Program-made: the position numbers and the translations under genes | Part shown: positions 1 through 64,000 of the stretch, in pieces | How the letters are laid out: every line of letters starts with the position of its first letter | Position numbering within the stretch: the stretch's first letter is position 1 | The notes under the pieces: generated by a model | The model's input: the letters and a program-made list of their open reading frames with translations, nothing else | The model's database searches: none | Told to the model about the DNA's origin: nothing | From: Sneathiella sp. | Lineage (GTDB): Bacteria; Pseudomonadota; Alphaproteobacteria; Sneathiellales; Sneathiellaceae | Assembly (NCBI RefSeq): GCF_002694385.1 | Contig: NZ_NZMB01000021.1 | Coordinates: forward strand, 42,570 to 106,569 | Direction: 5' to 3' | Length of the DNA: 64,000 nt

Positions 1-369
1 GTTACCGATCCTGACGCATACAAGCGCGGCCTTGCCTATAATGAGGAGATAGATCATCAGGCGCAGCAGCTTGCGCGCGGCTGGGAGGCATCACTGATGT
101 TTGATGCCGAGGCGGCACAGAAAGGCCGGTTGACGCTGGAGATCAAAAATGCAGCGGGTGATGCGCTCGCGGGTCTGGATGTCGATGCGACCCTTCGTCG
201 CCCCGTGATTGACGCGGGGGACCGGAAACTTACATTTACCTTTGATGGTTCCGCTTATGTTGCGGATCTCGATTTTTCCGAGCCCGGGCAGTGGGATATT
301 TCCATTCTCGCCCATGGCGGGGGATATGACATACCTTATCGGCTGGACAAGAGGATATGGGTCAAGTAG
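1..369 (+). CDS. fixH: FixH (CcoH) family protein, 5' truncated by the window
   Basis: FixH is a membrane-anchored accessory protein needed to assemble or stabilise the cbb3-type cytochrome c oxidase. The window opens inside the gene. 122 codons are readable in frame from base 1, so the N-terminal membrane segment lies outside. The visible part begins VTDPDAYKRGLAYNEEID, which resembles the FixH region just after the anchor, and continues as a beta-rich domain ending RIWVK. The fixI start lies inside the last codons (13-base overlap), the usual fixGHIS arrangement. The family call rests on the YNEEI segment and on its neighbours. Confidence 0.85.
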   Translation, partial: VTDPDAYKRGLAYNEEIDHQAQQLARGWEASLMFDAEAAQKGRLTLEIKNAAGDALAGLDVDATLRRPVIDAGDRKLTFTFDGSAYVADLDFSEPGQWDISILAHGGGYDIPYRLDKRIWVK

Positions 370-2678
370 CCCTCAAGGCACAGGATAGCCTGACGACAGG
401 ACGGTCGCATGATCTGGGCGGGAGCTGCTGTCCTGCCGGGGTATTGGCGTTTGGCGATGTCCTCTCTCCGGAGGCCGATTACAGCAATTTCGTGAGCGCC
501 GATCCCGTCGCCTTTGTCGAGGCGGATCAGGACGGCAATGCCATGTTGCATGTTTTGGTCGAGAACATGCATTGCGCCGATTGTATCCGGACGATCGAAC
601 AGACGCTTAAATCAAACCCGGCCGTCATCGAGGCGCGGGTCAACTTCTCCACACGCCGCCTGTTTCTGCGCTGGCGTCCGGATGGCATCGATGTGGCGGA
701 ACTGGTAAAGCCGGTTATCGCGCTTGGTTATCCGCTCACCCCCTATAATTCGGCCTTGATCCGGACCGCCGCGGCGGAGGAAAATGCCAAACTGCTGCGG
801 GCGCTGGCCGTTGCCGGGTTTGCGGCGGCCAATGTGATGCTGCTGTCCGTCTCTGTCTGGGCCGGGCTTTTTTCCGATGATATGGGACCGGCAACGCGCG
901 ATTTCCTGCATTGGGTGTCGGCGCTGATTGCCCTTCCGGCCGTTGCCTATGCGGGGCAGCCTTTCTTCAAATCCGCCCTGGCGGCCCTCCGCGCCGGTCG
1001 GACGAATATGGATGTGCCGATCTCCCTGGCGGTTATTCTGGCCTCTAGCATGAGCCTCGCCGAGACTATCCGCAGTGGCCACTATGTTTATTTTGATGCC
1101 TCGGTGACGCTGCTCTTTTTCCTGCTGATCGGCCGGTATCTGGATAATGCGGCGCGCAGCAAGGCCCGCAGCGCGGCGGAGCGGTTGCTGCTCCTGAAGG
1201 CGGTTGCCGCCACCGTCGTCGGGGCGGACGGCAGCCTTACAACGGTGCCCGTTGAGGCGGTGACGCCGGGCTCTCGTGTCCGCATCATGGCAGGCGACCG
1301 GTTGCCCGTTGATGGCGTTGTCGCCTTGGGCCGGTCCGAACTGGATGTCAGTCTGATTACCGGCGAAAGCCTGCCGACGGCGGTGAAGCCGGGTGAGAAT
1401 GTCTTTGCCGGGACCCTCAACCTTGGCGCACCCATTGATATTGAAGCGACGAAGACGGGTGACAACACGCTGCTCGGCGATATTGTCAGGCTGATGGAGG
1501 CGGCAGAGCAGGGACGGGCGAAATATGTCCGCCTCGCGGACCGGTTGTCGCGCTATTACGCGCCGGTCGTGCATCTGCTGGCGGCGTTGACTTTTATCGG
1601 CTGGTGGATCTATGCGGCGAGTTGGCAGATTGCCCTGATGCAGGCGGTGGCGCTGCTGATCATTACCTGTCCATGCGCCCTTGGCCTTGCGGTGCCGGTC
1701 GTGCAGGTGGTGGCGAGCGGTCGGCTGCTGATGAAAGGGATACTTGTGAAGGCCGCTGACGGGCTGGAACGTCTTGCCGTGGTGGATACAATTGTCTTTG
1801 ACAAGACGGGAACGCTGACCGAAGGCCGTCTTGATCTGGTCAACCGGGATGAGATTGAGGAAGCCGACCTGCTGCTTGCGGCCCGGTTGGGTCAGCACAG
1901 CCGTCATCCGCTGGCGCGGGCCATTGCGCGGGCCGGGGGGGCGGCGGGCCCGGGTCTCGATGTCATTGAATGCCCGGGTGAAGGCCTTAAAACTATTCAG
2001 GCGAATGATGAAATCCGCCTTGGCAGCCGTGCTTTCTGTGGTGTGGCAGAGGATGCGGCAGCCGACAAGCAGGCAGGGCCGGAGCTCTGGCTGAAGCGCG
2101 CGGATGGCACGGAAGTGCAGTTTCGCTTCCGCGATCATTTGCGGGCGGATGCGTATGATGTCATCCGGGATTTAAAGGCGCGCGGATATATGATCGCCCT
2201 TCTCTCCGGTGATCGGCAGGCGGTTGTTGCGGAGTTGGCCGCAGAACTTGGCATTGACAACTGGCAGGCGCAGCAGAAGCCGGAAGATAAGGTCGCCTGT
2301 CTGGAAAGCCTCGCTAAAGCGGGACGCAAAGTGCTGATGGTCGGGGACGGCCTGAATGACGCACCGGCGCTTGCGTCTGCCCATGTCTCCCTTTCCCCGG
2401 CGACCGCCGCTGATATCAGTCAGACGGCGGCGGATTTCATCTTTCAGGGACGGCAACTCTCGGCGGTGGGGGAAGCGATTTTTGTAGCGCGCGCCTCGCG
2501 GCGTCTGATCCTTGAAAATTTTGCATTGGCCTTTCTGTACAACGGGGTTGCCATCCCGCTTGCCGTGCTTGGCTTTGTGACTCCGCTGATTGCGGCGGTG
2601 GCCATGTCGTCATCATCGCTCGCGGTGTGCCTTAACTCGCTACGGCTGCGGTCCCGGAAGATGGGCGGTGCGTCATGA
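357..2678 (+). CDS. fixI: FixI/CcoI copper-translocating P1B-type ATPase
   Basis: FixI (CcoI) is a P-type ATPase that moves copper across the inner membrane for insertion into cbb3 cytochrome oxidase. The 773-residue protein has a Cys-containing N-terminal tail (GGSCCPAG) and a heavy-metal-associated domain with MHCADC near residues 70-75. The transmembrane CPC motif (TCPCALGL) is near residue 437, the phosphorylation site DKTGT near 481, an RHPLA (HP) motif follows, and the hinge MVGDGLNDAP is near 660. The length fits the family. It overlaps fixH by 13 bases and fixS by 4 (ATGA), so the three are probably translationally coupled. A general CopA-type exporter is the alternative, but the flanking fixH and fixS argue for FixI. 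Confidence 0.95.
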   Translation: MGQVALKAQDSLTTGRSHDLGGSCCPAGVLAFGDVLSPEADYSNFVSADPVAFVEADQDGNAMLHVLVENMHCADCIRTIEQTLKSNPAVIEARVNFSTRRLFLRWRPDGIDVAELVKPVIALGYPLTPYNSALIRTAAAEENAKLLRALAVAGFAAANVMLLSVSVWAGLFSDDMGPATRDFLHWVSALIALPAVAYAGQPFFKSALAALRAGRTNMDVPISLAVILASSMSLAETIRSGHYVYFDASVTLLFFLLIGRYLDNAARSKARSAAERLLLLKAVAATVVGADGSLTTVPVEAVTPGSRVRIMAGDRLPVDGVVALGRSELDVSLITGESLPTAVKPGENVFAGTLNLGAPIDIEATKTGDNTLLGDIVRLMEAAEQGRAKYVRLADRLSRYYAPVVHLLAALTFIGWWIYAASWQIALMQAVALLIITCPCALGLAVPVVQVVASGRLLMKGILVKAADGLERLAVVDTIVFDKTGTLTEGRLDLVNRDEIEEADLLLAARLGQHSRHPLARAIARAGGAAGPGLDVIECPGEGLKTIQANDEIRLGSRAFCGVAEDAAADKQAGPELWLKRADGTEVQFRFRDHLRADAYDVIRDLKARGYMIALLSGDRQAVVAELAAELGIDNWQAQQKPEDKVACLESLAKAGRKVLMVGDGLNDAPALASAHVSLSPATAADISQTAADFIFQGRQLSAVGEAIFVARASRRLILENFALAFLYNGVAIPLAVLGFVTPLIAAVAMSSSSLAVCLNSLRLRSRKMGGAS

Positions 2679-2830
2679 ATGTGCTGATTTACCTTATTCC
2701 CGTTGCTCTCTTTCTCGGGGGACTCGGCCTTGTCGCCTTTCTGTGGAGCCTCAAAAGCGGCCAGTATGAGGATCTCGACGGTGCGGCGAACCGTATCCTG
2801 ATCGACGATGAGGATCAGGATATTTGCTGA
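2675..2830 (+). CDS. fixS: FixS/CcoS small cbb3 oxidase assembly protein
   Basis: This 51-residue protein is short enough to be missed by length cut-offs. It starts MNVLIYLIPVALFLGGLGL, a single membrane segment, and continues WSLKSGQYEDLDGAANRIL, which matches the CcoS signature of a tryptophan after the helix followed by SGQYEDLDG. It ends in an acidic tail (IDDEDQDIC). CcoS is needed to insert redox cofactors into cbb3 oxidase. The ATG overlaps the fixI stop as ATGA. The oxidase structural genes are not in the window and would be expected upstream. Confidence 0.93.
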   Translation: MNVLIYLIPVALFLGGLGLVAFLWSLKSGQYEDLDGAANRILIDDEDQDIC

Positions 2831-2925
2831 TCGCTTGGTGCATAGCCTTTGCTGAAGGCTGGCGGTTTCTTTTTTCTCCTGATACTCTGGCTACCCAAAA
2901 GACAAAAAGGTAGCGTTTATTCATC

Positions 2926-3666
2926 ATGGCAATCTGGGGAAAAATTCTGGGTGGTGCGGCCGGCCTGCTGATCGGTGGCCCGCTGGGGGCTCTGGTGGGC
3001 GGCCTCGCCGGTCACGCGATGGACAAATACCGCGAGAGCACGGCGGAAGGCGGAGAGCAGATCGGCCCGCATCAGGTCAAGCAGGTGGCCTTCACCATTG
3101 CGGTGATTGCTCTCGGCGCGAAGATGGCCAAGGCTGATGGCGTCGTTACGCGGGAAGAAATCAATGCCTTCAAGAAAGTCTTCCGCATTCCCCCCAATGA
3201 GGAAAAGAATGTCGGCCGCGTCTTTAACATGGCGCGGCAGGATACGGCGGGATATGAGGAATATGCGGCGCAGGTCGCGCGGATGTTCCGCGATACGCCG
3301 CAGTTGATGGAGGATCTGCTGCATGGCCTCTTCACCATTGCCATGGCGGACGGGGTTCTGCATCCGGCCGAAGATGATTATCTCCGGAATGTGGCGGCCA
3401 TCTTCGGGTTTGATGACGCGGCCTATGCCCGTATCCGCAGCTATCACGCGAAGGATGGGGAGGAGGATCCCTATCAGATTCTTGGCGTGGCGCCTGATGT
3501 TTCGGATATGGACCTTAAAAAGGCCTATCGACGACTGATCCGGGAAAATCACCCCGACAAGGTGATTGCCGATGGTCTGCCGCAGGAATTTGTTGATGTC
3601 GCCAATGCCAAGCTTGCGAAAATAAACGCTGCCTATGATCAGGTTGCGAAGTGGCGCGGCCTATAG
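2926..3666 (+). CDS. DjlA-like co-chaperone (TerB domain plus C-terminal J domain)
   Basis: The 246-residue protein begins with a glycine-rich hydrophobic stretch (AAGLLIGGPLGALVGGLAGH, residues about 11-30) that could insert in the membrane. A helical TerB/DjlA-like domain follows at about residues 45-165, containing two related segments, MAKADGVVTREE and MADGVLHPAEDD. A J domain lies at about 180-245 with the essential HPDK tetrapeptide (ENHPDK). DjlA-type proteins stimulate DnaK at the inner membrane. The start has no strong ribosome site. The gene lies 95 bases after fixS and 13 bases before the exporter gene. The client is unknown. Confidence 0.85.
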   Translation: MAIWGKILGGAAGLLIGGPLGALVGGLAGHAMDKYRESTAEGGEQIGPHQVKQVAFTIAVIALGAKMAKADGVVTREEINAFKKVFRIPPNEEKNVGRVFNMARQDTAGYEEYAAQVARMFRDTPQLMEDLLHGLFTIAMADGVLHPAEDDYLRNVAAIFGFDDAAYARIRSYHAKDGEEDPYQILGVAPDVSDMDLKKAYRRLIRENHPDKVIADGLPQEFVDVANAKLAKINAAYDQVAKWRGL

Positions 3667-3679
3667 ATCGGATAAAAAA

Positions 3680-4561
3680 GTGAAACATAAAGATCTTGCC
3701 CTGATCTTGCTGGTCAATATTCTCTGGTCGTCGAATTTTCTCGCCGCCAAGGTCGGCCTTGAAGAATTTCCGCCCCTGTTTTTTACGGCAACCCGGTTTT
3801 TTATCGTCGTGCTGGTTCTGCTGCCGTTCATTTCCCTGCCGCATGGCAACTGGCGGAAAATTATACTTGTCGGCATCATTATGGGCGTGCTGCATTATTG
3901 GCTGATGTTCTGGGGGCTGTCGATTGCGCCGGATATTTCCTCGGTTGCGATCATCAACCAGACCTTCATTCCCTTTTCAACCATTCTGGCGGTCCTTTTC
4001 CTGAAGGAACGTATCGGCTGGCAGCGCAGCTTCGCCATTCTCCTCGCCTTTGCCGGAGTGATGGTGATCGGATTTGATCCGGTGATCTTCGCCAATCTCC
4101 TGTCACCCGTACTGGTGCTGGTCGCCTCTTTCCTTGTAGCACTGAATATGGTGATTGTCCGCACCATGCAGGGGGTGAGCGCAGTCAATCTCACCTTCTG
4201 GACATCAGCGATCGGTGTCGTGCCATTGTTCCTGCTTTCCCTTGTGATTGAGGAGGGGCATATGACGGTGGTTCGAACCGCGGGGTGGGAGCAGTGGACC
4301 GCCGTTGCCTATTCGGCAATCGGCGCGACTGTGGTCGGCCATGGGCTCGCCAACTATCTCATCAAACGCTATCCGGTCAGTACGGTGGCGCCCTATTATC
4401 TGCTGGTGCCGGTACTCGCGGTGCTGATCGGTGTCGTATTCTGGGGGGATGTTCTGACGCCGGAACTGATCTCCGGTGGCCTCATGGTAATGGCCGGGGT
4501 ATCGATCATCACCTTTCGGTCGGCCCGCCGACAGGAGAAAAAGGCCGCCCATGACGCCTGA
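3680..4561 (+). CDS. EamA/DMT-family transporter
   Basis: This is a drug/metabolite transporter superfamily protein with about ten predicted membrane segments in two EamA halves. Family-like features are the opening LVNILWSSNFLAAKVGL and AIGATVVGHGLANYLIKRYP in the second half. I chose the GTG at 3680 (VKHKDLALIL, 293 residues) because the longer reading from 3635 would lie inside djlA. The Shine-Dalgarno sequence is weak. The gene overlaps ampD by 11 bases. The substrate cannot be read from the sequence; family members export amino acids, nucleosides or other metabolites. Confidence 0.85.
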   Translation: MKHKDLALILLVNILWSSNFLAAKVGLEEFPPLFFTATRFFIVVLVLLPFISLPHGNWRKIILVGIIMGVLHYWLMFWGLSIAPDISSVAIINQTFIPFSTILAVLFLKERIGWQRSFAILLAFAGVMVIGFDPVIFANLLSPVLVLVASFLVALNMVIVRTMQGVSAVNLTFWTSAIGVVPLFLLSLVIEEGHMTVVRTAGWEQWTAVAYSAIGATVVGHGLANYLIKRYPVSTVAPYYLLVPVLAVLIGVVFWGDVLTPELISGGLMVMAGVSIITFRSARRQEKKAAHDA

Positions 4562-5303
4562 GAGAATCATTGCGGCGCCATCGCCCAATTCCGATGACCG
4601 CGAGGACGGCGTCCGGGTCGATATGCTGGTCCTGCATTATACCGGCATGCAAAGCGGCAGGGGGGCGATCGAGCGTCTTTGCGATCCCGAGGCGAAGGTC
4701 AGCGCCCATTATGTGGTGGAAGAAGACGGGCGGATTTTCAAGCTGGTGGAGGAGGAGAGGCGCGCCTGGCACGCGGGGGTGTCCTTCTGGCGGGGGGCAA
4801 AGGATATCAATGCCCGTTCCGTCGGGATCGAAATTGTCAATCCCGGGCATGAATTCGGCTATCGTGCCTTTCCCGCGCCGCAGATGGCCTCGGTGGCGGC
4901 ACTTGCCGCGGATATTGTATCGCGGCATCAAATACCATCCCGCAATGTTGTGGGCCATTCCGATGTGGCACCAATGCGGAAAGAGGACCCGGGGGAGTTG
5001 TTCGACTGGCAATGGCTCGCCGGGCAAGGGGTTGGCCTTTGGCCGGAGACGGAGGAGACACCGAAAGGCGATATGCGAACAGTCAGCCCTGGAATGGCGG
5101 GGAAAAGCGTGAAGGATTTGCGGCAAGCCCTTGCCGAAATCGGCTATGAGGTGGCGGTGGATGGAGAGTATGACGCCGGGCTTGAGTGTGTCATCCGCGC
5201 CTTTCAGAGGCACTGGCGCCCTCTGCGCGTTGACGGTATCGCGGACAAGGAGACTCAGGCGCGCCTTCACGCGGTGCTGGTGCAAGTTCGCCGCTTGACT
5301 TGA
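4551..5303 (+). CDS. ampD: N-acetylmuramoyl-L-alanine amidase, AmpD type with peptidoglycan-binding domain
   Basis: This 250-residue enzyme would cleave the lactyl-L-Ala bond of muropeptides during cell-wall recycling. The amidase_2 domain spans about residues 20-165. It shows VDMLVLHYTGM with the first zinc histidine, AWHAGVSFWRG, SVGIEIVNPG and VVGHSDVAPMRKEDPG with further zinc ligands and the catalytic region. A C-terminal peptidoglycan-binding domain at about 180-250 (VKDLRQALAEIGYEVAVDGEYD) is absent from short cytosolic AmpD. No signal peptide is visible, so cytosolic 1,6-anhydro-muropeptide recycling is likely but not certain. The rnpB promoter overlaps the last codons. Confidence 0.88.
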   Translation: MTPERIIAAPSPNSDDREDGVRVDMLVLHYTGMQSGRGAIERLCDPEAKVSAHYVVEEDGRIFKLVEEERRAWHAGVSFWRGAKDINARSVGIEIVNPGHEFGYRAFPAPQMASVAALAADIVSRHQIPSRNVVGHSDVAPMRKEDPGELFDWQWLAGQGVGLWPETEETPKGDMRTVSPGMAGKSVKDLRQALAEIGYEVAVDGEYDAGLECVIRAFQRHWRPLRVDGIADKETQARLHAVLVQVRRLT

Positions 5304-5323
5304 TGCGCGCATCTCCCTAGTTA
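5295..5323 (+). promoter_or_regulatory. rnpB promoter
   Basis: A sigma-70-like promoter reads TTGACT (5295-5300), a 17-base spacer, then TAGTTA (5318-5323). Its -35 box lies in the last codons of ampD. The predicted start, 6-7 bases downstream, coincides with the first base of the RNase P P1 helix at 5330. I infer this from spacing and position. Confidence 0.7.
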
Positions 5324-5329
5324 GAGACC

Positions 5330-5706
<377 letters not shown>

Positions 5707-6010
5707 ATTTTATTGTCCCTCGAATGTTTCGATACGGCCGCTCCGCTTTCCGTCGCGATTGCCTGTCTCCTGACCAACTGGTCGGTCAGGTTCTTGGGTG
5801 CGGTTATTGCCCATATATATAACCGTGATGTGCGGCTCCTTATATCAGGAAAGCGCGAATCTCTCCTTAATTTACACGAATTGGCGATGAATTTTTCGCA
5901 GTTCGCGGTCGATTTATCCTGACTGAAAAAATGCATGGGGGCTTGTCCGGGAAGCGCATTCGCAGATAAAGCTGCCATCATTTTTCCACTGTTCTGGTAA
6001 ATGCGAAAAA

Positions 6011-6025
6011 GAACAAAAAAAGAAC
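6011..6025. promoter_or_regulatory. Possible LexA (SOS) box, GAAC-N7-GAAC
   Basis: GAAC at 6011-6014 and GAAC at 6022-6025 are separated by exactly seven A residues. Direct repeats of this form (GTTC-N7-GTTC on the other strand) are the known LexA operator of alphaproteobacteria. CATAAT at 6025-6030 could be an overlapping -10. Only eight bases are specified, so a chance match is possible. No SOS gene lies immediately downstream; the next gene is mraZ. Confidence 0.4.
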
Positions 6026-6151
6026 ATAATGGAAATTATGCATTACTTTCAACAAATGGATTGATGATTTTTGACGGCATAATAACCGCGAAAATTTTAC
6101 TTGTTTTTGACCGAAATAAGGCGCGGAAATCCCTGAAAATCAGGGCATTTT

Positions 6152-6204
6152 CCATTGACTTCCATAATATCCCATGATATCCCAGATTTATCCATTTTAC
6201 GCCA
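6152..6204 (-). promoter_or_regulatory. MraZ operator: six TGG/CCA repeats at 10-base spacing
   Basis: CCA occurs at 6152, 6162, 6172, 6182, 6192 and 6202, exactly ten bases apart. Read on the minus strand this is six copies of TGG-N7, two of them TGGG. MraZ binds TGGGN repeats spaced by five bases, that is, with a 10-base period, and represses its own operon. The array ends 96 bases before the mraZ ATG. A possible promoter overlaps it: TTGACT at 6155-6160, 17 bases, then TATCCC at 6178-6183 preceded by an extended TGA. Confidence 0.8.
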
Positions 6205-6300
6205 GAAGTGTTTAAAATCCCGGCGGGCGCCGGAAATTCATAAGCAGCGGTCTGTAATTTCTGCGAAAAGTGGCAAGTTTTTTTGGGGGGTGTCGCCTTT

Positions 6301-6756
6301 ATGGCCCTGTTTCTGTCCACATATGTCAACAAGATCGACAAGAAGGGGCGCGTCTCTGTTCCGGCCCGCTTCCGCACGGTCCTTGCGGGCAAGGGCTTTG
6401 ACAGTGTCGTGCTGTTCCCCACGGTCAATGGCGATGCGATTGACGGTTGCGGCATGGATGTGATGGAGCGGCTGCTGGAAAAGATCGGCGGGTTTGATCC
6501 TCTGTCCGAAGACCGGGAAAGCTATGCCGATGCGCTGATGAGTGATGCGATCGAGCTCACCATTGACGGCGACGGCCGGATCATGATCCCGCTCGACATG
6601 CTTGAGAATGCCGGGATTGACGGGCAATGCGCTTTTGTCGGGCGTGGTGACAGCTTCCAGATCTGGCAGCCCGAGGCCTTCGAAATTCGCAAGAAGGAAG
6701 CCCGTACGCGCGCGGCGAACAAGCGCGCCTCAAGCGCGGGAGGTGGCGATGACTGA
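6301..6756 (+). CDS. mraZ: MraZ, dcw-cluster transcriptional regulator
   Basis: MraZ is a DNA-binding protein with two AbrB/SpoVT-like repeats that forms ring-shaped oligomers and controls the dcw operon. The 151-residue product shows both signatures: STYVNKIDKKGRVSVPARFR near the N-terminus and TIDGDGRIMIPLDML near residue 85. The ATG at 6301 follows a GGGGGG run (6285-6290) that may serve as ribosome site. An upstream TTG at 6283 would add six residues and is less likely. It overlaps rsmH by 8 bases. The phased operator upstream points to autoregulation. Confidence 0.95.
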   Translation: MALFLSTYVNKIDKKGRVSVPARFRTVLAGKGFDSVVLFPTVNGDAIDGCGMDVMERLLEKIGGFDPLSEDRESYADALMSDAIELTIDGDGRIMIPLDMLENAGIDGQCAFVGRGDSFQIWQPEAFEIRKKEARTRAANKRASSAGGGDD

Positions 6757-7708
6757 TCGCAAGCCGCCGCATATTTCTGTGTTGCTACGGGAAGTGATTG
6801 ACATTCTCGCGCCGAAAGACGGCGGCGTTTATGTCGATGGCACCTTTGGCGCCGGCGGGTATTCCCGCGCCATACTGGAGGCGGCGGATTGCCAGGTTTA
6901 CGGCATTGATCGCGACCCTTTTGCGATTGATATGGGGCGCAAGATGGCAGGCGAGTTTGCCGGGCGCCTGGTGATGGTTGAAGGCTGCTACGCCGATATG
7001 GAGGCGTTGCTGGCCGAACAGGATATATATGCGGTGGATGGAATCGCCCTCGATATCGGGGTGTCCTCCATGCAGATTGACGAGGCGGAGCGGGGTTTTT
7101 CCTTCATGCGGGAAGGGCCTCTTGATATGCGCATGTCCGGCACGGGCCGGACGGCGGCCGAGATCGTCAATGAAGAATCTGAAGCGGAACTTGCCAGGAT
7201 TATTTTTGTGTATGGCGAGGAGCAAAGATCGCGTGCGATTGCACGTGCAGTAGCCGAGAGGCGCGAGTTGGCGCCTTTCAAGAGTACAGTTGAGTTAGCG
7301 GAAGTGGTGGCTTCGGTTGTGCGCCCAACAGGAAAGGGCATACATCCGGCGACGCGTACCTTCCAAGCGTTGCGTATAGTAGTAAATGATGAACTAGGGC
7401 AGCTGGTCCAGGGCCTGGCCGCATCCGAGCGATTGCTTACTCCCGGCGGTCGTCTTGCGGTTGTGTCTTTTCACAGTCTTGAAGACCGACGCGTCAAAAA
7501 CTTCCTGTCAGCAAGGTCTGAAGGGCGTGCCAGGCCGTCTCGTCATGTTCCTGTCTCGGACGAGGGGCCAGCTCCCACTTTCAAATTGATCAAGCGCGGG
7601 TCTATCAAGGCCCGTGCTGATGAATTGGCGGTCAATCCCCGCTCCCGCTCTGCCCGTCTCAGAGGGGCGATCAGAACGGAGGCGCCCGCCTGGACGGAGG
7701 CGGCATGA
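6749..7708 (+). CDS. rsmH: 16S rRNA (cytosine(1402)-N(4))-methyltransferase
   Basis: RsmH (MraW) methylates N4 of C1402 in 16S rRNA using S-adenosylmethionine. The ATG inside the end of mraZ gives MTDRKPPHISVLLREVIDIL, the normal start of the family, and 319 residues. Motifs include YVDGTFGAGGYSRAIL (SAM binding), IALDIGVSSMQID, RGFSFMREGPLDMRM, GIHPATRTFQALRI and VVSFHSLEDRRVKNF. It overlaps ftsL by 4 bases. Codons between about 7210 and 7430 are unlike the rest, with many GTA, TTA, CTA, ATA, ACA and CCA, although the protein motifs stay intact. Confidence 0.97.
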   Translation: MTDRKPPHISVLLREVIDILAPKDGGVYVDGTFGAGGYSRAILEAADCQVYGIDRDPFAIDMGRKMAGEFAGRLVMVEGCYADMEALLAEQDIYAVDGIALDIGVSSMQIDEAERGFSFMREGPLDMRMSGTGRTAAEIVNEESEAELARIIFVYGEEQRSRAIARAVAERRELAPFKSTVELAEVVASVVRPTGKGIHPATRTFQALRIVVNDELGQLVQGLAASERLLTPGGRLAVVSFHSLEDRRVKNFLSARSEGRARPSRHVPVSDEGPAPTFKLIKRGSIKARADELAVNPRSRSARLRGAIRTEAPAWTEAA

Positions 7709-8118
7709 AGTTGAAACTGACAGTGCTGTCGCTTGTATTGCTTGGGGGTGTTTCCTACGGGTTGTACCAGCTTTCCTATGAGGTGCAGGCACTGGAACGC
7801 GAATATGCGGCCCTCAACGAGAATATTGTCAAGAATAGGGAGGCCATCCGTATCCTGAAGGCGGAGTGGACTTATCAGAACCGGCCTGATGTCCTGCAGG
7901 CGCTTGCCGGAAAATATCTACCGCTTCTGCTGATCGCGCCGTATCAGGTGGCCTCTGTAGCCGAAGTACCCTATCCGGCCGTCGATCCGGAAAAATTTTC
8001 CGTGCCGGTGCCGCAATATAATCCGCATCGCAATTATACGCCCGTTGTTCCGGCCAGACCTGTGCCGAACGGACCTGTCCAACTCGCGACCTTTACGCGC
8101 GGGGGAGCTGTGCAATGA
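7705..8118 (+). CDS. ftsL: Cell division protein FtsL
   Basis: FtsL is a bitopic divisome protein that works with FtsB/DivIC and FtsQ to activate FtsW-FtsI. The 137-residue protein has a short cytosolic start, one membrane helix at about residues 4-22 (LTVLSLVLLGGVSYGLYQL) and a periplasmic coiled coil at about 25-60. The pattern RILKAEWTYQNRPDVLQALA in the coiled coil is typical of alphaproteobacterial FtsL. It overlaps both neighbours by 4 bases. The proline-rich tail (PARPVPNGPVQ) is poorly conserved in the family. Confidence 0.9.
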   Translation: MKLKLTVLSLVLLGGVSYGLYQLSYEVQALEREYAALNENIVKNREAIRILKAEWTYQNRPDVLQALAGKYLPLLLIAPYQVASVAEVPYPAVDPEKFSVPVPQYNPHRNYTPVVPARPVPNGPVQLATFTRGGAVQ

Positions 8119-9911
8119 GCGAATTGACTTGGCTCACTAAGTCACCTCGCCCCCGCATCACGCTGACGAACCCCCTCAGTCACACTCATTCTGATGATCG
8201 TCATATGGCATTGCGCCTTGAAGGCAGCGCCAAGGAAACGTTGGAGCAGGGGCGAAACCGGCTGGTTATTGCGCTCGTCGTTTTTGCTTTTTGTTTTGTC
8301 ATTCTGTCCGGTCGGCTGGTTGGCCTGGCCATTAGCGGGATCGGCGCCGATGAGGCAGTTGCCACGAGCGGCGATGTCTCTCCGCCGGTTGCGCTCGGTG
8401 AGGGCAAGCGCGCCGATATCCGGGATCGCAATGGCGTGCTTCTCGCGACCACCCTCGCGACCGCATCGCTGTTTGCCGAGCCGAAGAATGTCATTGATCC
8501 GAAGGAGGCGGCGGTAAAGCTGGCGACCGTTCTCGATGATATGAGTGAGGCGGCAATCCTGAGCCGGTTGTCGTCGGCGCGGAATTTTGTCTGGCTGAAG
8601 CGGAATCTGACCCCGACCCAGCAGTACCGTGTGAATGCCCTGGGCATTCCGGGGTTGCATTTCCGGACAGAAGAAAAGCGCTTCTATCCCATGGGGTCGC
8701 TGGTCTCCCATGTGCTGGGATTTACCGATGTGGATAATCGCGGCATCGCGGGGGTGGAGAAATATTTTGACGGTCAGCTTGCTGGCTCAGAAGGCGGCCC
8801 CGCGCAAGAATTGATGCTGTCCATAGATGTGCGCATTCAGCATGCCTTGCGCGATGAAATTACCCGGCATATGTCCGTCTTCCGGGCGATTGGCGGCGCG
8901 GGCATGGTGATGGATGTAAAATCGGGCGAAATTCTCGGTCTTGTCTCACTGCCGGATTTTGATCCCAATCGCCCCAATGATTTTTCCGGTGACGCCAAGT
9001 TCAACCGGATCACCCTTGGCGTTTACGAGATGGGATCCACGTTCAAGACATTCACGACGGCCATGGCGCTGGATGCGGGAACCGTCGGTCTGGCGGATGG
9101 TTATGATGCGACGGAGCCAATCCGCAAGGCCGGTTTCCGAATCAGGGACGATCATCCGAAGAAGCGCTGGCTCTCGGTGCCGGAAATTTTCATGTATTCC
9201 TCCAATATCGGCGCGGCGAAAATGGCGGAGGATGTCGGGACAAAACACCAGAAAGCCTTTCTTGCAAAGCTGGGCCTGCTGGACAAGCCGTCGTTGGAAG
9301 TTCCTGAGGTCGGCGCCCCAATTTTGCCGCCAAGATGGAATAGTCTGGAGACCATGACAATTTCATTCGGGCACGGGCTGTCGGTCAGCCCGCTGCAGTT
9401 GAGTGCGGGTATTTCGGCAATGGTCAATGGCGGCAAATATATCAACCCGACGGTAGTGCTCCGTGAAGAAGGCATTGCAAAGCCTGTGCGCGATGTGATT
9501 TCGCCTAAAACATCCGATATCATCCGGCGGCTGATGCGCCTTGTGGTGGAAAAAGGGACCGGCGGCCGGGCGGCCGCGGAAGGTTATGTCGTGGGCGGTA
9601 AGACAGGCACGGCGGAAAAGGCCGTTGACGGGCGTTACAAGCGCGACGCGCTGATTGCTTCCTTTGTCGGGGCCTTCCCGATGGATGACCCGCGCTATGT
9701 GGTTTTCGCCATGCTGGACGAGCCGAAAGGCAATGCCTCGACCCATGGATTCAGGAGCGCAGGCTGGACGGCCGCGCCGATCATCAGCCGGCTGATTTCC
9801 CGTATCGGTCCGATCCTGTCGGTTGCGCCGGTAAATGAAGCCAGCGAAGAGTTGCAGAAAGCCCTGTTCATCCCCATCAATTCGAAGGAGAAGAACCTTG
9901 CGTCTTTCTGA
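8115..9911 (+). CDS. ftsI: Peptidoglycan D,D-transpeptidase FtsI (PBP3)
   Basis: FtsI crosslinks septal peptidoglycan in the periplasm. The 598-residue protein has one membrane helix at about residues 50-70, a PBP dimerisation domain, and a transpeptidase domain. The active-site serine is in GSTFK near residue 307, SSN is near 361 and KTGT near 495. The start at 8115 overlaps the ftsL stop as ATGA; an internal ATG at 8205 (MALRLEGSAKE) would give a shorter N-terminus. The murE start lies inside its last codons. Confidence 0.96.
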   Translation: MSELTWLTKSPRPRITLTNPLSHTHSDDRHMALRLEGSAKETLEQGRNRLVIALVVFAFCFVILSGRLVGLAISGIGADEAVATSGDVSPPVALGEGKRADIRDRNGVLLATTLATASLFAEPKNVIDPKEAAVKLATVLDDMSEAAILSRLSSARNFVWLKRNLTPTQQYRVNALGIPGLHFRTEEKRFYPMGSLVSHVLGFTDVDNRGIAGVEKYFDGQLAGSEGGPAQELMLSIDVRIQHALRDEITRHMSVFRAIGGAGMVMDVKSGEILGLVSLPDFDPNRPNDFSGDAKFNRITLGVYEMGSTFKTFTTAMALDAGTVGLADGYDATEPIRKAGFRIRDDHPKKRWLSVPEIFMYSSNIGAAKMAEDVGTKHQKAFLAKLGLLDKPSLEVPEVGAPILPPRWNSLETMTISFGHGLSVSPLQLSAGISAMVNGGKYINPTVVLREEGIAKPVRDVISPKTSDIIRRLMRLVVEKGTGGRAAAEGYVVGGKTGTAEKAVDGRYKRDALIASFVGAFPMDDPRYVVFAMLDEPKGNASTHGFRSAGWTAAPIISRLISRIGPILSVAPVNEASEELQKALFIPINSKEKNLASF

Positions 9912-11355
9912 ATTGATGAAAGGGCGGAACGTCGCCAATGTGCATGACAGGCATGTCAAGGGTCTGACGGCGGATAGCCGACAGGTTGAGCCGGGTTTTC
10001 TTTTTGCCGCCCTTTCCGGGACGGCGGCGGACGGCCGTGAATATATCGAAGATGCGGCCCGCCGGGGCGCTATTGCGATCCTGACAGACACATCGTTCGA
10101 ACCCGAAGATTGCAGCCTTCCCTGTTTTCGCGATGACAATCCGCGGCTCACGCTGGCGCGTCTTGCTGCCCGGTTTTACGGTGCGCAGCCGGAGACAATC
10201 GCCGCCGTGACCGGGACGAATGGCAAAACTTCGGTGGCGCATTTTACGCGTAATATCTGGGAAGAAATGGGATATGCAGCGGCAAGCATCGGCACCCTTG
10301 GTGTCGTTCTGCCGGATGAAACCCTGCCGCTTGGTTACACAACGCCGGACCCGGTTCTACTCCACAAGACACTGACATATCTCGCCGGGCACGGCATTCG
10401 GCATACGGTGATCGAGGCATCGAGCCACGGGCTCGACCAGTACCGGTTGGATGGCGCGCATGTCAAATCGGCGGCCTTCACCAATCTGACGCGGGATCAT
10501 CTGGATTATCACGCCTCCTCGGAAAGTTATCTGAATGCCAAGCTCGGGCTTGTCTCGCGGGTGCTGGATAAATCAGGTACGGCAGTCCTAAATGCGGATT
10601 CAGCCGTCTATCCGGCGTTTCTGCGGGCGGCAAAAAGCCGGGGGGTAAATATCATCTCCTATGGCCGGGAAGGCAGTGAACTGAAACTTGTCAGTTTGCT
10701 GCCGGAAATCGCCGGGCAGCGCATTACGGTTGAGGTATTTGGCGAAAAACAGGAAATCATGCTGCCGCTTGCCGGTGAATTTCAGGCGATGAATGCTCTT
10801 TGCGCCCTCGGGCTGGTCATTGGCGCGGGCGGGGATTTGGCGCGCGCGGTTGATGCGCTGTCCCGCATTACCAATGTGCCGGGCCGCCTGGAACTGGTGG
10901 CACATTTGGCCAATGATGCCCTCATCTATGTGGATTATGCCCATTCCCCCGATGCGCTGGAAACAGTTCTTGAAGCAGTGCGCGGCCATGCCAGTGGTAA
11001 AATTCATGTCGTGTTTGGCTGCGGTGGTGATCGCGACCGGGGCAAGCGGGCGGAAATGGGCCGTATCGCTGCGCTTTATGCGGACCGGATCATCGTTACA
11101 GATGACAATCCACGCAGTGAGGATCCGGCCAAAATCCGGGCGGATATTATTGTCGCCTGTCCGGAGGCAATGAATATCGGCGACCGCCAGGCGGCGATCG
11201 AAACGGCTATCAGGGCGCTGGGGCGCGAGGATATTCTTGTCATCGCCGGCAAGGGCCATGAAGAGGGGCAGGTCGTCGGCGCGACGGTCATTCCCTTCAA
11301 CGACAGAAAAGTGGTCGAGAAGATCATCTCGGGACTGGAGGGCGTCAATGGTTGA
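9898..11355 (+). CDS. murE: UDP-MurNAc-tripeptide ligase MurE (meso-diaminopimelate adding)
   Basis: MurE adds the third amino acid to UDP-MurNAc-L-Ala-D-Glu in the cytosol. I chose the TTG at 9898 because AAGGAG (9885-9890) sits 7 bases upstream and the product begins LRLSELMKG, as in other MurE proteins; it has 485 residues. The ATP loop VTGTNGKTSVAHF is near residue 105 and the substrate region YTTPDPV near 145. DDNPRSEDP near 402 contains the DNPR motif that marks meso-diaminopimelate rather than lysine specificity. It overlaps ftsI by 14 bases and murF by 8. Confidence 0.96.
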   Translation: MRLSELMKGRNVANVHDRHVKGLTADSRQVEPGFLFAALSGTAADGREYIEDAARRGAIAILTDTSFEPEDCSLPCFRDDNPRLTLARLAARFYGAQPETIAAVTGTNGKTSVAHFTRNIWEEMGYAAASIGTLGVVLPDETLPLGYTTPDPVLLHKTLTYLAGHGIRHTVIEASSHGLDQYRLDGAHVKSAAFTNLTRDHLDYHASSESYLNAKLGLVSRVLDKSGTAVLNADSAVYPAFLRAAKSRGVNIISYGREGSELKLVSLLPEIAGQRITVEVFGEKQEIMLPLAGEFQAMNALCALGLVIGAGGDLARAVDALSRITNVPGRLELVAHLANDALIYVDYAHSPDALETVLEAVRGHASGKIHVVFGCGGDRDRGKRAEMGRIAALYADRIIVTDDNPRSEDPAKIRADIIVACPEAMNIGDRQAAIETAIRALGREDILVIAGKGHEEGQVVGATVIPFNDRKVVEKIISGLEGVNG

Positions 11356-12784
11356 AGCGCCCCTCTGGACGGGAGAAGAGGTTGTTGCCGCCATCACAGG
11401 CAGGGCGGATCATGCAGACTGGACCGCGAGTGGTGTTTCCATCGACAGCCGGTCCCTGCAGCCGGGCGATCTTTTCATTGCCATTGTCGGTCCGGTGCAT
11501 GACGGTCACGCATTCGCGGCCGCTGCCGCTGCAAGCGGGGCATCGGCCCTTATTCTCAATCATCGCCCGGATGATCTGCCTGCTGATGCCTGCGTCATTC
11601 TGGTAGAAGACACCCAGACGGCACTGGAGGAACTGGGATGCGCCGCACGGGCCCGTTCCAAGGCGCAGATCGTTGCCGTGACTGGCAGCGTCGGCAAGAC
11701 CGGATCGAAAGAATCGCTGCTGCATATTCTGTCACGTCAGGGAAAGACCCATGCCAGCATCGGCAGCTTCAATAATCACTGGGGCGTGCCGTTATCTCTC
11801 TCCCGTATGCCTGCGGATTGCCGCTTTGCTGTTTTTGAACTCGGAATGAATCATCCGGGAGAACTGGGCCCCTTGTCTCGGATGGTGCGTCCGCATGTGG
11901 CGCTGATCACCACAATCGAGGCCGTGCATCTTGAATTCTTCAAGGATGTGGAGGAAATCGCCCGCGCCAAAGCCGAGATATTCGAAGGCCTGAACCGGAA
12001 TGGAGCAGTCATTCTGAATGGTGACAACAGCTATGGGGGGCTGCTGAAAAGCATTGCGGTCAATGCCGGTATTTCACATGTCCTGATGTTTGGCGAGGCA
12101 CCGGGAGCGAACATCCTGTTGACGGACTTCACCCTCTATCCTGATCACAGTGAGGTCGCCGTCAAAATTGACAATCGTGAGATTTATTTCCGTCTCGGCG
12201 TGCCGGGGCGTCACTGGATCAGCAATATTCTCGGCGTTCTCGGCGCGGCAAGTGAGCTTGGCGCCGATCTTGACAAAGCGGTGGCCTCGCTTGCCGATCT
12301 GCAGTCTCCGAAAGGCCGGGGCGAGCGTCATATGGTGCCTTGCGCGGGCGGCAGCTACATGGTTGTGGACGAGAGCTACAATGCGAGCCCGGCTTCGATG
12401 CGCGCCTCGCTGAAGGTATTGCAAAATCTTTATCCGGACGGGCGGGGGCGGCGGATCGCCGTGCTGGGCGACATGCTGGAGCTTGGCTCCCGGGCTGCCG
12501 AAATCCATCAGGGCCTGAAAGCGGATGTGGTCGCTGCGGAGGTCGATTTCCTTTTTACCTGCGGCCCCAACATGGCCCATTTGTCAAAGTCGATGCCAAA
12601 CAATATCCATGCCCATCATGAAGCCTCCTCCGACCTTCTGATTGATCCGCTGCTGGAAGCCGTCGGACCGGGAGATGTCATTCTTGTCAAAGGGTCGTTC
12701 GGCAGCCGGATGCGTGTGCCGCTGGAGGCGTTGTTGCAGGGTTGTTCCCCGGCGAATGTCGCCGCCGGACAGGGAGGGCACTGA
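11348..12784 (+). CDS. murF: UDP-MurNAc-tripeptide:D-Ala-D-Ala ligase MurF
   Basis: MurF ligates D-Ala-D-Ala to the UDP-MurNAc tripeptide, completing the cytosolic pentapeptide precursor. The 478-residue protein shows the N-terminal uridine-binding region ([21 protein letters not shown]), the ATP loop [12 protein letters not shown] near residue 112, [15 protein letters not shown] and the C-terminal [15 protein letters not shown] segment. The ATG at 11348 overlaps murE by 8 bases, and its stop overlaps the mraY start by 1 base (TGATG), indicating coupling. Confidence 0.96.
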
Positions 12785-13872
12785 TGCTTTACAATCTGCT
12801 GTTTCCCCTGGCCGATGATTTTACGCTTTTCAATCTGTTCCGCTATCTGACGTTCCGGACCGGCGGTGCGGTCATGACAGCCTTGATGATCAGTTTTATT
12901 CTCGGCCCGGGGGTTATTCGCTGGCTGAAGAGCAAGCAGCGGCGCGGACAGCCGATCCGCGATGACGGGCCGCAGTCGCATATCATCACCAAGCAGGGAA
13001 CGCCGACCATGGGCGGATTTCTGATTCTGCTGGCACTTGGAATCAGTACCCTGCTCTGGGCCGATCTGACCAATGTTTATGTGTGGGTTGTTCTGCTGGT
13101 CACGCTGGGTTTCGGGGCCATCGGCTTTGCTGACGATTATCTGAAGGTCAGCCGCCACAATACGCGGGGCGTGCCGGGTAAGTTGAAACTGTTACTGGAG
13201 TTTGTCATTGCCGGGACGGCCGGCTATGTGATCATGGTCAGCTCCGCCGCGGATATCTCCGGGATGCTGACCATTCCTTTCCTGAAAAATGTTCTGATTG
13301 ACCTTGGCTGGTTCTATATTCCCTTCGCCATGCTGGTCACGGTCGGCGCAGGCAATGCGGTCAATCTGACAGACGGGCTGGATGGCTTGGCCATCATGCC
13401 GGTGATGATCGCGGGCGCGGCTTTTGCGCTGATTGCCTATCTGGTGGGTAACGCGGTTTTTTCCAATTATCTGCAAATCCAGTATGTGCCCGGTGCGGGC
13501 GAACTGACTGTTTTCTGCGGCGCCCTCATTGGCGCGAGCCTCGGTTTTCTGTGGTTCAATGCGCCGCCGGCTATGGTGTTCATGGGCGATACCGGCTCGC
13601 TCGCTATGGGGGGCGCGCTCGGTTCCATCAGCCTGGTCGCCCGGCACGAAATTGTGCTGGCCATCATTGGCGGGCTGTTCGTGCTGGAAACTGTTTCGGT
13701 GATTGTTCAGGTCGCCTCATTCAAGCTGACGGGCAGGCGGGTTTTCCGCATGGCGCCGTTGCATCACCATTTTGAGCAGAAGGGCTGGGCCGAGCCGACC
13801 ATCGTAATCCGCTTCTGGATCATTGCGGTCATCCTTGCGCTGGTCGGGCTCGCATCTTTGAAGCTGAGGTGA
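12784..13872 (+). CDS. mraY: Phospho-N-acetylmuramoyl-pentapeptide transferase MraY
   Basis: MraY transfers phospho-MurNAc-pentapeptide to undecaprenyl phosphate, making lipid I. The 362-residue integral membrane protein has about ten helices. Signatures are GTPTMGGF near residue 75, FADDYLK near 118 (catalytic aspartates), [13 protein letters not shown] near 195 and the C-terminal MAPLHHHFE(Q)KGW motif near 325. The start at 12784 ([17 protein letters not shown]) fits the family and overlaps the murF stop by one base. Confidence 0.97.
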
Positions 13873-13876
13873 GGGA

Positions 13877-15265
13877 ATGATGCAGAGCCACGCATATCAG
13901 GACAAAAACATCGCCGTTTTCGGATTGGGCAAGAGCGGTATGGCCACGGCGCGTCAGCTTCACCTTGGCGCGGCGCATGTCTTTGTCTGGGATGATAATG
14001 AGGCGCGCCGTCAGGCGGCGGCAGAGGCAGGGCTGACAGTACAGGATCTGACCGATGCGGGGTGGCCGAAGGTGGAGGCGCTGGTCCTCAGCCCCGGGGT
14101 GCCATTGACCCATCCAGCGCCGCATCCGGTGGTTGGTGCGGCACGGCGCGCGGGCGCGGCAGTGATTGGCGATGTGGAGATTTTCCTAAATGAAAAGACC
14201 GCCGGGCGTCTGATTGGCATTACCGGCACAAATGGAAAATCGACCACGTCCGCCCTGGTCCACCACCTGCTGAAATCGGTGGGGCGGGAAACGGCGCTTG
14301 GCGGAAATATCGGGACACCTGTCATGGATCTGCCCGACCTGCCGGAAGAAGGCTGCTATGTGCTGGAGCTATCCTCCTATCAACTTGATCTGACGCCGTC
14401 CTGGCGCGCCGATGTGGCGGTACTGCTTAACATCACGCCGGATCATTTGGATCGTCATGGGGACATGACGGGCTATGCCGCTGTCAAAAAACGCATTTTC
14501 CAAAATCAGGATGAGGCCGGGATTGCCATCATCAATATTGACGATCCGATGTGCGACTATATCGCTACCAGCCTCGCCATACACGGTCGTGGCAGGATCA
14601 TCCCAATTTCAACACGCTTTCCGGTGGAGGGCGGGGTAAGTGTTATTGACGGCCGCCTTGAGGACCGATCAGTAGACGATCAATCTTGGACGATGGATAT
14701 TTCCGGGATCGGTTCCCTGCGCGGCCGTCATAACTGGCAGAATGCGGCGGCTGCCGTTGCTGCTGTGCGCAGTATCGGCCTGACGCCCGATGAAATTCGC
14801 GCCGGGCTGAAATCTTTCGGCGGGCTCGCTCATCGGATGGAGGAAGTCGGACGGCTGCGTAACCTGCTGTTTATCAACGATTCCAAAGCGACAAATGCGG
14901 AAGCGACGGAAAAGGCCCTCATCAGTTTCGAGAATATTTACTGGATTGCGGGCGGACGTGAAAAAGCAGGCGGAATTACCACACTTCAGCCGCATTTCGG
15001 GCGTATCCGCAGGGCGTTCCTGATTGGCGAGGCGGCGGATCATTTCGCCGCGACGCTGAAGGGGCAGACCCCTTTTGAGAAATGCGATGATCTTGGCAAT
15101 GCCGTGCGGCAGGCCGTGCGCGCCGCCATTGCGGACGGGAAGAAGGACGCGGTTATCCTCCTGTCCCCTGCCGCGGCAAGCTTTGACCAGTTCACCAGCT
15201 TCGAGGCGAGGGGCGATGCCTTCCGGGAGGCCGTGCAGAAAGTGATTGCGGAGGAGATGTCATGA
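13877..15265 (+). CDS. murD: UDP-MurNAc-L-alanine:D-glutamate ligase MurD
   Basis: MurD adds D-glutamate to UDP-MurNAc-L-Ala. The 462-residue protein opens with a Rossmann-like uridine domain (IAVFGLGKSGMATARQL). The ATP loop ITGTNGKSTTSALVHHLL is near residue 115, LELSSYQLDL near 160 and NITPDHLDRHG near 185. The C-terminal segment INDSKATNAEATEKAL is also typical. The start follows mraY by 4 bases with GAGGGA just upstream, and the stop overlaps ftsW as ATGA. Confidence 0.96.
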   Translation: MMQSHAYQDKNIAVFGLGKSGMATARQLHLGAAHVFVWDDNEARRQAAAEAGLTVQDLTDAGWPKVEALVLSPGVPLTHPAPHPVVGAARRAGAAVIGDVEIFLNEKTAGRLIGITGTNGKSTTSALVHHLLKSVGRETALGGNIGTPVMDLPDLPEEGCYVLELSSYQLDLTPSWRADVAVLLNITPDHLDRHGDMTGYAAVKKRIFQNQDEAGIAIINIDDPMCDYIATSLAIHGRGRIIPISTRFPVEGGVSVIDGRLEDRSVDDQSWTMDISGIGSLRGRHNWQNAAAAVAAVRSIGLTPDEIRAGLKSFGGLAHRMEEVGRLRNLLFINDSKATNAEATEKALISFENIYWIAGGREKAGGITTLQPHFGRIRRAFLIGEAADHFAATLKGQTPFEKCDDLGNAVRQAVRAAIADGKKDAVILLSPAAASFDQFTSFEARGDAFREAVQKVIAEEMS

Positions 15266-16386
15266 CCACCTTTACCCGTCTCGACCGTTCCGTGGTCGGT
15301 AACTGGTGGTGGACTGTCGACCGTTGGACGCTGTTGGCGGTTGGTGTTTTGATTCTGGCGGGCGGCATGATGGTGCTTGCCGCAAGCCCGGCCATAGCGG
15401 CGCGTCTCAATCTTGACAGCTTTCACTTCGTGCGGCGGCAGTTCATGTATCTGCCGATGGCGGCAATCGTGATTTTTCTGATCTCCCTCCTGTCTCCCCT
15501 ATGGATACGGCGCCTTGCCGTCGTCTGTTTTGCGGTCTTCTCGATATTGACCATTGCGACATTGTTGGTGGGGCCGGAAGTCAAGGGGGCGCATCGCTGG
15601 TTGCAGTTTGGCAGCTTCACGTTGCAGCCGACGGAATTTCTAAAACCGTCATTTGCGGTTGTGGCCGCCTGGATGTTCGCGGAGCAGCGACGCAGTGATG
15701 AACTGCCGGGCAATCTGATTTCCATGGCGCTGTTTGCTTTTGTCGTTTTCCTGATGCTGATGCAGCCGGATGTTGGCATGACGCTGGTTGTGTGCAGTGT
15801 CTGGTTCGCCCAGTTTTTCCTGGCCGGGCTGCCCATCATCTGGGTCGTCATGTTGCTGGTTGTCGGTATTGTCGGCGCTGCCGCCGCCTATGGGTTCTTC
15901 CCGCATGTGGCCAGCCGGATCGACCGGTTTCTGGATCCGGCGGGCGGCGGTAACTATCAGATTGACCGCGCCATGGAGGCGTTCCAAACCGGTGGGTTCT
16001 TCGGGGTTGGTCCGGGAGACGGATCGGTTAAACGGCAGTTACCCGATGCGCATACGGATTTTATTTTCGCTGTTGTGGGTGAAGAATTCGGCGTCGTTGT
16101 TTGTCTGCTGGTCGTGGCGCTGTTTGCGTTCATCGTCTTGCGCGGATTTAGCCGATTACTGGAAGAAAAGAATTTCTTTGTCGTTCTTGCGGCGGCGGGG
16201 CTGCTGACTCAGTTCGGCCTTCAGGCCATCATCAATATTGGCGTCAATCTCCGCCTGATGCCGACCAAGGGCATGACATTGCCGTTCATTTCCTATGGCG
16301 GTTCCTCCATGTTTGCGCTGGCGCTGCTGATGGGCATGTTGCTGGCGCTGAGCCGCCGCCGTCCGGGAACCGGGGAGCTGCGATGA
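15262..16386 (+). CDS. ftsW: SEDS-family peptidoglycan glycosyltransferase FtsW
   Basis: FtsW polymerises lipid II at the septum in complex with FtsI. The 374-residue protein has about ten membrane segments. SEDS signatures visible are GAHRWLQFGSFTLQPTEFLK near residue 108, QPDVGMTLVV near 170, GPGDGSVKRQLPDAHTDFIF near 250 (including the catalytic-loop aspartate) and LPFISYGGSSMFA near 340. It overlaps murD and murG by 4 bases each. RodA is the alternative, but the dcw position makes FtsW the natural call. Confidence 0.95.
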   Translation: MTTFTRLDRSVVGNWWWTVDRWTLLAVGVLILAGGMMVLAASPAIAARLNLDSFHFVRRQFMYLPMAAIVIFLISLLSPLWIRRLAVVCFAVFSILTIATLLVGPEVKGAHRWLQFGSFTLQPTEFLKPSFAVVAAWMFAEQRRSDELPGNLISMALFAFVVFLMLMQPDVGMTLVVCSVWFAQFFLAGLPIIWVVMLLVVGIVGAAAAYGFFPHVASRIDRFLDPAGGGNYQIDRAMEAFQTGGFFGVGPGDGSVKRQLPDAHTDFIFAVVGEEFGVVVCLLVVALFAFIVLRGFSRLLEEKNFFVVLAAAGLLTQFGLQAIINIGVNLRLMPTKGMTLPFISYGGSSMFALALLMGMLLALSRRRPGTGELR

Positions 16387-17519
16387 CGGCACAGCGCAAC
16401 ATCATATTGGCAAGTGGCGGCACCGGCGGGCATATCTTTCCCGCCCGCGCTCTCGCCGAAGAGCTGATCTCGCGCGGGTTTTCCGTCACGCTGATGACCG
16501 ATATGCGCGGTGAAAAATATGAGGAACTGTTTCCCGGCGTCAGTATCGTGCAGGTCAAGGCAGGCTCTCCTTCTGTTCGCGGACTTGCGGCAAAGGTCAG
16601 GGCGATTGGTTCCCTTTTGGTCGGGTTTCTGCAATCACGCCGGATTTTACGCCGCCTGAAGCCGATCGCTATGGTCAGCTTTGGCGGATATCCCTCCATG
16701 CCGCCCGCCGCGGCAGCGGCGAGCCTTGGCATCCCGCTGCTGCTGCATGAACAGAATGCCGTGTTGGGACGGGTCAACAAGCTGCTGGCGGGCCGGGCCC
16801 GATATATTGCTACGTCGTTTGATAATACCGAAAGCCCGGATGAGGATATCACGGACAAGATGATCCATACCGGCAATCCCGTGCGCCGCGCCATTCTTGC
16901 CCTGTTCGGTAAGGGATACAGGGCGCCGGAAGCGGGTGGGCCGATCAACCTGCTTATCCTTGGCGGCAGTCAGGGGGCGACCATCCTGTCGGAAATTGTG
17001 CCCGCTGCTCTTGCCCAGTTGCCGGAGGATCTGAAGTCACGTCTGCAGGTGACGCAGCAGTGCCGTGTGGAAGATATCGAGCGGGTTCGCGCCCTCTATC
17101 AGGAGAGTGGTATCGACGCCTCGCTCGCGCAGTTCTTCCCAAATGTTGCGGAGCTATTGGAGCGCTGTCATCTGGCGATTACCCGTTCCGGCGCGTCAAC
17201 GCTCTCGGAATTGAGCGTGGCCGGGCGGCCTTCGCTGCTCGTCCCCTATAAGTTTGCGATGGATGACCATCAGCGGAAAAACGGAGAGAAGGCCGTTGCC
17301 CGCGGCGCGGCGCGGCTGGTCCTTCAGGATGATTTCACGGTGGAGGAGGCGACGCGCCAGATTGCAGACCTTCTGCGCCGTCCCGATTGCCTGTCCGTTA
17401 TGGCCACGGCGGCGGCGGCCCTTGGTGAAATTCACGCGGCGGAAAAACTTGCCGATCTGGTGGAGCGGTTTACGCCTGCGAATATTGAGACGAAGAAGAC
17501 CGGAAAGGCAGCAGCATGA
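16383..17519 (+). CDS. murG: UDP-GlcNAc:lipid I N-acetylglucosaminyltransferase MurG
   Basis: MurG is a peripheral inner-membrane GT-B enzyme that converts lipid I to lipid II. The 378-residue protein begins with [20 protein letters not shown], the glycine-rich loop of the acceptor domain. It also shows [38 protein letters not shown] and [12 protein letters not shown] with the donor-binding region. It overlaps ftsW and murC by 4 bases each. Confidence 0.97.
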
Positions 17520-18940
17520 GAACCCTTCCTCTGGATATGGGACTTGTTCATTTCGTCGGGATCGGCGGGATCGGGATGAGTGGCATTGCCGAAGTCATGC
17601 ATACGCTTGGCTATCAGGTGCAGGGCTCCGACCTGGCTGCTAATGCCAATGTGGAACGGCTGCGCGCCCTCGGCATTACGGTGCATGTGGGGCATGACGC
17701 CAGTAATCTGGGCGAGGCGCAGGTAGTGGTCATCTCATCGGCGGTGAAGGCCGATAACCCGGAGGTGCGCGAAGCCCGCAAGCATCTGATCCCCGTGGTG
17801 CGCCGCGCAGAAATGCTGGCCGAACTGATGCGTCTCAAATGGGCGATTGCGGTTGGCGGGACCCATGGCAAGACAACCACCACTTCCATGCTGGCGAGCC
17901 TGCTGGATGCGGCGGGGATGGAGCCGACGGTCATTAACGGCGGCATTATCAATGCCTATGGCACCAATGCCCGCCTTGGCAAAGGGGAATGGATGGTGGT
18001 GGAGGCCGATGAATCCGACGGCAGCTTCACCAAACTTCCGGCAACCATTGCGGTTGTCACCAATATTGACCCGGAACATCTTGATTTCTACGGCACGTTC
18101 GACGGGGTGCGCGATGCCTTCAAGACATTTGTTGAGAATATCCCGTTTTACGGCTTCGCGGCGGTCTGTATCGATCATCCGGAAGTGCAGGCCCTGATCG
18201 GCCGGATTACCGATCGCCGTCTTATTTCCTACGGGCAATCGCCGCAGGCGGATTACCGGGCCGTCAATGTCCGCTTTGAAGGTGGGAAGGCGCTTTTCGA
18301 TGTGGAGATTAGCCCCCGCGCCGATGGTCATACGCGGCAGATGAAGGGGTTTGAACTGCCCATGCCGGGCACGCATAATGTTCTGAACGCCCTCAGCGCC
18401 ATTGCGGTCGGCAAGGAAATGGGCTTCGAGGAAGCGGATATCAAAAAGGGCCTGCGTAATTTCGGCGGGGTGAAACGGCGGTTCACCAAAACCGGCGAGG
18501 TGAATGGCGTGACGGTGATTGACGATTATGGTCATCACCCGGTTGAGATCGCCTCTGTCCTCTCTGCGGCGCGTCAGGCCTATGACCAGAAGGTGATTGC
18601 CGTTGTCCAGCCGCATCGCTATTCCCGCTTGCGGGACTTGTTCGAGGATTTCTGCACCTGCTTCAATGACGCGGACACGGTGATTGTTGCCGATATCTAT
18701 GCGGCGGGTGAGGCGCCGATTGAGGGGATCGACAAAGAACATTATGTGGAGGGCCTGCGCGCCCGCGGCCACCGTCATGTCCTCGCCCTTGAGGGACCGG
18801 AACATCTCGCCAGAGTGATTGCAGAGAACAGCAACCCCGGCGATGTGGTTGTCTGTCTTGGCGCAGGCTCCATCTCCGCCTGGGCGAATGCTCTTCCGGT
18901 GGAGCTGGAAAAGCAATACGCAAAGGAAGGGGCGACCTGA
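17516..18940 (+). CDS. murC: UDP-N-acetylmuramate:L-alanine ligase MurC
   Basis: MurC catalyses the first amino acid addition to UDP-MurNAc. The 474-residue protein has the uridine-binding loop [16 protein letters not shown] near residue 13 and the ATP loop [14 protein letters not shown] near 115. It also has [12 protein letters not shown] near 165, [11 protein letters not shown] near 182 and [10 protein letters not shown] in the C-terminal domain. The ATG overlaps the murG stop by 4 bases; murB follows after 4 bases. Confidence 0.97.
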
Positions 18941-18944
18941 GCGG

Positions 18945-19898
18945 ATGAGTGAGAAAATGCATAAAGCCGCAACTGTGGAAAGCCTGATGGAGCGGATGCC
19001 GCCTGTCCGGGGTCGGCTGCGCGCTCATGCGGACCTGTCCAAGGTGACCTGGTTCCAGGTGGGTGGCCCGGCGGATGTCCTGTTCAAGCCGGAGGATGAG
19101 GCCGATCTGGCGGAATTTCTCAAAAACCTCCCGCACGATATTCCGGTGCATGTGATCGGTGTCGGCTCTAACCTGCTGGTGCGGGACGGGGGGGTGCGCG
19201 GCGTTGTAATCCGGCTCGGTCGGCATTTCGCCAAGATGAACAATGAGGACGGAATATTGACGGTTGGCGCCGGGTCATTTGATGGCCACGTGGCGCGGTT
19301 TGCCGCGGATGCGGGGCTGGAAGGGGCTGAGTTCCTGAGTGGTATTCCCGGCTGCATCGGCGGGGGGCTGCGTATGAACGCCGGTGCCTATGGTGCCGAT
19401 ATATCAGATATTTTCCTGTCTGCCGTCGCCTATGACCGGGCAGGTGAGCGTCATGAACTCGGGCCGGAGGATATGGGCTTTTCCTATCGCCACACCACAG
19501 TGCCGAAAGACTGGATCTTCACGGAGGCGAGTTTTCAACTGTCGCAGGGTGACCGCGAGGATATCCTTAACCGCATGGCCGATATCTCCCGCAACCGGGA
19601 GGAAAGCCAGCCCGTGCGCAGTCGCACCGGTGGTTCCACCTTTGCCAATCCGCCCGGCAAGAAGGCATGGCAGCTTATTGACAGCGTCGGCGGCCGGGGC
19701 CTGAAAAAGGGACTGGCGATGATTTCCGACAAGCATTGCAACTTCCTGATCAACACGGGCGGGGCACGGGCGGCCGATCTTGAAGCGCTGGGCGAGGAGA
19801 TGCGCCGCCGGGTCTTCGCGCGGCATGACACCCTGCTGCGGTGGGAGATTGTCCGCCTTGGAGACGCGGCGAACTGTACGGAAGGAAAGAGACCATGA
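18945..19898 (+). CDS. murB: UDP-N-acetylenolpyruvoylglucosamine reductase MurB
   Basis: MurB is the FAD/NADPH enzyme that completes UDP-MurNAc. The ATG at 18945 (MSEKMHKAATVESLMERMP, 317 residues) was chosen over the next ATG at 18957; neither has an ideal ribosome site. Motifs are VTWFQVGGPADVLF, GVGSNLLVRDGGVRGVVIRL, GAEFLSGIPGCIGGGLRMNA, SYRHTTVP and TGGSTFANPPGKKAWQLID, which includes the catalytic serine. The length matches the type I enzymes. It overlaps ddl by 4 bases. Confidence 0.95.
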   Translation: MSEKMHKAATVESLMERMPPVRGRLRAHADLSKVTWFQVGGPADVLFKPEDEADLAEFLKNLPHDIPVHVIGVGSNLLVRDGGVRGVVIRLGRHFAKMNNEDGILTVGAGSFDGHVARFAADAGLEGAEFLSGIPGCIGGGLRMNAGAYGADISDIFLSAVAYDRAGERHELGPEDMGFSYRHTTVPKDWIFTEASFQLSQGDREDILNRMADISRNREESQPVRSRTGGSTFANPPGKKAWQLIDSVGGRGLKKGLAMISDKHCNFLINTGGARAADLEALGEEMRRRVFARHDTLLRWEIVRLGDAANCTEGKRP

Positions 19899-20803
19899 AA
19901 CATGTCGCCGTATTGATGGGCGGATGGTCGGCCGAGCGGGAAGTGTCGATCAATAGCGGCCTTGCCTGTACCGAGGCGCTGAAAAAGTCCGGCTATCGGG
20001 TAACACCGGTTGATGCGGGGCGGAACATTGCGCAAACGCTGGCCGAGATTCGCCCGGATGTCTGCTTCAATGCGCTGCATGGCCGGTATGGCGAAGATGG
20101 ATATATTCAGGGTGTGCTGGAAATCATGGGTATTCCCTATACCCATTCCGGCGTACTGGCGTCCGCCCTTGCCATGGATAAGCCGGTTGCGAAAACGCTG
20201 TTCAAGGCGGCAGGAATTCCGGTGGCGGATGGCCGGGTTTTCACGCGGCGGGAAATCCAGGACGGCGCGCGTTATGACAAGCCCTATGTTGTCAAACCGT
20301 TGAATGAAGGATCCAGCGTTGGCGTTACCATCATTCTTGATGGCGAGAATATGAGCTTGCAGGACCTGCCATGGAGTTTTGGTGAAAAGGTGCTGGTGGA
20401 AACTTTCATACCCGGCCGGGAAATACAGGTCGCGGTGATGGGGGATGGGGCCCTTGGCGCTGTCGAAATCCGGCCTCTCGGCCGTTTCTATGATTATGAG
20501 GCGAAATATACCGACGGGAAGGCGGAGCATCTGATGCCGGCGCCGCTCGACCCGGAGGATTATGAGGAGGCCCTGCGTCTTGCCCTTCTGGCGCATCGCA
20601 CGCTTGGTTGCCGCGGCGTCAGCCGTAGCGATTTGCGGTTCGATGACACGGGCGAGGGGCGCGGCAAATTTTACATGTTGGAAACCAATACACAGCCCGG
20701 CATGACATCTCTCAGTCTGGTGCCCGAAATCGCGGGGCACTGTGGCATCTCCTTTGAAGAGCTTGTCTGCTGGATCGTGGAGGATGCATCATGCGACAGA
20801 TAA
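19895..20803 (+). CDS. ddl: D-alanine:D-alanine ligase
   Basis: This enzyme makes the D-Ala-D-Ala dipeptide used by MurF. The 302-residue ATP-grasp protein shows VLMGGWSAEREVSINSG, NALHGRYGEDGYIQGVLE, TPYVVKPL-like (KPYVVKPLNEGSSVGVTII), VETFIPGREIQVAVMG and LETNTQPGMTSLSLVPE with the metal and substrate ligands. GGWSAERE is the usual DdlB form. The ATG at 19895 overlaps the murB stop as ATGA, and the end overlaps ftsQ by 13 bases. Confidence 0.96.
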   Translation: MKHVAVLMGGWSAEREVSINSGLACTEALKKSGYRVTPVDAGRNIAQTLAEIRPDVCFNALHGRYGEDGYIQGVLEIMGIPYTHSGVLASALAMDKPVAKTLFKAAGIPVADGRVFTRREIQDGARYDKPYVVKPLNEGSSVGVTIILDGENMSLQDLPWSFGEKVLVETFIPGREIQVAVMGDGALGAVEIRPLGRFYDYEAKYTDGKAEHLMPAPLDPEDYEEALRLALLAHRTLGCRGVSRSDLRFDDTGEGRGKFYMLETNTQPGMTSLSLVPEIAGHCGISFEELVCWIVEDASCDR

Positions 20804-21840
20804 CCATAGACAAGGAAGACAGAGTACTTACCCCGGCGCGTCCGCGTCGGCAGAAGTCAAAGGGCGGGTTCTTCAAGGGCGCTTCCCAGGGCGGCAAGAA
20901 AAAGAAAGCCACAGGCCGCAAGGCGGAGCCGCGCTTTTCGACCGAAGGGGCTTTTTCGCGCCTTGGGGGGCTGACCGTCCAGATTACGGACCGTATCACA
21001 ACGCCGTTCAGAAGCTCAAAGCCGAAAAAAACAGGGCGCCGCAAGCCAGCGCCCGCCTGGCGGAAACCAGCGCTGATCTGTGCGGCCGTGCTGGTTGTGG
21101 CCATTGTTATCGGCGGTATCACAAACTTTATGGTGAAATCGGAGCTCATTGCCCACAGCGCAGCCTGGATTGATAAGCAACAGCAGTCGATTGCCGAATT
21201 TTTCGGCCTGACCGTGCAGGAAATCAGCGTTGTGGGTCGGGAAAGAACAGAGGCCGGGGATATTCTCCGGGTGCTGGATGTCCGGCGGGGGGACAGTATT
21301 CTCGGCGTGGACCCCGAAGCAGCGCGCGAGCGTCTTGAAACGCTGGGATGGGTTGAGGCCGCGTCCGTCATGCGCCGCTATCCCGATGAGATTTTTATCG
21401 AGATCACGGAACGGCGGCCCTTTGCCCGCTGGCAACTTGAGGGGCGGACGGGTGTGATTGACCGGACCGGCACTGTTGTATCCAAAGAAGATGAGGCCGC
21501 TTTCCGTTATCTGCCAAAGGTGGTTGGCCCCGGCGCAAATGCCCATGCGGCGGAGCTGTTCGATATGTTGGTGCAAACACCGGAGCTGTTCGCCCGGCTG
21601 GAAAGCGCCGTGCGGATCCGCGATCGTCGCTGGAATTTGGAATTTGATAAGAACATTACGGTACAATTGCCGGAAAAGGGCGCGCTTGAAGCCTGGCAGG
21701 CGCTTGGTCGGCTTCAGACTGAGCAACGAATTCTCGACAAGGATGTCGTTGCCATTGATATGCGGGCCCAGGATCGCCTGTATGTCCGGTTGGGCGAAGG
21801 CGCGGCAAATATCCGGCGGGTTGCAGCGCAAGGAAGCTGA
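20791..21840 (+). CDS. ftsQ: Cell division protein FtsQ
   Basis: FtsQ bridges early and late divisome proteins. The 349-residue protein has a long basic cytosolic region of about 85 residues rich in Lys and Arg, one membrane helix at about 90-112 (ALICAAVLVVAIVIGGI) and a periplasmic POTRA domain (QEISVVGRERTEAGDILRVL). A FtsQ/DivIB beta domain follows, containing RPFARWQLEGRTGVIDRTG. The basic N-terminus is longer than in E. coli FtsQ, as is common in alphaproteobacteria. It begins inside ddl. Confidence 0.93.
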   Translation: MRQITIDKEDRVLTPARPRRQKSKGGFFKGASQGGKKKKATGRKAEPRFSTEGAFSRLGGLTVQITDRITTPFRSSKPKKTGRRKPAPAWRKPALICAAVLVVAIVIGGITNFMVKSELIAHSAAWIDKQQQSIAEFFGLTVQEISVVGRERTEAGDILRVLDVRRGDSILGVDPEAARERLETLGWVEAASVMRRYPDEIFIEITERRPFARWQLEGRTGVIDRTGTVVSKEDEAAFRYLPKVVGPGANAHAAELFDMLVQTPELFARLESAVRIRDRRWNLEFDKNITVQLPEKGALEAWQALGRLQTEQRILDKDVVAIDMRAQDRLYVRLGEGAANIRRVAAQGS

Positions 21841-21844
21841 CGGA

Positions 21845-21895
21845 ATGACGGAAGCGCAGATGGATAAACGAGAGATGGAGCGGGTAGAAGGTTAA
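21845..21895 (+). CDS. Possible 16-residue leader peptide ahead of ftsA
   Basis: The frame encodes MTEAQMDKREMERVEG. It has AAGGAAG (21830-21836) eight bases before its ATG, a better ribosome site than most genes here. Its TAA overlaps the ftsA ATG as TAATG. I infer it may couple ftsA translation to ftsQ. No homologue is known to me, and it may simply be a chance frame in the ftsQ-ftsA gap. Confidence 0.3.
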   Translation: MTEAQMDKREMERVEG

Positions 21896-23136
21896 TGGCG
21901 GCGGGACGGAACGGACCTTTAGCGGCACTGGATGTCGGTTCAACGAAAGTATGCTGCTTTGTCGCAACGGAGGAAGCAGGCCGCCTTCGTGTGACCGGCA
22001 TCGGCCATCAGGTTTCCCGTGGTATCCGGGCTGGGGGCGTCACCAATATGGAGATGGCCGAAGAGGCGATCCGCTCCGCTGTTGATGCGGCGGAGCGCAT
22101 GGCTGGCGAGACGGTCCGGGAAGTCTATCTTGGTGTCTCCGCAGGCAAGCCCGCATCGCAGACGGTCGATGTGGAAATGTCCATCGGTGGTCAGGAAATT
22201 ACGGAAAAGGACTTGCAGCGCACGCTGAAGGAAGCACGGGCGAGTTATCAGCCGGATGGGCGCACGGTTATTCATGCGCTGCCGGTCGGCTACACCGTGG
22301 ATGGTAATCGCGGCATTCGTGATCCGCGCGGCATGTATGGCGAGAATCTGGGGATCAGCATGCATATGGTCTCGCTTCAGAACAGCCATATGCGAAATCT
22401 CGCCAATTGTGTGGAACGCTGTCACCTAGGCGTGGCCGGGATGGTGTCCGCATCCTACGCTTCCGGCCTTGCATCCTTGGTGGAAGACGAGATGGATCTG
22501 GGCGTCACGGTGATTGATATGGGCGGCGGTTCCACTTCCTTTGCTGTCTTCTATGATGGGGAGATGGTTTATAACGAGGTCATCCCCGTTGGGGGTGGCC
22601 ATGTCAGCAATGATATTGCGCGCGGGCTGTCCACCACCCTCGCCAATGCGGAGCGGATGAAAACCCTTTATGGCAATGCGTTGGCAAGCCCGGCCGATGA
22701 AAAGGAAATCATTGATGTGCCGCTGATCGGTGAAAGTGACCACGATGTCGCCAATCATGTGCCGCGTTCCATGCTGGTGGGCATTATCAAGCCGCGGCTG
22801 GAAGAGATACTGGAGCTGGTCAGCGACCGGCTCGTCGCGTCGGGGTACAATAAGGTTGCCGGACGACGCGCTGTGCTGTGCGGCGGTGCTGCGCAACTCT
22901 CCGGCGTGCAGGAACTGACCGCGCGGGTTCTCGATAAACAAGTTCGGATGGGTAAACCTATCCGTGTTAAGGGGCTGGCCGATGCGACCGACGGTCCGGC
23001 CTTTACGACGGCAGCCGGGCTGCTGTCCTATGCGATCCGGGAAAGATTTGATGACGGGATCAAGATGTCGGTCGTTGAAAAGCCGCCGAAAAGTCGGCTT
23101 TTACGGGTTGGAACCTGGTTCAAGGAGAATTTTTAG
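21895..23136 (+). CDS. ftsA: Cell division protein FtsA
   Basis: FtsA is the actin-like protein that ties FtsZ filaments to the membrane and recruits later divisome proteins. The 413-residue product shows the phosphate-1 motif AALDVGSTKVCCFVA, the 1C domain region, TVIDMGGGSTSFAVF (phosphate 2) and VLCGGAAQLSGV (adenosine loop). It ends with an amphipathic tail, GTWFKENF, the membrane-targeting sequence of FtsA. GAAGG lies 4 bases before the ATG. Confidence 0.97.
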   Translation: MAAGRNGPLAALDVGSTKVCCFVATEEAGRLRVTGIGHQVSRGIRAGGVTNMEMAEEAIRSAVDAAERMAGETVREVYLGVSAGKPASQTVDVEMSIGGQEITEKDLQRTLKEARASYQPDGRTVIHALPVGYTVDGNRGIRDPRGMYGENLGISMHMVSLQNSHMRNLANCVERCHLGVAGMVSASYASGLASLVEDEMDLGVTVIDMGGGSTSFAVFYDGEMVYNEVIPVGGGHVSNDIARGLSTTLANAERMKTLYGNALASPADEKEIIDVPLIGESDHDVANHVPRSMLVGIIKPRLEEILELVSDRLVASGYNKVAGRRAVLCGGAAQLSGVQELTARVLDKQVRMGKPIRVKGLADATDGPAFTTAAGLLSYAIRERFDDGIKMSVVEKPPKSRLLRVGTWFKENF

Positions 23137-23244
23137 ACAAAATTTTTGCTGAAAATTAGTCAATATGTAAGAAGTGGGGTTTCATTAACCACAATATTTG
23201 GTATTAATTATGTGTTCGTCAGCGTCTTTAAGGAGGAGAGTACC

Positions 23245-24951
23245 GTGAGTATCAATTTGTCAGTACCGGAGCAAACAGAACTGAAGCCAAAGATCCTTGT
23301 CCTGGGCGTTGGAGGAGCTGGTGGTAACGCGGTAAACAACATGATCTCCGCCGAGTTGCAGGGGGTCGAATTCGTTGTCGCCAATACGGATGCGCAGGCT
23401 TTGCGGCAGAGTTTGGCAGAGCATCGTATTCAACTGGGAGCTGAGCTGACGGAAGGCCTTGGCGCTGGATCAAAACCGCAAATCGGTGCGGCTGCTGCGG
23501 AAGAAACGCTCGACGAAATTGCCGGTCACCTTGATGGCGTTCATATGTGTTTTATCACGGCCGGAATGGGCGGTGGTACAGGCACGGGCGCGGCCCCGGT
23601 CGTGGCGCGGCTGGCGCGCGAAAAAGGCATCCTGACGGTTGGCGTTGTAACAAAACCCTTCCAGTTTGAGGGCAATCACCGGATGCGGATTGCGGATGCG
23701 GGGATCGAAGAACTGCAACGCTATGTCGATACGCTGATTATCATCCCGAACCAGAATCTGTTCCGCGTCGCCAATGAAAAGACGACATTTGCTGATGCAT
23801 TCAACATGGCCGATGAAGTGCTGCATTCCGGCGTTCGCGGCGTAACCGATCTGATGGTCATGCCGGGTCTGATCAACCTTGACTTCGCTGACGTCAACAC
23901 GGTGATGAGCGAAATGGGCAAGGCAATGATGGGCACCGGGGAGGCCAGCGGCGAGAACCGGGCGATCGAGGCGGCGGAAGCCGCGATTTCCAACCCACTG
24001 CTCGATGATGTTTCCATGAAGGGCGCGCGCGGCGTTCTCATTAACATCACCGGCGGGATGGATCTCACCCTGTATGAGCTGGATGAGGCCGCGAACCGCA
24101 TTCGCGAGGAAGTCGATCCGGAAGCCAACATCATTGTCGGATCCACGTTCGATACGCAGATGGAAGGCAGCATGCGCGTTTCCGTCGTCGCAACCGGCAT
24201 TGACGCGCTGGAAGTTCAGAAAGCGAATTCCCCGAATGTTATGTCCCTTCGGCCCACCAAGGGGGAAGGTAAAGCGGCTTCCGGAATCTCAGGCGGGGCA
24301 AGCGATGGGGCATCTGGACCGATGATTCCGGCCGTTGCCGCGGTCTCCGCCTCCGGTTTCGGTGCCAGCATTCCTGGCGGTAATTTCTCTGGTCAGCCGG
24401 TTGCTCAGGCATCTGGGGCAACGGAAGGCTCTGACAAGCTGGAAATGGGCGCAACTTCCCTCGATACGACCTCCATGAGCGGCAATCTTGCCATCGACCG
24501 GGAGCGTGATTTGCTGTCCGAGATTGATGTGGAGATGGAAGAGAGCGATCAGGAACTGGCGGAAGCCGAGGGCCGGGACAGCCCCTTTAAGGCGCCGCCC
24601 GCTATTCGTGTCGACAAGAGCCCGGAAAAACTTCTTAATCCCGACGCTCAGCAGGTGGCATCGGAAGTGACCGAGAGCAAAACCAGAAAACGCGGCCCGA
24701 GCCTGTTTGAGCGGATGACGGGCGTCAGCCGTTCCTTCCGCAAGGACAGCCCGAAAGAGGAGGCGTCCGCGCCGGTCCGCCGGGAGCCGGTCACGAGCCG
24801 GACAGCGCCGCCGATGGCCACGCCCACTACTCCCGCGCCGCAAGGCCAGCCGGTACGCAAGGAAGCTTCCGCTTCGGTCAAGATTGATCAGAAGCAGGAA
24901 GATGAGGATCTACTGGATATCCCGGCCTTCCTGCGCCGTCAGGCCAACTGA
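23245..24951 (+). CDS. ftsZ: Cell division protein FtsZ
   Basis: FtsZ is the tubulin-like GTPase that forms the division ring. I chose the GTG at 23245 because AAGGAGG (23230-23236) lies 8 bases upstream and [19 protein letters not shown] is a normal alphaproteobacterial start; it has 568 residues. It carries [13 protein letters not shown], the GTP signature [13 protein letters not shown] and the NLDFADV segment with catalytic aspartates. A disordered linker of roughly 230 residues ends in the conserved peptide [11 protein letters not shown] that binds FtsA and other partners. The 108-base AT-rich gap before the gene may hold its own promoter. Confidence 0.98.
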
Positions 24952-25017
24952 ATTGATGAGGGACGGCCGGGCCCTGCCCGGTCCCCGCACTCACAGAAGA
25001 TCAATAAATAGATAAAG

Positions 25018-25060
25018 AAAAGGCGTGAAACCGGAAAGTTTCACGCCTTTTGCTTTTACT
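25018..25060 (+). terminator. Rho-independent terminator after ftsZ
   Basis: A perfect 14-base-pair stem (AAAAGGCGTGAAAC at 25018-25031 and GTTTCACGCCTTTT at 25038-25051) encloses CGGAAA and is followed by T-rich sequence. The A-run on the 5' side would also allow it to work on the minus strand. A GC-rich hairpin with imperfect arms sits just upstream at about 24959-24985. Confidence 0.92.
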
Positions 25061-25371
25061 CAGCGGTTGCCCGCAAGCTACTCGTCTGTATTTTTCCGCG
25101 TCAGCAGGAGAGGGGCAGATGTCCGTTTACATGCAGTCGCAGCCGTGACAGGGTTTCCCCGGCATTGCGGATCCTGCAAAGGACTCCCGCATATTCCGTA
25201 TGGTTGCCGCTACCAAGGCTATCAGGCTGTATCTGTATCTGATCATCGTACTAATCCTCAAAATGAATTCGCGATCACACATGAATGATACACCGCCACC
25301 AGCATGGTCCCAAGTAAAAGAAATGTGCGCGGCGTCACAGCTTTGCATCAAATCGGAGCGATCTGGTCGGG
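25052..25371. other. Gene-poor stretch between the ftsZ terminator and hemF
   Basis: About 320 bases lie downstream of both flanking genes. I see no supported gene. A 21-codon minus-strand frame at 25127-25192 ends in PGKPCHGCDCM but has only a weak ribosome site. A plus-strand frame near 25118 has a good ribosome site but only nine codons. Confidence 0.6.
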
Positions 25372-26211
25372 TTACGGCCATTTCACCTCTGGCGGCAACG
25401 ACATCAGGATGGCTTCGGTATTGCCCCCGGTTTTCAGGCCAAAGGTGGTCCCGCGGTCATAAAGCAGGTTGAACTCGACATAACGGCCCCGGCGGCGGAG
25501 TTGGTGCTCGCGCTGCTCCTGGGTCCATTCACGGTTCATATGGCGGCGGACAATCTCAGGGTAGATATCGCGGAACGCCCTGCCAACATCCTGAGTGAAG
25601 GCAAAATCCTTTTCCCAGTCGGTTTCCAGCCGGTCATAGAAAATGCCGCCGACGCCACGGGGCTCGTTGCGATGGGGCAGGAAAAAATATTCGTCACACC
25701 ATTTTTTGAAGCGGGGATAGTAGTCGGCATCATGCCGGTCGCAGGCGTCTTTAAGCGCGGCATGAAAATCCTGCGTATCCTGATCATCGGGATACATGGG
25801 CGTCAGATCCGCGCCGCCGCCGAACCAATGGCTGGCGGTGATGATATGACGGGTATTCATATGCACCGCCGGGACGAGGGGGGACTGCATATGGGCGACC
25901 AGGGAAATCCCGCTCGCCCAGAAGCGCCCGTCTTTATCGGTTCCGGGGATGGCATTCCGGAATTCTTCGGAAAATTCGCCATGGACAGTAGAGATATTGA
26001 CGCCGACCTTTTCGAAGACACGCCCCCGCATGACGGACATCTCGCCGCCGCCGCCGCCCGGTCGCTCCCATTCCGTCACCTCGAAGCGGCCTGGCGCGCG
26101 ATCGCTGAGCGGCCCGGCGAGCTGGTCTTCCAGCGCCTCGAAGGAAGTGCGAATCTGATCTCTCAAGTCACGGAACCAACTGGCCGCGCGTGTTTTTTGT
26201 GTGTCCGTCAT
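25372..26211 (-). CDS. hemF: Oxygen-dependent coproporphyrinogen III oxidase
   Basis: HemF converts coproporphyrinogen III to protoporphyrinogen IX using O2. I chose the ATG at 26211 ([20 protein letters not shown], 279 residues); the frame is open for 19 more residues upstream without family similarity. Signatures are [59 protein letters not shown] and the C-terminal [19 protein letters not shown]. The length is normal. It is read away from trmL's end and could supply heme for the nearby bc1 and cbb3 complexes. Confidence 0.96.
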
Positions 26212-26230
26212 GTCATTCTTCACTGAAATT

Positions 26231-26704
26231 TTATGTCTGGGTTGCCGGGGCCTGTTGCGGGAAGCCATTGGTCTGCCGGAGGGCCTCTCCCAGCACCATG
26301 GCGGCGGAGATCGCTACATTGATGGACCTGAGGCCAGGAGACATCGGAATGAGAAGGCGACTGTCGGCGGCGTCATGCACCTCGGGCGGGACGCCAGCAC
26401 TCTCCCGGCCCAGCAGCAGAATATCCGATTCTGTGAATGTAAATTCGGTATAAGGCATTTCGGCCCGCGTGGTGAGCAGGATGAGTCGTTTTCCGGCATT
26501 TGTTTTGCGGAATTCCGGCCATGAAACATGGCGTATGACATCCGCCGCCGCCCCGTAATCCATGAGGGCGCGCTTCATGTCGCGCGCGCCGAAAGGGAAG
26601 CCGCAGGGCTCTATAATATCCATGGAAACGCCCAGGCAAGCACCCAATCTGAGCAGGGTTCCCACGTTCGGCGCGATGTCCGGCTGATAAAGTGCAAGTC
26701 GCAT
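26231..26704 (-). CDS. trmL: tRNA (cytidine(34)-2'-O)-methyltransferase TrmL
   Basis: TrmL is a SPOUT-fold enzyme that 2'-O-methylates the wobble base of tRNA-Leu isoacceptors. The ATG at 26704 gives [20 protein letters not shown], the canonical start, and 157 residues. Knot motifs are [14 protein letters not shown] and the C-terminal [20 protein letters not shown]. The longer upstream reading (34 more residues) has no family support. It ends 19 bases before hemF and is divergent from petA. Confidence 0.93.
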
Positions 26705-26852
26705 ATTGCCGTTGTAATGGCAGTGATGTAACAAATACAGCGAAAACCGCGCTTTATTGTCGCAAGCATCACCTTCGGGCTGGACAATACGGCCGTAAAA
26801 TGACAAAAAGCGGTCGCAATAGAATTATTTTAATTAGGCTTTGGGGAAACAA

Positions 26853-27380
26853 ATGACGACAACCACCCCTGAAGAGGAGAACGGCGTCAAGCGCCGTGAT
26901 TTTCTTTATATTGCAGCCGGCGGCCTTGGTGCCGTGGGGACGGCGGCGGCTATCTGGCCGTTTATCTCGCAAATGAACCCATCCGCGGACGTTCTGGCGC
27001 TCTCGACGACGGAAGCTGATCTCAGCGGTATCGAAGTCGGCTCGGAACTGACAGTGGTCTGGCAGGGCAAGCCGATTTTCGTGCGGCACCGCACTGAACA
27101 GGACATCGCCAGCGCGGAGGATGTGGATCTCGCCACGCTGCCGGATCCGCAGCCGGATTCGGAACGGGTCATCAAGCCGGAGTGGCTGGTCATGATCGGT
27201 ATCTGTACCCATTTGGGCTGCGTCCCGCTCAAGGGCCAGGGGGATTACGGGGGATGGTTCTGCCCCTGCCACGGATCGCATTATGACACGTCCGGACGTA
27301 TTCGAAAGGGACCGGCACCGGCCAATCTGGTGATCCCGCCTTACGAATTCCTCGACGATAATAATATCAAGATTGGGTAG
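26853..27380 (+). CDS. petA: Ubiquinol-cytochrome c reductase iron-sulfur (Rieske) subunit
   Basis: This is the Rieske [2Fe-2S] subunit of the cytochrome bc1 complex. The 175-residue protein begins with a Tat-like signal and anchor ([20 protein letters not shown]). The cluster ligands are in CTHLGC (near residue 120) and CPCHGSHYD (near 141), followed by [14 protein letters not shown]. The ATG at 26853 was chosen over a TTG at 26841; GGGGA lies 7 bases upstream. petB follows after 11 bases. Confidence 0.97.
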
Positions 27381-27391
27381 GGGGTCCCAAG

Positions 27392-28633
27392 ATGTCTTTT
27401 GAACCTAAAAATCCTGCCATAAAGTGGGTAGAAGACCGGTTGCCGCTTCCGGGTATGCTGCATCATGCGCTCTATGAGTATCCCACGCCTAAAAATCTGA
27501 GTTACTGGTGGACTTTCGGCTCTCTCGCCGGGTTCATGCTGGTAGTCCAGATCGTCACTGGTATCGTCCTTGCCATGCATTACACGCCGCATGTGGATCA
27601 CGCCTTCAACAGCGTTGAACATATCATGCGTGATGTGAATTATGGCTGGTTGATCCGGTATATGCATGCCAATGGCGCATCCATGTTTTTCATTGTCGTC
27701 TATCTGCATATTTTCCGGGGGCTTTACTACGGGTCCTACAAGGCCCCGCGCGAGCTGCTGTGGTGGCTCGGCCTTGTGATCTTCCTGCTGATGATGGCCA
27801 CGGCCTTCATGGGCTATGTTCTTCCCTGGGGCCAGATGAGCTTCTGGGGCGCAACGGTTATCACCAATCTGTTCAGTGCGATCCCGCTTGTCGGCGACAG
27901 CATCGTGACCTGGCTGTGGGGTGGTTTTGCTGTTGATAATCCGACGCTTAACCGTTTCTTCAGCCTGCATTATCTGCTGCCCTTCGTGATTGCCGGTGTC
28001 GTGATCCTGCATATCTGGTCACTGCATACAAGCGGTTCCAACAACCCGACAGGCGTTGAAATCAAGGATAAGCAGGACAGCATTCCCTTCCACCCCTATT
28101 ACACGGTGAAGGATCTGTTCGGTCTGGCGATCTTCCTGATTTTCTTCTCGGCTTTCCTGTTCTATGCTCCGAACTACCTCGGTCACCCGGATAACTATAT
28201 TCCGGCTAACCCGCTGGTGACACCGGCGCATATTGTTCCGGAATGGTACTTCCTGCCGTTCTACGCAATCCTGCGGGCGGTGCCGGACAAGCTCGGCGGT
28301 GTTCTGCTGATGTTTGGCGCTATCCTTGTGCTGTTTGCTCTGCCCTGGCTGGACAAGAGCCGGATCCGCTCGGCACGCTTCCGTCCGATCTACAAGCAGC
28401 TGTTCTGGATTTTCGTCGCGGACTGCATCCTGCTGACTTATATCGGCGGTAAACCGGCAGAAGGCGCCTACCTCATCTGGGGCCGGATCGCGACTGTTTA
28501 CTACTTCGTGCATCTGTTGATCCTGCTGCCGCTGGTTGGTCTGTTTGAAAAACCGAAACCCTTGCCTGCAAGTATCTCGGAGGATGTATTATCCAAGAAG
28601 AAGCCTGCTAAAGAGGAGGCGGCCAATGCTTAA
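27392..28633 (+). CDS. petB: Cytochrome b subunit of the bc1 complex
   Basis: Cytochrome b carries the two b hemes and both quinone sites. The 413-residue protein has eight membrane helices. Visible are the heme-ligand helices [18 protein letters not shown] and [20 protein letters not shown], the Qo-site PEWYF motif in [14 protein letters not shown], and [16 protein letters not shown]. It is not fused to cytochrome c1. A lysine-rich tail follows the last helix. It overlaps petC by 8 bases. Confidence 0.97.
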
Positions 28634-29393
28634 GTTATTGATGTCTGCAGGCGTGGCCGCATTCGTATCTCTTGCGTCTCTGGGCTCTGCCCAGGCCGCC
28701 GGAGAGGCAGTAGAACTTAAATCGGTTGCCTGGGAGCATGGCGGTCTGTTCGGTGCCTATGACCGGGCCTCCGCGCAGCGGGGCGCGCAGGTTTACCGTG
28801 AAGTTTGCGCGGCATGTCATGGTCTCAGCCTGGTTGCTTTCCGGACGCTGGCCGATCTCGGCTTTACGGAAGACGAGATCAAGGCGCTGGCGGCGGAGTA
28901 TGACTTTGTAGACGGTCCCGATGACAGCGGTGAGATGTTCGACCGCCCGGGCAAGCCATCAGACAAATTTCCCGCACCGCATGCCAATGAAAAGGCTGCC
29001 CGCGCGGCAAATGGCGGCGCTTATCCGCTGGACCTGTCGTTGATCGCCAAGGCCCGTCCGAACGGGGATAACTATCTTTATTCCCTGCTGACCGGTTATG
29101 TGGATGCTCCCGCTGATTTCACCCTCGCCCCAGGCATGAATTACAATGCCTACTTCGCTGGGCATCAGATTGCGATGCCGCCGCCATTGATGGAGGATCA
29201 GGTTGAGTTTGCCGACGGAACGGAAGCAAGCATTGACCAGATGGCCCATGATGTGACGGTCTTCCTCACCTGGGCGGCGGAACCGAAAATGGAACAGCGC
29301 AAGCAGATGGGACTGAAAGTTATTTTGTTCCTGCTTATTTTGGCTGGCCTGTTCTATGCGGTGAAGCGGAAGGTCTGGTCCGATCTTCATTGA
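28626..29393 (+). CDS. petC: Cytochrome c1 subunit of the bc1 complex
   Basis: Cytochrome c1 passes electrons from the Rieske protein to soluble cytochrome c. The ATG at 28626 gives a signal peptide ([20 protein letters not shown] ending AQA) and 255 residues. The heme site CAACHG is near residue 60. [20 protein letters not shown] and the region [19 protein letters not shown], with the axial methionine, are typical. One C-terminal helix ([20 protein letters not shown]) anchors it. A terminator follows. Confidence 0.97.
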
Positions 29394-29416
29394 TCCTATT
29401 GAAAACTTTCGAAAAG

Positions 29417-29442
29417 GGGCGCTTCTTTAAGCGCCCTTTTTT
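29417..29442 (+). terminator. Rho-independent terminator after petABC
   Basis: GGGCGCTT (29417-29424), loop CTTT, and AAGCGCCC (29429-29436) form a perfect stem followed by six T residues. It lies 24 bases after the petC stop. Confidence 0.92.
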
Positions 29443-29502
29443 ATGGCAAGCGGTAGCTTTGGCGGCTAAATTGCAGCGGATGCATGAAAAGAGGTGGGGA
29501 TG

Positions 29503-30381
29503 ATGTCATCTGGGAAACGGCCGGTTATCGGCGTGATCGGCGGCAGCGGGGTCTATGAGCTGGACGGCCTCACGAACACACGCTGGCAGGCGGTCGAAAG
29601 CCCTTTCGGCTCCCCGTCGGACGAGTTGCTGTTTGGCAGCCTGGAGGGCGTCGATATGGTTTTCCTGCCCCGCCATGGACGCGGGCATCGTCTGCCTCCA
29701 TCAGAAATCAACTACCGTGCCAATATAGATGCCCTGAAACGGGCCGGAGTGACAGAAATTATTTCGGTTAGCGCCTGTGGATCGTTTGAGGCGGCACTGA
29801 AGCCCGGCACCTTTGTTATTGTTGACCAGTTTATCGACCGGACCATAGACCGGAAGAAAAGTTTTTTCGGCACAGGACTGGTCGCCCATGTCAGTATGGC
29901 GCATCCGGTCTGCCCGCGGCTTGGCGATGCGCTGGAGACGGTGGCGCGCTCGCTTGATATTCCTGTTCATCGTGGCGGCACCTATCTGGCGATGGAAGGG
30001 CCGCAGTTCTCAAGCCTTGCGGAATCCGAGCTTTATCGGAGCTGGGGATGCCAGGTTATCGGCATGACAAACATGCCGGAAGCAAAACTCGCACGGGAGG
30101 CGGAGCTTTGTTATGCGACCGTCGCCATGGTCACCGATTATGACTGCTGGCATCCCGATCATGATGCGGTTGATGTGTCGACAGTGATTAAGGTGCTGGT
30201 CGGAAATGCAGAAAACGCCCGCAGCCTCGTCAAGGCGGTCGTCCCGGCTCTCTCTGTGCAGGAGGAGGCATGCCCAGCAGGGTGTCATCATGCCCTCGAT
30301 AATGCCCTCATAACCGCAGTGGAAGCCCGCGATCCGGCCCTTGTCCGGATGCTGGATGCCGTCGCAGGTCGCGTTCTCTAA
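29503..30381 (+). CDS. mtnP: S-methyl-5'-thioadenosine phosphorylase
   Basis: MtnP splits methylthioadenosine into adenine and methylthioribose 1-phosphate, in purine and methionine salvage. The 292-residue protein shows IGVIGGSGVYELDGL, FLPRHGRGHRLPPSEINYRA, SACGSFEAALKPG and GTYLAMEGPQFSSLAES, with the phosphate and purine contacts. AGAGGTG (29490-29496) lies 6 bases from the ATG at 29503; the adjacent ATG at 29500 is an alternative. apt follows after 12 bases, so the adenine released can be used at once. Confidence 0.93.
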   Translation: MSSGKRPVIGVIGGSGVYELDGLTNTRWQAVESPFGSPSDELLFGSLEGVDMVFLPRHGRGHRLPPSEINYRANIDALKRAGVTEIISVSACGSFEAALKPGTFVIVDQFIDRTIDRKKSFFGTGLVAHVSMAHPVCPRLGDALETVARSLDIPVHRGGTYLAMEGPQFSSLAESELYRSWGCQVIGMTNMPEAKLAREAELCYATVAMVTDYDCWHPDHDAVDVSTVIKVLVGNAENARSLVKAVVPALSVQEEACPAGCHHALDNALITAVEARDPALVRMLDAVAGRVL

Positions 30382-30393
30382 TCAGGAAAAGCC

Positions 30394-30921
30394 ATGGATA
30401 TCAAGTCAGTCATTCGCACCATTCCCGATTATCCGCACAAGGGAATCATGTTTCGCGATATCACCACCCTCTGGCAGGACGCGAGCGGTTTCCGGCATGT
30501 AGTGGATCAACTGGTCTGGCCCTATGCCGGTGTGCGGATCGACAAGGTGGCGGGGATTGAGGCGCGGGGTTTTGTCCTTGGCGGCGCCATTGCCCACCAG
30601 CTCAGCGTCGGCTTTATCCCGGTCCGTAAGAAGGGCAAATTGCCATCGGCAGTCCTGAGCGAGGAATATGACCTCGAATATGGCACCGATACGGTTGAGG
30701 TGCACCAGGATGCCATCAAGCCGGGGGAGAATATCCTGCTTGTGGATGATCTGATCGCGACGGGCGGCACGGCTTGCGCCGCCATCAGTCTGATCCGCCG
30801 CGCGGGCGGTACGGTGATCGGGGCGGCCTTCGTTATTGACCTGCCGGATATCGGCGGCTCACGGCGGCTGACCGATATGGGCGTAAATGTCCGCACGCTC
30901 TGTGAGTTTGAAGGCGACTGA
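30394..30921 (+). CDS. apt: Adenine phosphoribosyltransferase
   Basis: Apt converts adenine and PRPP to AMP. The 175-residue cytosolic enzyme shows [37 protein letters not shown] and the PRPP-binding loop [18 protein letters not shown]. It follows mtnP by 12 bases, a sensible operon for methylthioadenosine salvage. Confidence 0.97.
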
Positions 30922-31002
30922 CGTCCGTTTTTATCCAAATTCCTGCTTGTCAATTGCATCCGGCTGTGGCTTGCTTTTCGCCTGCGCAGGAGATTAGACC
31001 TC

Positions 31003-31626
31003 ATGTCATTGGAAATTTGGATATCTTTCGTTCTGGCGAGTGGCGTCCTGCTCGCTATCCCCGGTCCGACTTTGATGATTGTCATCAGCTATGCGTTGTC
31101 CGGCGGCCGACGCACGGCGCTCGCGACGATGCCGGGTGTTGCCCTTGGCGATCTGACAGCCATGACCATCTCCCTGCTGGGCGCAGGCGCGGTGCTGGCC
31201 GCGTCGGCGACTCTGTTCACCCTTTTGAAGGTTGCCGGGGCTCTCTATCTCGTCTGGCTGGGCTTTCGGCTTTGGCGGGCGGAAGGCGGGGTGGAGGACG
31301 TTGCCGCGCGGGCGCCCCGCAGCCCCCTTGCCATGTTTCGCACGGCCTATATCGTGACAGCTCTCAATCCCAAGGGAATTGTCTTTTTCGTCGCCTTTGT
31401 GCCGCAGTTCGTTAATGTAAATGAACCCGCTTTTGTCCAGTTTGCGATATTGGAAGCAACATTTGTGACACTCGCGGCGGTTAATGTGCTCATATGGGCA
31501 TTCCTTGCCGGAACAGTCAAACAGCGTTTCGCAAGCCCCGGCGCGGTCAGGCTGATGAACCGGACCGGTGCTGGCTTCCTGATTGCGGCGGGTCTGCTGA
31601 CCGCTCTCGTGCGGCGTACTGCCTGA
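31003..31626 (+). CDS. LysE/RhtB-family amino acid exporter
   Basis: The 207-residue membrane protein has six predicted helices and the family's N-terminal motif IPGPTLMIVISYALSGGRRT, followed by GVALGDLTAM and FRTAYIVTALNPKGIVFFVAF. Family members export lysine, homoserine, threonine or related compounds; the substrate here cannot be assigned. It has its own start region (CAGGAGATTAGACCTC before the ATG) and stands apart from apt by 81 bases. Confidence 0.9.
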   Translation: MSLEIWISFVLASGVLLAIPGPTLMIVISYALSGGRRTALATMPGVALGDLTAMTISLLGAGAVLAASATLFTLLKVAGALYLVWLGFRLWRAEGGVEDVAARAPRSPLAMFRTAYIVTALNPKGIVFFVAFVPQFVNVNEPAFVQFAILEATFVTLAAVNVLIWAFLAGTVKQRFASPGAVRLMNRTGAGFLIAAGLLTALVRRTA

Positions 31627-31666
31627 TATCGCAAGGAATGACAGCCCGATCGAATAGGAGAGGCAA

Positions 31667-32533
31667 ATGCTACATCATATCAAGGGAATAGATCACAGCC
31701 TTGTCGGTGTGAAGGATCTTGAGGCGGCGCGCGCTGCCTATGAAAAACTAGGCTTTACGATCACGCCGCGGGGCTCCCATATCGGTTGGGGCACGGCCAA
31801 TTACTGCATCATGTTCGATGAAGATTATATCGAGCTTCTGGGTATTGTGGATCCGTCGCTTGAAACCAATGGACTGGACAAGGCGCTTGCGGATCGGGGA
31901 GAGGGGCTGCTCGGCCTTGCCCTGTCAACGGAGGCACCTGAAGAGACGCACCGCTCCCTTGTCGAGGCGGCGCTGGAACCCTCCGATCTGATCACGCTGA
32001 AGCGTCGTCTCGAGCTGCCGGAGGGGGAGGTGCTGCCGGAATTCAGGCTGATCCGCCTGACGTCCTCCGCAGGGCTGGAGGCAAAGCATCTCTTCATCTG
32101 CCATCATCTGACGCCGGAACTGATCCGCCGTCCGGAGTGGTTGCAGCACGCCAATGGCGCACTCCATCTCAATGCGGTTGTTGTGGTGGTGGAGGATCCG
32201 GGCGCACTTGCCGATTATTATCGCCGGCTCTGCGGCTGGATCAATGTTACGCTGACGGACAACACGCTGACTGTCCGCTTCGGTCGCGGCAGCCTCATCT
32301 TTGTGAATGACCGGGACATAGACCTCCTGTTTCCCGGCCTGACTATGGATGATGAGATCCCCGTCTTGCCATATCTCATTGCCATGTCTGTGGCGGTCCA
32401 GGATCTCGGCAAGACGGAGGAATTGCTGAATAGCAAAGGCATCAGGGGGCAACGGATCGCCAATGGTACCCTCCGTGTCCGTCCGGAGGATGCCTGTGGT
32501 GTGCTGCTGGAATTTACCTCTACGGTGACCTGA
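31667..32533 (+). CDS. VOC-family protein with glyoxalase-like domains
   Basis: The 288-residue protein begins LHHIKGIDHSLVGVKDLEAA, the beta-alpha-beta start of a vicinal oxygen chelate module, with YIELLGI closing the first half. A second module starts near residue 155 (LHLNAVVVVVEDPGALADYY) and ends GVLLEFTS. This is the glyoxalase-like domain 3 arrangement. The reaction is unknown. The ribosome site AGGAGAGGCAA precedes the ATG, and the gene converges with the hydrolase gene 7 bases away. Confidence 0.85.
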   Translation: MLHHIKGIDHSLVGVKDLEAARAAYEKLGFTITPRGSHIGWGTANYCIMFDEDYIELLGIVDPSLETNGLDKALADRGEGLLGLALSTEAPEETHRSLVEAALEPSDLITLKRRLELPEGEVLPEFRLIRLTSSAGLEAKHLFICHHLTPELIRRPEWLQHANGALHLNAVVVVVEDPGALADYYRRLCGWINVTLTDNTLTVRFGRGSLIFVNDRDIDLLFPGLTMDDEIPVLPYLIAMSVAVQDLGKTEELLNSKGIRGQRIANGTLRVRPEDACGVLLEFTSTVT

Positions 32534-32540
32534 AAAAAGC

Positions 32541-33197
32541 CTAGCCGATAAAATCGAGGGTGCGATCGCGGGCGAGTTTTGCCGCCGCCGCATCAAAGCT
32601 GCCGCGTTGATCGCAGTTGAAGCCGTGCCCGGCGGCATAGACATACATTGGAATGTCCGGCCGTCTTGCCTGCATCATTTCCACATCGGACATGGGAATG
32701 GAATGATCCGCATCGCCAAGGTGCAGGATGATCGGGACTTTCGGGTCCTCATTTATATGCTGGGCCACCTGGCCACCATAATAGCTGACCGCTTTGTCGA
32801 CGGAAGCAAGGCGGCAGGCCGCAAGATAGGTGAGGGATCCACCCCAGCAATAGCCGATGACCGTGATGCTGCCGGCATCGCGGATTGATTTGGCCGTGGC
32901 ATCAATATCCTTGAGGGCGTCATCTTCCGCGACCTTCGCCCGGTAATCGAGGCCTTCCTTGATATCCGCCTGCTCATAACCAAGCTGTACGCCCGGTTCC
33001 ACACGGTGGAACAGGGCCGGAGCAATGACCAGATAGCCATCACGGGCATATCCGTCGCACACTTCGCGGATATGGCTGTTGACGCCGAAAATCTCCTGCA
33101 GCAGGACAATGCCGCCCTTTGGCGCGGCTGCAGGCGCAGCGCGGTAGGCGGCGAATTTATGACCATCTGCAGCAGTCAGTTCAATCATTTCTCCCAT
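32541..33197 (-). CDS. Dienelactone hydrolase family protein
   Basis: This 218-residue alpha/beta hydrolase shows the nucleophile elbow GYCWGGSLTYLAA with the Cys nucleophile used by dienelactone hydrolases, an acid near LHLGDADHSIP and the histidine in AAGHGFNCDQRG. IVLLQEIFGVNSHIREVCD is also typical. Dienelactone hydrolases open lactones in chlorocatechol breakdown, but many relatives have other esterase roles, and no aromatic-degradation genes are nearby. GGGAG lies just before the ATG on the minus strand. Confidence 0.92.
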   Translation of the reverse strand: MGEMIELTAADGHKFAAYRAAPAAAPKGGIVLLQEIFGVNSHIREVCDGYARDGYLVIAPALFHRVEPGVQLGYEQADIKEGLDYRAKVAEDDALKDIDATAKSIRDAGSITVIGYCWGGSLTYLAACRLASVDKAVSYYGGQVAQHINEDPKVPIILHLGDADHSIPMSDVEMMQARRPDIPMYVYAAGHGFNCDQRGSFDAAAAKLARDRTLDFIG

Positions 33198-33212
33198 AGG
33201 TTTCTCCCTTTC

Positions 33213-33671
33213 TTACTGGGCGGGTTCGACAGTGAGCCGATTGCCGCTGACACCGGTCACGATCACTTTCGCACCGGCCTCGAGGTCAACGCCTTCGACC
33301 ACCCATTGTGTATCATCGACATGGATCTTGCCACGGCCGTTCTGCATGGCTTCCGTAAGAACAAAGGTACGGCCAATATACTGTGCGCCACGCTGGTTGA
33401 GCTTTTGCCCGCTTTCCACCCCCGGATGGCGCTTCAGGAAACGCCTCAGGACAAGAATACTCAGGATGGCGATAACGGCAAAGAGAATCCATTCATATTC
33501 CCAGGGCAGGCTTGGGAACACGAGTGCGATCAGGCCAACAATACCGGCGGCAATGCCAAGCCACAGAAAAAACGTGCCGGGCGCGAAAATTTCCAGAATG
33601 ATCAGAAACAGCCCGAGAATCCACCAGGACCAGAATTCAAGGCTGGACAGCCAGCTGACAAGGATATCCAT
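33213..33671 (-). CDS. NfeD-family membrane protein
   Basis: The 152-residue protein has three hydrophobic helices (about residues 8-30, 33-53 and 55-72) followed by a C-terminal OB-fold NfeD domain (GRTFVLTEAMQNGRGKIHVDDTQWVVEG). NfeD proteins pair with SPFH/stomatin proteins, and the partner gene lies 8 bases upstream in the same direction. The pair is thought to act in membrane organisation or quality control. No protease domain is fused. Confidence 0.92.
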   Translation of the reverse strand: MDILVSWLSSLEFWSWWILGLFLIILEIFAPGTFFLWLGIAAGIVGLIALVFPSLPWEYEWILFAVIAILSILVLRRFLKRHPGVESGQKLNQRGAQYIGRTFVLTEAMQNGRGKIHVDDTQWVVEGVDLEAGAKVIVTGVSGNRLTVEPAQ

Positions 33672-33679
33672 GGCCCGTC

Positions 33680-34654
33680 CTACTCGACATTCGGCACGGA
33701 GCCGCCGCGGCGCGTATCATTCGCGCTGTCCTTGCCGAACACTTCCTGCGCAATCGCGCCAATTCCGCCGAGCGTCCCGATGAGCGAGCTTGCCTCCATC
33801 GGCATGAGAACAACCTTGGAATTACGCGCCGATCCGATTTCCTTCATTGCTTCGGTATATTTCTGGGCGACGAAGTAATTGATCGACTGAATATCGCCTG
33901 CCGCTATGGCTTCGGAAACATCGCGGGTTGCCTTGGCTTCGGCTTCGGCAAGCCGTTCGCGGGCTTCGGCGTCCCGGAATGCGGCCTCACGGCGGCCTTC
34001 AGCTTCCAGTATCATCGACTGTTTTTCGCCCTCGGCTTTCAGGATTTCGGATTGTCGCACCCCTTCTGCCTCCAGAATAACAGCGCGTTTAAGACGCTCC
34101 GCCTTCATCTGCTTGCCCATGGCTTCCACAAGGTCAATGGGCGGGGTGATATCCTTGATCTCAACGCGGGTGACCTTGATTCCCCAGGGGGAGGAGGCGT
34201 GGTCAATCACATTGAGAAGACGCACATTGATGCCGTCGCGCTGGCTGAGCGCTTCATCCAGATCCATGGAGCCAAGAACAGTCCGCAGGTTTGTCTGGGC
34301 GAGGTTCTGAACCGCCCTTTCCAGATCCCGGACCTCATAGGCCGAACTGGCGGCATCCAGTACCTGATAGAACAGCACCCCATCCACCTGCACCATGGCG
34401 TTATCGCGGGAGATGACTTCCTGCGTCGGAATATCGAGAACCTGCTCCATCATATTGATCTTGTTTCCTATTCTGTCGATAAATGGAAGGATAAGACCAA
34501 GTCCCGGATGCAGCGTTCGGGTAAATTTCCCAAACCTTTCTACGGTAAATTGATACCCTTGGGGAACGATGGTGACCCCCATAATGACGACGATGACGGC
34601 AAGGATCACCAGGACGATGACAAAGATAGCAAAGCCCGACAAGAAGAAGTCCAT
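33680..34654 (-). CDS. SPFH/stomatin-like membrane protein (QmcA type)
   Basis: The 324-residue protein has one N-terminal helix (residues about 5-28, [19 protein letters not shown]), an SPFH domain ([19 protein letters not shown] to about 190), and a long charged coiled coil rich in EAEG repeats. A C-terminal hydrophobic segment ([17 protein letters not shown]) follows. I chose the ATG at 34654 (MDFFLSGF) with GGGGA upstream. With the adjacent nfeD-type gene it forms the common stomatin/NfeD pair. Confidence 0.92.
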
Positions 34655-34746
34655 ATCACGTTCCCCAGACAACCGATAGCAGTTAGACCGGGAAACTATA
34701 TAGCGGTTTGACGCCGGGCCTAAGTTAAAAATACATCTATCGCGTG

Positions 34747-35196
34747 TCAGGCCGGGCGCGTCATCATCATGCCGATGGAATTGAAGCTGAGCACCGCTTC
34801 GTCCTTCTGGTTATAGACCTTGACTTCGGAGCGGACGACGCCCATGTCCGGCCGCGATTGTGAGCGGCGGGTTTCGATAACGACGGATTCAAAGTGAAGC
34901 GTATCGCCCGGCCGGACCGGCAGCAGCCAGCGCAGATTATCAAGACCGGGAGAGCCGAGCCCGGCGCGCTGATTTCCCATATTGTCAACGAGCAGCCGCA
35001 TCATGATCGCCGCCGTATGCCAGCCGGAGGCAATCAACCCGCCGTATATGCTATTTTTGGCGGCCTCTTCGTCAATATGAAAGGGCTGCGGGTCGTATTT
35101 GGTGGCGAAGGCGAGCATTTCCTCTTTTGTCACCGTGCGTGTCTTGGAAACGGTTTTGGCGCCGACCTTGATGTCTTCGAAATAAATTTTGCTCAT
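34747..35196 (-). CDS. MaoC-like hotdog-fold hydratase
   Basis: This 149-residue single hotdog domain has the hydratase-2 dyad in [17 protein letters not shown] (Asp and His) and [18 protein letters not shown]. Relatives hydrate enoyl-CoA thioesters, in beta-oxidation side routes or polyhydroxyalkanoate supply. It is paralogous to the gene just upstream, sharing DPQPFH, ASGWHT, GSPG and LRW--PVRPG segments. The two overlap by 4 bases, so they may form a heteromer. Confidence 0.88.
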
Positions 35197-35660
35197 TGTC
35201 CGGCCCCTTCCTGCAAACGAGCGGGATCGCGCAGGAACATGCCGCTCGATACCATTGTCATTTTGATTTCCCCGTCCTGGTTTTTAACCGTATGAGACAG
35301 TTTGACGAAACCAAGTTCTGGACGGCTTTTGGGCAGGCTGCGGTCCAGCACCTCGGCAATGACATGCAGTGTTTCACCGGGGCGGACAGGCTTTTTCCAT
35401 CGGAGCTGTTCGATGCCTGGCGATCCCATGGAGGCGGAATCTTTCAAGTAATGATCAACCATCATGCGCATACACATGGCGCCCGTATGCCAGCCGCTGG
35501 CGATGATGCCGCCGAAATAATGCTCCCGGGCGGCTTCTCTGTCGACATGGAAGGGCTGGGGATCAAACTCGCTGGCAAATTCGATGATCTCTTCTTCCGT
35601 GGTCTTATAGCCGCCGAATTCCATCACCAGGCCAATGGTGAAATCTTCCCAGTATCGCAT
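35193..35660 (-). CDS. MaoC-like hotdog-fold hydratase (paralogue of next gene)
   Basis: The 155-residue protein has the dyad segment FDPQPFHVDREAA and GGIIASGWHTGAMCMRMM. It differs from the downstream paralogue mainly at the termini. No thiolase or dehydrogenase gene is adjacent, so the CoA substrate is unknown. The gene sits 68 bases after ychF on the minus strand and overlaps its paralogue as ATGA. Confidence 0.88.
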   Translation of the reverse strand: MRYWEDFTIGLVMEFGGYKTTEEEIIEFASEFDPQPFHVDREAAREHYFGGIIASGWHTGAMCMRMMVDHYLKDSASMGSPGIEQLRWKKPVRPGETLHVIAEVLDRSLPKSRPELGFVKLSHTVKNQDGEIKMTMVSSGMFLRDPARLQEGAGQ

Positions 35661-35728
35661 TTTCTCACCTTTCGATCTTGTTCCGATCTGATGCGCATTC
35701 TTTGCTTCTCAAGGTCCGGGGCGTGCCC

Positions 35729-36826
35729 CTAGTTGGCAAACCGGAAATGCAGGACATCGCCATCCTCGACAATATATTCCTTGCCTTCCAGTCGCATGAG
35801 CCCGGCCTCTTTCGCGCCGGATTCGCCACCATGCGTCACATAGGCAGAATAGGCGATTGTCTCGGCCCGGATAAAGCCTTTTTCGAAGTCGGTGTGAATA
35901 ACGCCAGCGGCCTGCGGGGCCTTGGTGCCCTTGGTAATGGTCCAGGCGCGGCATTCTTTCGGGCCGACAGTGAAATAGGTGATCAGGTCGAGCAGGTCAT
36001 AGCCCGCGCGGATGATCCGGCTGAGACCGGTTTCGCTGAGGCCGAGATCAGCGAGAAACTCCGACCGCTCGGCCGCGTCTAGCTGGGCGACTTCCGCTTC
36101 GATAGCGGCGGAGATGACGACAGTTCCCGCATTCTCCGTTGCCGCTTTTTTCGCGACCTGTTCGGAGAAGGAATTGCCTGTTGCGGCGCTTCCCTCATCC
36201 ACATTGCACACATAGAGGACAGGCTTCTGCGTCAGAAGCTGCAAATTCCGGAAGGGTTTTACCTCATCATCGGCCAGGGCGACTGTCCGGGCAGGCTTGC
36301 CATCGCGCAGGGCGGCGAGGGCGCGGTCAATCAGCTCACTCTGCTTTTTCGCCTCCTTGTCGCCGCCGCGGATTTTCTTGATCAGAGCTTCCGCACGTTT
36401 TTCAAGGCTTTCTAGGTCGGCCAGCATCAGCTCCGTCTCGATTGTGTCGATATCGGAAATCGGGTCGATCCGACCATCGACATGGGTGATGTCCTCATCC
36501 TCGAAGCAGCGGACCATATGAATGATTGCATCAACCTCGCGGATATGGGCGAGGAATTTGTTGCCAAGCCCTTCGCCTTTTGCGGCGCCGCGGACAAGCC
36601 CGGCGATATCGACAAAGGTAAGCTGGGTCGGGATAATCTCCTTTGACTTTGCCAGTTCCGCCAGTTTTTCACCGCGCGGATCGGGCACCGGCACCTGGCC
36701 AAGGTTCGGCTCGATCGTACAGAAGGGATAGTTTTCTGCTGCTGCCTGTGCCGTCTGGGTCAGCGCGTTGAACAGGGTGGATTTTCCGACATTCGGCAGG
36801 CCGACAATCCCGCATTTGAACCCCAT
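35729..36826 (-). CDS. ychF: Redox-regulated ATPase/GTPase YchF
   Basis: YchF is an Obg-family P-loop protein that binds ATP and associates with ribosomes. The 365-residue protein shows G1 in [14 protein letters not shown], the G2/G3 region [20 protein letters not shown], and the atypical G4 that favours ATP (CNVDEGSAA rather than NKxD). The C-terminal TGS domain ([19 protein letters not shown]) ends HFRFAN. It starts 2 bases after pth, and this linkage is widely conserved. Confidence 0.96.
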
Positions 36827-36828
36827 TT

Positions 36829-37434
36829 TCAGTTTCCTTTTGTTGTATCCGCCGGGCTTTCCTTGGGCGGGGCGACATCCAGTGCCAGTTTGTTCATGAA
36901 GCCGGAGGCGTTGCCTTCCAGCAGAAGGGCGATATGCCGGGCGACGCTGTCGATGATAGTCTCCGCTGTCGACTGTTCCGCCTTGGCGAAGTCTTTGAGG
37001 ACATAGCCGGAGACGAGATGCTTCTCTCCCGGATGTCCGATCCCGAGCCGGACGCGGCGGAAATTCTCGCCAATATGGCTGATAATGGAGCGGAGCCCGT
37101 TATTCCCGCCATGCCCGCCGCCCGTCTTGACGCGCACCTTGCCGAGTGGCAGGTCCAGCTCGTCATGAAAGACGATGATATTCTCATGGGGGATCTTGTA
37201 AAACCGGGCGGCCTCGCCGACAGCTTGTCCGGACAGGTTCATATAGGTGGCGGGTTTGAGCACAAGCACCTTCTCGCCACCGATTGTTCCCTCGGCGACA
37301 AGTCCCTGAAATCGGACACGCTCCGGCATAAAGGAATGGCGGCGGATAATTTCATCCACCGCCATAAATCCAAAATTATGCCGGTTGCCTTCATATCCCT
37401 TACCGGGGTTTCCGAGGCCAACCAGCAATATCAT
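36829..37434 (-). CDS. pth: Peptidyl-tRNA hydrolase
   Basis: Pth recycles peptidyl-tRNA dropped from ribosomes. The 201-residue protein begins [20 protein letters not shown] with the catalytic histidine in RHNFG, and shows [33 protein letters not shown] and [10 protein letters not shown]. The C-terminus is slightly extended. It lies between rplY and ychF, 13 bases after rplY. Confidence 0.96.
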
Positions 37435-37447
37435 CTGTCAGTTCCGA

Positions 37448-38107
37448 TCAGTCTTCGTCTTTGTCTTCATCTGCGGCGCTGACGGTTTCGGTTTCGCTGT
37501 CATCACCCTCTTCCTCTTCGTCATCAGAGACGCCGCCGGAAGGTGCTGCAATGGTTGCAATGGTGAAGTCGCGATCCGTAATGGTCGGTTGCGCACCCTT
37601 TGGCAAGGAGACATCGGAAATATGCACGCTGTCACCGATGTCATAGTTGAGCAGGTCGATTTCGATGGATTCCGGGATGTTGCCCGCAGGAACCAGCAGT
37701 TCGACTTCATGGCGGACAACGTTCAGAACGCCGCCGCGGCGAACGCCAACGCAGTCCTCGTCATTGAGGAAGTGAACCGGAACCATGACGGCGATCTGGG
37801 ACTTTGCGGAAACGCGCAGGAAGTCGATATGGATCGGCGTGTCGCTTACCGGATGAAGCTGCAGGTCGCGCGGCAGGACATTATACTTCGTCGATCCGAC
37901 CTCTACCGTGTAAACTGTCGCGAGGAAGGAGTCGCGGTTGATTGCCTTGACAACATCCTTGGTGGCCAGGGAAATGGATACGGGTTCTTTCTTGTCCCCG
38001 TAGATGACGGCCGGAAGACGACCCTCACGACGCAATGCCCGAGAGGTCCCCTTTCCGACCCGGTCACGCGTTTCTGCAAGCAGAACTGCATTATCGCTCA
38101 TTTTCAA
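37448..38107 (-). CDS. rplY: 50S ribosomal protein bL25 (CTC form)
   Basis: bL25 binds 5S rRNA. The 219-residue protein is the long CTC type. An N-terminal L25 domain (about 1-95, [20 protein letters not shown] and [13 protein letters not shown]) is followed by a beta domain (about 100-185) and a very acidic tail rich in Asp and Glu. AGGAGA lies 7 bases before the ATG on the minus strand. It is downstream of prs, as in many alphaproteobacteria. Confidence 0.95.
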
Positions 38108-38126
38108 TCTCCTATGTAACGAGCAA

Positions 38127-38144
38127 CACCGGGCGAACCCGGTG
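38127..38144 (-). promoter_or_regulatory. Stable hairpin in the prs-rplY leader
   Basis: On the minus strand CACCGGG-TTCG-CCCGGTG forms a seven-base-pair stem with a UUCG tetraloop, 20 bases before the rplY ATG. No T-run follows, so it is not a standard terminator. It could protect or separate the two messages or be a binding site; its function is not known. Confidence 0.4.
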
Positions 38145-38194
38145 CGAGAATGGCGCGTGCCTCCAGGGGTGCCCGCGCCGCCAGTGCCTGTCGA

Positions 38195-39130
38195 TCAATC
38201 GAACAGGCTGGAAACCGAAGTTTCCTTTGAAATTCTGTACATCGCCTCGCCGATCAGCGGGGCGACGGAAATCTGCCGCATCTTGCCCGAAGCACGGAAG
38301 GCTTCGGTTTCCATGATGCTGTCGGTCGTAACCATTTCATCCAGCGCGGAGTCATTGATACGCGCAATCGCGCCGCCTGAAAGAACGCCATGGGTCACAT
38401 ATCCAGCAACGCTTTTGGCACCTTTTTCCATAAGCGCCCTGGCCGCGTTGCAAAGCGTGCCCGCGCTGTCCACGATATCGTCCACCAGAATGCAGCGCTG
38501 TCCCTTGACATCGCCGATGATATTCATGACTTCCGATACGCCCGCGCGTTCCCGGCGCTTATCCACGATTGCAAGGTCCGCGTCAAGCCTTTTGGCATAG
38601 GCGCGGGCGCGCACGACACCGCCAACGTCGGGGGAAACAATCGTGATGTCTTCACCGCGGCCGTAATGCTTTTCAATGTCGGGGACGATCACGGGGGCGG
38701 AAAAGAGGTTGTCCGTCGGAATATCGAAGAAGCCCTGTATCTGTCCGGCATGCAGGTCCATGGTCAGGACGCGGTCAGCGCCGGCGGTAGTGATGAGGTT
38801 GGCGACCAGCTTGGCCGAGATAGGGGTGCGTGGTCCGGGTTTGCGATCCTGCCGGGCATATCCGAAATAGGGAAGGACCGCCGTAATGCGTGCGGCCGAG
38901 GCCCGTTTCAGCGCGTCGATACAGACCAGAAGCTCCATCAGATGGTCATTCGCCGGATAGGAGGTCGGCTGAACGACAAACACGTCTTCACCGCGGACAT
39001 TCTCATGGATCTCGACAAACACCTCCATATCGGAAAATCGTCTTACATCCGCATCCGTCAGGGGTAGCTTGAGATAACCTCCGATGGCTTCTGCCAGCGG
39101 TCGATTGCCATTTCCGGCGAGAATTTTCAT
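38195..39130 (-). CDS. prs: Ribose-phosphate pyrophosphokinase
   Basis: Prs makes PRPP for nucleotide, histidine and tryptophan synthesis. I chose the ATG at 39130 ([20 protein letters not shown], 311 residues). Signatures are [60 protein letters not shown] and the PRPP loop [16 protein letters not shown]. About 160 bases of leader separate it from the upstream lipoprotein gene, so it probably has its own promoter. Confidence 0.97.
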
Positions 39131-39291
39131 CGATACAGTCCTTTGGTCAGTTACGGGCATTTCCAGTCAAAAGAACGGGCATATTACTCGCAAAAAAGTG
39201 AACGAGTCGTTAGGCGGGCGGAACTTACCAAGGGGCATGGGCCCTGTAAATATTTTAAACGCCTTTTTCTGCCGGATTCCGGCAAATAACA

Positions 39292-40152
39292 TCATGATTT
39301 TGATTTGAAATAATCCGGCTCGCTTTTGCGCAAAAGATTATACACACCATCGGCGCCGCCTTGGGCAGCCAGACGGGCCGTATCGCCCCAGGCGCCATTG
39401 AGGGAACCGGCTCTGATTCTATTACGCTGGCGGATTTGCCCGACCTGCTCGCCGTTGCGCCGTTCCAGGCTCCAGACAAGTTCAATAACCTGGGTTTCGG
39501 CAACGGGCGGCGTCAGGTCGGCGCTGCCACGGACAATAAAGGTGGCGCCGTTTTCCGTGGGCAGGACGGTGAGGCCGAGGCGGACCAGCTCGTTCTGGAT
39601 GGCGGCGGCAAGGCTTTCTGAGCCATCTCCCGGTGCGCCTTCGACGATGGGCACAAACAGGGTGAGTTTGTTCTCATCTTCAAGGGTGAGACCATCGCCG
39701 CCCAGCAGTTTGTCGATATGGCTGGCGGAACTCAGGACCAGCCGGTCAAAGCTGGGGGCGGGGATTTCCCCGGCGACCATCACCGGAGGCAGTTTTTCCC
39801 GCGCATAAAGTCCGGTATTGCGGTTTTGCGGATCGAAGACTGTCCAGTCCAGATATTTGCCGTTTTCCGTATCGACAATGCTGCCGCGCACATAATAGCG
39901 GTTCGGCTGGGCGTCCCCGGCGAAGGCGGCAATCCCAAGCTGCTGCAGCTTTTTGGCGACAGCCTGTTCCAATTCGGGCGGACCATCTTTCTCAACCTCG
40001 ACATAAAGCGCGGCCCGTGGCCCCGGTGCGGCCCGCCAGGAGGATTTATATTCCGGCTGAAACGGGCGTTCCAGCGGTTGGCAGGCGGCGAGCAAACCAA
40101 GGGAGAGGGCCAGCAGGATTTTTATGACCGGATTACATTGCACAGGTCGCAA
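39292..40152 (-). CDS. Putative outer-envelope lipoprotein with an internal duplication
   Basis: The 286-residue product has a lipoprotein signal (VIKILLALSLGLLAAC, lipobox LAAC), so it should be lipidated by the product of lgt at the head of the same gene run. The mature part holds two related halves. ALYVEVEKDGPPELEQAV with LQQLGIAAF and YYVRGSIVD matches LTLFVPIVEGAPG with LVRLGLTVL and FIVRGSADL. I do not recognise a named family. There is no ATG near the start: TTG at 40152 or GTG at 40143 must be used, both inside the small peptide gene. Confidence 0.75.
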   Translation of the reverse strand: MRPVQCNPVIKILLALSLGLLAACQPLERPFQPEYKSSWRAAPGPRAALYVEVEKDGPPELEQAVAKKLQQLGIAAFAGDAQPNRYYVRGSIVDTENGKYLDWTVFDPQNRNTGLYAREKLPPVMVAGEIPAPSFDRLVLSSASHIDKLLGGDGLTLEDENKLTLFVPIVEGAPGDGSESLAAAIQNELVRLGLTVLPTENGATFIVRGSADLTPPVAETQVIELVWSLERRNGEQVGQIRQRNRIRAGSLNGAWGDTARLAAQGGADGVYNLLRKSEPDYFKSKS

Positions 40153-40198
40153 GCACTCCCAGCAGACAGAACAGGATGAAGATCACCATATAGGGCAT
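40133..40198 (-). CDS. 21-residue hydrophobic membrane peptide
   Basis: The frame starts MPYMVIFILFCLLGV and is one membrane segment with almost no soluble part. On the minus strand GAGG lies 6 bases before the ATG, a clear ribosome site. Its end overlaps both possible starts of the lipoprotein gene, so its translation could open that start. It is too short for routine annotation and I know of no named homologue. Confidence 0.5.
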   Translation of the reverse strand: MPYMVIFILFCLLGVLATCAM

Positions 40199-40231
40199 TT
40201 TTGCCTCTTCTCACAAGTGGGGGACATCATC

Positions 40232-40999
40232 TCAGATCTCTTTCAGGGCAATGGCGGAAAGTTGCCGACCATAGTCCGCCTCCCCCCGCTTTGTCATGCG
40301 CCGATAGCTGTAGAAAAGCGTCTCTTCGGCGCAGGTATCCATATCGAGATATTCAATGCCGCCGATATCCAGCTTTTCAAGGTCGGCGCGGACGAAGCCG
40401 CCGAGATCGAACATATGGTGTCCCGCCTTCTCCGACGGGATAAAGAACCGCCCGGCGTCCGGATCGGCGGCGAGAAAGGGGGCAGGGAACTCCGGTCCCA
40501 CCTCATAAGATTTTTGTGCGATGGCCGGGCCGATGGCCATCTGTATGCGGGCGCGATTCGCGCCGAGGCCGATCATGGCGTCCACGACTTTTGCGCCGAT
40601 CCCGCCTACAGTGCCTTTCCATCCCGAATGCGCGGCGCCGATGACGCCCGCCTCCGTATCGGCGAACAGCAGCGGGACGCAATCGGCGGTGAGAATGCCA
40701 AGGGCGATGCCGGGCAGGCGGGTGACCATGGCGTCTGCTTTGGGGCGGGGATCGAGCGGCCTGTCATCCTCAATCACCACAACTTCGGTGCTGTGTATCT
40801 GGTGCACGGTGCGAAGGGCCGCCCCATCCAGCCCGATCATCTGCATGGCGCGGACCCGGTTCTCCGCTACCCGGGTCGGATCATCCGCCGATCCGGGGCC
40901 ACAGTTGAGCCCCTCATACACACCCTCGGATAATCCGCCTTCGCGTGTGAAAAAAGCATGGGCGATGCGGTCGTCAGTCAGGTTCCGGCTTGTCAGCAT
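40232..40999 (-). CDS. pgeF: Purine nucleoside phosphorylase/laccase-domain protein PgeF (YfiH)
   Basis: PgeF-type proteins have a copper or zinc site. They have been linked to editing of peptidoglycan precursors and to purine nucleoside cleavage. The ATG at 40999 gives MLTSRNLTDDRIAHAFFTRE and 255 residues. Signatures are HQIHSTEVVVIED, LTADCVPLLFADTEAGVIGAAHSGWKGTVGG (split Cys and His ligands) and CAEETLFYSYRR. It begins 1 base after the methyltransferase stop. Confidence 0.93.
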   Translation of the reverse strand: MLTSRNLTDDRIAHAFFTREGGLSEGVYEGLNCGPGSADDPTRVAENRVRAMQMIGLDGAALRTVHQIHSTEVVVIEDDRPLDPRPKADAMVTRLPGIALGILTADCVPLLFADTEAGVIGAAHSGWKGTVGGIGAKVVDAMIGLGANRARIQMAIGPAIAQKSYEVGPEFPAPFLAADPDAGRFFIPSEKAGHHMFDLGGFVRADLEKLDIGGIEYLDMDTCAEETLFYSYRRMTKRGEADYGRQLSAIALKEI

Positions 41000-41000
41000 A

Positions 41001-42065
41001 TCAGTTCCCAAATCCCTCTGGTGGTGTTGGCATATTATGCGCAAAGGCCATTGCCTTGAAAAGGGTTCCCATTTCTGCGGCGCTGGTCAGGCGGCGGAGC
41101 TGCGCATCCAGCGCCTTGCGCTGCGCCTCATCGGCCTTCTGGCGGAGCAGATGGTGGCGCGCCTCAATCCCCAGCCGTTCGAGAAAAAGTCCCTGCGGCG
41201 TCGGGCCATGGACTTCGATACCATGCGCTTCGGCGATTCTTTTGAGTGTGGCGAATTTCACATGGGCGGTCAGATCCTGCTCCCCGGGATGGGAGAGAGG
41301 GGCGGCATGACGGTGTTTCCGGACAGCCTGAAAGCTATCCCCCATAATCTTTTCTGCGGGGCCGTAGTCAATGATGAGGGCCGCGCCGCTGGATGTGCGC
41401 AGCCGGCCAGAAATGTCGGCAATGAGTGTCTCCCCCATTGGGCAGCTTTCCAGGATATCGCCCTCCGCGCTGTCCGGCGCCGGACCGACATCGACGCTGT
41501 CAAGTGACAGCGTAAATTTGAAATCCGAGCCGTCATGGGTGACGCATCGCTCATGCCATTTGGTCCCTGTCCTGACATATTGATGGATCGGCAGGGCATC
41601 GAAAAACTCATTGGCAATGAGGATGATCGGCACTTCCGGCAGATCGGCAAGGCTCGTATGCCATTTGACATGATAACCGCCGAGCAGGGCGGCCTGTTTC
41701 TTTTGCAGCCGGGGACTCATCTCGATCAGGCGGATATCGGCCGCCTTCAGGAACCCCGGCATCAGCCGCGCACTGCGCAGCGCATCACTCATCAGGGTGC
41801 CGTTTCCGGGGCCCATCTCGATGAGCAGAAACGTCTCGGGACTGCCGAGTTTCATCCACACATCTATGGCCCATAAGCCGATCAGTTCGCCGAACATCTG
41901 GCTTGCTTCCGGCGCCGTCAGAAAGTCGCCTTCCGGCCCGAAGGGCTCCGCCGCCGTGTAATAGCCGTATCGAGGGTGACTGAGGGCAAGTGTCATATAG
42001 TCATGCAGCGAAATCGGGCCGTCTTCGGCAATCCGGGATTTCAGAATATCCGTCAGAGGACTCAT
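41001..42065 (-). CDS. MidA/NDUFAF7-type SAM-dependent methyltransferase
   Basis: The 354-residue protein belongs to the COG1565 family. It shows GPISLHDYMTLALSHPRYGY at the start, LTAPEASQMFGELIGLW, the SAM motif LIEMGPGNGTLMSDALR and LIANEFFDALPIHQY. The eukaryotic relative NDUFAF7 methylates an arginine of a complex I subunit; the bacterial substrate is not established. It overlaps lgt by 4 bases and precedes pgeF, a common alphaproteobacterial order. Confidence 0.92.
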   Translation of the reverse strand: MSPLTDILKSRIAEDGPISLHDYMTLALSHPRYGYYTAAEPFGPEGDFLTAPEASQMFGELIGLWAIDVWMKLGSPETFLLIEMGPGNGTLMSDALRSARLMPGFLKAADIRLIEMSPRLQKKQAALLGGYHVKWHTSLADLPEVPIILIANEFFDALPIHQYVRTGTKWHERCVTHDGSDFKFTLSLDSVDVGPAPDSAEGDILESCPMGETLIADISGRLRTSSGAALIIDYGPAEKIMGDSFQAVRKHRHAAPLSHPGEQDLTAHVKFATLKRIAEAHGIEVHGPTPQGLFLERLGIEARHHLLRQKADEAQRKALDAQLRRLTSAAEMGTLFKAMAFAHNMPTPPEGFGN

Positions 42066-42871
42066 GCAGGCGTGCGGCGGGGCCGGAACATAAAGTAAAG
42101 CCCGACAATCAGGATGGGCAGGGACAGGAGTTGCCCCATGGTCAGCCCGCCGATCAGGAAACCGAGAAAGGCGTCGGGCTCACGAAACAGCTCAACAAAA
42201 CTGCGAGCGATGGCATAGCCCGCAAAAAACAGGCCCATAATAAAGCCGGGCTTTTCGGCAAAGCGGGTTCTTCGGAAGAAGAGCAGCACGAGAAACAGCA
42301 GCGCCCCTTCAAGGACGGCTTCATAAAGCTGGCTGGGATGCCGTGGCTCTGGCCCGCCGCCCGGAAAGACCATGCCCCAGGGAACATCGGTCACCCGGCC
42401 ATATAGCTCCGCATTGATGAAATTGGCGATTCGTCCGAAGAACAGCCCGACCGGCACGACCATGGAAAGCAGGTCGCCAAAGTCGAGAATGGTGATTTTC
42501 TGGTGTCGACAATAAAGGATCGTTGCCAGCACGACGCCGAGGAAGCCGCCGTGAAAGGACATGCCGCCCTGCCAGACCATAAATATCTCTGCGGGGTGAA
42601 AGAAGTAATAGTCCGGCTTGTAAAACAGGACATAGCCGAGCCGCCCGCCGAGGATCACGCCGAGCGTTGCCCAGATCAGGAAATCATCGGCCTGCTTCGG
42701 CGTCACCCGCGATCTGGTATCGCGGGCAAAATACATCATCAGCCGCCAGCCGATGATCAGACCGGCGACATAGGCAAGGGCATACCAGCGGATGGCGAAC
42801 GGCCCGATCTGCACAAGGACAGGGTCAATTTCGGGAAAGGCGACTGCCGAGAAAAGGGTCGATAACGTCAT
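42062..42871 (-). CDS. lgt: Phosphatidylglycerol:prolipoprotein diacylglyceryl transferase
   Basis: Lgt attaches diacylglycerol to the lipobox cysteine of prolipoproteins. The ATG at 42871 gives 269 residues with about seven membrane helices. Signatures are YALAYVAGLIIGW, GGRLGYVLFY, GGMSFHGGFLG with the essential histidine, and GRIANFINAELYGRVTD. It heads a minus-strand run of five genes ending in a lipoprotein. Confidence 0.96.
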   Translation of the reverse strand: MTLSTLFSAVAFPEIDPVLVQIGPFAIRWYALAYVAGLIIGWRLMMYFARDTRSRVTPKQADDFLIWATLGVILGGRLGYVLFYKPDYYFFHPAEIFMVWQGGMSFHGGFLGVVLATILYCRHQKITILDFGDLLSMVVPVGLFFGRIANFINAELYGRVTDVPWGMVFPGGGPEPRHPSQLYEAVLEGALLFLVLLFFRRTRFAEKPGFIMGLFFAGYAIARSFVELFREPDAFLGFLIGGLTMGQLLSLPILIVGLYFMFRPRRTPA

Positions 42872-42895
42872 GCGGGCCACTATATAAAGCTGAAG

Positions 42896-42917
42896 GTGAT
42901 ATTCGCAAGTATATCAC
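42896..42917. promoter_or_regulatory. Palindrome in the lgt-ubiK divergent region
   Basis: GTGATAT (42896-42902) and ATATCAC (42911-42917) are perfect 7-base inverted arms with an 8-base spacer. They lie between the divergent starts of lgt (42871) and ubiK (42988). It is a candidate operator; no known regulator consensus fits. Confidence 0.35.
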
Positions 42918-42987
42918 GGCTAGGCGATTGCATTCATGTATCGCTGTTGCCATTATGGGGCAAATCTTTTTTAAAGGAATGATCACC

Positions 42988-43317
42988 ATGCAGACCAATA
43001 CACGCCTTTTTGATGATATTGCCCGTCTCGCCACCGGCGCGCTCGGCACGGCGCAGGGTGTGAAGGCGGAATGGGAAAATCTGATCCATCAGAAGATGGA
43101 GAAAGTCATCGCCGGGATGGATCTGGTCCCGCGGGAGGAGTTTGATGCGGTGAGGGCAATGGCCGCCCTGGCGCGCGAAGAAAATGACGCGCTGAAAGAT
43201 CGTCTCGCTGCGCTGGAAGCGAAGATCGAGGCTCTCTCCAAACCGGTCCCGGCAAAACGCAAGGCCGCCCCTGCGAGAGCGGCGAAGCCGAAAGCGGACG
43301 ACAGCGGCACGGCCTAG
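42988..43317 (+). CDS. ubiK: UbiK-type accessory factor (BMFP/YqiC family)
   Basis: UbiK helps ubiquinone synthesis in proteobacteria. The 109-residue protein has an N-terminal amphipathic region (TRLFDDIARLATGALGTAQG), a conserved VPREEFDAVRAMA segment and a C-terminal coiled coil (LKDRLAALEAKIEAL), then a Lys/Ala-rich tail. AAGGA (42974-42978) sits 9 bases before the ATG at 42988. The ATG at 42979 is too close to that site. Confidence 0.85.
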   Translation: MQTNTRLFDDIARLATGALGTAQGVKAEWENLIHQKMEKVIAGMDLVPREEFDAVRAMAALAREENDALKDRLAALEAKIEALSKPVPAKRKAAPARAAKPKADDSGTA

Positions 43318-43359
43318 TCGGCAAGCGCAGGCGACGACCGGTTCTTTCTTCCATCATAT

Positions 43360-43466
43360 TTATCCACAAGAAATAACGCTCCCGACCATATTCCCTGTTG
43401 CGCCGCAACGCGCGGGAGACTACGCTAGATTTATGGTGTTCGTTGTGAAGCAGCACCATATATGGT
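43360..43466. promoter_or_regulatory. Dyad-rich leader of ybjN with a DnaA-type box
   Basis: The 233-base gap before ybjN holds TTATCCACA (43360-43368, an exact DnaA box) and GTTGCG-C-CGCAAC (43397-43409). It also holds the 12-base palindrome ACCATATATGGT (43455-43466) and single copies of the same half-site at 43385-43390 and 43432-43437. These are likely protein sites or RNA structures; the factors are unknown. Confidence 0.4.
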
Positions 43467-43550
43467 CTGTAGTAGATTTCCTTACCGGCGCACGCTTTGC
43501 GGCAGGTGACAGGGCGCCGTCGGCGGGATAGTTCTGAAAGGAATGGCTCC

Positions 43551-44057
43551 ATGACGTCCTTGTATCTCTCTCACGAAGAACTAGACGACCCCAACCCCCT
43601 TGACCTCATCGAAAGCATTATTGTCGATAACGACTGGTCCTTTGATCGGCAGGGGAATAATGAACTGACCGTCGGGGTGGAGGGGAGCTGGTGCCAGTAT
43701 CATCTCTGGTTTTCCTGGCGCTCCGATCTCCGCGCCATCCATTTTTCATGCGCCTATGACATCAAGATCCCCGACCGCATGTATCCGATGATTTATGAAT
43801 TGCTCGGCCGGGTCAATGAACGGATGCCAGTCGGTCATTTCGATACCTGGCGGGAAGAAGGGATGGTGCTGTTCCGGCATTCCCTGCTGCTGGGAGGCGC
43901 CCCGGTTTTGACCAGCGAACAGATACAGGCGCTGGTGGAGATCGGCATGGGCGAGCTTGAGAAGTTCTATCCGGCTATCCAGTTCTGCCTATGGGGCGGC
44001 AAGACACCGGAAGAGGCGATTGAGGCGGCCATGTTTGAAACCATGGGAGAGGCATAA
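43551..44057 (+). CDS. YbjN domain-containing protein
   Basis: The 168-residue protein contains a YbjN-type fold (ESIIVDNDWSFDRQGNNELT, YHLWFSWRSDLRAIHFSCAY, VGHFDTWREEGMVLFRHSLL). The family resembles type III secretion chaperones in shape, and its role is unclear. AAAGGA sits 8 bases before the ATG at 43551. It precedes proC by 4 bases, an order I associate with alphaproteobacteria. Confidence 0.85.
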   Translation: MTSLYLSHEELDDPNPLDLIESIIVDNDWSFDRQGNNELTVGVEGSWCQYHLWFSWRSDLRAIHFSCAYDIKIPDRMYPMIYELLGRVNERMPVGHFDTWREEGMVLFRHSLLLGGAPVLTSEQIQALVEIGMGELEKFYPAIQFCLWGGKTPEEAIEAAMFETMGEA

Positions 44058-44061
44058 GGCC

Positions 44062-44874
44062 ATGAAGCTTTCCCTGCTTCTTGTTGGCAGCGGCAAGATG
44101 GGGCAGGCGATGTTAGGCGGCTGGATCGATAAAGGGATCCGGCCAGCCGATATCGTCGTTGTTGATCCCGGTCCGGAAAATCTCGCTATTGCGGCCAGAC
44201 TCGGCTGTCAGGCCGTGGCCACCGTAGATGACATCCCCAAGGCATTCCGGCCCGATGTGCTTGTCCTGGCGGTCAAGCCGCAGGTTATCCTTGATGTGCT
44301 GCCGACCTATCGCGCCTTCGCGGCGGCGGGCAGCCTGATTATCTCCATCGCGGCAGGTACCCGCCTTGCAACTTTCGAGGCGGCGTTCGGAGCCGATGCC
44401 GCGATCATCCGCACCATGCCGAATACCCCGGCCGCCGTGCATCAGGGAATGATGGTGTCCTGTGCCAATGCCAGTGTCTCTCCGGCGCAACGGGGGATTT
44501 GCGATCAGCTGATGCAGGCTATTGGCGAGGTTGCCTGGGTGGAAGATGAAGCATTGATGGATGCGGTGACCGGCCTGTCCGGCTCCGGCCCTGCCTATGT
44601 GTTTTATATGATCGAATGCATGGCAGAGGCGGGCGTCAAGGCGGGTCTGCCGGAGGCGCTGGCCGTTCAACTGGCGCAGCAGACGGTTGCGGGGGCCGGG
44701 GCGCTGGCGCGTCAATCCTCTGACTCGGCGGCGCAACTCCGCGTGAATGTCACCAGCCCGAATGGCACCACGGCGGCAGGGCTCGCTGTCCTGATGGATG
44801 AAAAATCGGGGCTGGCGCCGCTCATGGAAAAGACAGTCGCGGCGGCAACCGAACGCTCAAAAGAGCTTGGTTAG
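44062..44874 (+). CDS. proC: Pyrroline-5-carboxylate reductase
   Basis: ProC catalyses the last step of proline synthesis with NAD(P)H. The 270-residue protein starts LSLLLVGSGKMGQAMLGGWI (Rossmann glycine-rich loop). It shows LVLAVKPQ, RTMPNTPAAVHQGMMV and the C-terminal signature VTGLSGSGPAYVFYMIECMA, ending LRVNVTSPNGTTAAGL. It lies 4 bases after the ybjN-type gene. Confidence 0.96.
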   Translation: MKLSLLLVGSGKMGQAMLGGWIDKGIRPADIVVVDPGPENLAIAARLGCQAVATVDDIPKAFRPDVLVLAVKPQVILDVLPTYRAFAAAGSLIISIAAGTRLATFEAAFGADAAIIRTMPNTPAAVHQGMMVSCANASVSPAQRGICDQLMQAIGEVAWVEDEALMDAVTGLSGSGPAYVFYMIECMAEAGVKAGLPEALAVQLAQQTVAGAGALARQSSDSAAQLRVNVTSPNGTTAAGLAVLMDEKSGLAPLMEKTVAAATERSKELG

Positions 44875-44949
44875 CCGTTAAAATCAATAACACACTTTAA
44901 AGTAGAATAAAAATTACCATATTCTTTCTTTTAAGAGAAGGAGGAGGAT

Positions 44950-45513
44950 ATGGTCGAAACATCTGGGGAAGCGGCGTCTGGCAACAGTGTCAGTGACGAT
45001 AGCGCATCCACGGCAGGCGCGGACAGTGGCACGGCATCCCCCGCAGAGGGCCCAAGCGCCCCGAGTGGGACAGGTGGTTCGGGCGGCGCAAGCAGCGCAA
45101 GCGGCGGCGGGCCAACGGCGGCGGGGGGGATGATCATCCCTGATCTTAGCGCCATTACGGCGCAGCAGAATGACAATATCCAAAAAATGACGGCCGCCGT
45201 TCAGTCGGCTTCCGGGGGATTGCAGGAGATTGTTTCGCAGCAGCGGGCCGTTCTGCAACAGACCATCCAGAATTTGCAGACCTCGCTGGATGCTTCTGTG
45301 ACGGCGGCGAAAGCGGGCCCGGCAGGGACGCTTGATCTGAAGCCGGAGGTGGATAATCTCAATCTTACCATCGACAGCCTGACGAAATCGGCGGAAACAT
45401 TGACGGCGACGACGGGAAAATCCTTCGATGCGATCAATAAATCCATGCAGCAGTCGCTGGACACAATCAGCAAGGTTGCTGAAAAATTTTCCTCCGGTGG
45501 ACAAGGCGGGTGA
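44950..45513 (+). CDS. Phasin-like coiled-coil protein with a low-complexity N-terminus
   Basis: The 187-residue protein has a Ser/Gly/Ala/Thr-rich, probably disordered first 60 residues. Long amphipathic helices follow (LSAITAQQNDNIQKMTAAVQ and LTKSAETLTATTGKSFDAIN). The helix pattern resembles phasins, which coat polyhydroxyalkanoate granules, but I cannot confirm the family. GAAGGAGGAGGAT directly precedes the ATG, a very strong ribosome site suggesting high expression. The upstream 75 bases are AT-rich and probably hold a promoter. Confidence 0.7.
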   Translation: MVETSGEAASGNSVSDDSASTAGADSGTASPAEGPSAPSGTGGSGGASSASGGGPTAAGGMIIPDLSAITAQQNDNIQKMTAAVQSASGGLQEIVSQQRAVLQQTIQNLQTSLDASVTAAKAGPAGTLDLKPEVDNLNLTIDSLTKSAETLTATTGKSFDAINKSMQQSLDTISKVAEKFSSGGQGG

Positions 45514-45563
45514 TTTTCACGGGGCTTTGCCCTAGTCTCTCCCCATTCAAGGAGAGCAGATAG

Positions 45564-45905
45564 ATGACAGAGCAAATTACATTTGATGACTTTCTGAAGG
45601 TGGATATTCGCGTCGGCCGGATTGTCGAAGCGGCGGTTTTTCCGGAGGCCCGCAAGCCTGCCTACAAGCTGGTCATTGATTTTGGCGATGAAATCGGCAT
45701 TCGAAAGAGTTCAGCTCAGATCACCAAACTGTATCAACCCGAAGGATTGGTGGGCAAACTGGTCATGGCGGTTGTCAATTTTCCTCCGCGCCAGATTGGT
45801 CCGGTCATGTCGGAGGTGCTGGTTCTGGGTTTTAGCGATGCGCAAGGGAATATCTCGCTGGCCGCGCCGGACCATGACGTGCCGGTCGGCGGACGGCTTC
45901 ATTAA
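45564..45905 (+). CDS. csaA: CsaA-type tRNA-binding protein
   Basis: The 113-residue protein is a single tRNA-binding OB fold related to the C-terminus of methionyl-tRNA synthetase. It shows FLKVDIRVGRIVEAAVFPEA, YKLVIDFGDEIGIRKSSAQI and VVNFPPRQIGPVMSEVLVLG. CsaA has chaperone-like activity in other bacteria; tRNA binding is the safer statement. It lies between two coiled-coil proteins of unknown role. Confidence 0.92.
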   Translation: MTEQITFDDFLKVDIRVGRIVEAAVFPEARKPAYKLVIDFGDEIGIRKSSAQITKLYQPEGLVGKLVMAVVNFPPRQIGPVMSEVLVLGFSDAQGNISLAAPDHDVPVGGRLH

Positions 45906-45929
45906 ATAAACCGAGATAAGGCGGATGCG

Positions 45930-46298
45930 ATGAGCGAAGAGGAGAAGACGGCGGCAGGGGGGACGGAGGCCGCGCAAACGCAAATGCCTGCGCCGCCGGA
46001 TCTTTCCCCGCTTTTTCAGAAGCACAGCCAACAGATTGAGGCGGCCTGCCAGAAGGCCGGACAAGCCTTTTCCGCCATCAAATCACGGGATCAGGATCTG
46101 TCGGCGCTGATTGAAACCCTCAATCAGGAGGTTCAGAAGGTGTTCGTAATCGCCGCCGCCGCCAAGTCACCGGAGCTGGCGCTGGCCAGCATTCCGCCTG
46201 TCCTTGCCCTCGCCAATGCGGCCTTCGCCGAGGTGCCGCTGACCGACCAGAAAAGTCAGACAGCCCTGCAGGCCGCCTTCGCACCGTTTGCGGAATAG
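45930..46298 (+). CDS. Small helical protein of unknown function
   Basis: The 122-residue protein has a short disordered acidic start and then two predicted long helices (LFQKHSQQIEAACQKAGQAF and LSALIETLNQEVQKVFVIAA). The layout resembles the protein at 44950-45513: a low-complexity leader, then DLS and a Gln-rich coiled coil. No signal peptide is seen. It follows csaA by 24 bases and converges with the kinase gene. I do not recognise the family. Confidence 0.7.
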   Translation: MSEEEKTAAGGTEAAQTQMPAPPDLSPLFQKHSQQIEAACQKAGQAFSAIKSRDQDLSALIETLNQEVQKVFVIAAAAKSPELALASIPPVLALANAAFAEVPLTDQKSQTALQAAFAPFAE

Positions 46299-46317
46299 CT
46301 TGCTGACGGGGTAGCGG

Positions 46318-47685
46318 TCAGCGGGGCAGGCGAATTTCAACCCTGAGGCCGCCGGTCGGCGCCTGTCCAAGGGCGATCTGGCCGCCGTGCCCATGAATGA
46401 CATCACGGGCGATGGTCATGCCAAGGCCGCTGCCTCCCGTTTCCAGATTGCGCGACGGGTCCAGCCGAAAGAAGGGACGAAACACATCGCGGCGCTTGTC
46501 TGCAGGGATGCCCGGGCCGTCATCGTCAATAAGGATCACAATCTCCGAGGGGGTTTCTTCAACCGTGATCCAGATTTCATCGGCATATCGCGCGGCGTTG
46601 TTAACCAGATTTGTGATGCAGCGCTTGAAACTGTTCGGCCGGATGTCGGCGCGGAAGCTCTCGGGTTTCGTGGTCAGAGAGACGGCCGTTCCCTGTCGCC
46701 GGGCGTTGGTGACAATATCATTCATCAGCTCGGGAAGATCAGTATCCTCAACGGCTTCGGCTTCCTGACCGCGGGCAAAAGCAAGATAGCCTTCGACCAT
46801 TTTTTCCATGTCGGCGACATCGTCCTCAAGACTGCTGCGGCTTTCCCCGTCCGGCATCATGGCCAGTTGCAGCTTCATGCGGGTGAGGGGCGTGCGCAGG
46901 TCATGACTGACACCCGCCAGCATTTCGGTGCGCTGGGTAATCTGACGCAGGATGCGGTGCTTCATGACATGAAACGCGCGGGAGGCGGAGCGGATTTCCT
47001 GTGCGCCGGATGGTTTGAAATCCTCGACAAACTGTCCCTTGCCGAATTGTTCCGCCGCCGTTGCCAACTGCCGGATCGGCCGCATCTGGTTGCGCAGGAA
47101 CATGAGGGCGACCCCAAGCAGGACAAGGGAAATCGCCACCATCCACATGACAAAAATATAGGTGGTGGTGGAAAACAGCCGTTTGTCCCGCACAATGACC
47201 TGGAGGATGCCGTCGGGAAGCTGGATCAGGATGATCACGGATTCCAGTTTCTTGTTCGTTGAGATGTGAAAAGGGCGGGCAGGCAAGCTTTCCCGCAGCG
47301 CATTCACAAGATGACTTTCCAGAAAGCCGAAACTCTGCTGTTTGTCGCTGCCTTCGGGCAGGGTTTCTCCGTCGCGGATACTGACAGCAAGACGCATCTG
47401 GCTACGGGCAATGGCGAGAATATCCGCTTCTGAAACTTCCCCCGGAAACCGGTCCCGATACGAGATAACGGCGGCAACGTCTCCGGCCACTCCTTGCGCA
47501 AGACGGCGCGCAACATCATCCCAGTGCCGTTCGTAAAAGATATAGGTCACCAGAATCTGCAACAGCAGAATGGGCAGTACGACAATCAGGATGGAGCGGC
47601 CAAACAGCGTCCGAGGCATCAAATTCTTGAGGAAGCCGCCCGTGATTTTCTTGTATATCAGATGCAGTCTGGCTAATCCGCCCAT
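46318..47685 (-). CDS. EnvZ-type sensor histidine kinase
   Basis: The 455-residue membrane kinase has a helix at about residues 28-48, a periplasmic sensor region and a second helix near 175-195. A HAMP domain follows, then the phosphoacceptor motif VSHDLRTPLTRMKLQLAM near residue 255. The ATP domain has NNAARYAD (N box), DDGPGIPADKRRDVFRPF and GGSGLGMTIARD. Its start overlaps the end of the response regulator gene by 13 bases, so the two are a cognate pair. The signal it senses is unknown. Confidence 0.93.
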   Translation of the reverse strand: MGGLARLHLIYKKITGGFLKNLMPRTLFGRSILIVVLPILLLQILVTYIFYERHWDDVARRLAQGVAGDVAAVISYRDRFPGEVSEADILAIARSQMRLAVSIRDGETLPEGSDKQQSFGFLESHLVNALRESLPARPFHISTNKKLESVIILIQLPDGILQVIVRDKRLFSTTTYIFVMWMVAISLVLLGVALMFLRNQMRPIRQLATAAEQFGKGQFVEDFKPSGAQEIRSASRAFHVMKHRILRQITQRTEMLAGVSHDLRTPLTRMKLQLAMMPDGESRSSLEDDVADMEKMVEGYLAFARGQEAEAVEDTDLPELMNDIVTNARRQGTAVSLTTKPESFRADIRPNSFKRCITNLVNNAARYADEIWITVEETPSEIVILIDDDGPGIPADKRRDVFRPFFRLDPSRNLETGGSGLGMTIARDVIHGHGGQIALGQAPTGGLRVEIRLPR

Positions 47686-48356
47686 AAGACATATCCCTCA
47701 CCGCGGACCGTTTGCAGATATCGCGGTGATTTCGGATCCTCTTCGATCTTGCGGCGCAGGCGGGTAATTTGCACATCGACGGCGCGGCCCTGGCTGCCAC
47801 TACTGGCCGACAACGCATCCCGGCTGATCGGGACACCCGGCGCGGCCGCCAGCGATTTCAGCAGCAGGGATTCACCGGATGTCAGGGCGATGACGTCGCC
47901 TTCCTTCAGTAACTCCCCGCGCTCCAGATTGAAGGTGAAGTGGCCAAAGCTGAGTTCCTGCCGTTTTTCGGGCTTGGCCCGGCGCAGGATGGCGTCGATC
48001 CGCAGTAACAATTCCCGTGGTTCAAACGGCTTGCTGAGATAGTCATCCACCCCGGCTTCCAGCCCGGCAATGCGGTCTTCGGCATCCCCCATGGCCGTCA
48101 GCATCAGGATGGGAATTTCCTTGCCGGTTCCCGCGCCCGCGCGCACATGCCGGGCAAGTTCAATGCCATCGCCGCCGGGCATCATGCGGTCAAGCACAAT
48201 CAGATCGAAAAAGAAACCTGTCATCCGGCTTTGTGCGGTGGCGACTGTCCCGGCAGTGGTGACGCGATAACCGTTGTCCATGAGGTATTTCCTGAGGAGG
48301 GACAGCAGCCTGACATCGTCATCGACGACCAGAATATGCGGTGCGTTATCCAGCAT
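47673..48356 (-). CDS. petR: OmpR/PetR-type response regulator
   Basis: The 227-residue protein has a receiver domain (ILVVDDDVRLLSLLRKYL, phospho-aspartate in LIVLDRMMPGGDG, LSKPFEPREL) and an OmpR winged-helix domain (VDVQITRLRRKIEEDP, VRGEGYVLWAD). Together with a MarR gene 24 bases upstream it matches the petP-petR pair found beside petABC in Rhodobacter. Here petABC is about 18 kb away and a kinase follows instead. The symbol is an inference from this resemblance. Confidence 0.85.
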   Translation of the reverse strand: MLDNAPHILVVDDDVRLLSLLRKYLMDNGYRVTTAGTVATAQSRMTGFFFDLIVLDRMMPGGDGIELARHVRAGAGTGKEIPILMLTAMGDAEDRIAGLEAGVDDYLSKPFEPRELLLRIDAILRRAKPEKRQELSFGHFTFNLERGELLKEGDVIALTSGESLLLKSLAAAPGVPISRDALSASSGSQGRAVDVQITRLRRKIEEDPKSPRYLQTVRGEGYVLWAD

Positions 48357-48380
48357 ACCCGTGATCCGCTCCGTTCATAC

Positions 48381-48875
48381 TCATGGTTTGAGCACCCGTT
48401 TCAGCACCGTATCCCGGATATCCTCGTCAATCAGGCCGAGCAATACCTTGCGGTATCCCGCGACGGCATCGGCCCCGGCCTCCCGGAAGGCATGGCCGAC
48501 CAGATCACGCTGAACCCGGCTGAGTTCCTGCTCCAGCTTGCGTCCCTTCTCCGTCAGATACAGGCAGCGCTGCCGCCGGTCCTCTTCTCCCTGTCGCTGT
48601 TCGATGAAGCCGCGCTCGATCAGATTGCTGAGCACGCGATTGAGGCTCTGCTTGGTAATACGCAGAATGTCGAGAAGTTCGGAGACAATTATGCCTTCAT
48701 TGCGGCCAACAAAATGAATCACGCGGTGATGCGCCCGCCCGAAATTATAGTCCTTGAGAATCTGGTCCGGGCCTGCCGTGAATTCGCGATAGGCGAAAAA
48801 CAGCAGCTCTATGGCCTGCCTGAGCTCCTCTTCGCGAAGAAAAAGCGGATTATTCGCCGATTTTAAGTCAGTCAT
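48381..48875 (-). CDS. petP: PetP-like MarR-family regulator
   Basis: The 164-residue winged-helix protein shows LLFFAYREFTAGPDQILKDY, RAHHRVIHFVGRNEGIIVSE, ITKQSLNRVLSNLIERGFIE (recognition helix) and a wing with GEEDRRQRCLYLTEKG. The FGRAHHRVIHF segment is typical of PetP-like MarR proteins. It is the first gene of a likely petP-petR-kinase operon and is divergent from ilvE. A perfect palindrome lies 38 bases before its start. Confidence 0.85.
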   Translation of the reverse strand: MTDLKSANNPLFLREEELRQAIELLFFAYREFTAGPDQILKDYNFGRAHHRVIHFVGRNEGIIVSELLDILRITKQSLNRVLSNLIERGFIEQRQGEEDRRQRCLYLTEKGRKLEQELSRVQRDLVGHAFREAGADAVAGYRKVLLGLIDEDIRDTVLKRVLKP

Positions 48876-48913
48876 GTTGACATATATTTCTCAGAATGTT
48901 ACAAAAATTCTAC

Positions 48914-48931
48914 TCGATTCGACAGAATCGA
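48914..48931. promoter_or_regulatory. Palindromic operator candidate between petP-like gene and ilvE
   Basis: TCGATTC (48914-48920), GACA, GAATCGA (48925-48931) is a perfect 7-base inverted repeat in a 105-base divergent gap. The size and symmetry suit a MarR dimer. I infer that the adjacent MarR protein binds here and controls its own operon, ilvE, or both. Confidence 0.5.
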
Positions 48932-48980
48932 ATACTAAGTGGGAATATATGATAGCAATAATAACGCAAGGTGCTTGAAA

Positions 48981-49865
48981 ATGGATACCTCCTCTTTTGC
49001 CGATCGCGACGGCTTCATCTGGTTGAATGGTAAACTCGTACCATGGCGGGATGCAAACATCCATGTGCTTACGCATGGTTTGCATTATGCCAGCAGTGTG
49101 TTCGAAGGGGAACGGGTCTATGACGGCGAAATTTTCAAACTGCAGGAACATACGGACCGGCTGATCGAATCGGCCCGTATTCTCGGCTTCAAGATTGAGC
49201 AGTCGGCGGAGGAAATTAACGAGGCCTGCCGCCAGACGGTTGCCGCCAACAAGATTGTCGATGGCTATGTCCGCCCGGTTGCCTGGCGCGGTTCGGAAAT
49301 GATGGGCGTCTCGGCGCAGAACAACCGCATCAACCTTGCCATTGCCGCCTGGGTCTGGCCGAGCTATTTCTCGCCGGAAGCCCGCATGAAAGGCATTCGC
49401 CTCAAGATGTCTCCGTGGAAGCGTCCTTCCCCGGAAACCATCCCGACCAAGTCGAAGGCTGCGGGTCTTTATATGATCTGCACACTCAGCAAGCATGAGG
49501 CGGAGGCCGAAGGCTTCGATGATGCGCTGATGCTGGATTACCGGGGACAGATCGCGGAATCCACTGGCGCCAACATCTTTTTTGTCCGCGATGGCGTCAT
49601 TCATACGCCGACACCGGATTGCTTTCTTGACGGCATCACGCGCCGCACCGTTATTGATCTTGCAAGGGCCCGTGGGATCGAAGTGGTGGAGCGGGCCATC
49701 ATGCCCGAGGAAATGGCCACCTTCCAGGAATGCTTCCTCACCGGCACAGCGGCGGAAGTCACCCCGGTTGGCAGCATCGGCACTTACCAGTTCACGCCGG
49801 GCGCCATCTGCGAAATGCTGATCAAGGATTATGATAACTGCGTTCGCCGTAAAAAAGCCGCATAA
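48981..49865 (+). CDS. ilvE: Branched-chain amino acid aminotransferase
   Basis: IlvE is the PLP enzyme that makes or breaks down Leu, Ile and Val. The ATG at 48981 gives 294 residues. Motifs are THGLHYASSVFEGERVYDGE, YVRPVAWRGSEMMGV, the PLP lysine region IPTKSKAAGLYMICTL, DALMLDYRGQIAESTGANIF and FLTGTAAEVTPVGSIG. The common GGNY after the lysine reads AAGLY here. AAGG lies 9 bases before the ATG. A terminator follows. Confidence 0.94.
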   Translation: MDTSSFADRDGFIWLNGKLVPWRDANIHVLTHGLHYASSVFEGERVYDGEIFKLQEHTDRLIESARILGFKIEQSAEEINEACRQTVAANKIVDGYVRPVAWRGSEMMGVSAQNNRINLAIAAWVWPSYFSPEARMKGIRLKMSPWKRPSPETIPTKSKAAGLYMICTLSKHEAEAEGFDDALMLDYRGQIAESTGANIFFVRDGVIHTPTPDCFLDGITRRTVIDLARARGIEVVERAIMPEEMATFQECFLTGTAAEVTPVGSIGTYQFTPGAICEMLIKDYDNCVRRKKAA

Positions 49866-49888
49866 GCCGGATATAGATCCTGTTACCG

Positions 49889-49929
49889 ATGCCCGTCTTA
49901 ACCATGTTGGGACGGGCATTTTGATTTTT
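49889..49929 (+). terminator. Rho-independent terminator after ilvE
   Basis: ATGCCCGTC (49889-49897) pairs with GACGGGCAT (49911-49919) around a 13-base loop and is followed by TTTTGATTTTT. It begins 24 bases after the ilvE stop. Confidence 0.85.
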
Positions 49930-50003
49930 GCGCAATATCGTTTAAAATGCTGCAAATTTTACGAATTGGCTGAGCCGCATATTATTCGAAACAACAGGCA
50001 ATC

Positions 50004-51413
50004 ATGAAACTGACCGGAGTCTCCCTGGCCCTTGGACTGGCCGTTTTCAGCATATCCCCCGCATCCGCCAGCTTTGAGGCGGGGCAGGCGGCGCTGGACC
50101 GCAGCGATGCCGTTACGGCTGTTGATGAATGGATTGCCGTTGCCAAACGGGGTGATTCCCGGGCGCAATTCGCGCTTGGCCAGCTTCTTGAAAAAGGCGG
50201 GGATGGTGTTGTTGCCGATCCGGTGGATGCTTTGTCATGGTACCGCCTTGCCGCGGCGCAAGGGCTGACGGAGGCTAGTGAGGCGGCAGAGCGGCTGAGC
50301 GGCCAGCTTGGCGCGGCGGAGGTTGAGGAGGCACATTTACGCACTCTGGCGACGGTCGGGGTTTGGTTCCGGACTTACACGGGTCAGGATGAAGCGGCCT
50401 ATCAGCAGATGCGCGCCGTTGCAGCGGCGGAACGCCCGTCCAGCGCCCGCGTGGAAATTGGCACGCCCGAGACGTCAGTCGCCGATCAGCGGGCGGCGGC
50501 GCAGCGAGAAATGATAGAACAACGCAAGGCGCAAGAGGAGGCTGAGGCCCGCACTCTTGAGGAAAGCCGCCAGGCCGCCATTGCGGCCGCGCAGCAGCAG
50601 GCGGAAGAAGCCAAGCGGCAGGCGGCCCTGCGGGATCAGCAGATCGCCGTCCGGCGGCAGGCCATTGCCGAACAGACGGCTGCTCCCGCCGTGGATGAGC
50701 AGGAGGCCGCGCGCGCCCGCCTTGCCGCCCTGATGGCGAAGCAGGGGGATAGCGCCGGATCGACAGGCGCCGCGGCCGCCGCATCGGCCCCCCCTGTCAG
50801 CAACGCCCCGGCTTCCGCTCCTACCGTCGCGGCCTCCCCATCCGCGAATGGCAGCATCACGAAAGAAACTGTTCCCGCACCTGTCGCGGAAACAGGTAGC
50901 GCGGCAAAGGCCACGGAAAGTCCCGCCGCGAAACTTGAGGAAACGCCAACCGCAACTCCGGCCTCAACCGATAAGCTGAAGGAAAGCAAATCACAGACAA
51001 TGCCGGAGGCGGGCAGTGGCGGCCTTGCGCCGTCACCGCAGAAAACCCCGTCGCAACAGATGGCGTCCACTCAGGGCGACACGTCGTCTCAGCCTTCGTC
51101 TCCTCTGACCGATGAGAAGTCGGCGTCCCTTGCGGCGCTGCAATCCTATGACGGGCTGGATCGCAATGTAGTCGAGGAGATATTCGAGCAGGCCAAGATC
51201 GCCGATCTCGGGACCCCGGCGGCGCAGCGGGAAATCGAAAATTCTATCAGCCGGATCGAGGCGCTGAAATGGTCCCTGATCTCCGGCGCGAAAGGGGACA
51301 AGGCCGCGCCGAAGATGAACAAGGTACTGATGTCGAAGATGTCGCCGGTGCAGATTGCCGAGGCGAACCGGCTGGCCAGCGAATGGCTGATCGCGCAGCA
51401 GCGCAATCTTTAA
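50004..51413 (+). CDS. Exported Sel1-repeat protein with coiled-coil and Ser/Thr/Pro/Ala-rich linker
   Basis: The 469-residue protein has a signal peptide (MKLTGVSLALGLAVFSIS, cleavage near SASA). Sel1-like repeats at about residues 25-100 (WIAVAKRGDSRAQFALGQLL and PVDALSWYRLAAAQGL) follow. A Gln/Glu/Arg/Ala coiled coil lies at about 150-245, a disordered Ser/Ala/Pro/Thr linker at about 250-370, and a conserved-looking helical C-terminus at about 375-469. Sel1 proteins scaffold envelope complexes; the partner is unknown. The gene converges with moaE. Confidence 0.8.
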   Translation: MKLTGVSLALGLAVFSISPASASFEAGQAALDRSDAVTAVDEWIAVAKRGDSRAQFALGQLLEKGGDGVVADPVDALSWYRLAAAQGLTEASEAAERLSGQLGAAEVEEAHLRTLATVGVWFRTYTGQDEAAYQQMRAVAAAERPSSARVEIGTPETSVADQRAAAQREMIEQRKAQEEAEARTLEESRQAAIAAAQQQAEEAKRQAALRDQQIAVRRQAIAEQTAAPAVDEQEAARARLAALMAKQGDSAGSTGAAAAASAPPVSNAPASAPTVAASPSANGSITKETVPAPVAETGSAAKATESPAAKLEETPTATPASTDKLKESKSQTMPEAGSGGLAPSPQKTPSQQMASTQGDTSSQPSSPLTDEKSASLAALQSYDGLDRNVVEEIFEQAKIADLGTPAAQREIENSISRIEALKWSLISGAKGDKAAPKMNKVLMSKMSPVQIAEANRLASEWLIAQQRNL

Positions 51414-51484
51414 CCTAATTTATAAATATTAACCGGTTTTAAATTGGCATGGGCCGTGCCCCGGATCGGGCGGTGTGGGGGTTC

Positions 51485-51937
51485 TCACTTCTGCCAGCGC
51501 CGCGCGGCGTCGATGTCGCTTGTACGCTCTTCCACCCAGACAGTGCGGCCATCGGCTGTCATCTCGCTTTTCCAGAAGGGCGCTTTCGTTTTCAGCCAAT
51601 CCATCAGGAAATTGGCGGCGTCAAACGCGTCCTGACGGTGGGGAGAGGCGGTAATCACCAGCACGATGGGCTCGCCAAGGGCAAGGTTGCCATAGCGGTG
51701 GATGATGCGGCTCGCCTGTAATTGCCAGCGCTGATGGGCTTCCGCCTCAATTTTCGCAAGCTCCCGCTCTGTCATGCCAGGGTAATGTTCGAGGACCAGG
51801 CCCGTGATATTGCGGCCATCGTTAAAATCCCGCACCAGCCCGGTGAAGCTGACAATGGCGCCGATATCGGTGCGACCCTTGCTGATTTCGGCAATCTCGG
51901 CGCCGGTGTCGAAGGCTTCCTGCTGGATGCGGATCAT
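51485..51937 (-). CDS. moaE: Molybdopterin synthase catalytic subunit MoaE
   Basis: MoaE with MoaD inserts the dithiolene sulfurs of molybdopterin. The 150-residue protein shows GAIVSFTGLVRDFNDGRNI, LEHYPGMTERELAKIEAEA, IIHRYGNLALGEPIVLV and the active-site lysine region LMDWLKTKAPFWKSEM. It starts immediately after the moaD stop and ends the uvrC-pgsA-mobB/moeA-moaD-moaE run. Confidence 0.95.
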   Translation of the reverse strand: MIRIQQEAFDTGAEIAEISKGRTDIGAIVSFTGLVRDFNDGRNITGLVLEHYPGMTERELAKIEAEAHQRWQLQASRIIHRYGNLALGEPIVLVITASPHRQDAFDAANFLMDWLKTKAPFWKSEMTADGRTVWVEERTSDIDAARRWQK

Positions 51938-52189
51938 TCAGCCCCCCGTGACCGGCGGGAAAAAGGCAATCTCGTCACCCTCGGAAATCGGGGTGTTGCC
52001 GATGATATATTCCTGATTGACGGCGATGCGGACAACATCGCGATCGCTGAAGACTTCCGCAAAGGCGGGCCCGCGCTCCTGCATCCATGTGACAAGGCTG
52101 TCCGTATCGGGCCGTTCCGCCGCCCAGGGCAGGGTCTCCCCGTTCATCTGCAGCTTTGTTTTCAGCCACGCAAAATAGAGAATTTTCAT
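51938..52189 (-). CDS. moaD: Molybdopterin synthase sulfur-carrier subunit MoaD
   Basis: This 83-residue ubiquitin-fold carrier begins KILYFAWLKTKLQMNGETL and ends EGDEIAFFPPVTGG with the C-terminal Gly-Gly that is thiocarboxylated. It overlaps the mobB/moeA fusion by 4 bases (ATGA) and abuts moaE, so both synthase subunits should be made together. Confidence 0.95.
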   Translation of the reverse strand: MKILYFAWLKTKLQMNGETLPWAAERPDTDSLVTWMQERGPAFAEVFSDRDVVRIAVNQEYIIGNTPISEGDEIAFFPPVTGG

Positions 52190-53943
52190 CCCGTAAACTC
52201 CGAAAAGGGAAGGAATTGTACCATGTCTCCCTTGTTAATATAGCGGCAGTCTTCGCCAATTTCGACCAGCCCGTTGGCCCAGGCCGCGGAAGAGAGAATG
52301 CCGGAACCCTGTCTTGGAAATATCTCGACGCTGCCGGGGCCATCCGCCGCCGCGTGATACCGCGCGCGCAGCCATTCCCGGCGGCCCGGTTTTTTCTCAT
52401 AGGTGAAGTCGGCCGTGGCAGTAAAATGCAGCGGTGGGGTTTGCCGCGCGCCGGACAGGCGCTGGATCAGCGGGCGCAAGAAAAGAAGCCCGCAGACAAG
52501 CGTGGAGACCGGATTGCCGGGCAGGCCGATGAAGGCGGTGCTGCCGATCTGGCCGAGGGCGAGGGGGCGTCCGGGCTTGATGGCGATGCGCCAGAAATGC
52601 AGCCGACCAATACGCGCGAGAATGCGTTTGACATGATCCTCATCGCCCACGGAGACGCCGCCGGAAGTGATGATGATCTCATGCTGCCGGGCGGCCTGAC
52701 GAAGGGCCGTTTCAATTGCCTCCGGCTCATCAGGCAGGATCCCGAGATTGCTGGTCTCGCATCCCAGCTTTTGCAGCAGTGCCAGCAGCATATAGCGGTT
52801 GCTGTCATGGATATGGCCGGGGGCGGGCGGCTGCTCCGGTTCCAGCAGTTCATCGCCTGTGGAGAACAGCGCCACGCGCAGCGGATTGTAGACGGGCAAT
52901 TGTGAAATACCGACAGAGGCAAGCAGCCCGACATCCTGTGGCCGGAGACGGTGGCCGCGCTCGAGAAGAAGCTGGTTTTTGCGGATATCCTCCCCCGCTT
53001 TGCGGCGGTTCTCACCGGGCTGCAACCCCTTGGGTAGGCGGATGCGGTCGCCGTCCAGATGGACATGCTCGACCATGGCGACGCTATCCAGTCCCTCCGG
53101 CATCAGGGCGCCGGTCAGTATCTTGACAACGCCCTTTCCCGCCCTGCCCGCAAAGGGATGCCCCGCCCTGCTGTATCCCGCCACAACCCGAGGCAGGGCC
53201 GGGTCTTCCAGATAGTCGCGATGCCGAAAGGCATAGCCGTCCACGGCGGAGTTATCTGCGGGTGGCAAATCGAGGGAGGAATGCATATCCGCCGCGAGCA
53301 CCCGGCCACATCCCTCCATAAGGGGACAGCTTTCCTGCCCGACGGCAATATCGGCCGATGTGGCAATAAGGGCAATCGCATCACGGGCGCTCAGGATCTC
53401 TTCCCCCTGTGCGAAGCAGTCGCCCTGCAGCGCGTGGACTGGTGCGGCCTCTCCCCGGAAATGTCCGATAATGAAATCCGCAATTTGCTGCTCATCATCC
53501 AGATCCAGAACTGGGATCGGCGCGTCATATCCGCGCGCCGTTGTCGCAAGGGCGATGATGCTGCTATCTTCCCCATAGCGCGGAGCACTGCCACTTTCGG
53601 GGCGCCAGACTTCAATCTTCGGGAAGTTTTCCGACTTGAACCCTTCGATCAGCAGGAAATCGACAGGCGTAATCTTTTGCACAATTTCCTCGAACGAGGC
53701 TTCCGCCCCGTCGCGGTTTTCATGCATCAATGCCCAGCGGCGGGCAGAGGAAATCAGGACTTCACCGGCCCCGGCCTCCCGATGGCGATGGGAATCCTTG
53801 CCCGGCCGGTCGATATCGAAGCGGTGATGCGCATGCTTGATGGTGGAAACGTCATAGTCGCGTTCCTTGAGGGCCGGGATAAGGCGCGTCAGCAGGGTTG
53901 TCTTGCCGTTTCCGCTCCATCCTGAAATGCCGATGATATGCAT
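52186..53943 (-). CDS. MobB-MoeA fusion, molybdenum cofactor biosynthesis
   Basis: The 585-residue protein joins two enzymes. Residues about 1-165 are MobB, the GTP-binding partner of MobA, with the P-loop GISGWSGNGKTTLLTRL and IKHAHHRFDIDRPGKDSHRH. Residues about 185-585 are MoeA, which inserts molybdate into adenylated molybdopterin. It has PPADNSAVDGYAFRHRDY, ILTGALMPEGLDSVAMVEHV, FSTGDELLEP, TSGGVSVGDEDHVK, IKPGRPLALG and GLPGNPVST. I chose the ATG at 53943 (MHIIGISG). Fusions of this kind are known in proteobacteria. mobA is not in the window. Confidence 0.95.
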   Translation of the reverse strand: MHIIGISGWSGNGKTTLLTRLIPALKERDYDVSTIKHAHHRFDIDRPGKDSHRHREAGAGEVLISSARRWALMHENRDGAEASFEEIVQKITPVDFLLIEGFKSENFPKIEVWRPESGSAPRYGEDSSIIALATTARGYDAPIPVLDLDDEQQIADFIIGHFRGEAAPVHALQGDCFAQGEEILSARDAIALIATSADIAVGQESCPLMEGCGRVLAADMHSSLDLPPADNSAVDGYAFRHRDYLEDPALPRVVAGYSRAGHPFAGRAGKGVVKILTGALMPEGLDSVAMVEHVHLDGDRIRLPKGLQPGENRRKAGEDIRKNQLLLERGHRLRPQDVGLLASVGISQLPVYNPLRVALFSTGDELLEPEQPPAPGHIHDSNRYMLLALLQKLGCETSNLGILPDEPEAIETALRQAARQHEIIITSGGVSVGDEDHVKRILARIGRLHFWRIAIKPGRPLALGQIGSTAFIGLPGNPVSTLVCGLLFLRPLIQRLSGARQTPPLHFTATADFTYEKKPGRREWLRARYHAAADGPGSVEIFPRQGSGILSSAAWANGLVEIGEDCRYINKGDMVQFLPFSEFTG

Positions 53944-53965
53944 GCAAATCAAGCCTGACCCTGTA

Positions 53966-54541
53966 TCAGCTCTGTACCGACGGGCCGTCATCCATCATAT
54001 GTTTGAGGCCGAGGCGCAGATAGTCATATCCCGTCCAGACGGTCAGCAGGCCGGCGACCCACAACAGGACCTCGCCGATCTGGATGGCATCGACATATTG
54101 CGTGACGGCCGGACCGCCAAGCAGAAAGCAGAGGGCGAAAATCTGCGCTGCGGTTTTCCATTTGGCGAGCTTGCTCACCGGCATGCCGACGCGCAACTCA
54201 GCGAGATATTCGCGCAGGCCAGAGACCATAATTTCACGGCAGAGGATGATCGTCGCCGGAATCAGGACCCAGCCGCTGATCCGGTCAATGCCGACCAGCA
54301 CCAGCAGGGCAGAGGCCACCAGCAGCTTATCCGCAACAGGATCGAGAAACCGTCCGAGCTTGGATGTCTGGCCATACAGGCGCGCGAAATAGCCGTCGAG
54401 AAAATCGGTGATGCCCGCCGCCACGAACAGCCCGAGCGGAATCCAGCTCGCCAGCGTGCCCGGCAGGAACAGCGATGCGAGCAGCAGCGGAATGACCATA
54501 ATCCGCGACAGGGTGAGTATATTAGGCAGGCTTAGGAGCAT
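53966..54541 (-). CDS. pgsA: CDP-diacylglycerol:glycerol-3-phosphate 3-phosphatidyltransferase
   Basis: PgsA makes phosphatidylglycerol phosphate at the inner membrane. The 191-residue protein has about five helices. The CDP-alcohol phosphotransferase motif is complete: DGYFAR, then GQTSKLGRFLDPVADK, matching DGxxAR-x8-GxxxDxxxD. It begins MLLSLPNILTLSRIMVIPLL. It lies 74 bases after uvrC, a conserved linkage, and supplies the lipid donor used by Lgt. Confidence 0.96.
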   Translation of the reverse strand: MLLSLPNILTLSRIMVIPLLLASLFLPGTLASWIPLGLFVAAGITDFLDGYFARLYGQTSKLGRFLDPVADKLLVASALLVLVGIDRISGWVLIPATIILCREIMVSGLREYLAELRVGMPVSKLAKWKTAAQIFALCFLLGGPAVTQYVDAIQIGEVLLWVAGLLTVWTGYDYLRLGLKHMMDDGPSVQS

Positions 54542-54615
54542 ATAAATTCTGGTCGCCGACGGTCTGCTGAAAAAGCCAGTATAGGCAGGGGTTTGCTTTT
54601 ATAAAAGAGCAGAAG

Positions 54616-56529
54616 TCAGCTTTTCTCGTGAAAAAAATTATAGATGATTTCGGCCGTTGCCCGGGAGATCCCCTCAACGGCCTGCAAATCGCCGAGAGCC
54701 GCCTGTTCTACGCCCTTGGCCGAGCCGAAGCGGTTGAGCAGGGCCTTCTTGCGTTTCGCGCCAATGCCCGGAATGTCATCGAGCGGCGACCGGCCGATGG
54801 CTTTTGATCGCTTCGCCCGGTGGGTGGAGATGGCGAAGTGATGCACCTCGTCCCGCAGCCGCTGCAGGAAATAGAGAGTCGGGTCCTTTTCCGGCAATGA
54901 AAACGGCGCCTTGCCGGGGATGAAGAAACGTTCGCGTCCGGCGTTGCGGTCCGGTCCTTTTGCGATGCCGACAAGGGTCACATCACTGATGCCGAGCTCT
55001 TCGAATACCTCCTGCGCGATATTGAGCTGCCCCTGTCCGCCGTCAATCAGGACCAGATCGGGCCATTGCTCGCGGGAACCGGAGGCGTCCGGCCCGGCCC
55101 GGTCCGGATCTTCCTTCTGCAGGCGGGAGAAGCGGCGCGTCAGCACTTCGCGCATCATGCCGTAATCATCGCCGGGCGTGAGGGCGCTGTTCTTGATATT
55201 GAACTTGCGATAGGCCTTTTTCTCGAACCCGTCCGGCCCGGCCACAACCATTGCTCCGACGGAATGGGTGCCGGAAATATGGCTGTTGTCATAAACTTCG
55301 ATGCGCTGCGGCGGCTCGGGCAGGTCAAAAGCCTCCGCCACCCCTTCCAGATGCTTGCGTTGGCTCGCATTCTCGGCCATCCGGCGAAGCAGTGCTCCCT
55401 TCGCATTCATCAGCGCATGATCGACCATTTCCTTTTTCGGCCCGCGCTTCGGCGTCTCGATCCGCACGACGCGCTCCGCTGTGATCGAAAGGGCCTCGCC
55501 GATCAACTCTGCATCGGGAAGTTCATGGCTGGTCCAGATGCGCCGGGGCGCCGGGCGGCTGTCATAGAACTGACCGATGAAGGCGGCCAGCACGTCGGCG
55601 GGGCTATCGTCCTTGTTATGGGATGGATAATGCGCCCGGTTGCCGAAATTTTGTCCTGAGCGCAGGAAGAAGATCTGCACGCAGGTCTGCCCGCCCTCCT
55701 GATAGGCGGCGATGACATCCACCTCGTCTTCGGACGGCAGGTTGATGGTCTGGCGCGACTGGATATGGGCCATGGCCTTCAGCCGGTCGCGCAATATGGC
55801 CGCCTGCTCGAAATCGAGCGCATCGGAGGCGGTCTGCATGCGGCTGACCAGCTTCTCCTGCAATTGATGGCTCTTACCGGAGAGAAAGCCGCGCGCCTCT
55901 TCCACCACATCGAGATAATCCGCCCGGCTGATCAGCCCGACGCAGGGGCCGGAGCAGCGCTTGATCTGATATTGCAGGCAGGGGCGGGTGCGGTTCTGGA
56001 ATTCGGAATCCGAGCAGGAGCGGAGCGGGAACAGCCGCTGGAAAGTTGCCAGTGTCTCATTGACTGCCCCGGCGGACGCGAAGGGACCGAAATATTCGCC
56101 CTTGCGATTGCGGGCGCCGCGGTGCTTTGTGATCTGCGGCCAGTCATGATCACCGGTGATCAGGATATAGGGGAAGGATTTGTCATCGCGCAGGATGATG
56201 TTGTAGCGCGGCTTCAGATTCTTGATCAGATTGGCTTCCAGCAGCAGTGCTTCCACCTCCGTATGGGTGGAGACGAATTCCATCGACCGGGTGAGGGACA
56301 CCATGCGCATGATCCGGCTCGATTGCCCTGTTGCCTTGATATAGGAGCTGACACGCTTTTTAAGGTTTTTCGCCTTGCCGACATAGAGAACCTGACCGTC
56401 CGTCCCGATCATGCGGTATACCCCCGGACTGCCCGGCAGGGTTTTCAGAAACCGCTCAATCACCTCCGCCCCGCGACGGAAGGGGGAGATGCTGGTCTTT
56501 TCATTTGATTCGGTATTCTGATCCATCAT
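54616..56529 (-). CDS. uvrC: Excinuclease ABC subunit C
   Basis: UvrC makes the two incisions of nucleotide excision repair. The 637-residue protein has the GIY-YIG nuclease (SPGVYRMIGTDGQVLYVGKA, near residues 35-55) and a Cys-containing region near residue 170. A UVR motif (LVSRMQTASDALDFEQAAIL) and the RNase H-like endonuclease core (RIEVYDNSHISGTHSVGAMV, LVLIDGGQGQLNIA) follow. C-terminal helix-hairpin-helices contain IPGIGAKRKKALLNRFGSAK. uvrB is 5 kb away in the same direction. Confidence 0.97.
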   Translation of the reverse strand: MMDQNTESNEKTSISPFRRGAEVIERFLKTLPGSPGVYRMIGTDGQVLYVGKAKNLKKRVSSYIKATGQSSRIMRMVSLTRSMEFVSTHTEVEALLLEANLIKNLKPRYNIILRDDKSFPYILITGDHDWPQITKHRGARNRKGEYFGPFASAGAVNETLATFQRLFPLRSCSDSEFQNRTRPCLQYQIKRCSGPCVGLISRADYLDVVEEARGFLSGKSHQLQEKLVSRMQTASDALDFEQAAILRDRLKAMAHIQSRQTINLPSEDEVDVIAAYQEGGQTCVQIFFLRSGQNFGNRAHYPSHNKDDSPADVLAAFIGQFYDSRPAPRRIWTSHELPDAELIGEALSITAERVVRIETPKRGPKKEMVDHALMNAKGALLRRMAENASQRKHLEGVAEAFDLPEPPQRIEVYDNSHISGTHSVGAMVVAGPDGFEKKAYRKFNIKNSALTPGDDYGMMREVLTRRFSRLQKEDPDRAGPDASGSREQWPDLVLIDGGQGQLNIAQEVFEELGISDVTLVGIAKGPDRNAGRERFFIPGKAPFSLPEKDPTLYFLQRLRDEVHHFAISTHRAKRSKAIGRSPLDDIPGIGAKRKKALLNRFGSAKGVEQAALGDLQAVEGISRATAEIIYNFFHEKS

Positions 56530-56953
56530 TTATCTAATTCTGCTGGCGCCGGGCCCGGCGTTGCTTGCAAGGTATAGTTAAAAGCATCCTCAGTAAAAGA
56601 CCCTAACCCCCCTATCTGTAAGAGACATTAGAGGTTGAAAAAAATATGTCCATGGACTGCCGTTACAGTTTTTTTACACTATCCACGATTCCTGTGGAAA
56701 ACTTTGTGAATAAGCTGTCCGAAGACACCTGCAAGGCCGAGGAAACCTAGCCTTTCACGAAGATGCCTATTTTTTAATCAAAGTTATAACTATCTGAAAT
56801 AGTTGAATTTTTTAAAAGTCAAGGAAGCCTGCCGGAGTTTTTCGAGATTTTATTCGGGGGTAATTGCAGAATCAGCCCGATCCTCGCCCAATGTGCACAA
56901 CTATCGATGACATTTCCGAAAATTTTAGTGATTCCAGTCTCCTGACGCCATTT
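56530..56953. other. AT-rich intergenic region upstream of uvrC
   Basis: About 420 bases contain no supported gene. Around 56640-56850 there are long A/T runs (AATTTTTTAAAAGTC and similar), a small dyad AACTAT-CTGAA-ATAGTT, and the DnaA-box-like cluster described separately. It would hold the uvrC promoter. I see no LexA-type box in it. Confidence 0.7.
56679..56713. promoter_or_regulatory. Cluster of DnaA-box-like sequences
   Basis: TGTGGAAAA (56693-56701) and TGTGAATAA (56705-56713) both fit the complement of the DnaA consensus TTWTNCACA and are 12 bases apart. CTATCCACG (56679-56687) is a weaker opposite-strand match. AT-rich DNA follows. This could be a DnaA-controlled promoter or part of an origin; neither is established. 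Confidence 0.35.
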
Positions 56954-57370
56954 TCACCCTCTTGTGCGGAGAATTTCAACGCCGACACTCGAGGTGTTTT
57001 TGATGGCATTCAGCTTTTCGATTTTCACCGTCACGAGGCTAACCCGTTCATTGGCAAGACAGATCGCGGCTGTCCTTTCGGCGAGGGTCTCGACCAGGTT
57101 GACATGCTCCCCGGTTGCCATGCGAATGACATGATTTGTGATGGTCTCATAGCAGACGACATTTCTGTAGTTATCGTCAATCGGTCCGGTGGCATCGCTG
57201 ACCGTCATTTCAATATTGATGCGGACCGGCTGCGGCGTGGTTTTCTCATGGGAATAGACACCGATCAGCATGTCGATCACCAGATCGCGGATAAAGATCT
57301 TATGGGTCTTGCCGGGATTGACCAGCTTGTCAAGCGGGTGCAGAACGGTAAGCGGTGTCGATTTATTCAT
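56954..57370 (-). CDS. folB: Dihydroneopterin aldolase
   Basis: FolB cleaves dihydroneopterin in folate synthesis. The 138-residue protein shows IRDLVIDMLIGVYSHEKTTP (the family's start segment), then NYRNVVCYETITNHV, HVNLVETLAERTAAICL with the conserved VETLAE motif, and VTVKIEKLNAIKNTSSVGVE with the catalytic lysine region. It overlaps the SDR gene by 8 bases. Confidence 0.93.
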   Translation of the reverse strand: MNKSTPLTVLHPLDKLVNPGKTHKIFIRDLVIDMLIGVYSHEKTTPQPVRINIEMTVSDATGPIDDNYRNVVCYETITNHVIRMATGEHVNLVETLAERTAAICLANERVSLVTVKIEKLNAIKNTSSVGVEILRTRG

Positions 57371-58121
57371 GGGAAGTCTCCGCGTTCATCTGGCCGGATG
57401 TCGGCAGATGCTGACCGCCGTCGAGGGCGATAAATTCGCCGGTCATGGACCGGGCGTCGAGGATGAACAGCACGCCAAGGGCAATCTCTTCCGGGCTGGG
57501 ACCATAGCCGAGAGGGACGGACGCCTGCTCCGCCCGGAAATCATCGGCGCTTTGTCGGCTGTTCGCGAGCGTTGGTCCGGGCCCGATGGCATTGACCCGC
57601 ACCTGCGGGGCAAGCGCCATGGCTGCTGTCTGGGTGAGGGTCCACAGCCCGGTCTTGCTGAGGGTGTAGGACAGGAAATCGGGCCTGAGATTGAAGACCC
57701 GTTGATCCGCGATATTGATCACATTGCCCTTCTCGCCAGGCGGAAGCTGGCGGGCGAAATCCCGGGTCAGCAACAGCGGGGCAAGCAGATTTGTATCCAT
57801 ATGCGTATGAAAGCTCTCTGCCGTTACATCATGAAGGGTATCATTCTCGAACAGGGAAGCATTGTTGACAAGACAGTGCAGCGGGCCGAGGGCGTCCCGC
57901 GCCTCTGCTACAAGCCGCTGGACATCTGCGATCTCTGCAAGGTCGGCCTGTATGACCGCGGCACGGCCGCCACGCGCGGTGATTTCCCCGTGCAGCGTTT
58001 GCGCCGCATCCGCCGAATGGCGATAATGCAGGGCGACGCCCCAGCCCTTTTCCGCAAGCGCGCAGGCAATGGCCCGTCCGATACGCCGGCCCGCTCCGGT
58101 TATCAGCGCGTTTTTGGACAT
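57363..58121 (-). CDS. SDR-family oxidoreductase, probably a pteridine reductase (FolM-like)
   Basis: The 252-residue Rossmann enzyme has the coenzyme motif TGAGRRIGRAIACAL. The arginine after the glycines (TGxxxRxG) is typical of pteridine reductases and favours NADPH. Other motifs are LVNNASLFENDTL, the catalytic YTLSK and INIADQRVFNLRPDFL. FolM-type enzymes reduce dihydromonapterin or dihydrofolate, and the 8-base overlap with folB supports a pterin role. A generic SDR remains possible. Confidence 0.8.
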   Translation of the reverse strand: MSKNALITGAGRRIGRAIACALAEKGWGVALHYRHSADAAQTLHGEITARGGRAAVIQADLAEIADVQRLVAEARDALGPLHCLVNNASLFENDTLHDVTAESFHTHMDTNLLAPLLLTRDFARQLPPGEKGNVINIADQRVFNLRPDFLSYTLSKTGLWTLTQTAAMALAPQVRVNAIGPGPTLANSRQSADDFRAEQASVPLGYGPSPEEIALGVLFILDARSMTGEFIALDGGQHLPTSGQMNAETSHE

Positions 58122-58151
58122 GGTGGAATACCCCGGTGTTGCTGCCTGATA

Positions 58152-59117
58152 TTATGTGATGCCGGTCCCGGACATACCATAAAACTGAAGCAGGACATAG
58201 GTGACATAAGCCGCACAGAAAATTATTCCCACAATCCGGCCTATCCTGATGCGGAGCAGGAACAGTGGCACCAGCAGGAAGGAGACAAACAGCATTACCC
58301 AGAGATCAAAATGCAGGATCTGGAGCGGCGTTGCCATGGGCTCGATGATAACGGTGATACCGAGAATGGCGGCAATATTGAAGAAGTTGGAGCCGAGTAC
58401 ATTGCCGATGGCGACGTCACCATGGCGGCGAACGGCAGCGATGATGGAGGTCGCGAGCTCGGGCAGGGAGGTGCCGAGCGCAACGAGGGTAAGACCGATA
58501 ATTTCATCGGAAACACCGGCGGCGCGGGCAATCATTTCCGCCCCGCCAATCAGCAGATGCGAGCCAAGCACCAGCCCCACCAACCCCATAAGAATGAACA
58601 GCAGGCTGAAGCCCAGATGTTTGGGCATATTCTGCTCATATTCTTCAAGAGCTTCATCCACATCCTTGGCGCCTTCTTTCCGCGCCCGAATGTAGGAGGT
58701 GACAATGACGGTAATGAGGAAGGTGACAAAGATGACGCCCTGCCAGAAACCGATGACCCCCATCCAGGCAAAGGCAATCAGCATAAGCGAGGCGGCCAGC
58801 ATGAAACAGGTATCCCGCGTTGCCGAGCGGGGATCGCCGAAGAGCGGATAGATAAGCGCAGGCAGGCCCATCACGAGGAGGATATTGGCGATATTGCTGC
58901 CGACCACATTACCGAAGGCGATGCCCGGCATACCATCGAGAGCGGCCTGAACCGAAACCACGAGTTCCGGCGCTGATGTACCGAAGGCAACAACTGTAAA
59001 GCCGATCAGAAGTTTGGAAACACCGGCGTGTTCAGCAAGAGAAACAGCCCCTCGAACCAGAAGTTCGCCGCAGACCAGTAGAATAACCAGCCCCGCAGCC
59101 ACCTGTAGATACATCAT
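58152..59117 (-). CDS. CaCA-family Na+/Ca2+ exchanger-like protein
   Basis: The 321-residue membrane protein has two inverted alpha repeats: AFGTSAPELVVSVQAALDG with GNVVGSNIANILLVMG, and ALGTSLPELATSIIAAVRRH with GNVLGSNFFNIAAILG. An acidic loop (DVDEALEEYEQNMPKH) separates the halves. The YrbG group is the closest family; the ion is presumed calcium. I use the ATG at 59117 (MMYLQVAAG); the TTG at 59126 is an alternative. Confidence 0.93.
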   Translation of the reverse strand: MMYLQVAAGLVILLVCGELLVRGAVSLAEHAGVSKLLIGFTVVAFGTSAPELVVSVQAALDGMPGIAFGNVVGSNIANILLVMGLPALIYPLFGDPRSATRDTCFMLAASLMLIAFAWMGVIGFWQGVIFVTFLITVIVTSYIRARKEGAKDVDEALEEYEQNMPKHLGFSLLFILMGLVGLVLGSHLLIGGAEMIARAAGVSDEIIGLTLVALGTSLPELATSIIAAVRRHGDVAIGNVLGSNFFNIAAILGITVIIEPMATPLQILHFDLWVMLFVSFLLVPLFLLRIRIGRIVGIIFCAAYVTYVLLQFYGMSGTGIT

Positions 59118-59320
59118 ATTGCACAAACACCCTGGAGCTTATTCTCTGTCGCCGTCATATCGTCGCTGCAGCCCCGTCAAGACAATTCATTGTTATATAG
59201 ACACGACCCTTTGCCTGTAAAAGGGCAAAAAACACTAAAAATTGCATTTTCTGGCGGGGGCGATCCGGAGGATCCGGGACGTCAGGAAAACAGAGAGATG
59301 CCGTTCCGGCTGTTGAAATG

Positions 59321-60247
59321 TCAGTATTTTCGCTCGATAGAAAATCCGTGTTTACGCAGGAGGAAAAGAACCCCCTCCGCGCCGGGCAGGTGCAGGGCGC
59401 CGATGCCGACGAAGGCGTTCCCTTTTGCAAGCTCCGGCAGCATGCGTTCCACCATGCGACGGTTGCGCTTGTCGATCAGCTCCTCCGTCATGACCCGATC
59501 AAGGTCGGGGCTTGCCGTTTTGAGCGTTTCTTCAAGATCGCAGGCGATCCAGCCGGTCCGCCCGGCAAGATAATGGCTGGTCAATGTTTCCAGCTCTTCA
59601 TTCAAGCGCGGGTTTTCCGAAATAGCCTGATCCAGATATTCGATCTGCACGGTTTCGGGCATCGCATCAAAAATCGCAAGCTGCTCGTCATTGCTTTCAA
59701 GGGCAAGTACGCGCTTGCCCGTTTGCAGCGCGGATTTTTCCAACTCCTTGTCGAGCAGGGTGAGGGGCTGGCCGGTTGCCGGGTCAGGCGGCGGTTGACT
59801 GATAACGGCCGCCGCCGCCCATATTTTGAAACGGTCGAGCGTGTCTGCCGTCAGGCCATAGCGTTCTGCGATGCCGAGCAGGCGGCCGAACCGCGCATCG
59901 CCGAGCCGTGCCCTAAGACTGTCCCCGGTGGGCAGCAGCATGAGCGCGCGTGAGCGGGCGATGTCATTGTCTCTCAGGGAGGTTTCAAAAATGGCCGTGC
60001 CCGCCCCGGTAAAGGCCTGCATGACAATTCCCGGCAAATGCAGGATGCGGGGGTCCTTCGAATGCATGGTGCCAAAAACATAATTCGTCGGAATACCGTC
60101 TTTCGATACTTTCCAGAGCCTGCCCTGATCGAACGGCCGCGCGGCGCAGTTTTCGGGCGCGGGGGATTTTGCAGGCAGCGGCCCGGGCCAGCCCGTTGTG
60201 AAAAGAAGCAGGGTGACCGTGAAAAATATCTTTGAAAGCAAGGGCAT
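59321..60247 (-). CDS. TraB/GumN family protein, exported
   Basis: The 308-residue protein has a signal peptide (LLSKIFFTVTLLLFTTGWPG) and the TraB/GumN fold. It shows NYVFGTMHSKDPRILHLPG near the start, the central helical region and a C-terminal GNAFVGIGALHLPGAEGVLF. The two conserved GxxH motifs are thought to form a metal-dependent peptidase-like site. Its role is unknown. It is divergent from modA. Confidence 0.9.
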   Translation of the reverse strand: MPLLSKIFFTVTLLLFTTGWPGPLPAKSPAPENCAARPFDQGRLWKVSKDGIPTNYVFGTMHSKDPRILHLPGIVMQAFTGAGTAIFETSLRDNDIARSRALMLLPTGDSLRARLGDARFGRLLGIAERYGLTADTLDRFKIWAAAAVISQPPPDPATGQPLTLLDKELEKSALQTGKRVLALESNDEQLAIFDAMPETVQIEYLDQAISENPRLNEELETLTSHYLAGRTGWIACDLEETLKTASPDLDRVMTEELIDKRNRRMVERMLPELAKGNAFVGIGALHLPGAEGVLFLLRKHGFSIERKY

Positions 60248-60275
60248 GAATGACTCAATATCTTGTACTGTCGAA

Positions 60276-60291
60276 AGTCTATCAATAGACT
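60276..60291. promoter_or_regulatory. Palindrome between gumN-type gene and modA
   Basis: AGTCTAT (60276-60282), CA, ATAGACT (60285-60291) is a perfect 7-base dyad in a 91-base divergent gap. It does not look like the E. coli ModE site. It is a candidate operator for either gene. Confidence 0.35.
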
Positions 60292-60338
60292 ATCATATTA
60301 TTTCACGTTTCACGAATTGCCCGGAGGGGGCTGTCATA

Positions 60339-61127
60339 ATGGCTGCCGATTTGAAAAAAAGAAATATATGGCGCGCACTGCTTTTGCTGGCCATCTTGCT
60401 GCCTTTCTCCGGTCCGGCCCGCGCGGCGGGGGATGAGGTCGTCGTTTTTGCGGCAGCCAGCATGACGGAAACCATATCGTCCCTGGGCGAGAGGTTCGAG
60501 GAGAAGCCCGGCCTGCCGGTGATTGCCTCCTTCGCGGGGAGCGGGACGCTGGCCCGCCAGATCAGCGAGGGCGCCCCGGCCAATGTTTTTGTGTCAGCAA
60601 ATATGAAATGGCTGCAATTTCTGGATGACGAAAAGATGCTGGTGCCGGGCAGTCTGGTGACCATGGCGTCCAACAGCCTTGTGCTGGTTGCGCCGAAGGA
60701 AACCCCCGAAGTGATGGATTTTGATGTTGCAAAATTGCCGGAGCTTCTGGGCGATGGCCGTCTTGCCATTGGCGATCCGGAAAGCGTGCCGGTCGGCACC
60801 TATAGCAAGGGGGCGCTGGAAAATCTCGGCCTGTGGGAAGACGTGCAGAAAAAGGCCGTCATGTTGCCGAATGTCCGGGCCGTGCTGGCGCTGGTGGAGC
60901 GGGGCGAGGTGCCTTACGCCATTATTTACGGCACCGATCTCAAGCTGGCGAAAAATATCCGGCTGGTGACAACCTTCCCCGAGGAGTCCCATCCGCCGAT
61001 TGTTTATGGCATGGCCCTGATCAAGGATCATGACACCCATTCCGCCAAGCAGTTCTATGACTTCATCCAGTCCGATGAGGGCGGGGAGATCATTCGCAGC
61101 TTCGGCTTTATGGCAGTGGAAAACTGA
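60339..61127 (+). CDS. modA: Molybdate-binding periplasmic protein ModA
   Basis: ModA captures molybdate or tungstate for the ModBC transporter. The ATG at 60339 follows CGGAGGGGG by 8 bases and gives 262 residues with a signal peptide (WRALLLLAILLPFSGPARAA). Motifs are VVFAAASMTETISSLG, ASFAGSGTLARQISEGAPAN and AIGDPESVPVGTYSKGAL. modB and modC are not adjacent; uvrB converges 9 bases downstream. The molybdopterin genes at 51.5-54 kb give it a metabolic context. Confidence 0.93.
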   Translation: MAADLKKRNIWRALLLLAILLPFSGPARAAGDEVVVFAAASMTETISSLGERFEEKPGLPVIASFAGSGTLARQISEGAPANVFVSANMKWLQFLDDEKMLVPGSLVTMASNSLVLVAPKETPEVMDFDVAKLPELLGDGRLAIGDPESVPVGTYSKGALENLGLWEDVQKKAVMLPNVRAVLALVERGEVPYAIIYGTDLKLAKNIRLVTTFPEESHPPIVYGMALIKDHDTHSAKQFYDFIQSDEGGEIIRSFGFMAVEN

Positions 61128-61136
61128 TCCGTCGCG

Positions 61137-63308
61137 TCAGTTTCGGCTGCGCCCGCCCAGCACATGCGCGGTGCCGGCCTTGCCCTTGCGGGACCGGCCT
61201 TGTGGCCTCCCGCTGTTGGGGCCGCCGATGCCCAGTTCCCGGTCCTGCAATTTCTTGATTTCATCGCGCAGGCGGGCGGCCTCCTCAAATTCCAGATTTT
61301 CGGCGGCGCCGCGCATCTTCTTCTCCATATCCTCGATATGCGCCGTGAGGTTATGGCCAATCATATGGCTCGCCTCTTCCAGGCCCAAGCTCACATTATA
61401 GTGGTCCTGTTCATAGACGCTTTGCATGATATCGCCGATATTCTTGCGCACCGACATGGGGGTGATGCCATGCTCCGCATTGAACGCTTCCTGCTTGTCC
61501 TTACGCCGTTTGGTTTCATCCAGGGCGAACTGCATGCTTTTGGTGATTTTGTCCGCATAGAGAATAACACGGCCATCGACATTTCGCGCGGCGCGGCCGA
61601 TTGTCTGGATCAGTGAGGTGGCGGAGCGCAGGAACCCTTCTTTGTCCGCATCCAATATGGCGACAAGGGCGCATTCGGGAATATCCAGCCCCTCCCGCAG
61701 CAGATTGATGCCGACCAGCACATCGAAGGTGCCAAGGCGCAGATCCCGGATAATCTCGATCCGTTCCAGCGTGTCGATATCCGAATGCAGATAGCGCACC
61801 TTGATGCCGTTCTCATGAAAATATTCGGTCAGATCCTCCGCCATTTTCTTGGTGAGGGTGGTGACCAGCACCCGCTCCCCCTTGGCGGCGCAAAGCTTGC
61901 ACTCGCGCATCAGATCATCGACCTGCTGCGACACGGGGCGGATGATGCAGTCCGGATCGGTCAGGCCGGTCGGGCGGATCACTTGTTCGACAAAACTGCC
62001 GCCGGTGCGTTCCATCTCCCACGGGCCGGGGGTGGCCGAGACGAAAATCGTCTGTGGGCGCATGGTCTCCCATTCCTCGAATTTCAGCGGTCGGTTATCC
62101 ATGCAGGAGGGCAGGCGGAAGCCATATTCCGACAGGGTGGATTTTCGGCGGAAGTCGCCGCGATACATGGCGCCGATCTGGCTAACGGTGACATGGCTTT
62201 CATCGACCATCAAAATCGCATTGTCGGGCAGATATTCAAACAGCGTCGGCGGCGGCTCCCCGGGGCCGCGTCCGGACAGATAGCGGGAATAATTCTCAAT
62301 CCCGGCGCAGGCGCCCGTCGCCTCCATCATTTCAAGGTCAAATGTGGTCCGCTGCTCCAGCCGCTGCGCTTCCAGCAGCTTGTTCTGCGCCTCGAACTCG
62401 GCGAGGCGGGATTTCAGCTCCTTTTTAATCAGCTCCTGCGCTTGCCGCAGGGTCGGTTTCGGCGTCACATAATGGCTGTTGGCATAGATGCGGACTTCCT
62501 TGAGGCTGCCGCTCTTCTCTCCCGTCAGCGGGTCAAACTCGACAATCGCCTCCAACTCGTCGCCGAACAGCGACAGCCGCCACGCGCGATCTTCCAGATG
62601 GGCGGGAAAAATTTCGATAGTGTCGCCGCGCACGCGGAAGGTGCCGCGGGTGAAGCTGGCGTCATTGCGCCGGTACTGGATTTCGACAAGCTGGCGCAGC
62701 AGATGCTGGCGGTCATAATTTTCGCCGACCTTCAGATCCATGGTCATCTCGCTATAGGTCTCCACCGATCCGATACCATAGATACAGGAGACGGAGGCGA
62801 CGATGATCACGTCATCGCGTTCCAGCAGCGCGCGGGTCGCGCTATGGCGCAGCCGGTCGATCTGCTCATTCACCGAGGCGTCTTTTTCGATATAGGTATC
62901 GGTGCGCGCCACATAGGCTTCCGGCTGGTAATAGTCATAGTAGGAGACGAAATATTCCACCGCGTTGTTGGGGAAGAAGGCTTTCATCTCCCCGTAAAGC
63001 TGCGCGGCGAGGGTCTTGTTATGGGCGAGGATCAGTGTCGGCCGTTGCAGTTTTTCAATCACCTTGGCCATGGTGAAGGTCTTGCCGGACCCTGTGACAC
63101 CGAGCAGAACCTGGTCGCGTTCCTGCTGTTTCAGCCCGTCCACAAGCCCGGCGATGGCCTCCGGCTGGTCGCCCGCCGGCTCATATTCCGAGACCACTTC
63201 GAACGGGATGCCGCCTTCCGATTTCTCGGGCCGGGCGGGCCGGTGCGGGATAAAAATCGCCGGGGCTTCTTCCAGAGTCATTGTTTCCGGTTTGTTCTCT
63301 TTCTGCAT
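61137..63308 (-). CDS. uvrB: Excinuclease ABC subunit B
   Basis: UvrB is the damage-verifying helicase-like subunit of nucleotide excision repair. I use the ATG at 63308 ([14 protein letters not shown], 723 residues); an ATG at 63344 would add 12 residues. Motifs are [14 protein letters not shown] (Walker A), [14 protein letters not shown]-type text ([19 protein letters not shown]), [17 protein letters not shown] and [40 protein letters not shown] and a C-terminal UVR motif ([20 protein letters not shown]) complete it. A basic tail is added at the end. Confidence 0.97.
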
Positions 63309-63468
63309 GATCCGTTTATAGGCCAAAGGGGCACGGATTTCCATCCATAATATGGGGTCGGTGAAAGCTTATTCCAGTTGTCCGGAAAAATCAGCGGAAA
63401 AAGGGTTCGGGTTGCCCGGAGCCTGCGGACAGGAAGGGTGCAGTTGATGCTCCGGGCTGGGGGGTAAC

Positions 63469-63699
63469 TCAGGACTGCCAGAACGGCTTTTCGGTTTCGG
63501 GGCGGACATCCGCAAATGTCAGGCCGACATCGGTTAAGTCATGTTTGTCCATATCCGCAAGATGGATGCGCTCTGCCGCGCGTTGCTGCCATTGCAGGAT
63601 CAGCGATGCCGCGGCGCTCACAACGCTGCGAAAGCCATACCGGCTGACGACCGGAGAAAAATGCAGGTTTCTGCCATTTACGTTGCTTTTTACAGACAT
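63469..63699 (-). CDS. DUF1127 domain protein
   Basis: The 76-residue protein carries a C-terminal DUF1127 (YjiS-like) domain, [20 protein letters not shown] followed by [20 protein letters not shown] and FW. Small arginine-rich DUF1127 proteins in alphaproteobacteria have been linked to RNA binding and phosphate or carbon control; the role here is not known. AAGGAAAA precedes the ATG. It is divergent from a LysR regulator with a shared operator region. Confidence 0.88.
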
Positions 63700-63805
63700 T
63701 TTACTTTTCCTTCAAAAAACAGGGCGGCGCCCTTCGCCGCATCACATCGGCTCTTATCAATGGCGTATATTTGTCAATTTCAGGGGTTGATTGCAAACGA
63801 CAAAA

Positions 63806-63833
63806 TCTAATAAAATGTATTAGAATTTCTAAT
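63806..63833. promoter_or_regulatory. LysR-type operator between DUF1127 gene and LysR gene
   Basis: TCTAATA (63806-63812), AAATG, TATTAGA (63818-63824) is a perfect dyad. A third half-site TCTAAT (63828-63833) pairs again with ATTAGA. The layout fits LysR regulators, which bind dyads and an adjacent half-site. It ends 18 bases before the LysR start and is upstream of the divergent DUF1127 gene, so I infer autoregulation and control of that gene. Confidence 0.6.
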
Positions 63834-63851
63834 CTGAAAAGGGATCCGGAA

Positions 63852-64000
63852 ATGCGCCTTCCCCCGTTGAAAGCCGTCCGCAGTTTTGAGGCCGCGGCCC
63901 GGCATTTGAGTTTTTCCAAGGCGGCGGATGAGCTGTTTGTGACGCCCGCGGCGGTCAGCCATCAGGTCAAGGCGCTGGAGGAATGGCTGGGGGTGCCGCT
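63852..64000 (+). CDS. LysR-family transcriptional regulator (GcvA-like), 3' truncated by the window
   Basis: Only the first 49 codons are present. They encode [20 protein letters not shown] and then [20 protein letters not shown], the N-terminal winged helix of LysR proteins, in the form seen in the GcvA group. AAAGGGATCCGGAA precedes the ATG. The gene runs off the window end, so the effector domain cannot be described. Confidence 0.92.

Follow-up and report, generated by a model that had tools for sequence, protein, structure and literature searches.

A candidate MraZ operator on the inverted strand, interleaved with the predicted mraZ promoter, in Sneathiella and across the Alphaproteobacteria

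Few bacterial regulators are as widely conserved as MraZ, which heads the division and cell-wall (dcw) cluster. This AbrB-like ring protein reads RTGGG boxes one helical turn apart, a spacing that puts them all on the same side of the helix. The Alphaproteobacteria include Caulobacter, Brucella and the rhizobia. Two later papers (PMC8475190 and PMC7761207), citing Eraso 2014, give the MraZ target in E. coli as three TGGG repeats. In the K-12 genome (NC_000913.3) these boxes lie 3′ of TTGACA-N17-TAAACT and read, on the coding strand, agTGGGaaat, tgTGGGgcaa and agTGGGaata. At the Burkholderia cenocepacia dcw promoter a 7-nt repeat with a 3-nt spacer occurs four times, giving a 10-bp period, and gel shift showed that MraZ binds there (PMC7761207). 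The Mollicute site, as PMC8475190 describes the work of Fisunov et al. 2016, consists of AAAGTG[T/G] direct repeats. For R. sphaeroides, the passages of PMC5089854 on the UpsM/mraZ promoter place the mapped mraZ start 268 nt upstream, describe a 268-nt leader with a terminator and a small RNA, and make no mention of MraZ boxes. Both NtrX (PMC7240162) and CenR (PMC9275681) have been reported at that promoter, so control there is not by MraZ alone. Our literature search, which did not cover Eraso 2014 or Fisunov 2016, found no account of an alphaproteobacterial MraZ operator and no binding or expression report for any alphaproteobacterial MraZ. MraZ structures in the PDB include 1n0e and the more recent 9qlr, 9qlg, 9r4j, 9sx6 and 9sz7; the search found no paper on the latter five.

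We examined the mraZ locus of a Sneathiella genome in a 64-kb window (the whole stretch of DNA that was analysed). The mraZ gene (6301–6756, plus strand) encodes 151 aa with two PF02381 domains (Pfam, 2.3e-17). Its product matches the NCBIfam MraZ models at 1.4e-44, below the curated cut-off, and is the presumed operator-binding repressor. The second gene of the dcw cluster, rsmH (mraW), follows at 6749–7708 (plus strand; PF01795, 2.6e-98). The upstream neighbour is rnpB, the bacterial class A RNase P RNA (5331–5709, plus strand; Rfam RF00010, 335.5 bits, E 1e-110), which forms one boundary of the 591-bp rnpB–mraZ intergenic region. Within this region, 97–149 bp 5′ of mraZ and thus at the head of the cluster, CCA triplets start at 6152, 6162, 6172, 6182, 6192 and 6202, in exact 10-bp steps. 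Two of them belong to CCCA (6171–6174 and 6181–6184). On the minus strand the array is thus a series of six TGG triplets, two of them extended to TGGG; the first-pass annotation had reported the same coordinates. The array has the form expected of an MraZ operator: tandem direct repeats with a TGG(G) core and a 10-bp period. Just 5′ of it, an inverted repeat, CCCTGAAAATCAGGG, at 6131–6145 is followed by a T-rich stretch; in close Sneathiella the inverted repeat is replaced by variants, CCCAGTATTTGGGG among them.

When all 64 triplets were considered at periods of 5–20, the CCA array was the only run of at least six in the window. In 3000 dinucleotide-preserving shuffles of the 591 bp between rnpB and mraZ, CCA runs at period 10 reached three at most (six times). 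With any triplet allowed at periods of 7–13, runs never exceeded four in 60 shuffles. Five CCA triplets at period 10 occur once in the 3.6 Mb genome, at the array itself, and the reversed-pattern control gave no occurrence. The shuffles and the genome-wide uniqueness rule out a chance periodicity. We also looked in this genome for a wider MraZ regulon, using three CCCA units at period 10 with up to two mismatches, and rejected it: with 178 matches to the pattern and 141 to its reversed control, none stands out as a second array.

The first-pass annotation had suggested aligning relatives to look for conserved 10-base phasing, and had named a lack of conservation as evidence against its MraZ reading. 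This lack did not occur. When the mraZ upstream regions of 22 Sneathiella genomes were aligned without gaps, all 22 showed the phased boxes. Among 100 mraZ upstream regions from across the Alphaproteobacteria, 93 carry three or more CCCAT units in 10-bp steps on the strand that codes for mraZ (no more than two mismatches in all), and in 75 there are four. The same test at the remaining periods between 6 and 16 gave 0–8 of 100, and runs of at least three appeared in 1 of 500 shuffled controls. Where each unit had to match at four or more of its five positions, the run length was two in 7 regions, three in 14, four in 43, five in 32, six in two and seven in two. Judged by this conservation and these run lengths, the array is an old, class-wide feature, typically of four to five units.

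The individual units, each a candidate MraZ box on the minus strand, were then counted in 71 aligned alphaproteobacterial regions with TTGA in register. Unit 0 (TCCAT, 6151–6155) overlaps the first T of TTGAC with its invariant fifth position; it is present at four or more of the five CCCAT positions in 47/71 regions and has an exact CCA in 12/22 Sneathiella. Units 1 (TCCAT, 6161–6165) and 2 (CCCAT, 6171–6175) are each found in 69/71 regions, with exact CCA in 20/22 Sneathiella for unit 1 and in 22/22 for unit 2. Unit 3 (CCCAG, 6181–6185) is found in 68/71 and unit 4 (TCCAT, 6191–6195) in 45/71, with exact CCA in 15/22 and 17/22 Sneathiella, respectively. The class-wide core is thus the five units 0–4. 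Unit 5 (GCCAG, 6201–6205; CCA at 6202) is at background level in the class (3/71) and is exact in 7/22 Sneathiella, mostly the closest relatives; several others have a CCA one base beyond its position. We regard it as a lineage-restricted and doubtful box. The six copies had originally been picked out as the remarkable point of the locus; since the sixth unit is not conserved, a special six-copy stoichiometry is ruled out as a feature of the class.

Some alphaproteobacterial regions carry additional elements. One (L016) has two phased CCCAT runs with a one-base slip (11 bp) between them, an expanded operator. Within a set of 59 aligned regions (L072–L171), 11 have a CCCA 21 bp 5′ of unit 0 that could be an additional box, two turns of the helix away, and seven have TTTTACT 14 bp 5′ of unit 0, a possible further promoter element.

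To relate the array to mraZ, 289 genomes were searched with the composite pattern TTGACnnCCCATn5CCCATn5CCCA, allowing two mismatches. In genomes with a listed mraZ position, 44 of 47 matches lie directly 5′ of mraZ and on its strand, and the remaining three have two mismatches each. The reversed pattern gave no match in the 289 genomes. The composite pattern is thus nearly mraZ-specific. In alphaproteobacterial genomes without detectable mraZ, 23 of 24 rsmH upstream regions have no array (Fisher P 7e-18 for array presence with and without mraZ, relatedness ignored). The lone exception, L254 from a 0.8 Mb genome (G145), has a CCCATTGACGCCCAGCTATTCCCATGTTAT array 5′ of rsmH, which may be a relic or be read by another protein. 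Five complete alphaproteobacterial genomes (G268, G427, G431, G447 and G345) have rsmH with no recognisable mraZ adjoining it, an apparent loss of the regulator in whole lineages. Three loci of a single family (L239, L243 and L244, from G037, G157 and G238) encode a divergent MraZ below the Pfam cut-off and do not have the CCCAT array. G037 has GTGG-type 10-bp repeats on the coding strand instead, and G157 and G238 have degenerate CCCG/CCCT-type repeats, which suggests that protein and operator are diverging together in this family.

The strand on which the boxes lie differs between classes. At least three GTGGG-like units are present on the coding strand in 27 of 40 upstream regions from non-alphaproteobacterial Pseudomonadota, and three CCCAT units in none of these 40. 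Conversely, none of the 100 alphaproteobacterial regions has three GTGGG units on the coding strand, and only two have three ATGGG units there. The alphaproteobacterial box is CCCAT on the coding strand and ATGGG on the opposite strand. The E. coli and Burkholderia layout, with coding-strand boxes downstream of the −10 element, is not followed by the Sneathiella array, which is on the opposite strand and overlaps the region from −35 to −10, as it does class-wide. Alphaproteobacteria thus carry the same TGGG core and 10-bp period on the other strand. From the shared core and period we infer that the alphaproteobacterial and beta/gammaproteobacterial boxes may represent the same contact made in opposite directions. 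The opposite orientation had already been recognised at this locus; it is confirmed, and the flipped direction is the rule in the class rather than a local oddity. The notable feature is this orientation together with the interleaving described below, both as class rules, which could not be seen from a single sequence.

The predicted −35 element, TTGACT (6155–6160, plus strand), and the predicted extended −10 element, TG-A-TATCCC (6175–6183, plus strand), are located inside the array. The TG lies at 6175–6176 and the TATCCC hexamer at 6178–6183, after a 17-bp spacer from TTGACT. The first-pass annotation had pointed to this promoter-like sequence, and its overlap with the boxes proves general to the class. 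TTGAC is invariant in all 22 Sneathiella, as is TGnTA. In the 71 alphaproteobacterial regions, units 0 and 1 are separated by TGAC and units 2 and 3 almost always by G-n-T-A-T (TGnTAT in 65/71), while the spacers between units 1 and 2 and between units 3 and 4 are variable. The CCC of unit 3 is common to the box and the −10 hexamer. The 17-bp separation of TTGAC and TGnTATCCC would correspond to the geometry of a housekeeping promoter with an extended −10. TATCCC matches a TATAAT-like −10 at three of six positions and does not have the usual last T, and a scan for consensus promoters made no call.

This geometry predicts a transcription start at 6190 (±2) on the plus strand, ∼7 nt after the −10, and a mraZ leader of ∼111 nt. 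In 20 genomes of another family (that of G047, probably the Rhodobacteraceae), arrays scoring at least 15 of 23 put the start mostly 244–287 nt 5′ of mraZ, a range into which the mapped R. sphaeroides start (268 nt) falls; in three or four weak cases no array is clear. The G047 leader has a strong hairpin and then a T-rich stretch near mraZ, like that described for UpsM; a terminator scan made no call there.

We consider it likely that the array is an MraZ operator on the mraZ/dcw promoter, at which MraZ would occlude the −35 and −10 elements and repress mraZ and the dcw operon. The MraZ reading, first proposed from this one sequence, is now supported by comparative data: conservation in 22/22 Sneathiella and 93/100 alphaproteobacterial regions, near-specificity for mraZ and absence where mraZ is missing. 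Mechanistically, the boxes would be read on the strand opposite to transcription, with promoter elements in the spacers: TTGAC fills the one from unit 0 to unit 1, and TGnTAT the one from unit 2 to unit 3. MraZ bound to units 0–4 would then cover the core promoter from −35 to just past the start site. Because the promoter elements lie between the boxes, a bound ring would exclude RNA polymerase, and MraZ would in this way down-regulate its own gene together with the division genes that follow it. We infer MraZ binding, repression and the position of the start site, and negative autoregulation is the most economical account.

It is unlikely that MraZ binds the array but is an activator, or works both ways, instead of being a plain repressor. 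The effects of MraZ do vary by organism: it is reported to repress its own operon in E. coli and M. genitalium, whereas its overexpression in M. gallisepticum raised FtsZ (PMC8475190). However, repression is the commoner reported outcome, and boxes that reach from −35 beyond −10 would get in the way of RNA polymerase. More improbable still is that the array is only an unusual extended core promoter, its C-rich units being promoter or DNA-bending features to which MraZ does not bind. Such an explanation would fit the overlap with TTGAC-N17-TATCCC and the status of TGnTAT as the most conserved spacer, but the units continue past the −10 at the same period (unit 4 in 45/71) and their TGGG/10-bp pattern agrees with the E. 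coli boxes. In addition, the composite is nearly limited to mraZ upstream regions rather than being found at promoters in general, and the array disappears at loci without mraZ, where rsmH must nonetheless have a promoter. CtrA recognises TTAA-N7-TTAA. There is very little chance that the phased units serve another regulator such as CtrA, NtrX or CenR: ChIP signals of NtrX and CenR lie near R. sphaeroides mraZ (PMC7240162, PMC9275681) and a CtrA motif is reported for S. meliloti mraZ (PMC3616915), but neither the CtrA motif nor the published NtrX motif (GCAn9TGC) resembles the phased unit, and the array tracks the presence of mraZ.

It seems somewhat likelier than otherwise that Alphaproteobacteria have re-laid the dcw control point, inverting the boxes and interleaving their bases with those of the −35 and extended −10 elements, where beta- and gammaproteobacterial groups have them on the coding strand 3′ of the −10. 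If so, the step that MraZ blocks would be polymerase binding and not a later one, and neither operator nor promoter could evolve without the other. The strand flip between classes makes two matters testable: the sensitivity of a ring-shaped MraZ to direction, and the initiation step that is blocked. The consensus CCCATTGACnCCCATnnnnnCCCATGnTATCCCA would locate the dcw promoter and the predicted MraZ site in most Alphaproteobacteria.

Arrays of TGGG with a 10-bp period at mraZ are of a known kind; what sets this one apart is the flipped, promoter-interleaved alphaproteobacterial layout. The Mollicute site resembles the Sneathiella array in having direct repeats with a GTG core at the mraZ promoter, with a different consensus. 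The R. sphaeroides UpsM/mraZ promoter is itself an alphaproteobacterial dcw promoter, and related genomes carry a similar array at the predicted distance; its leader is 268 nt compared with the ∼111 nt predicted in Sneathiella. The B. cenocepacia site shares the 10-bp period at the dcw promoter, but its repeats lie downstream of the −10 and over the start site, as in E. coli and unlike in Sneathiella (PMC7761207). E. coli PmraZ (mraZ1p), which opens the dcw cluster, likewise has tandem TGGG-type boxes with an exact 10-bp period 5′ of mraZ. There, three GTGGG boxes occupy the coding strand 3′ of the −10, whereas Sneathiella has five to six units of the ATGGG type, on the other strand and extending from −35 to past −10.
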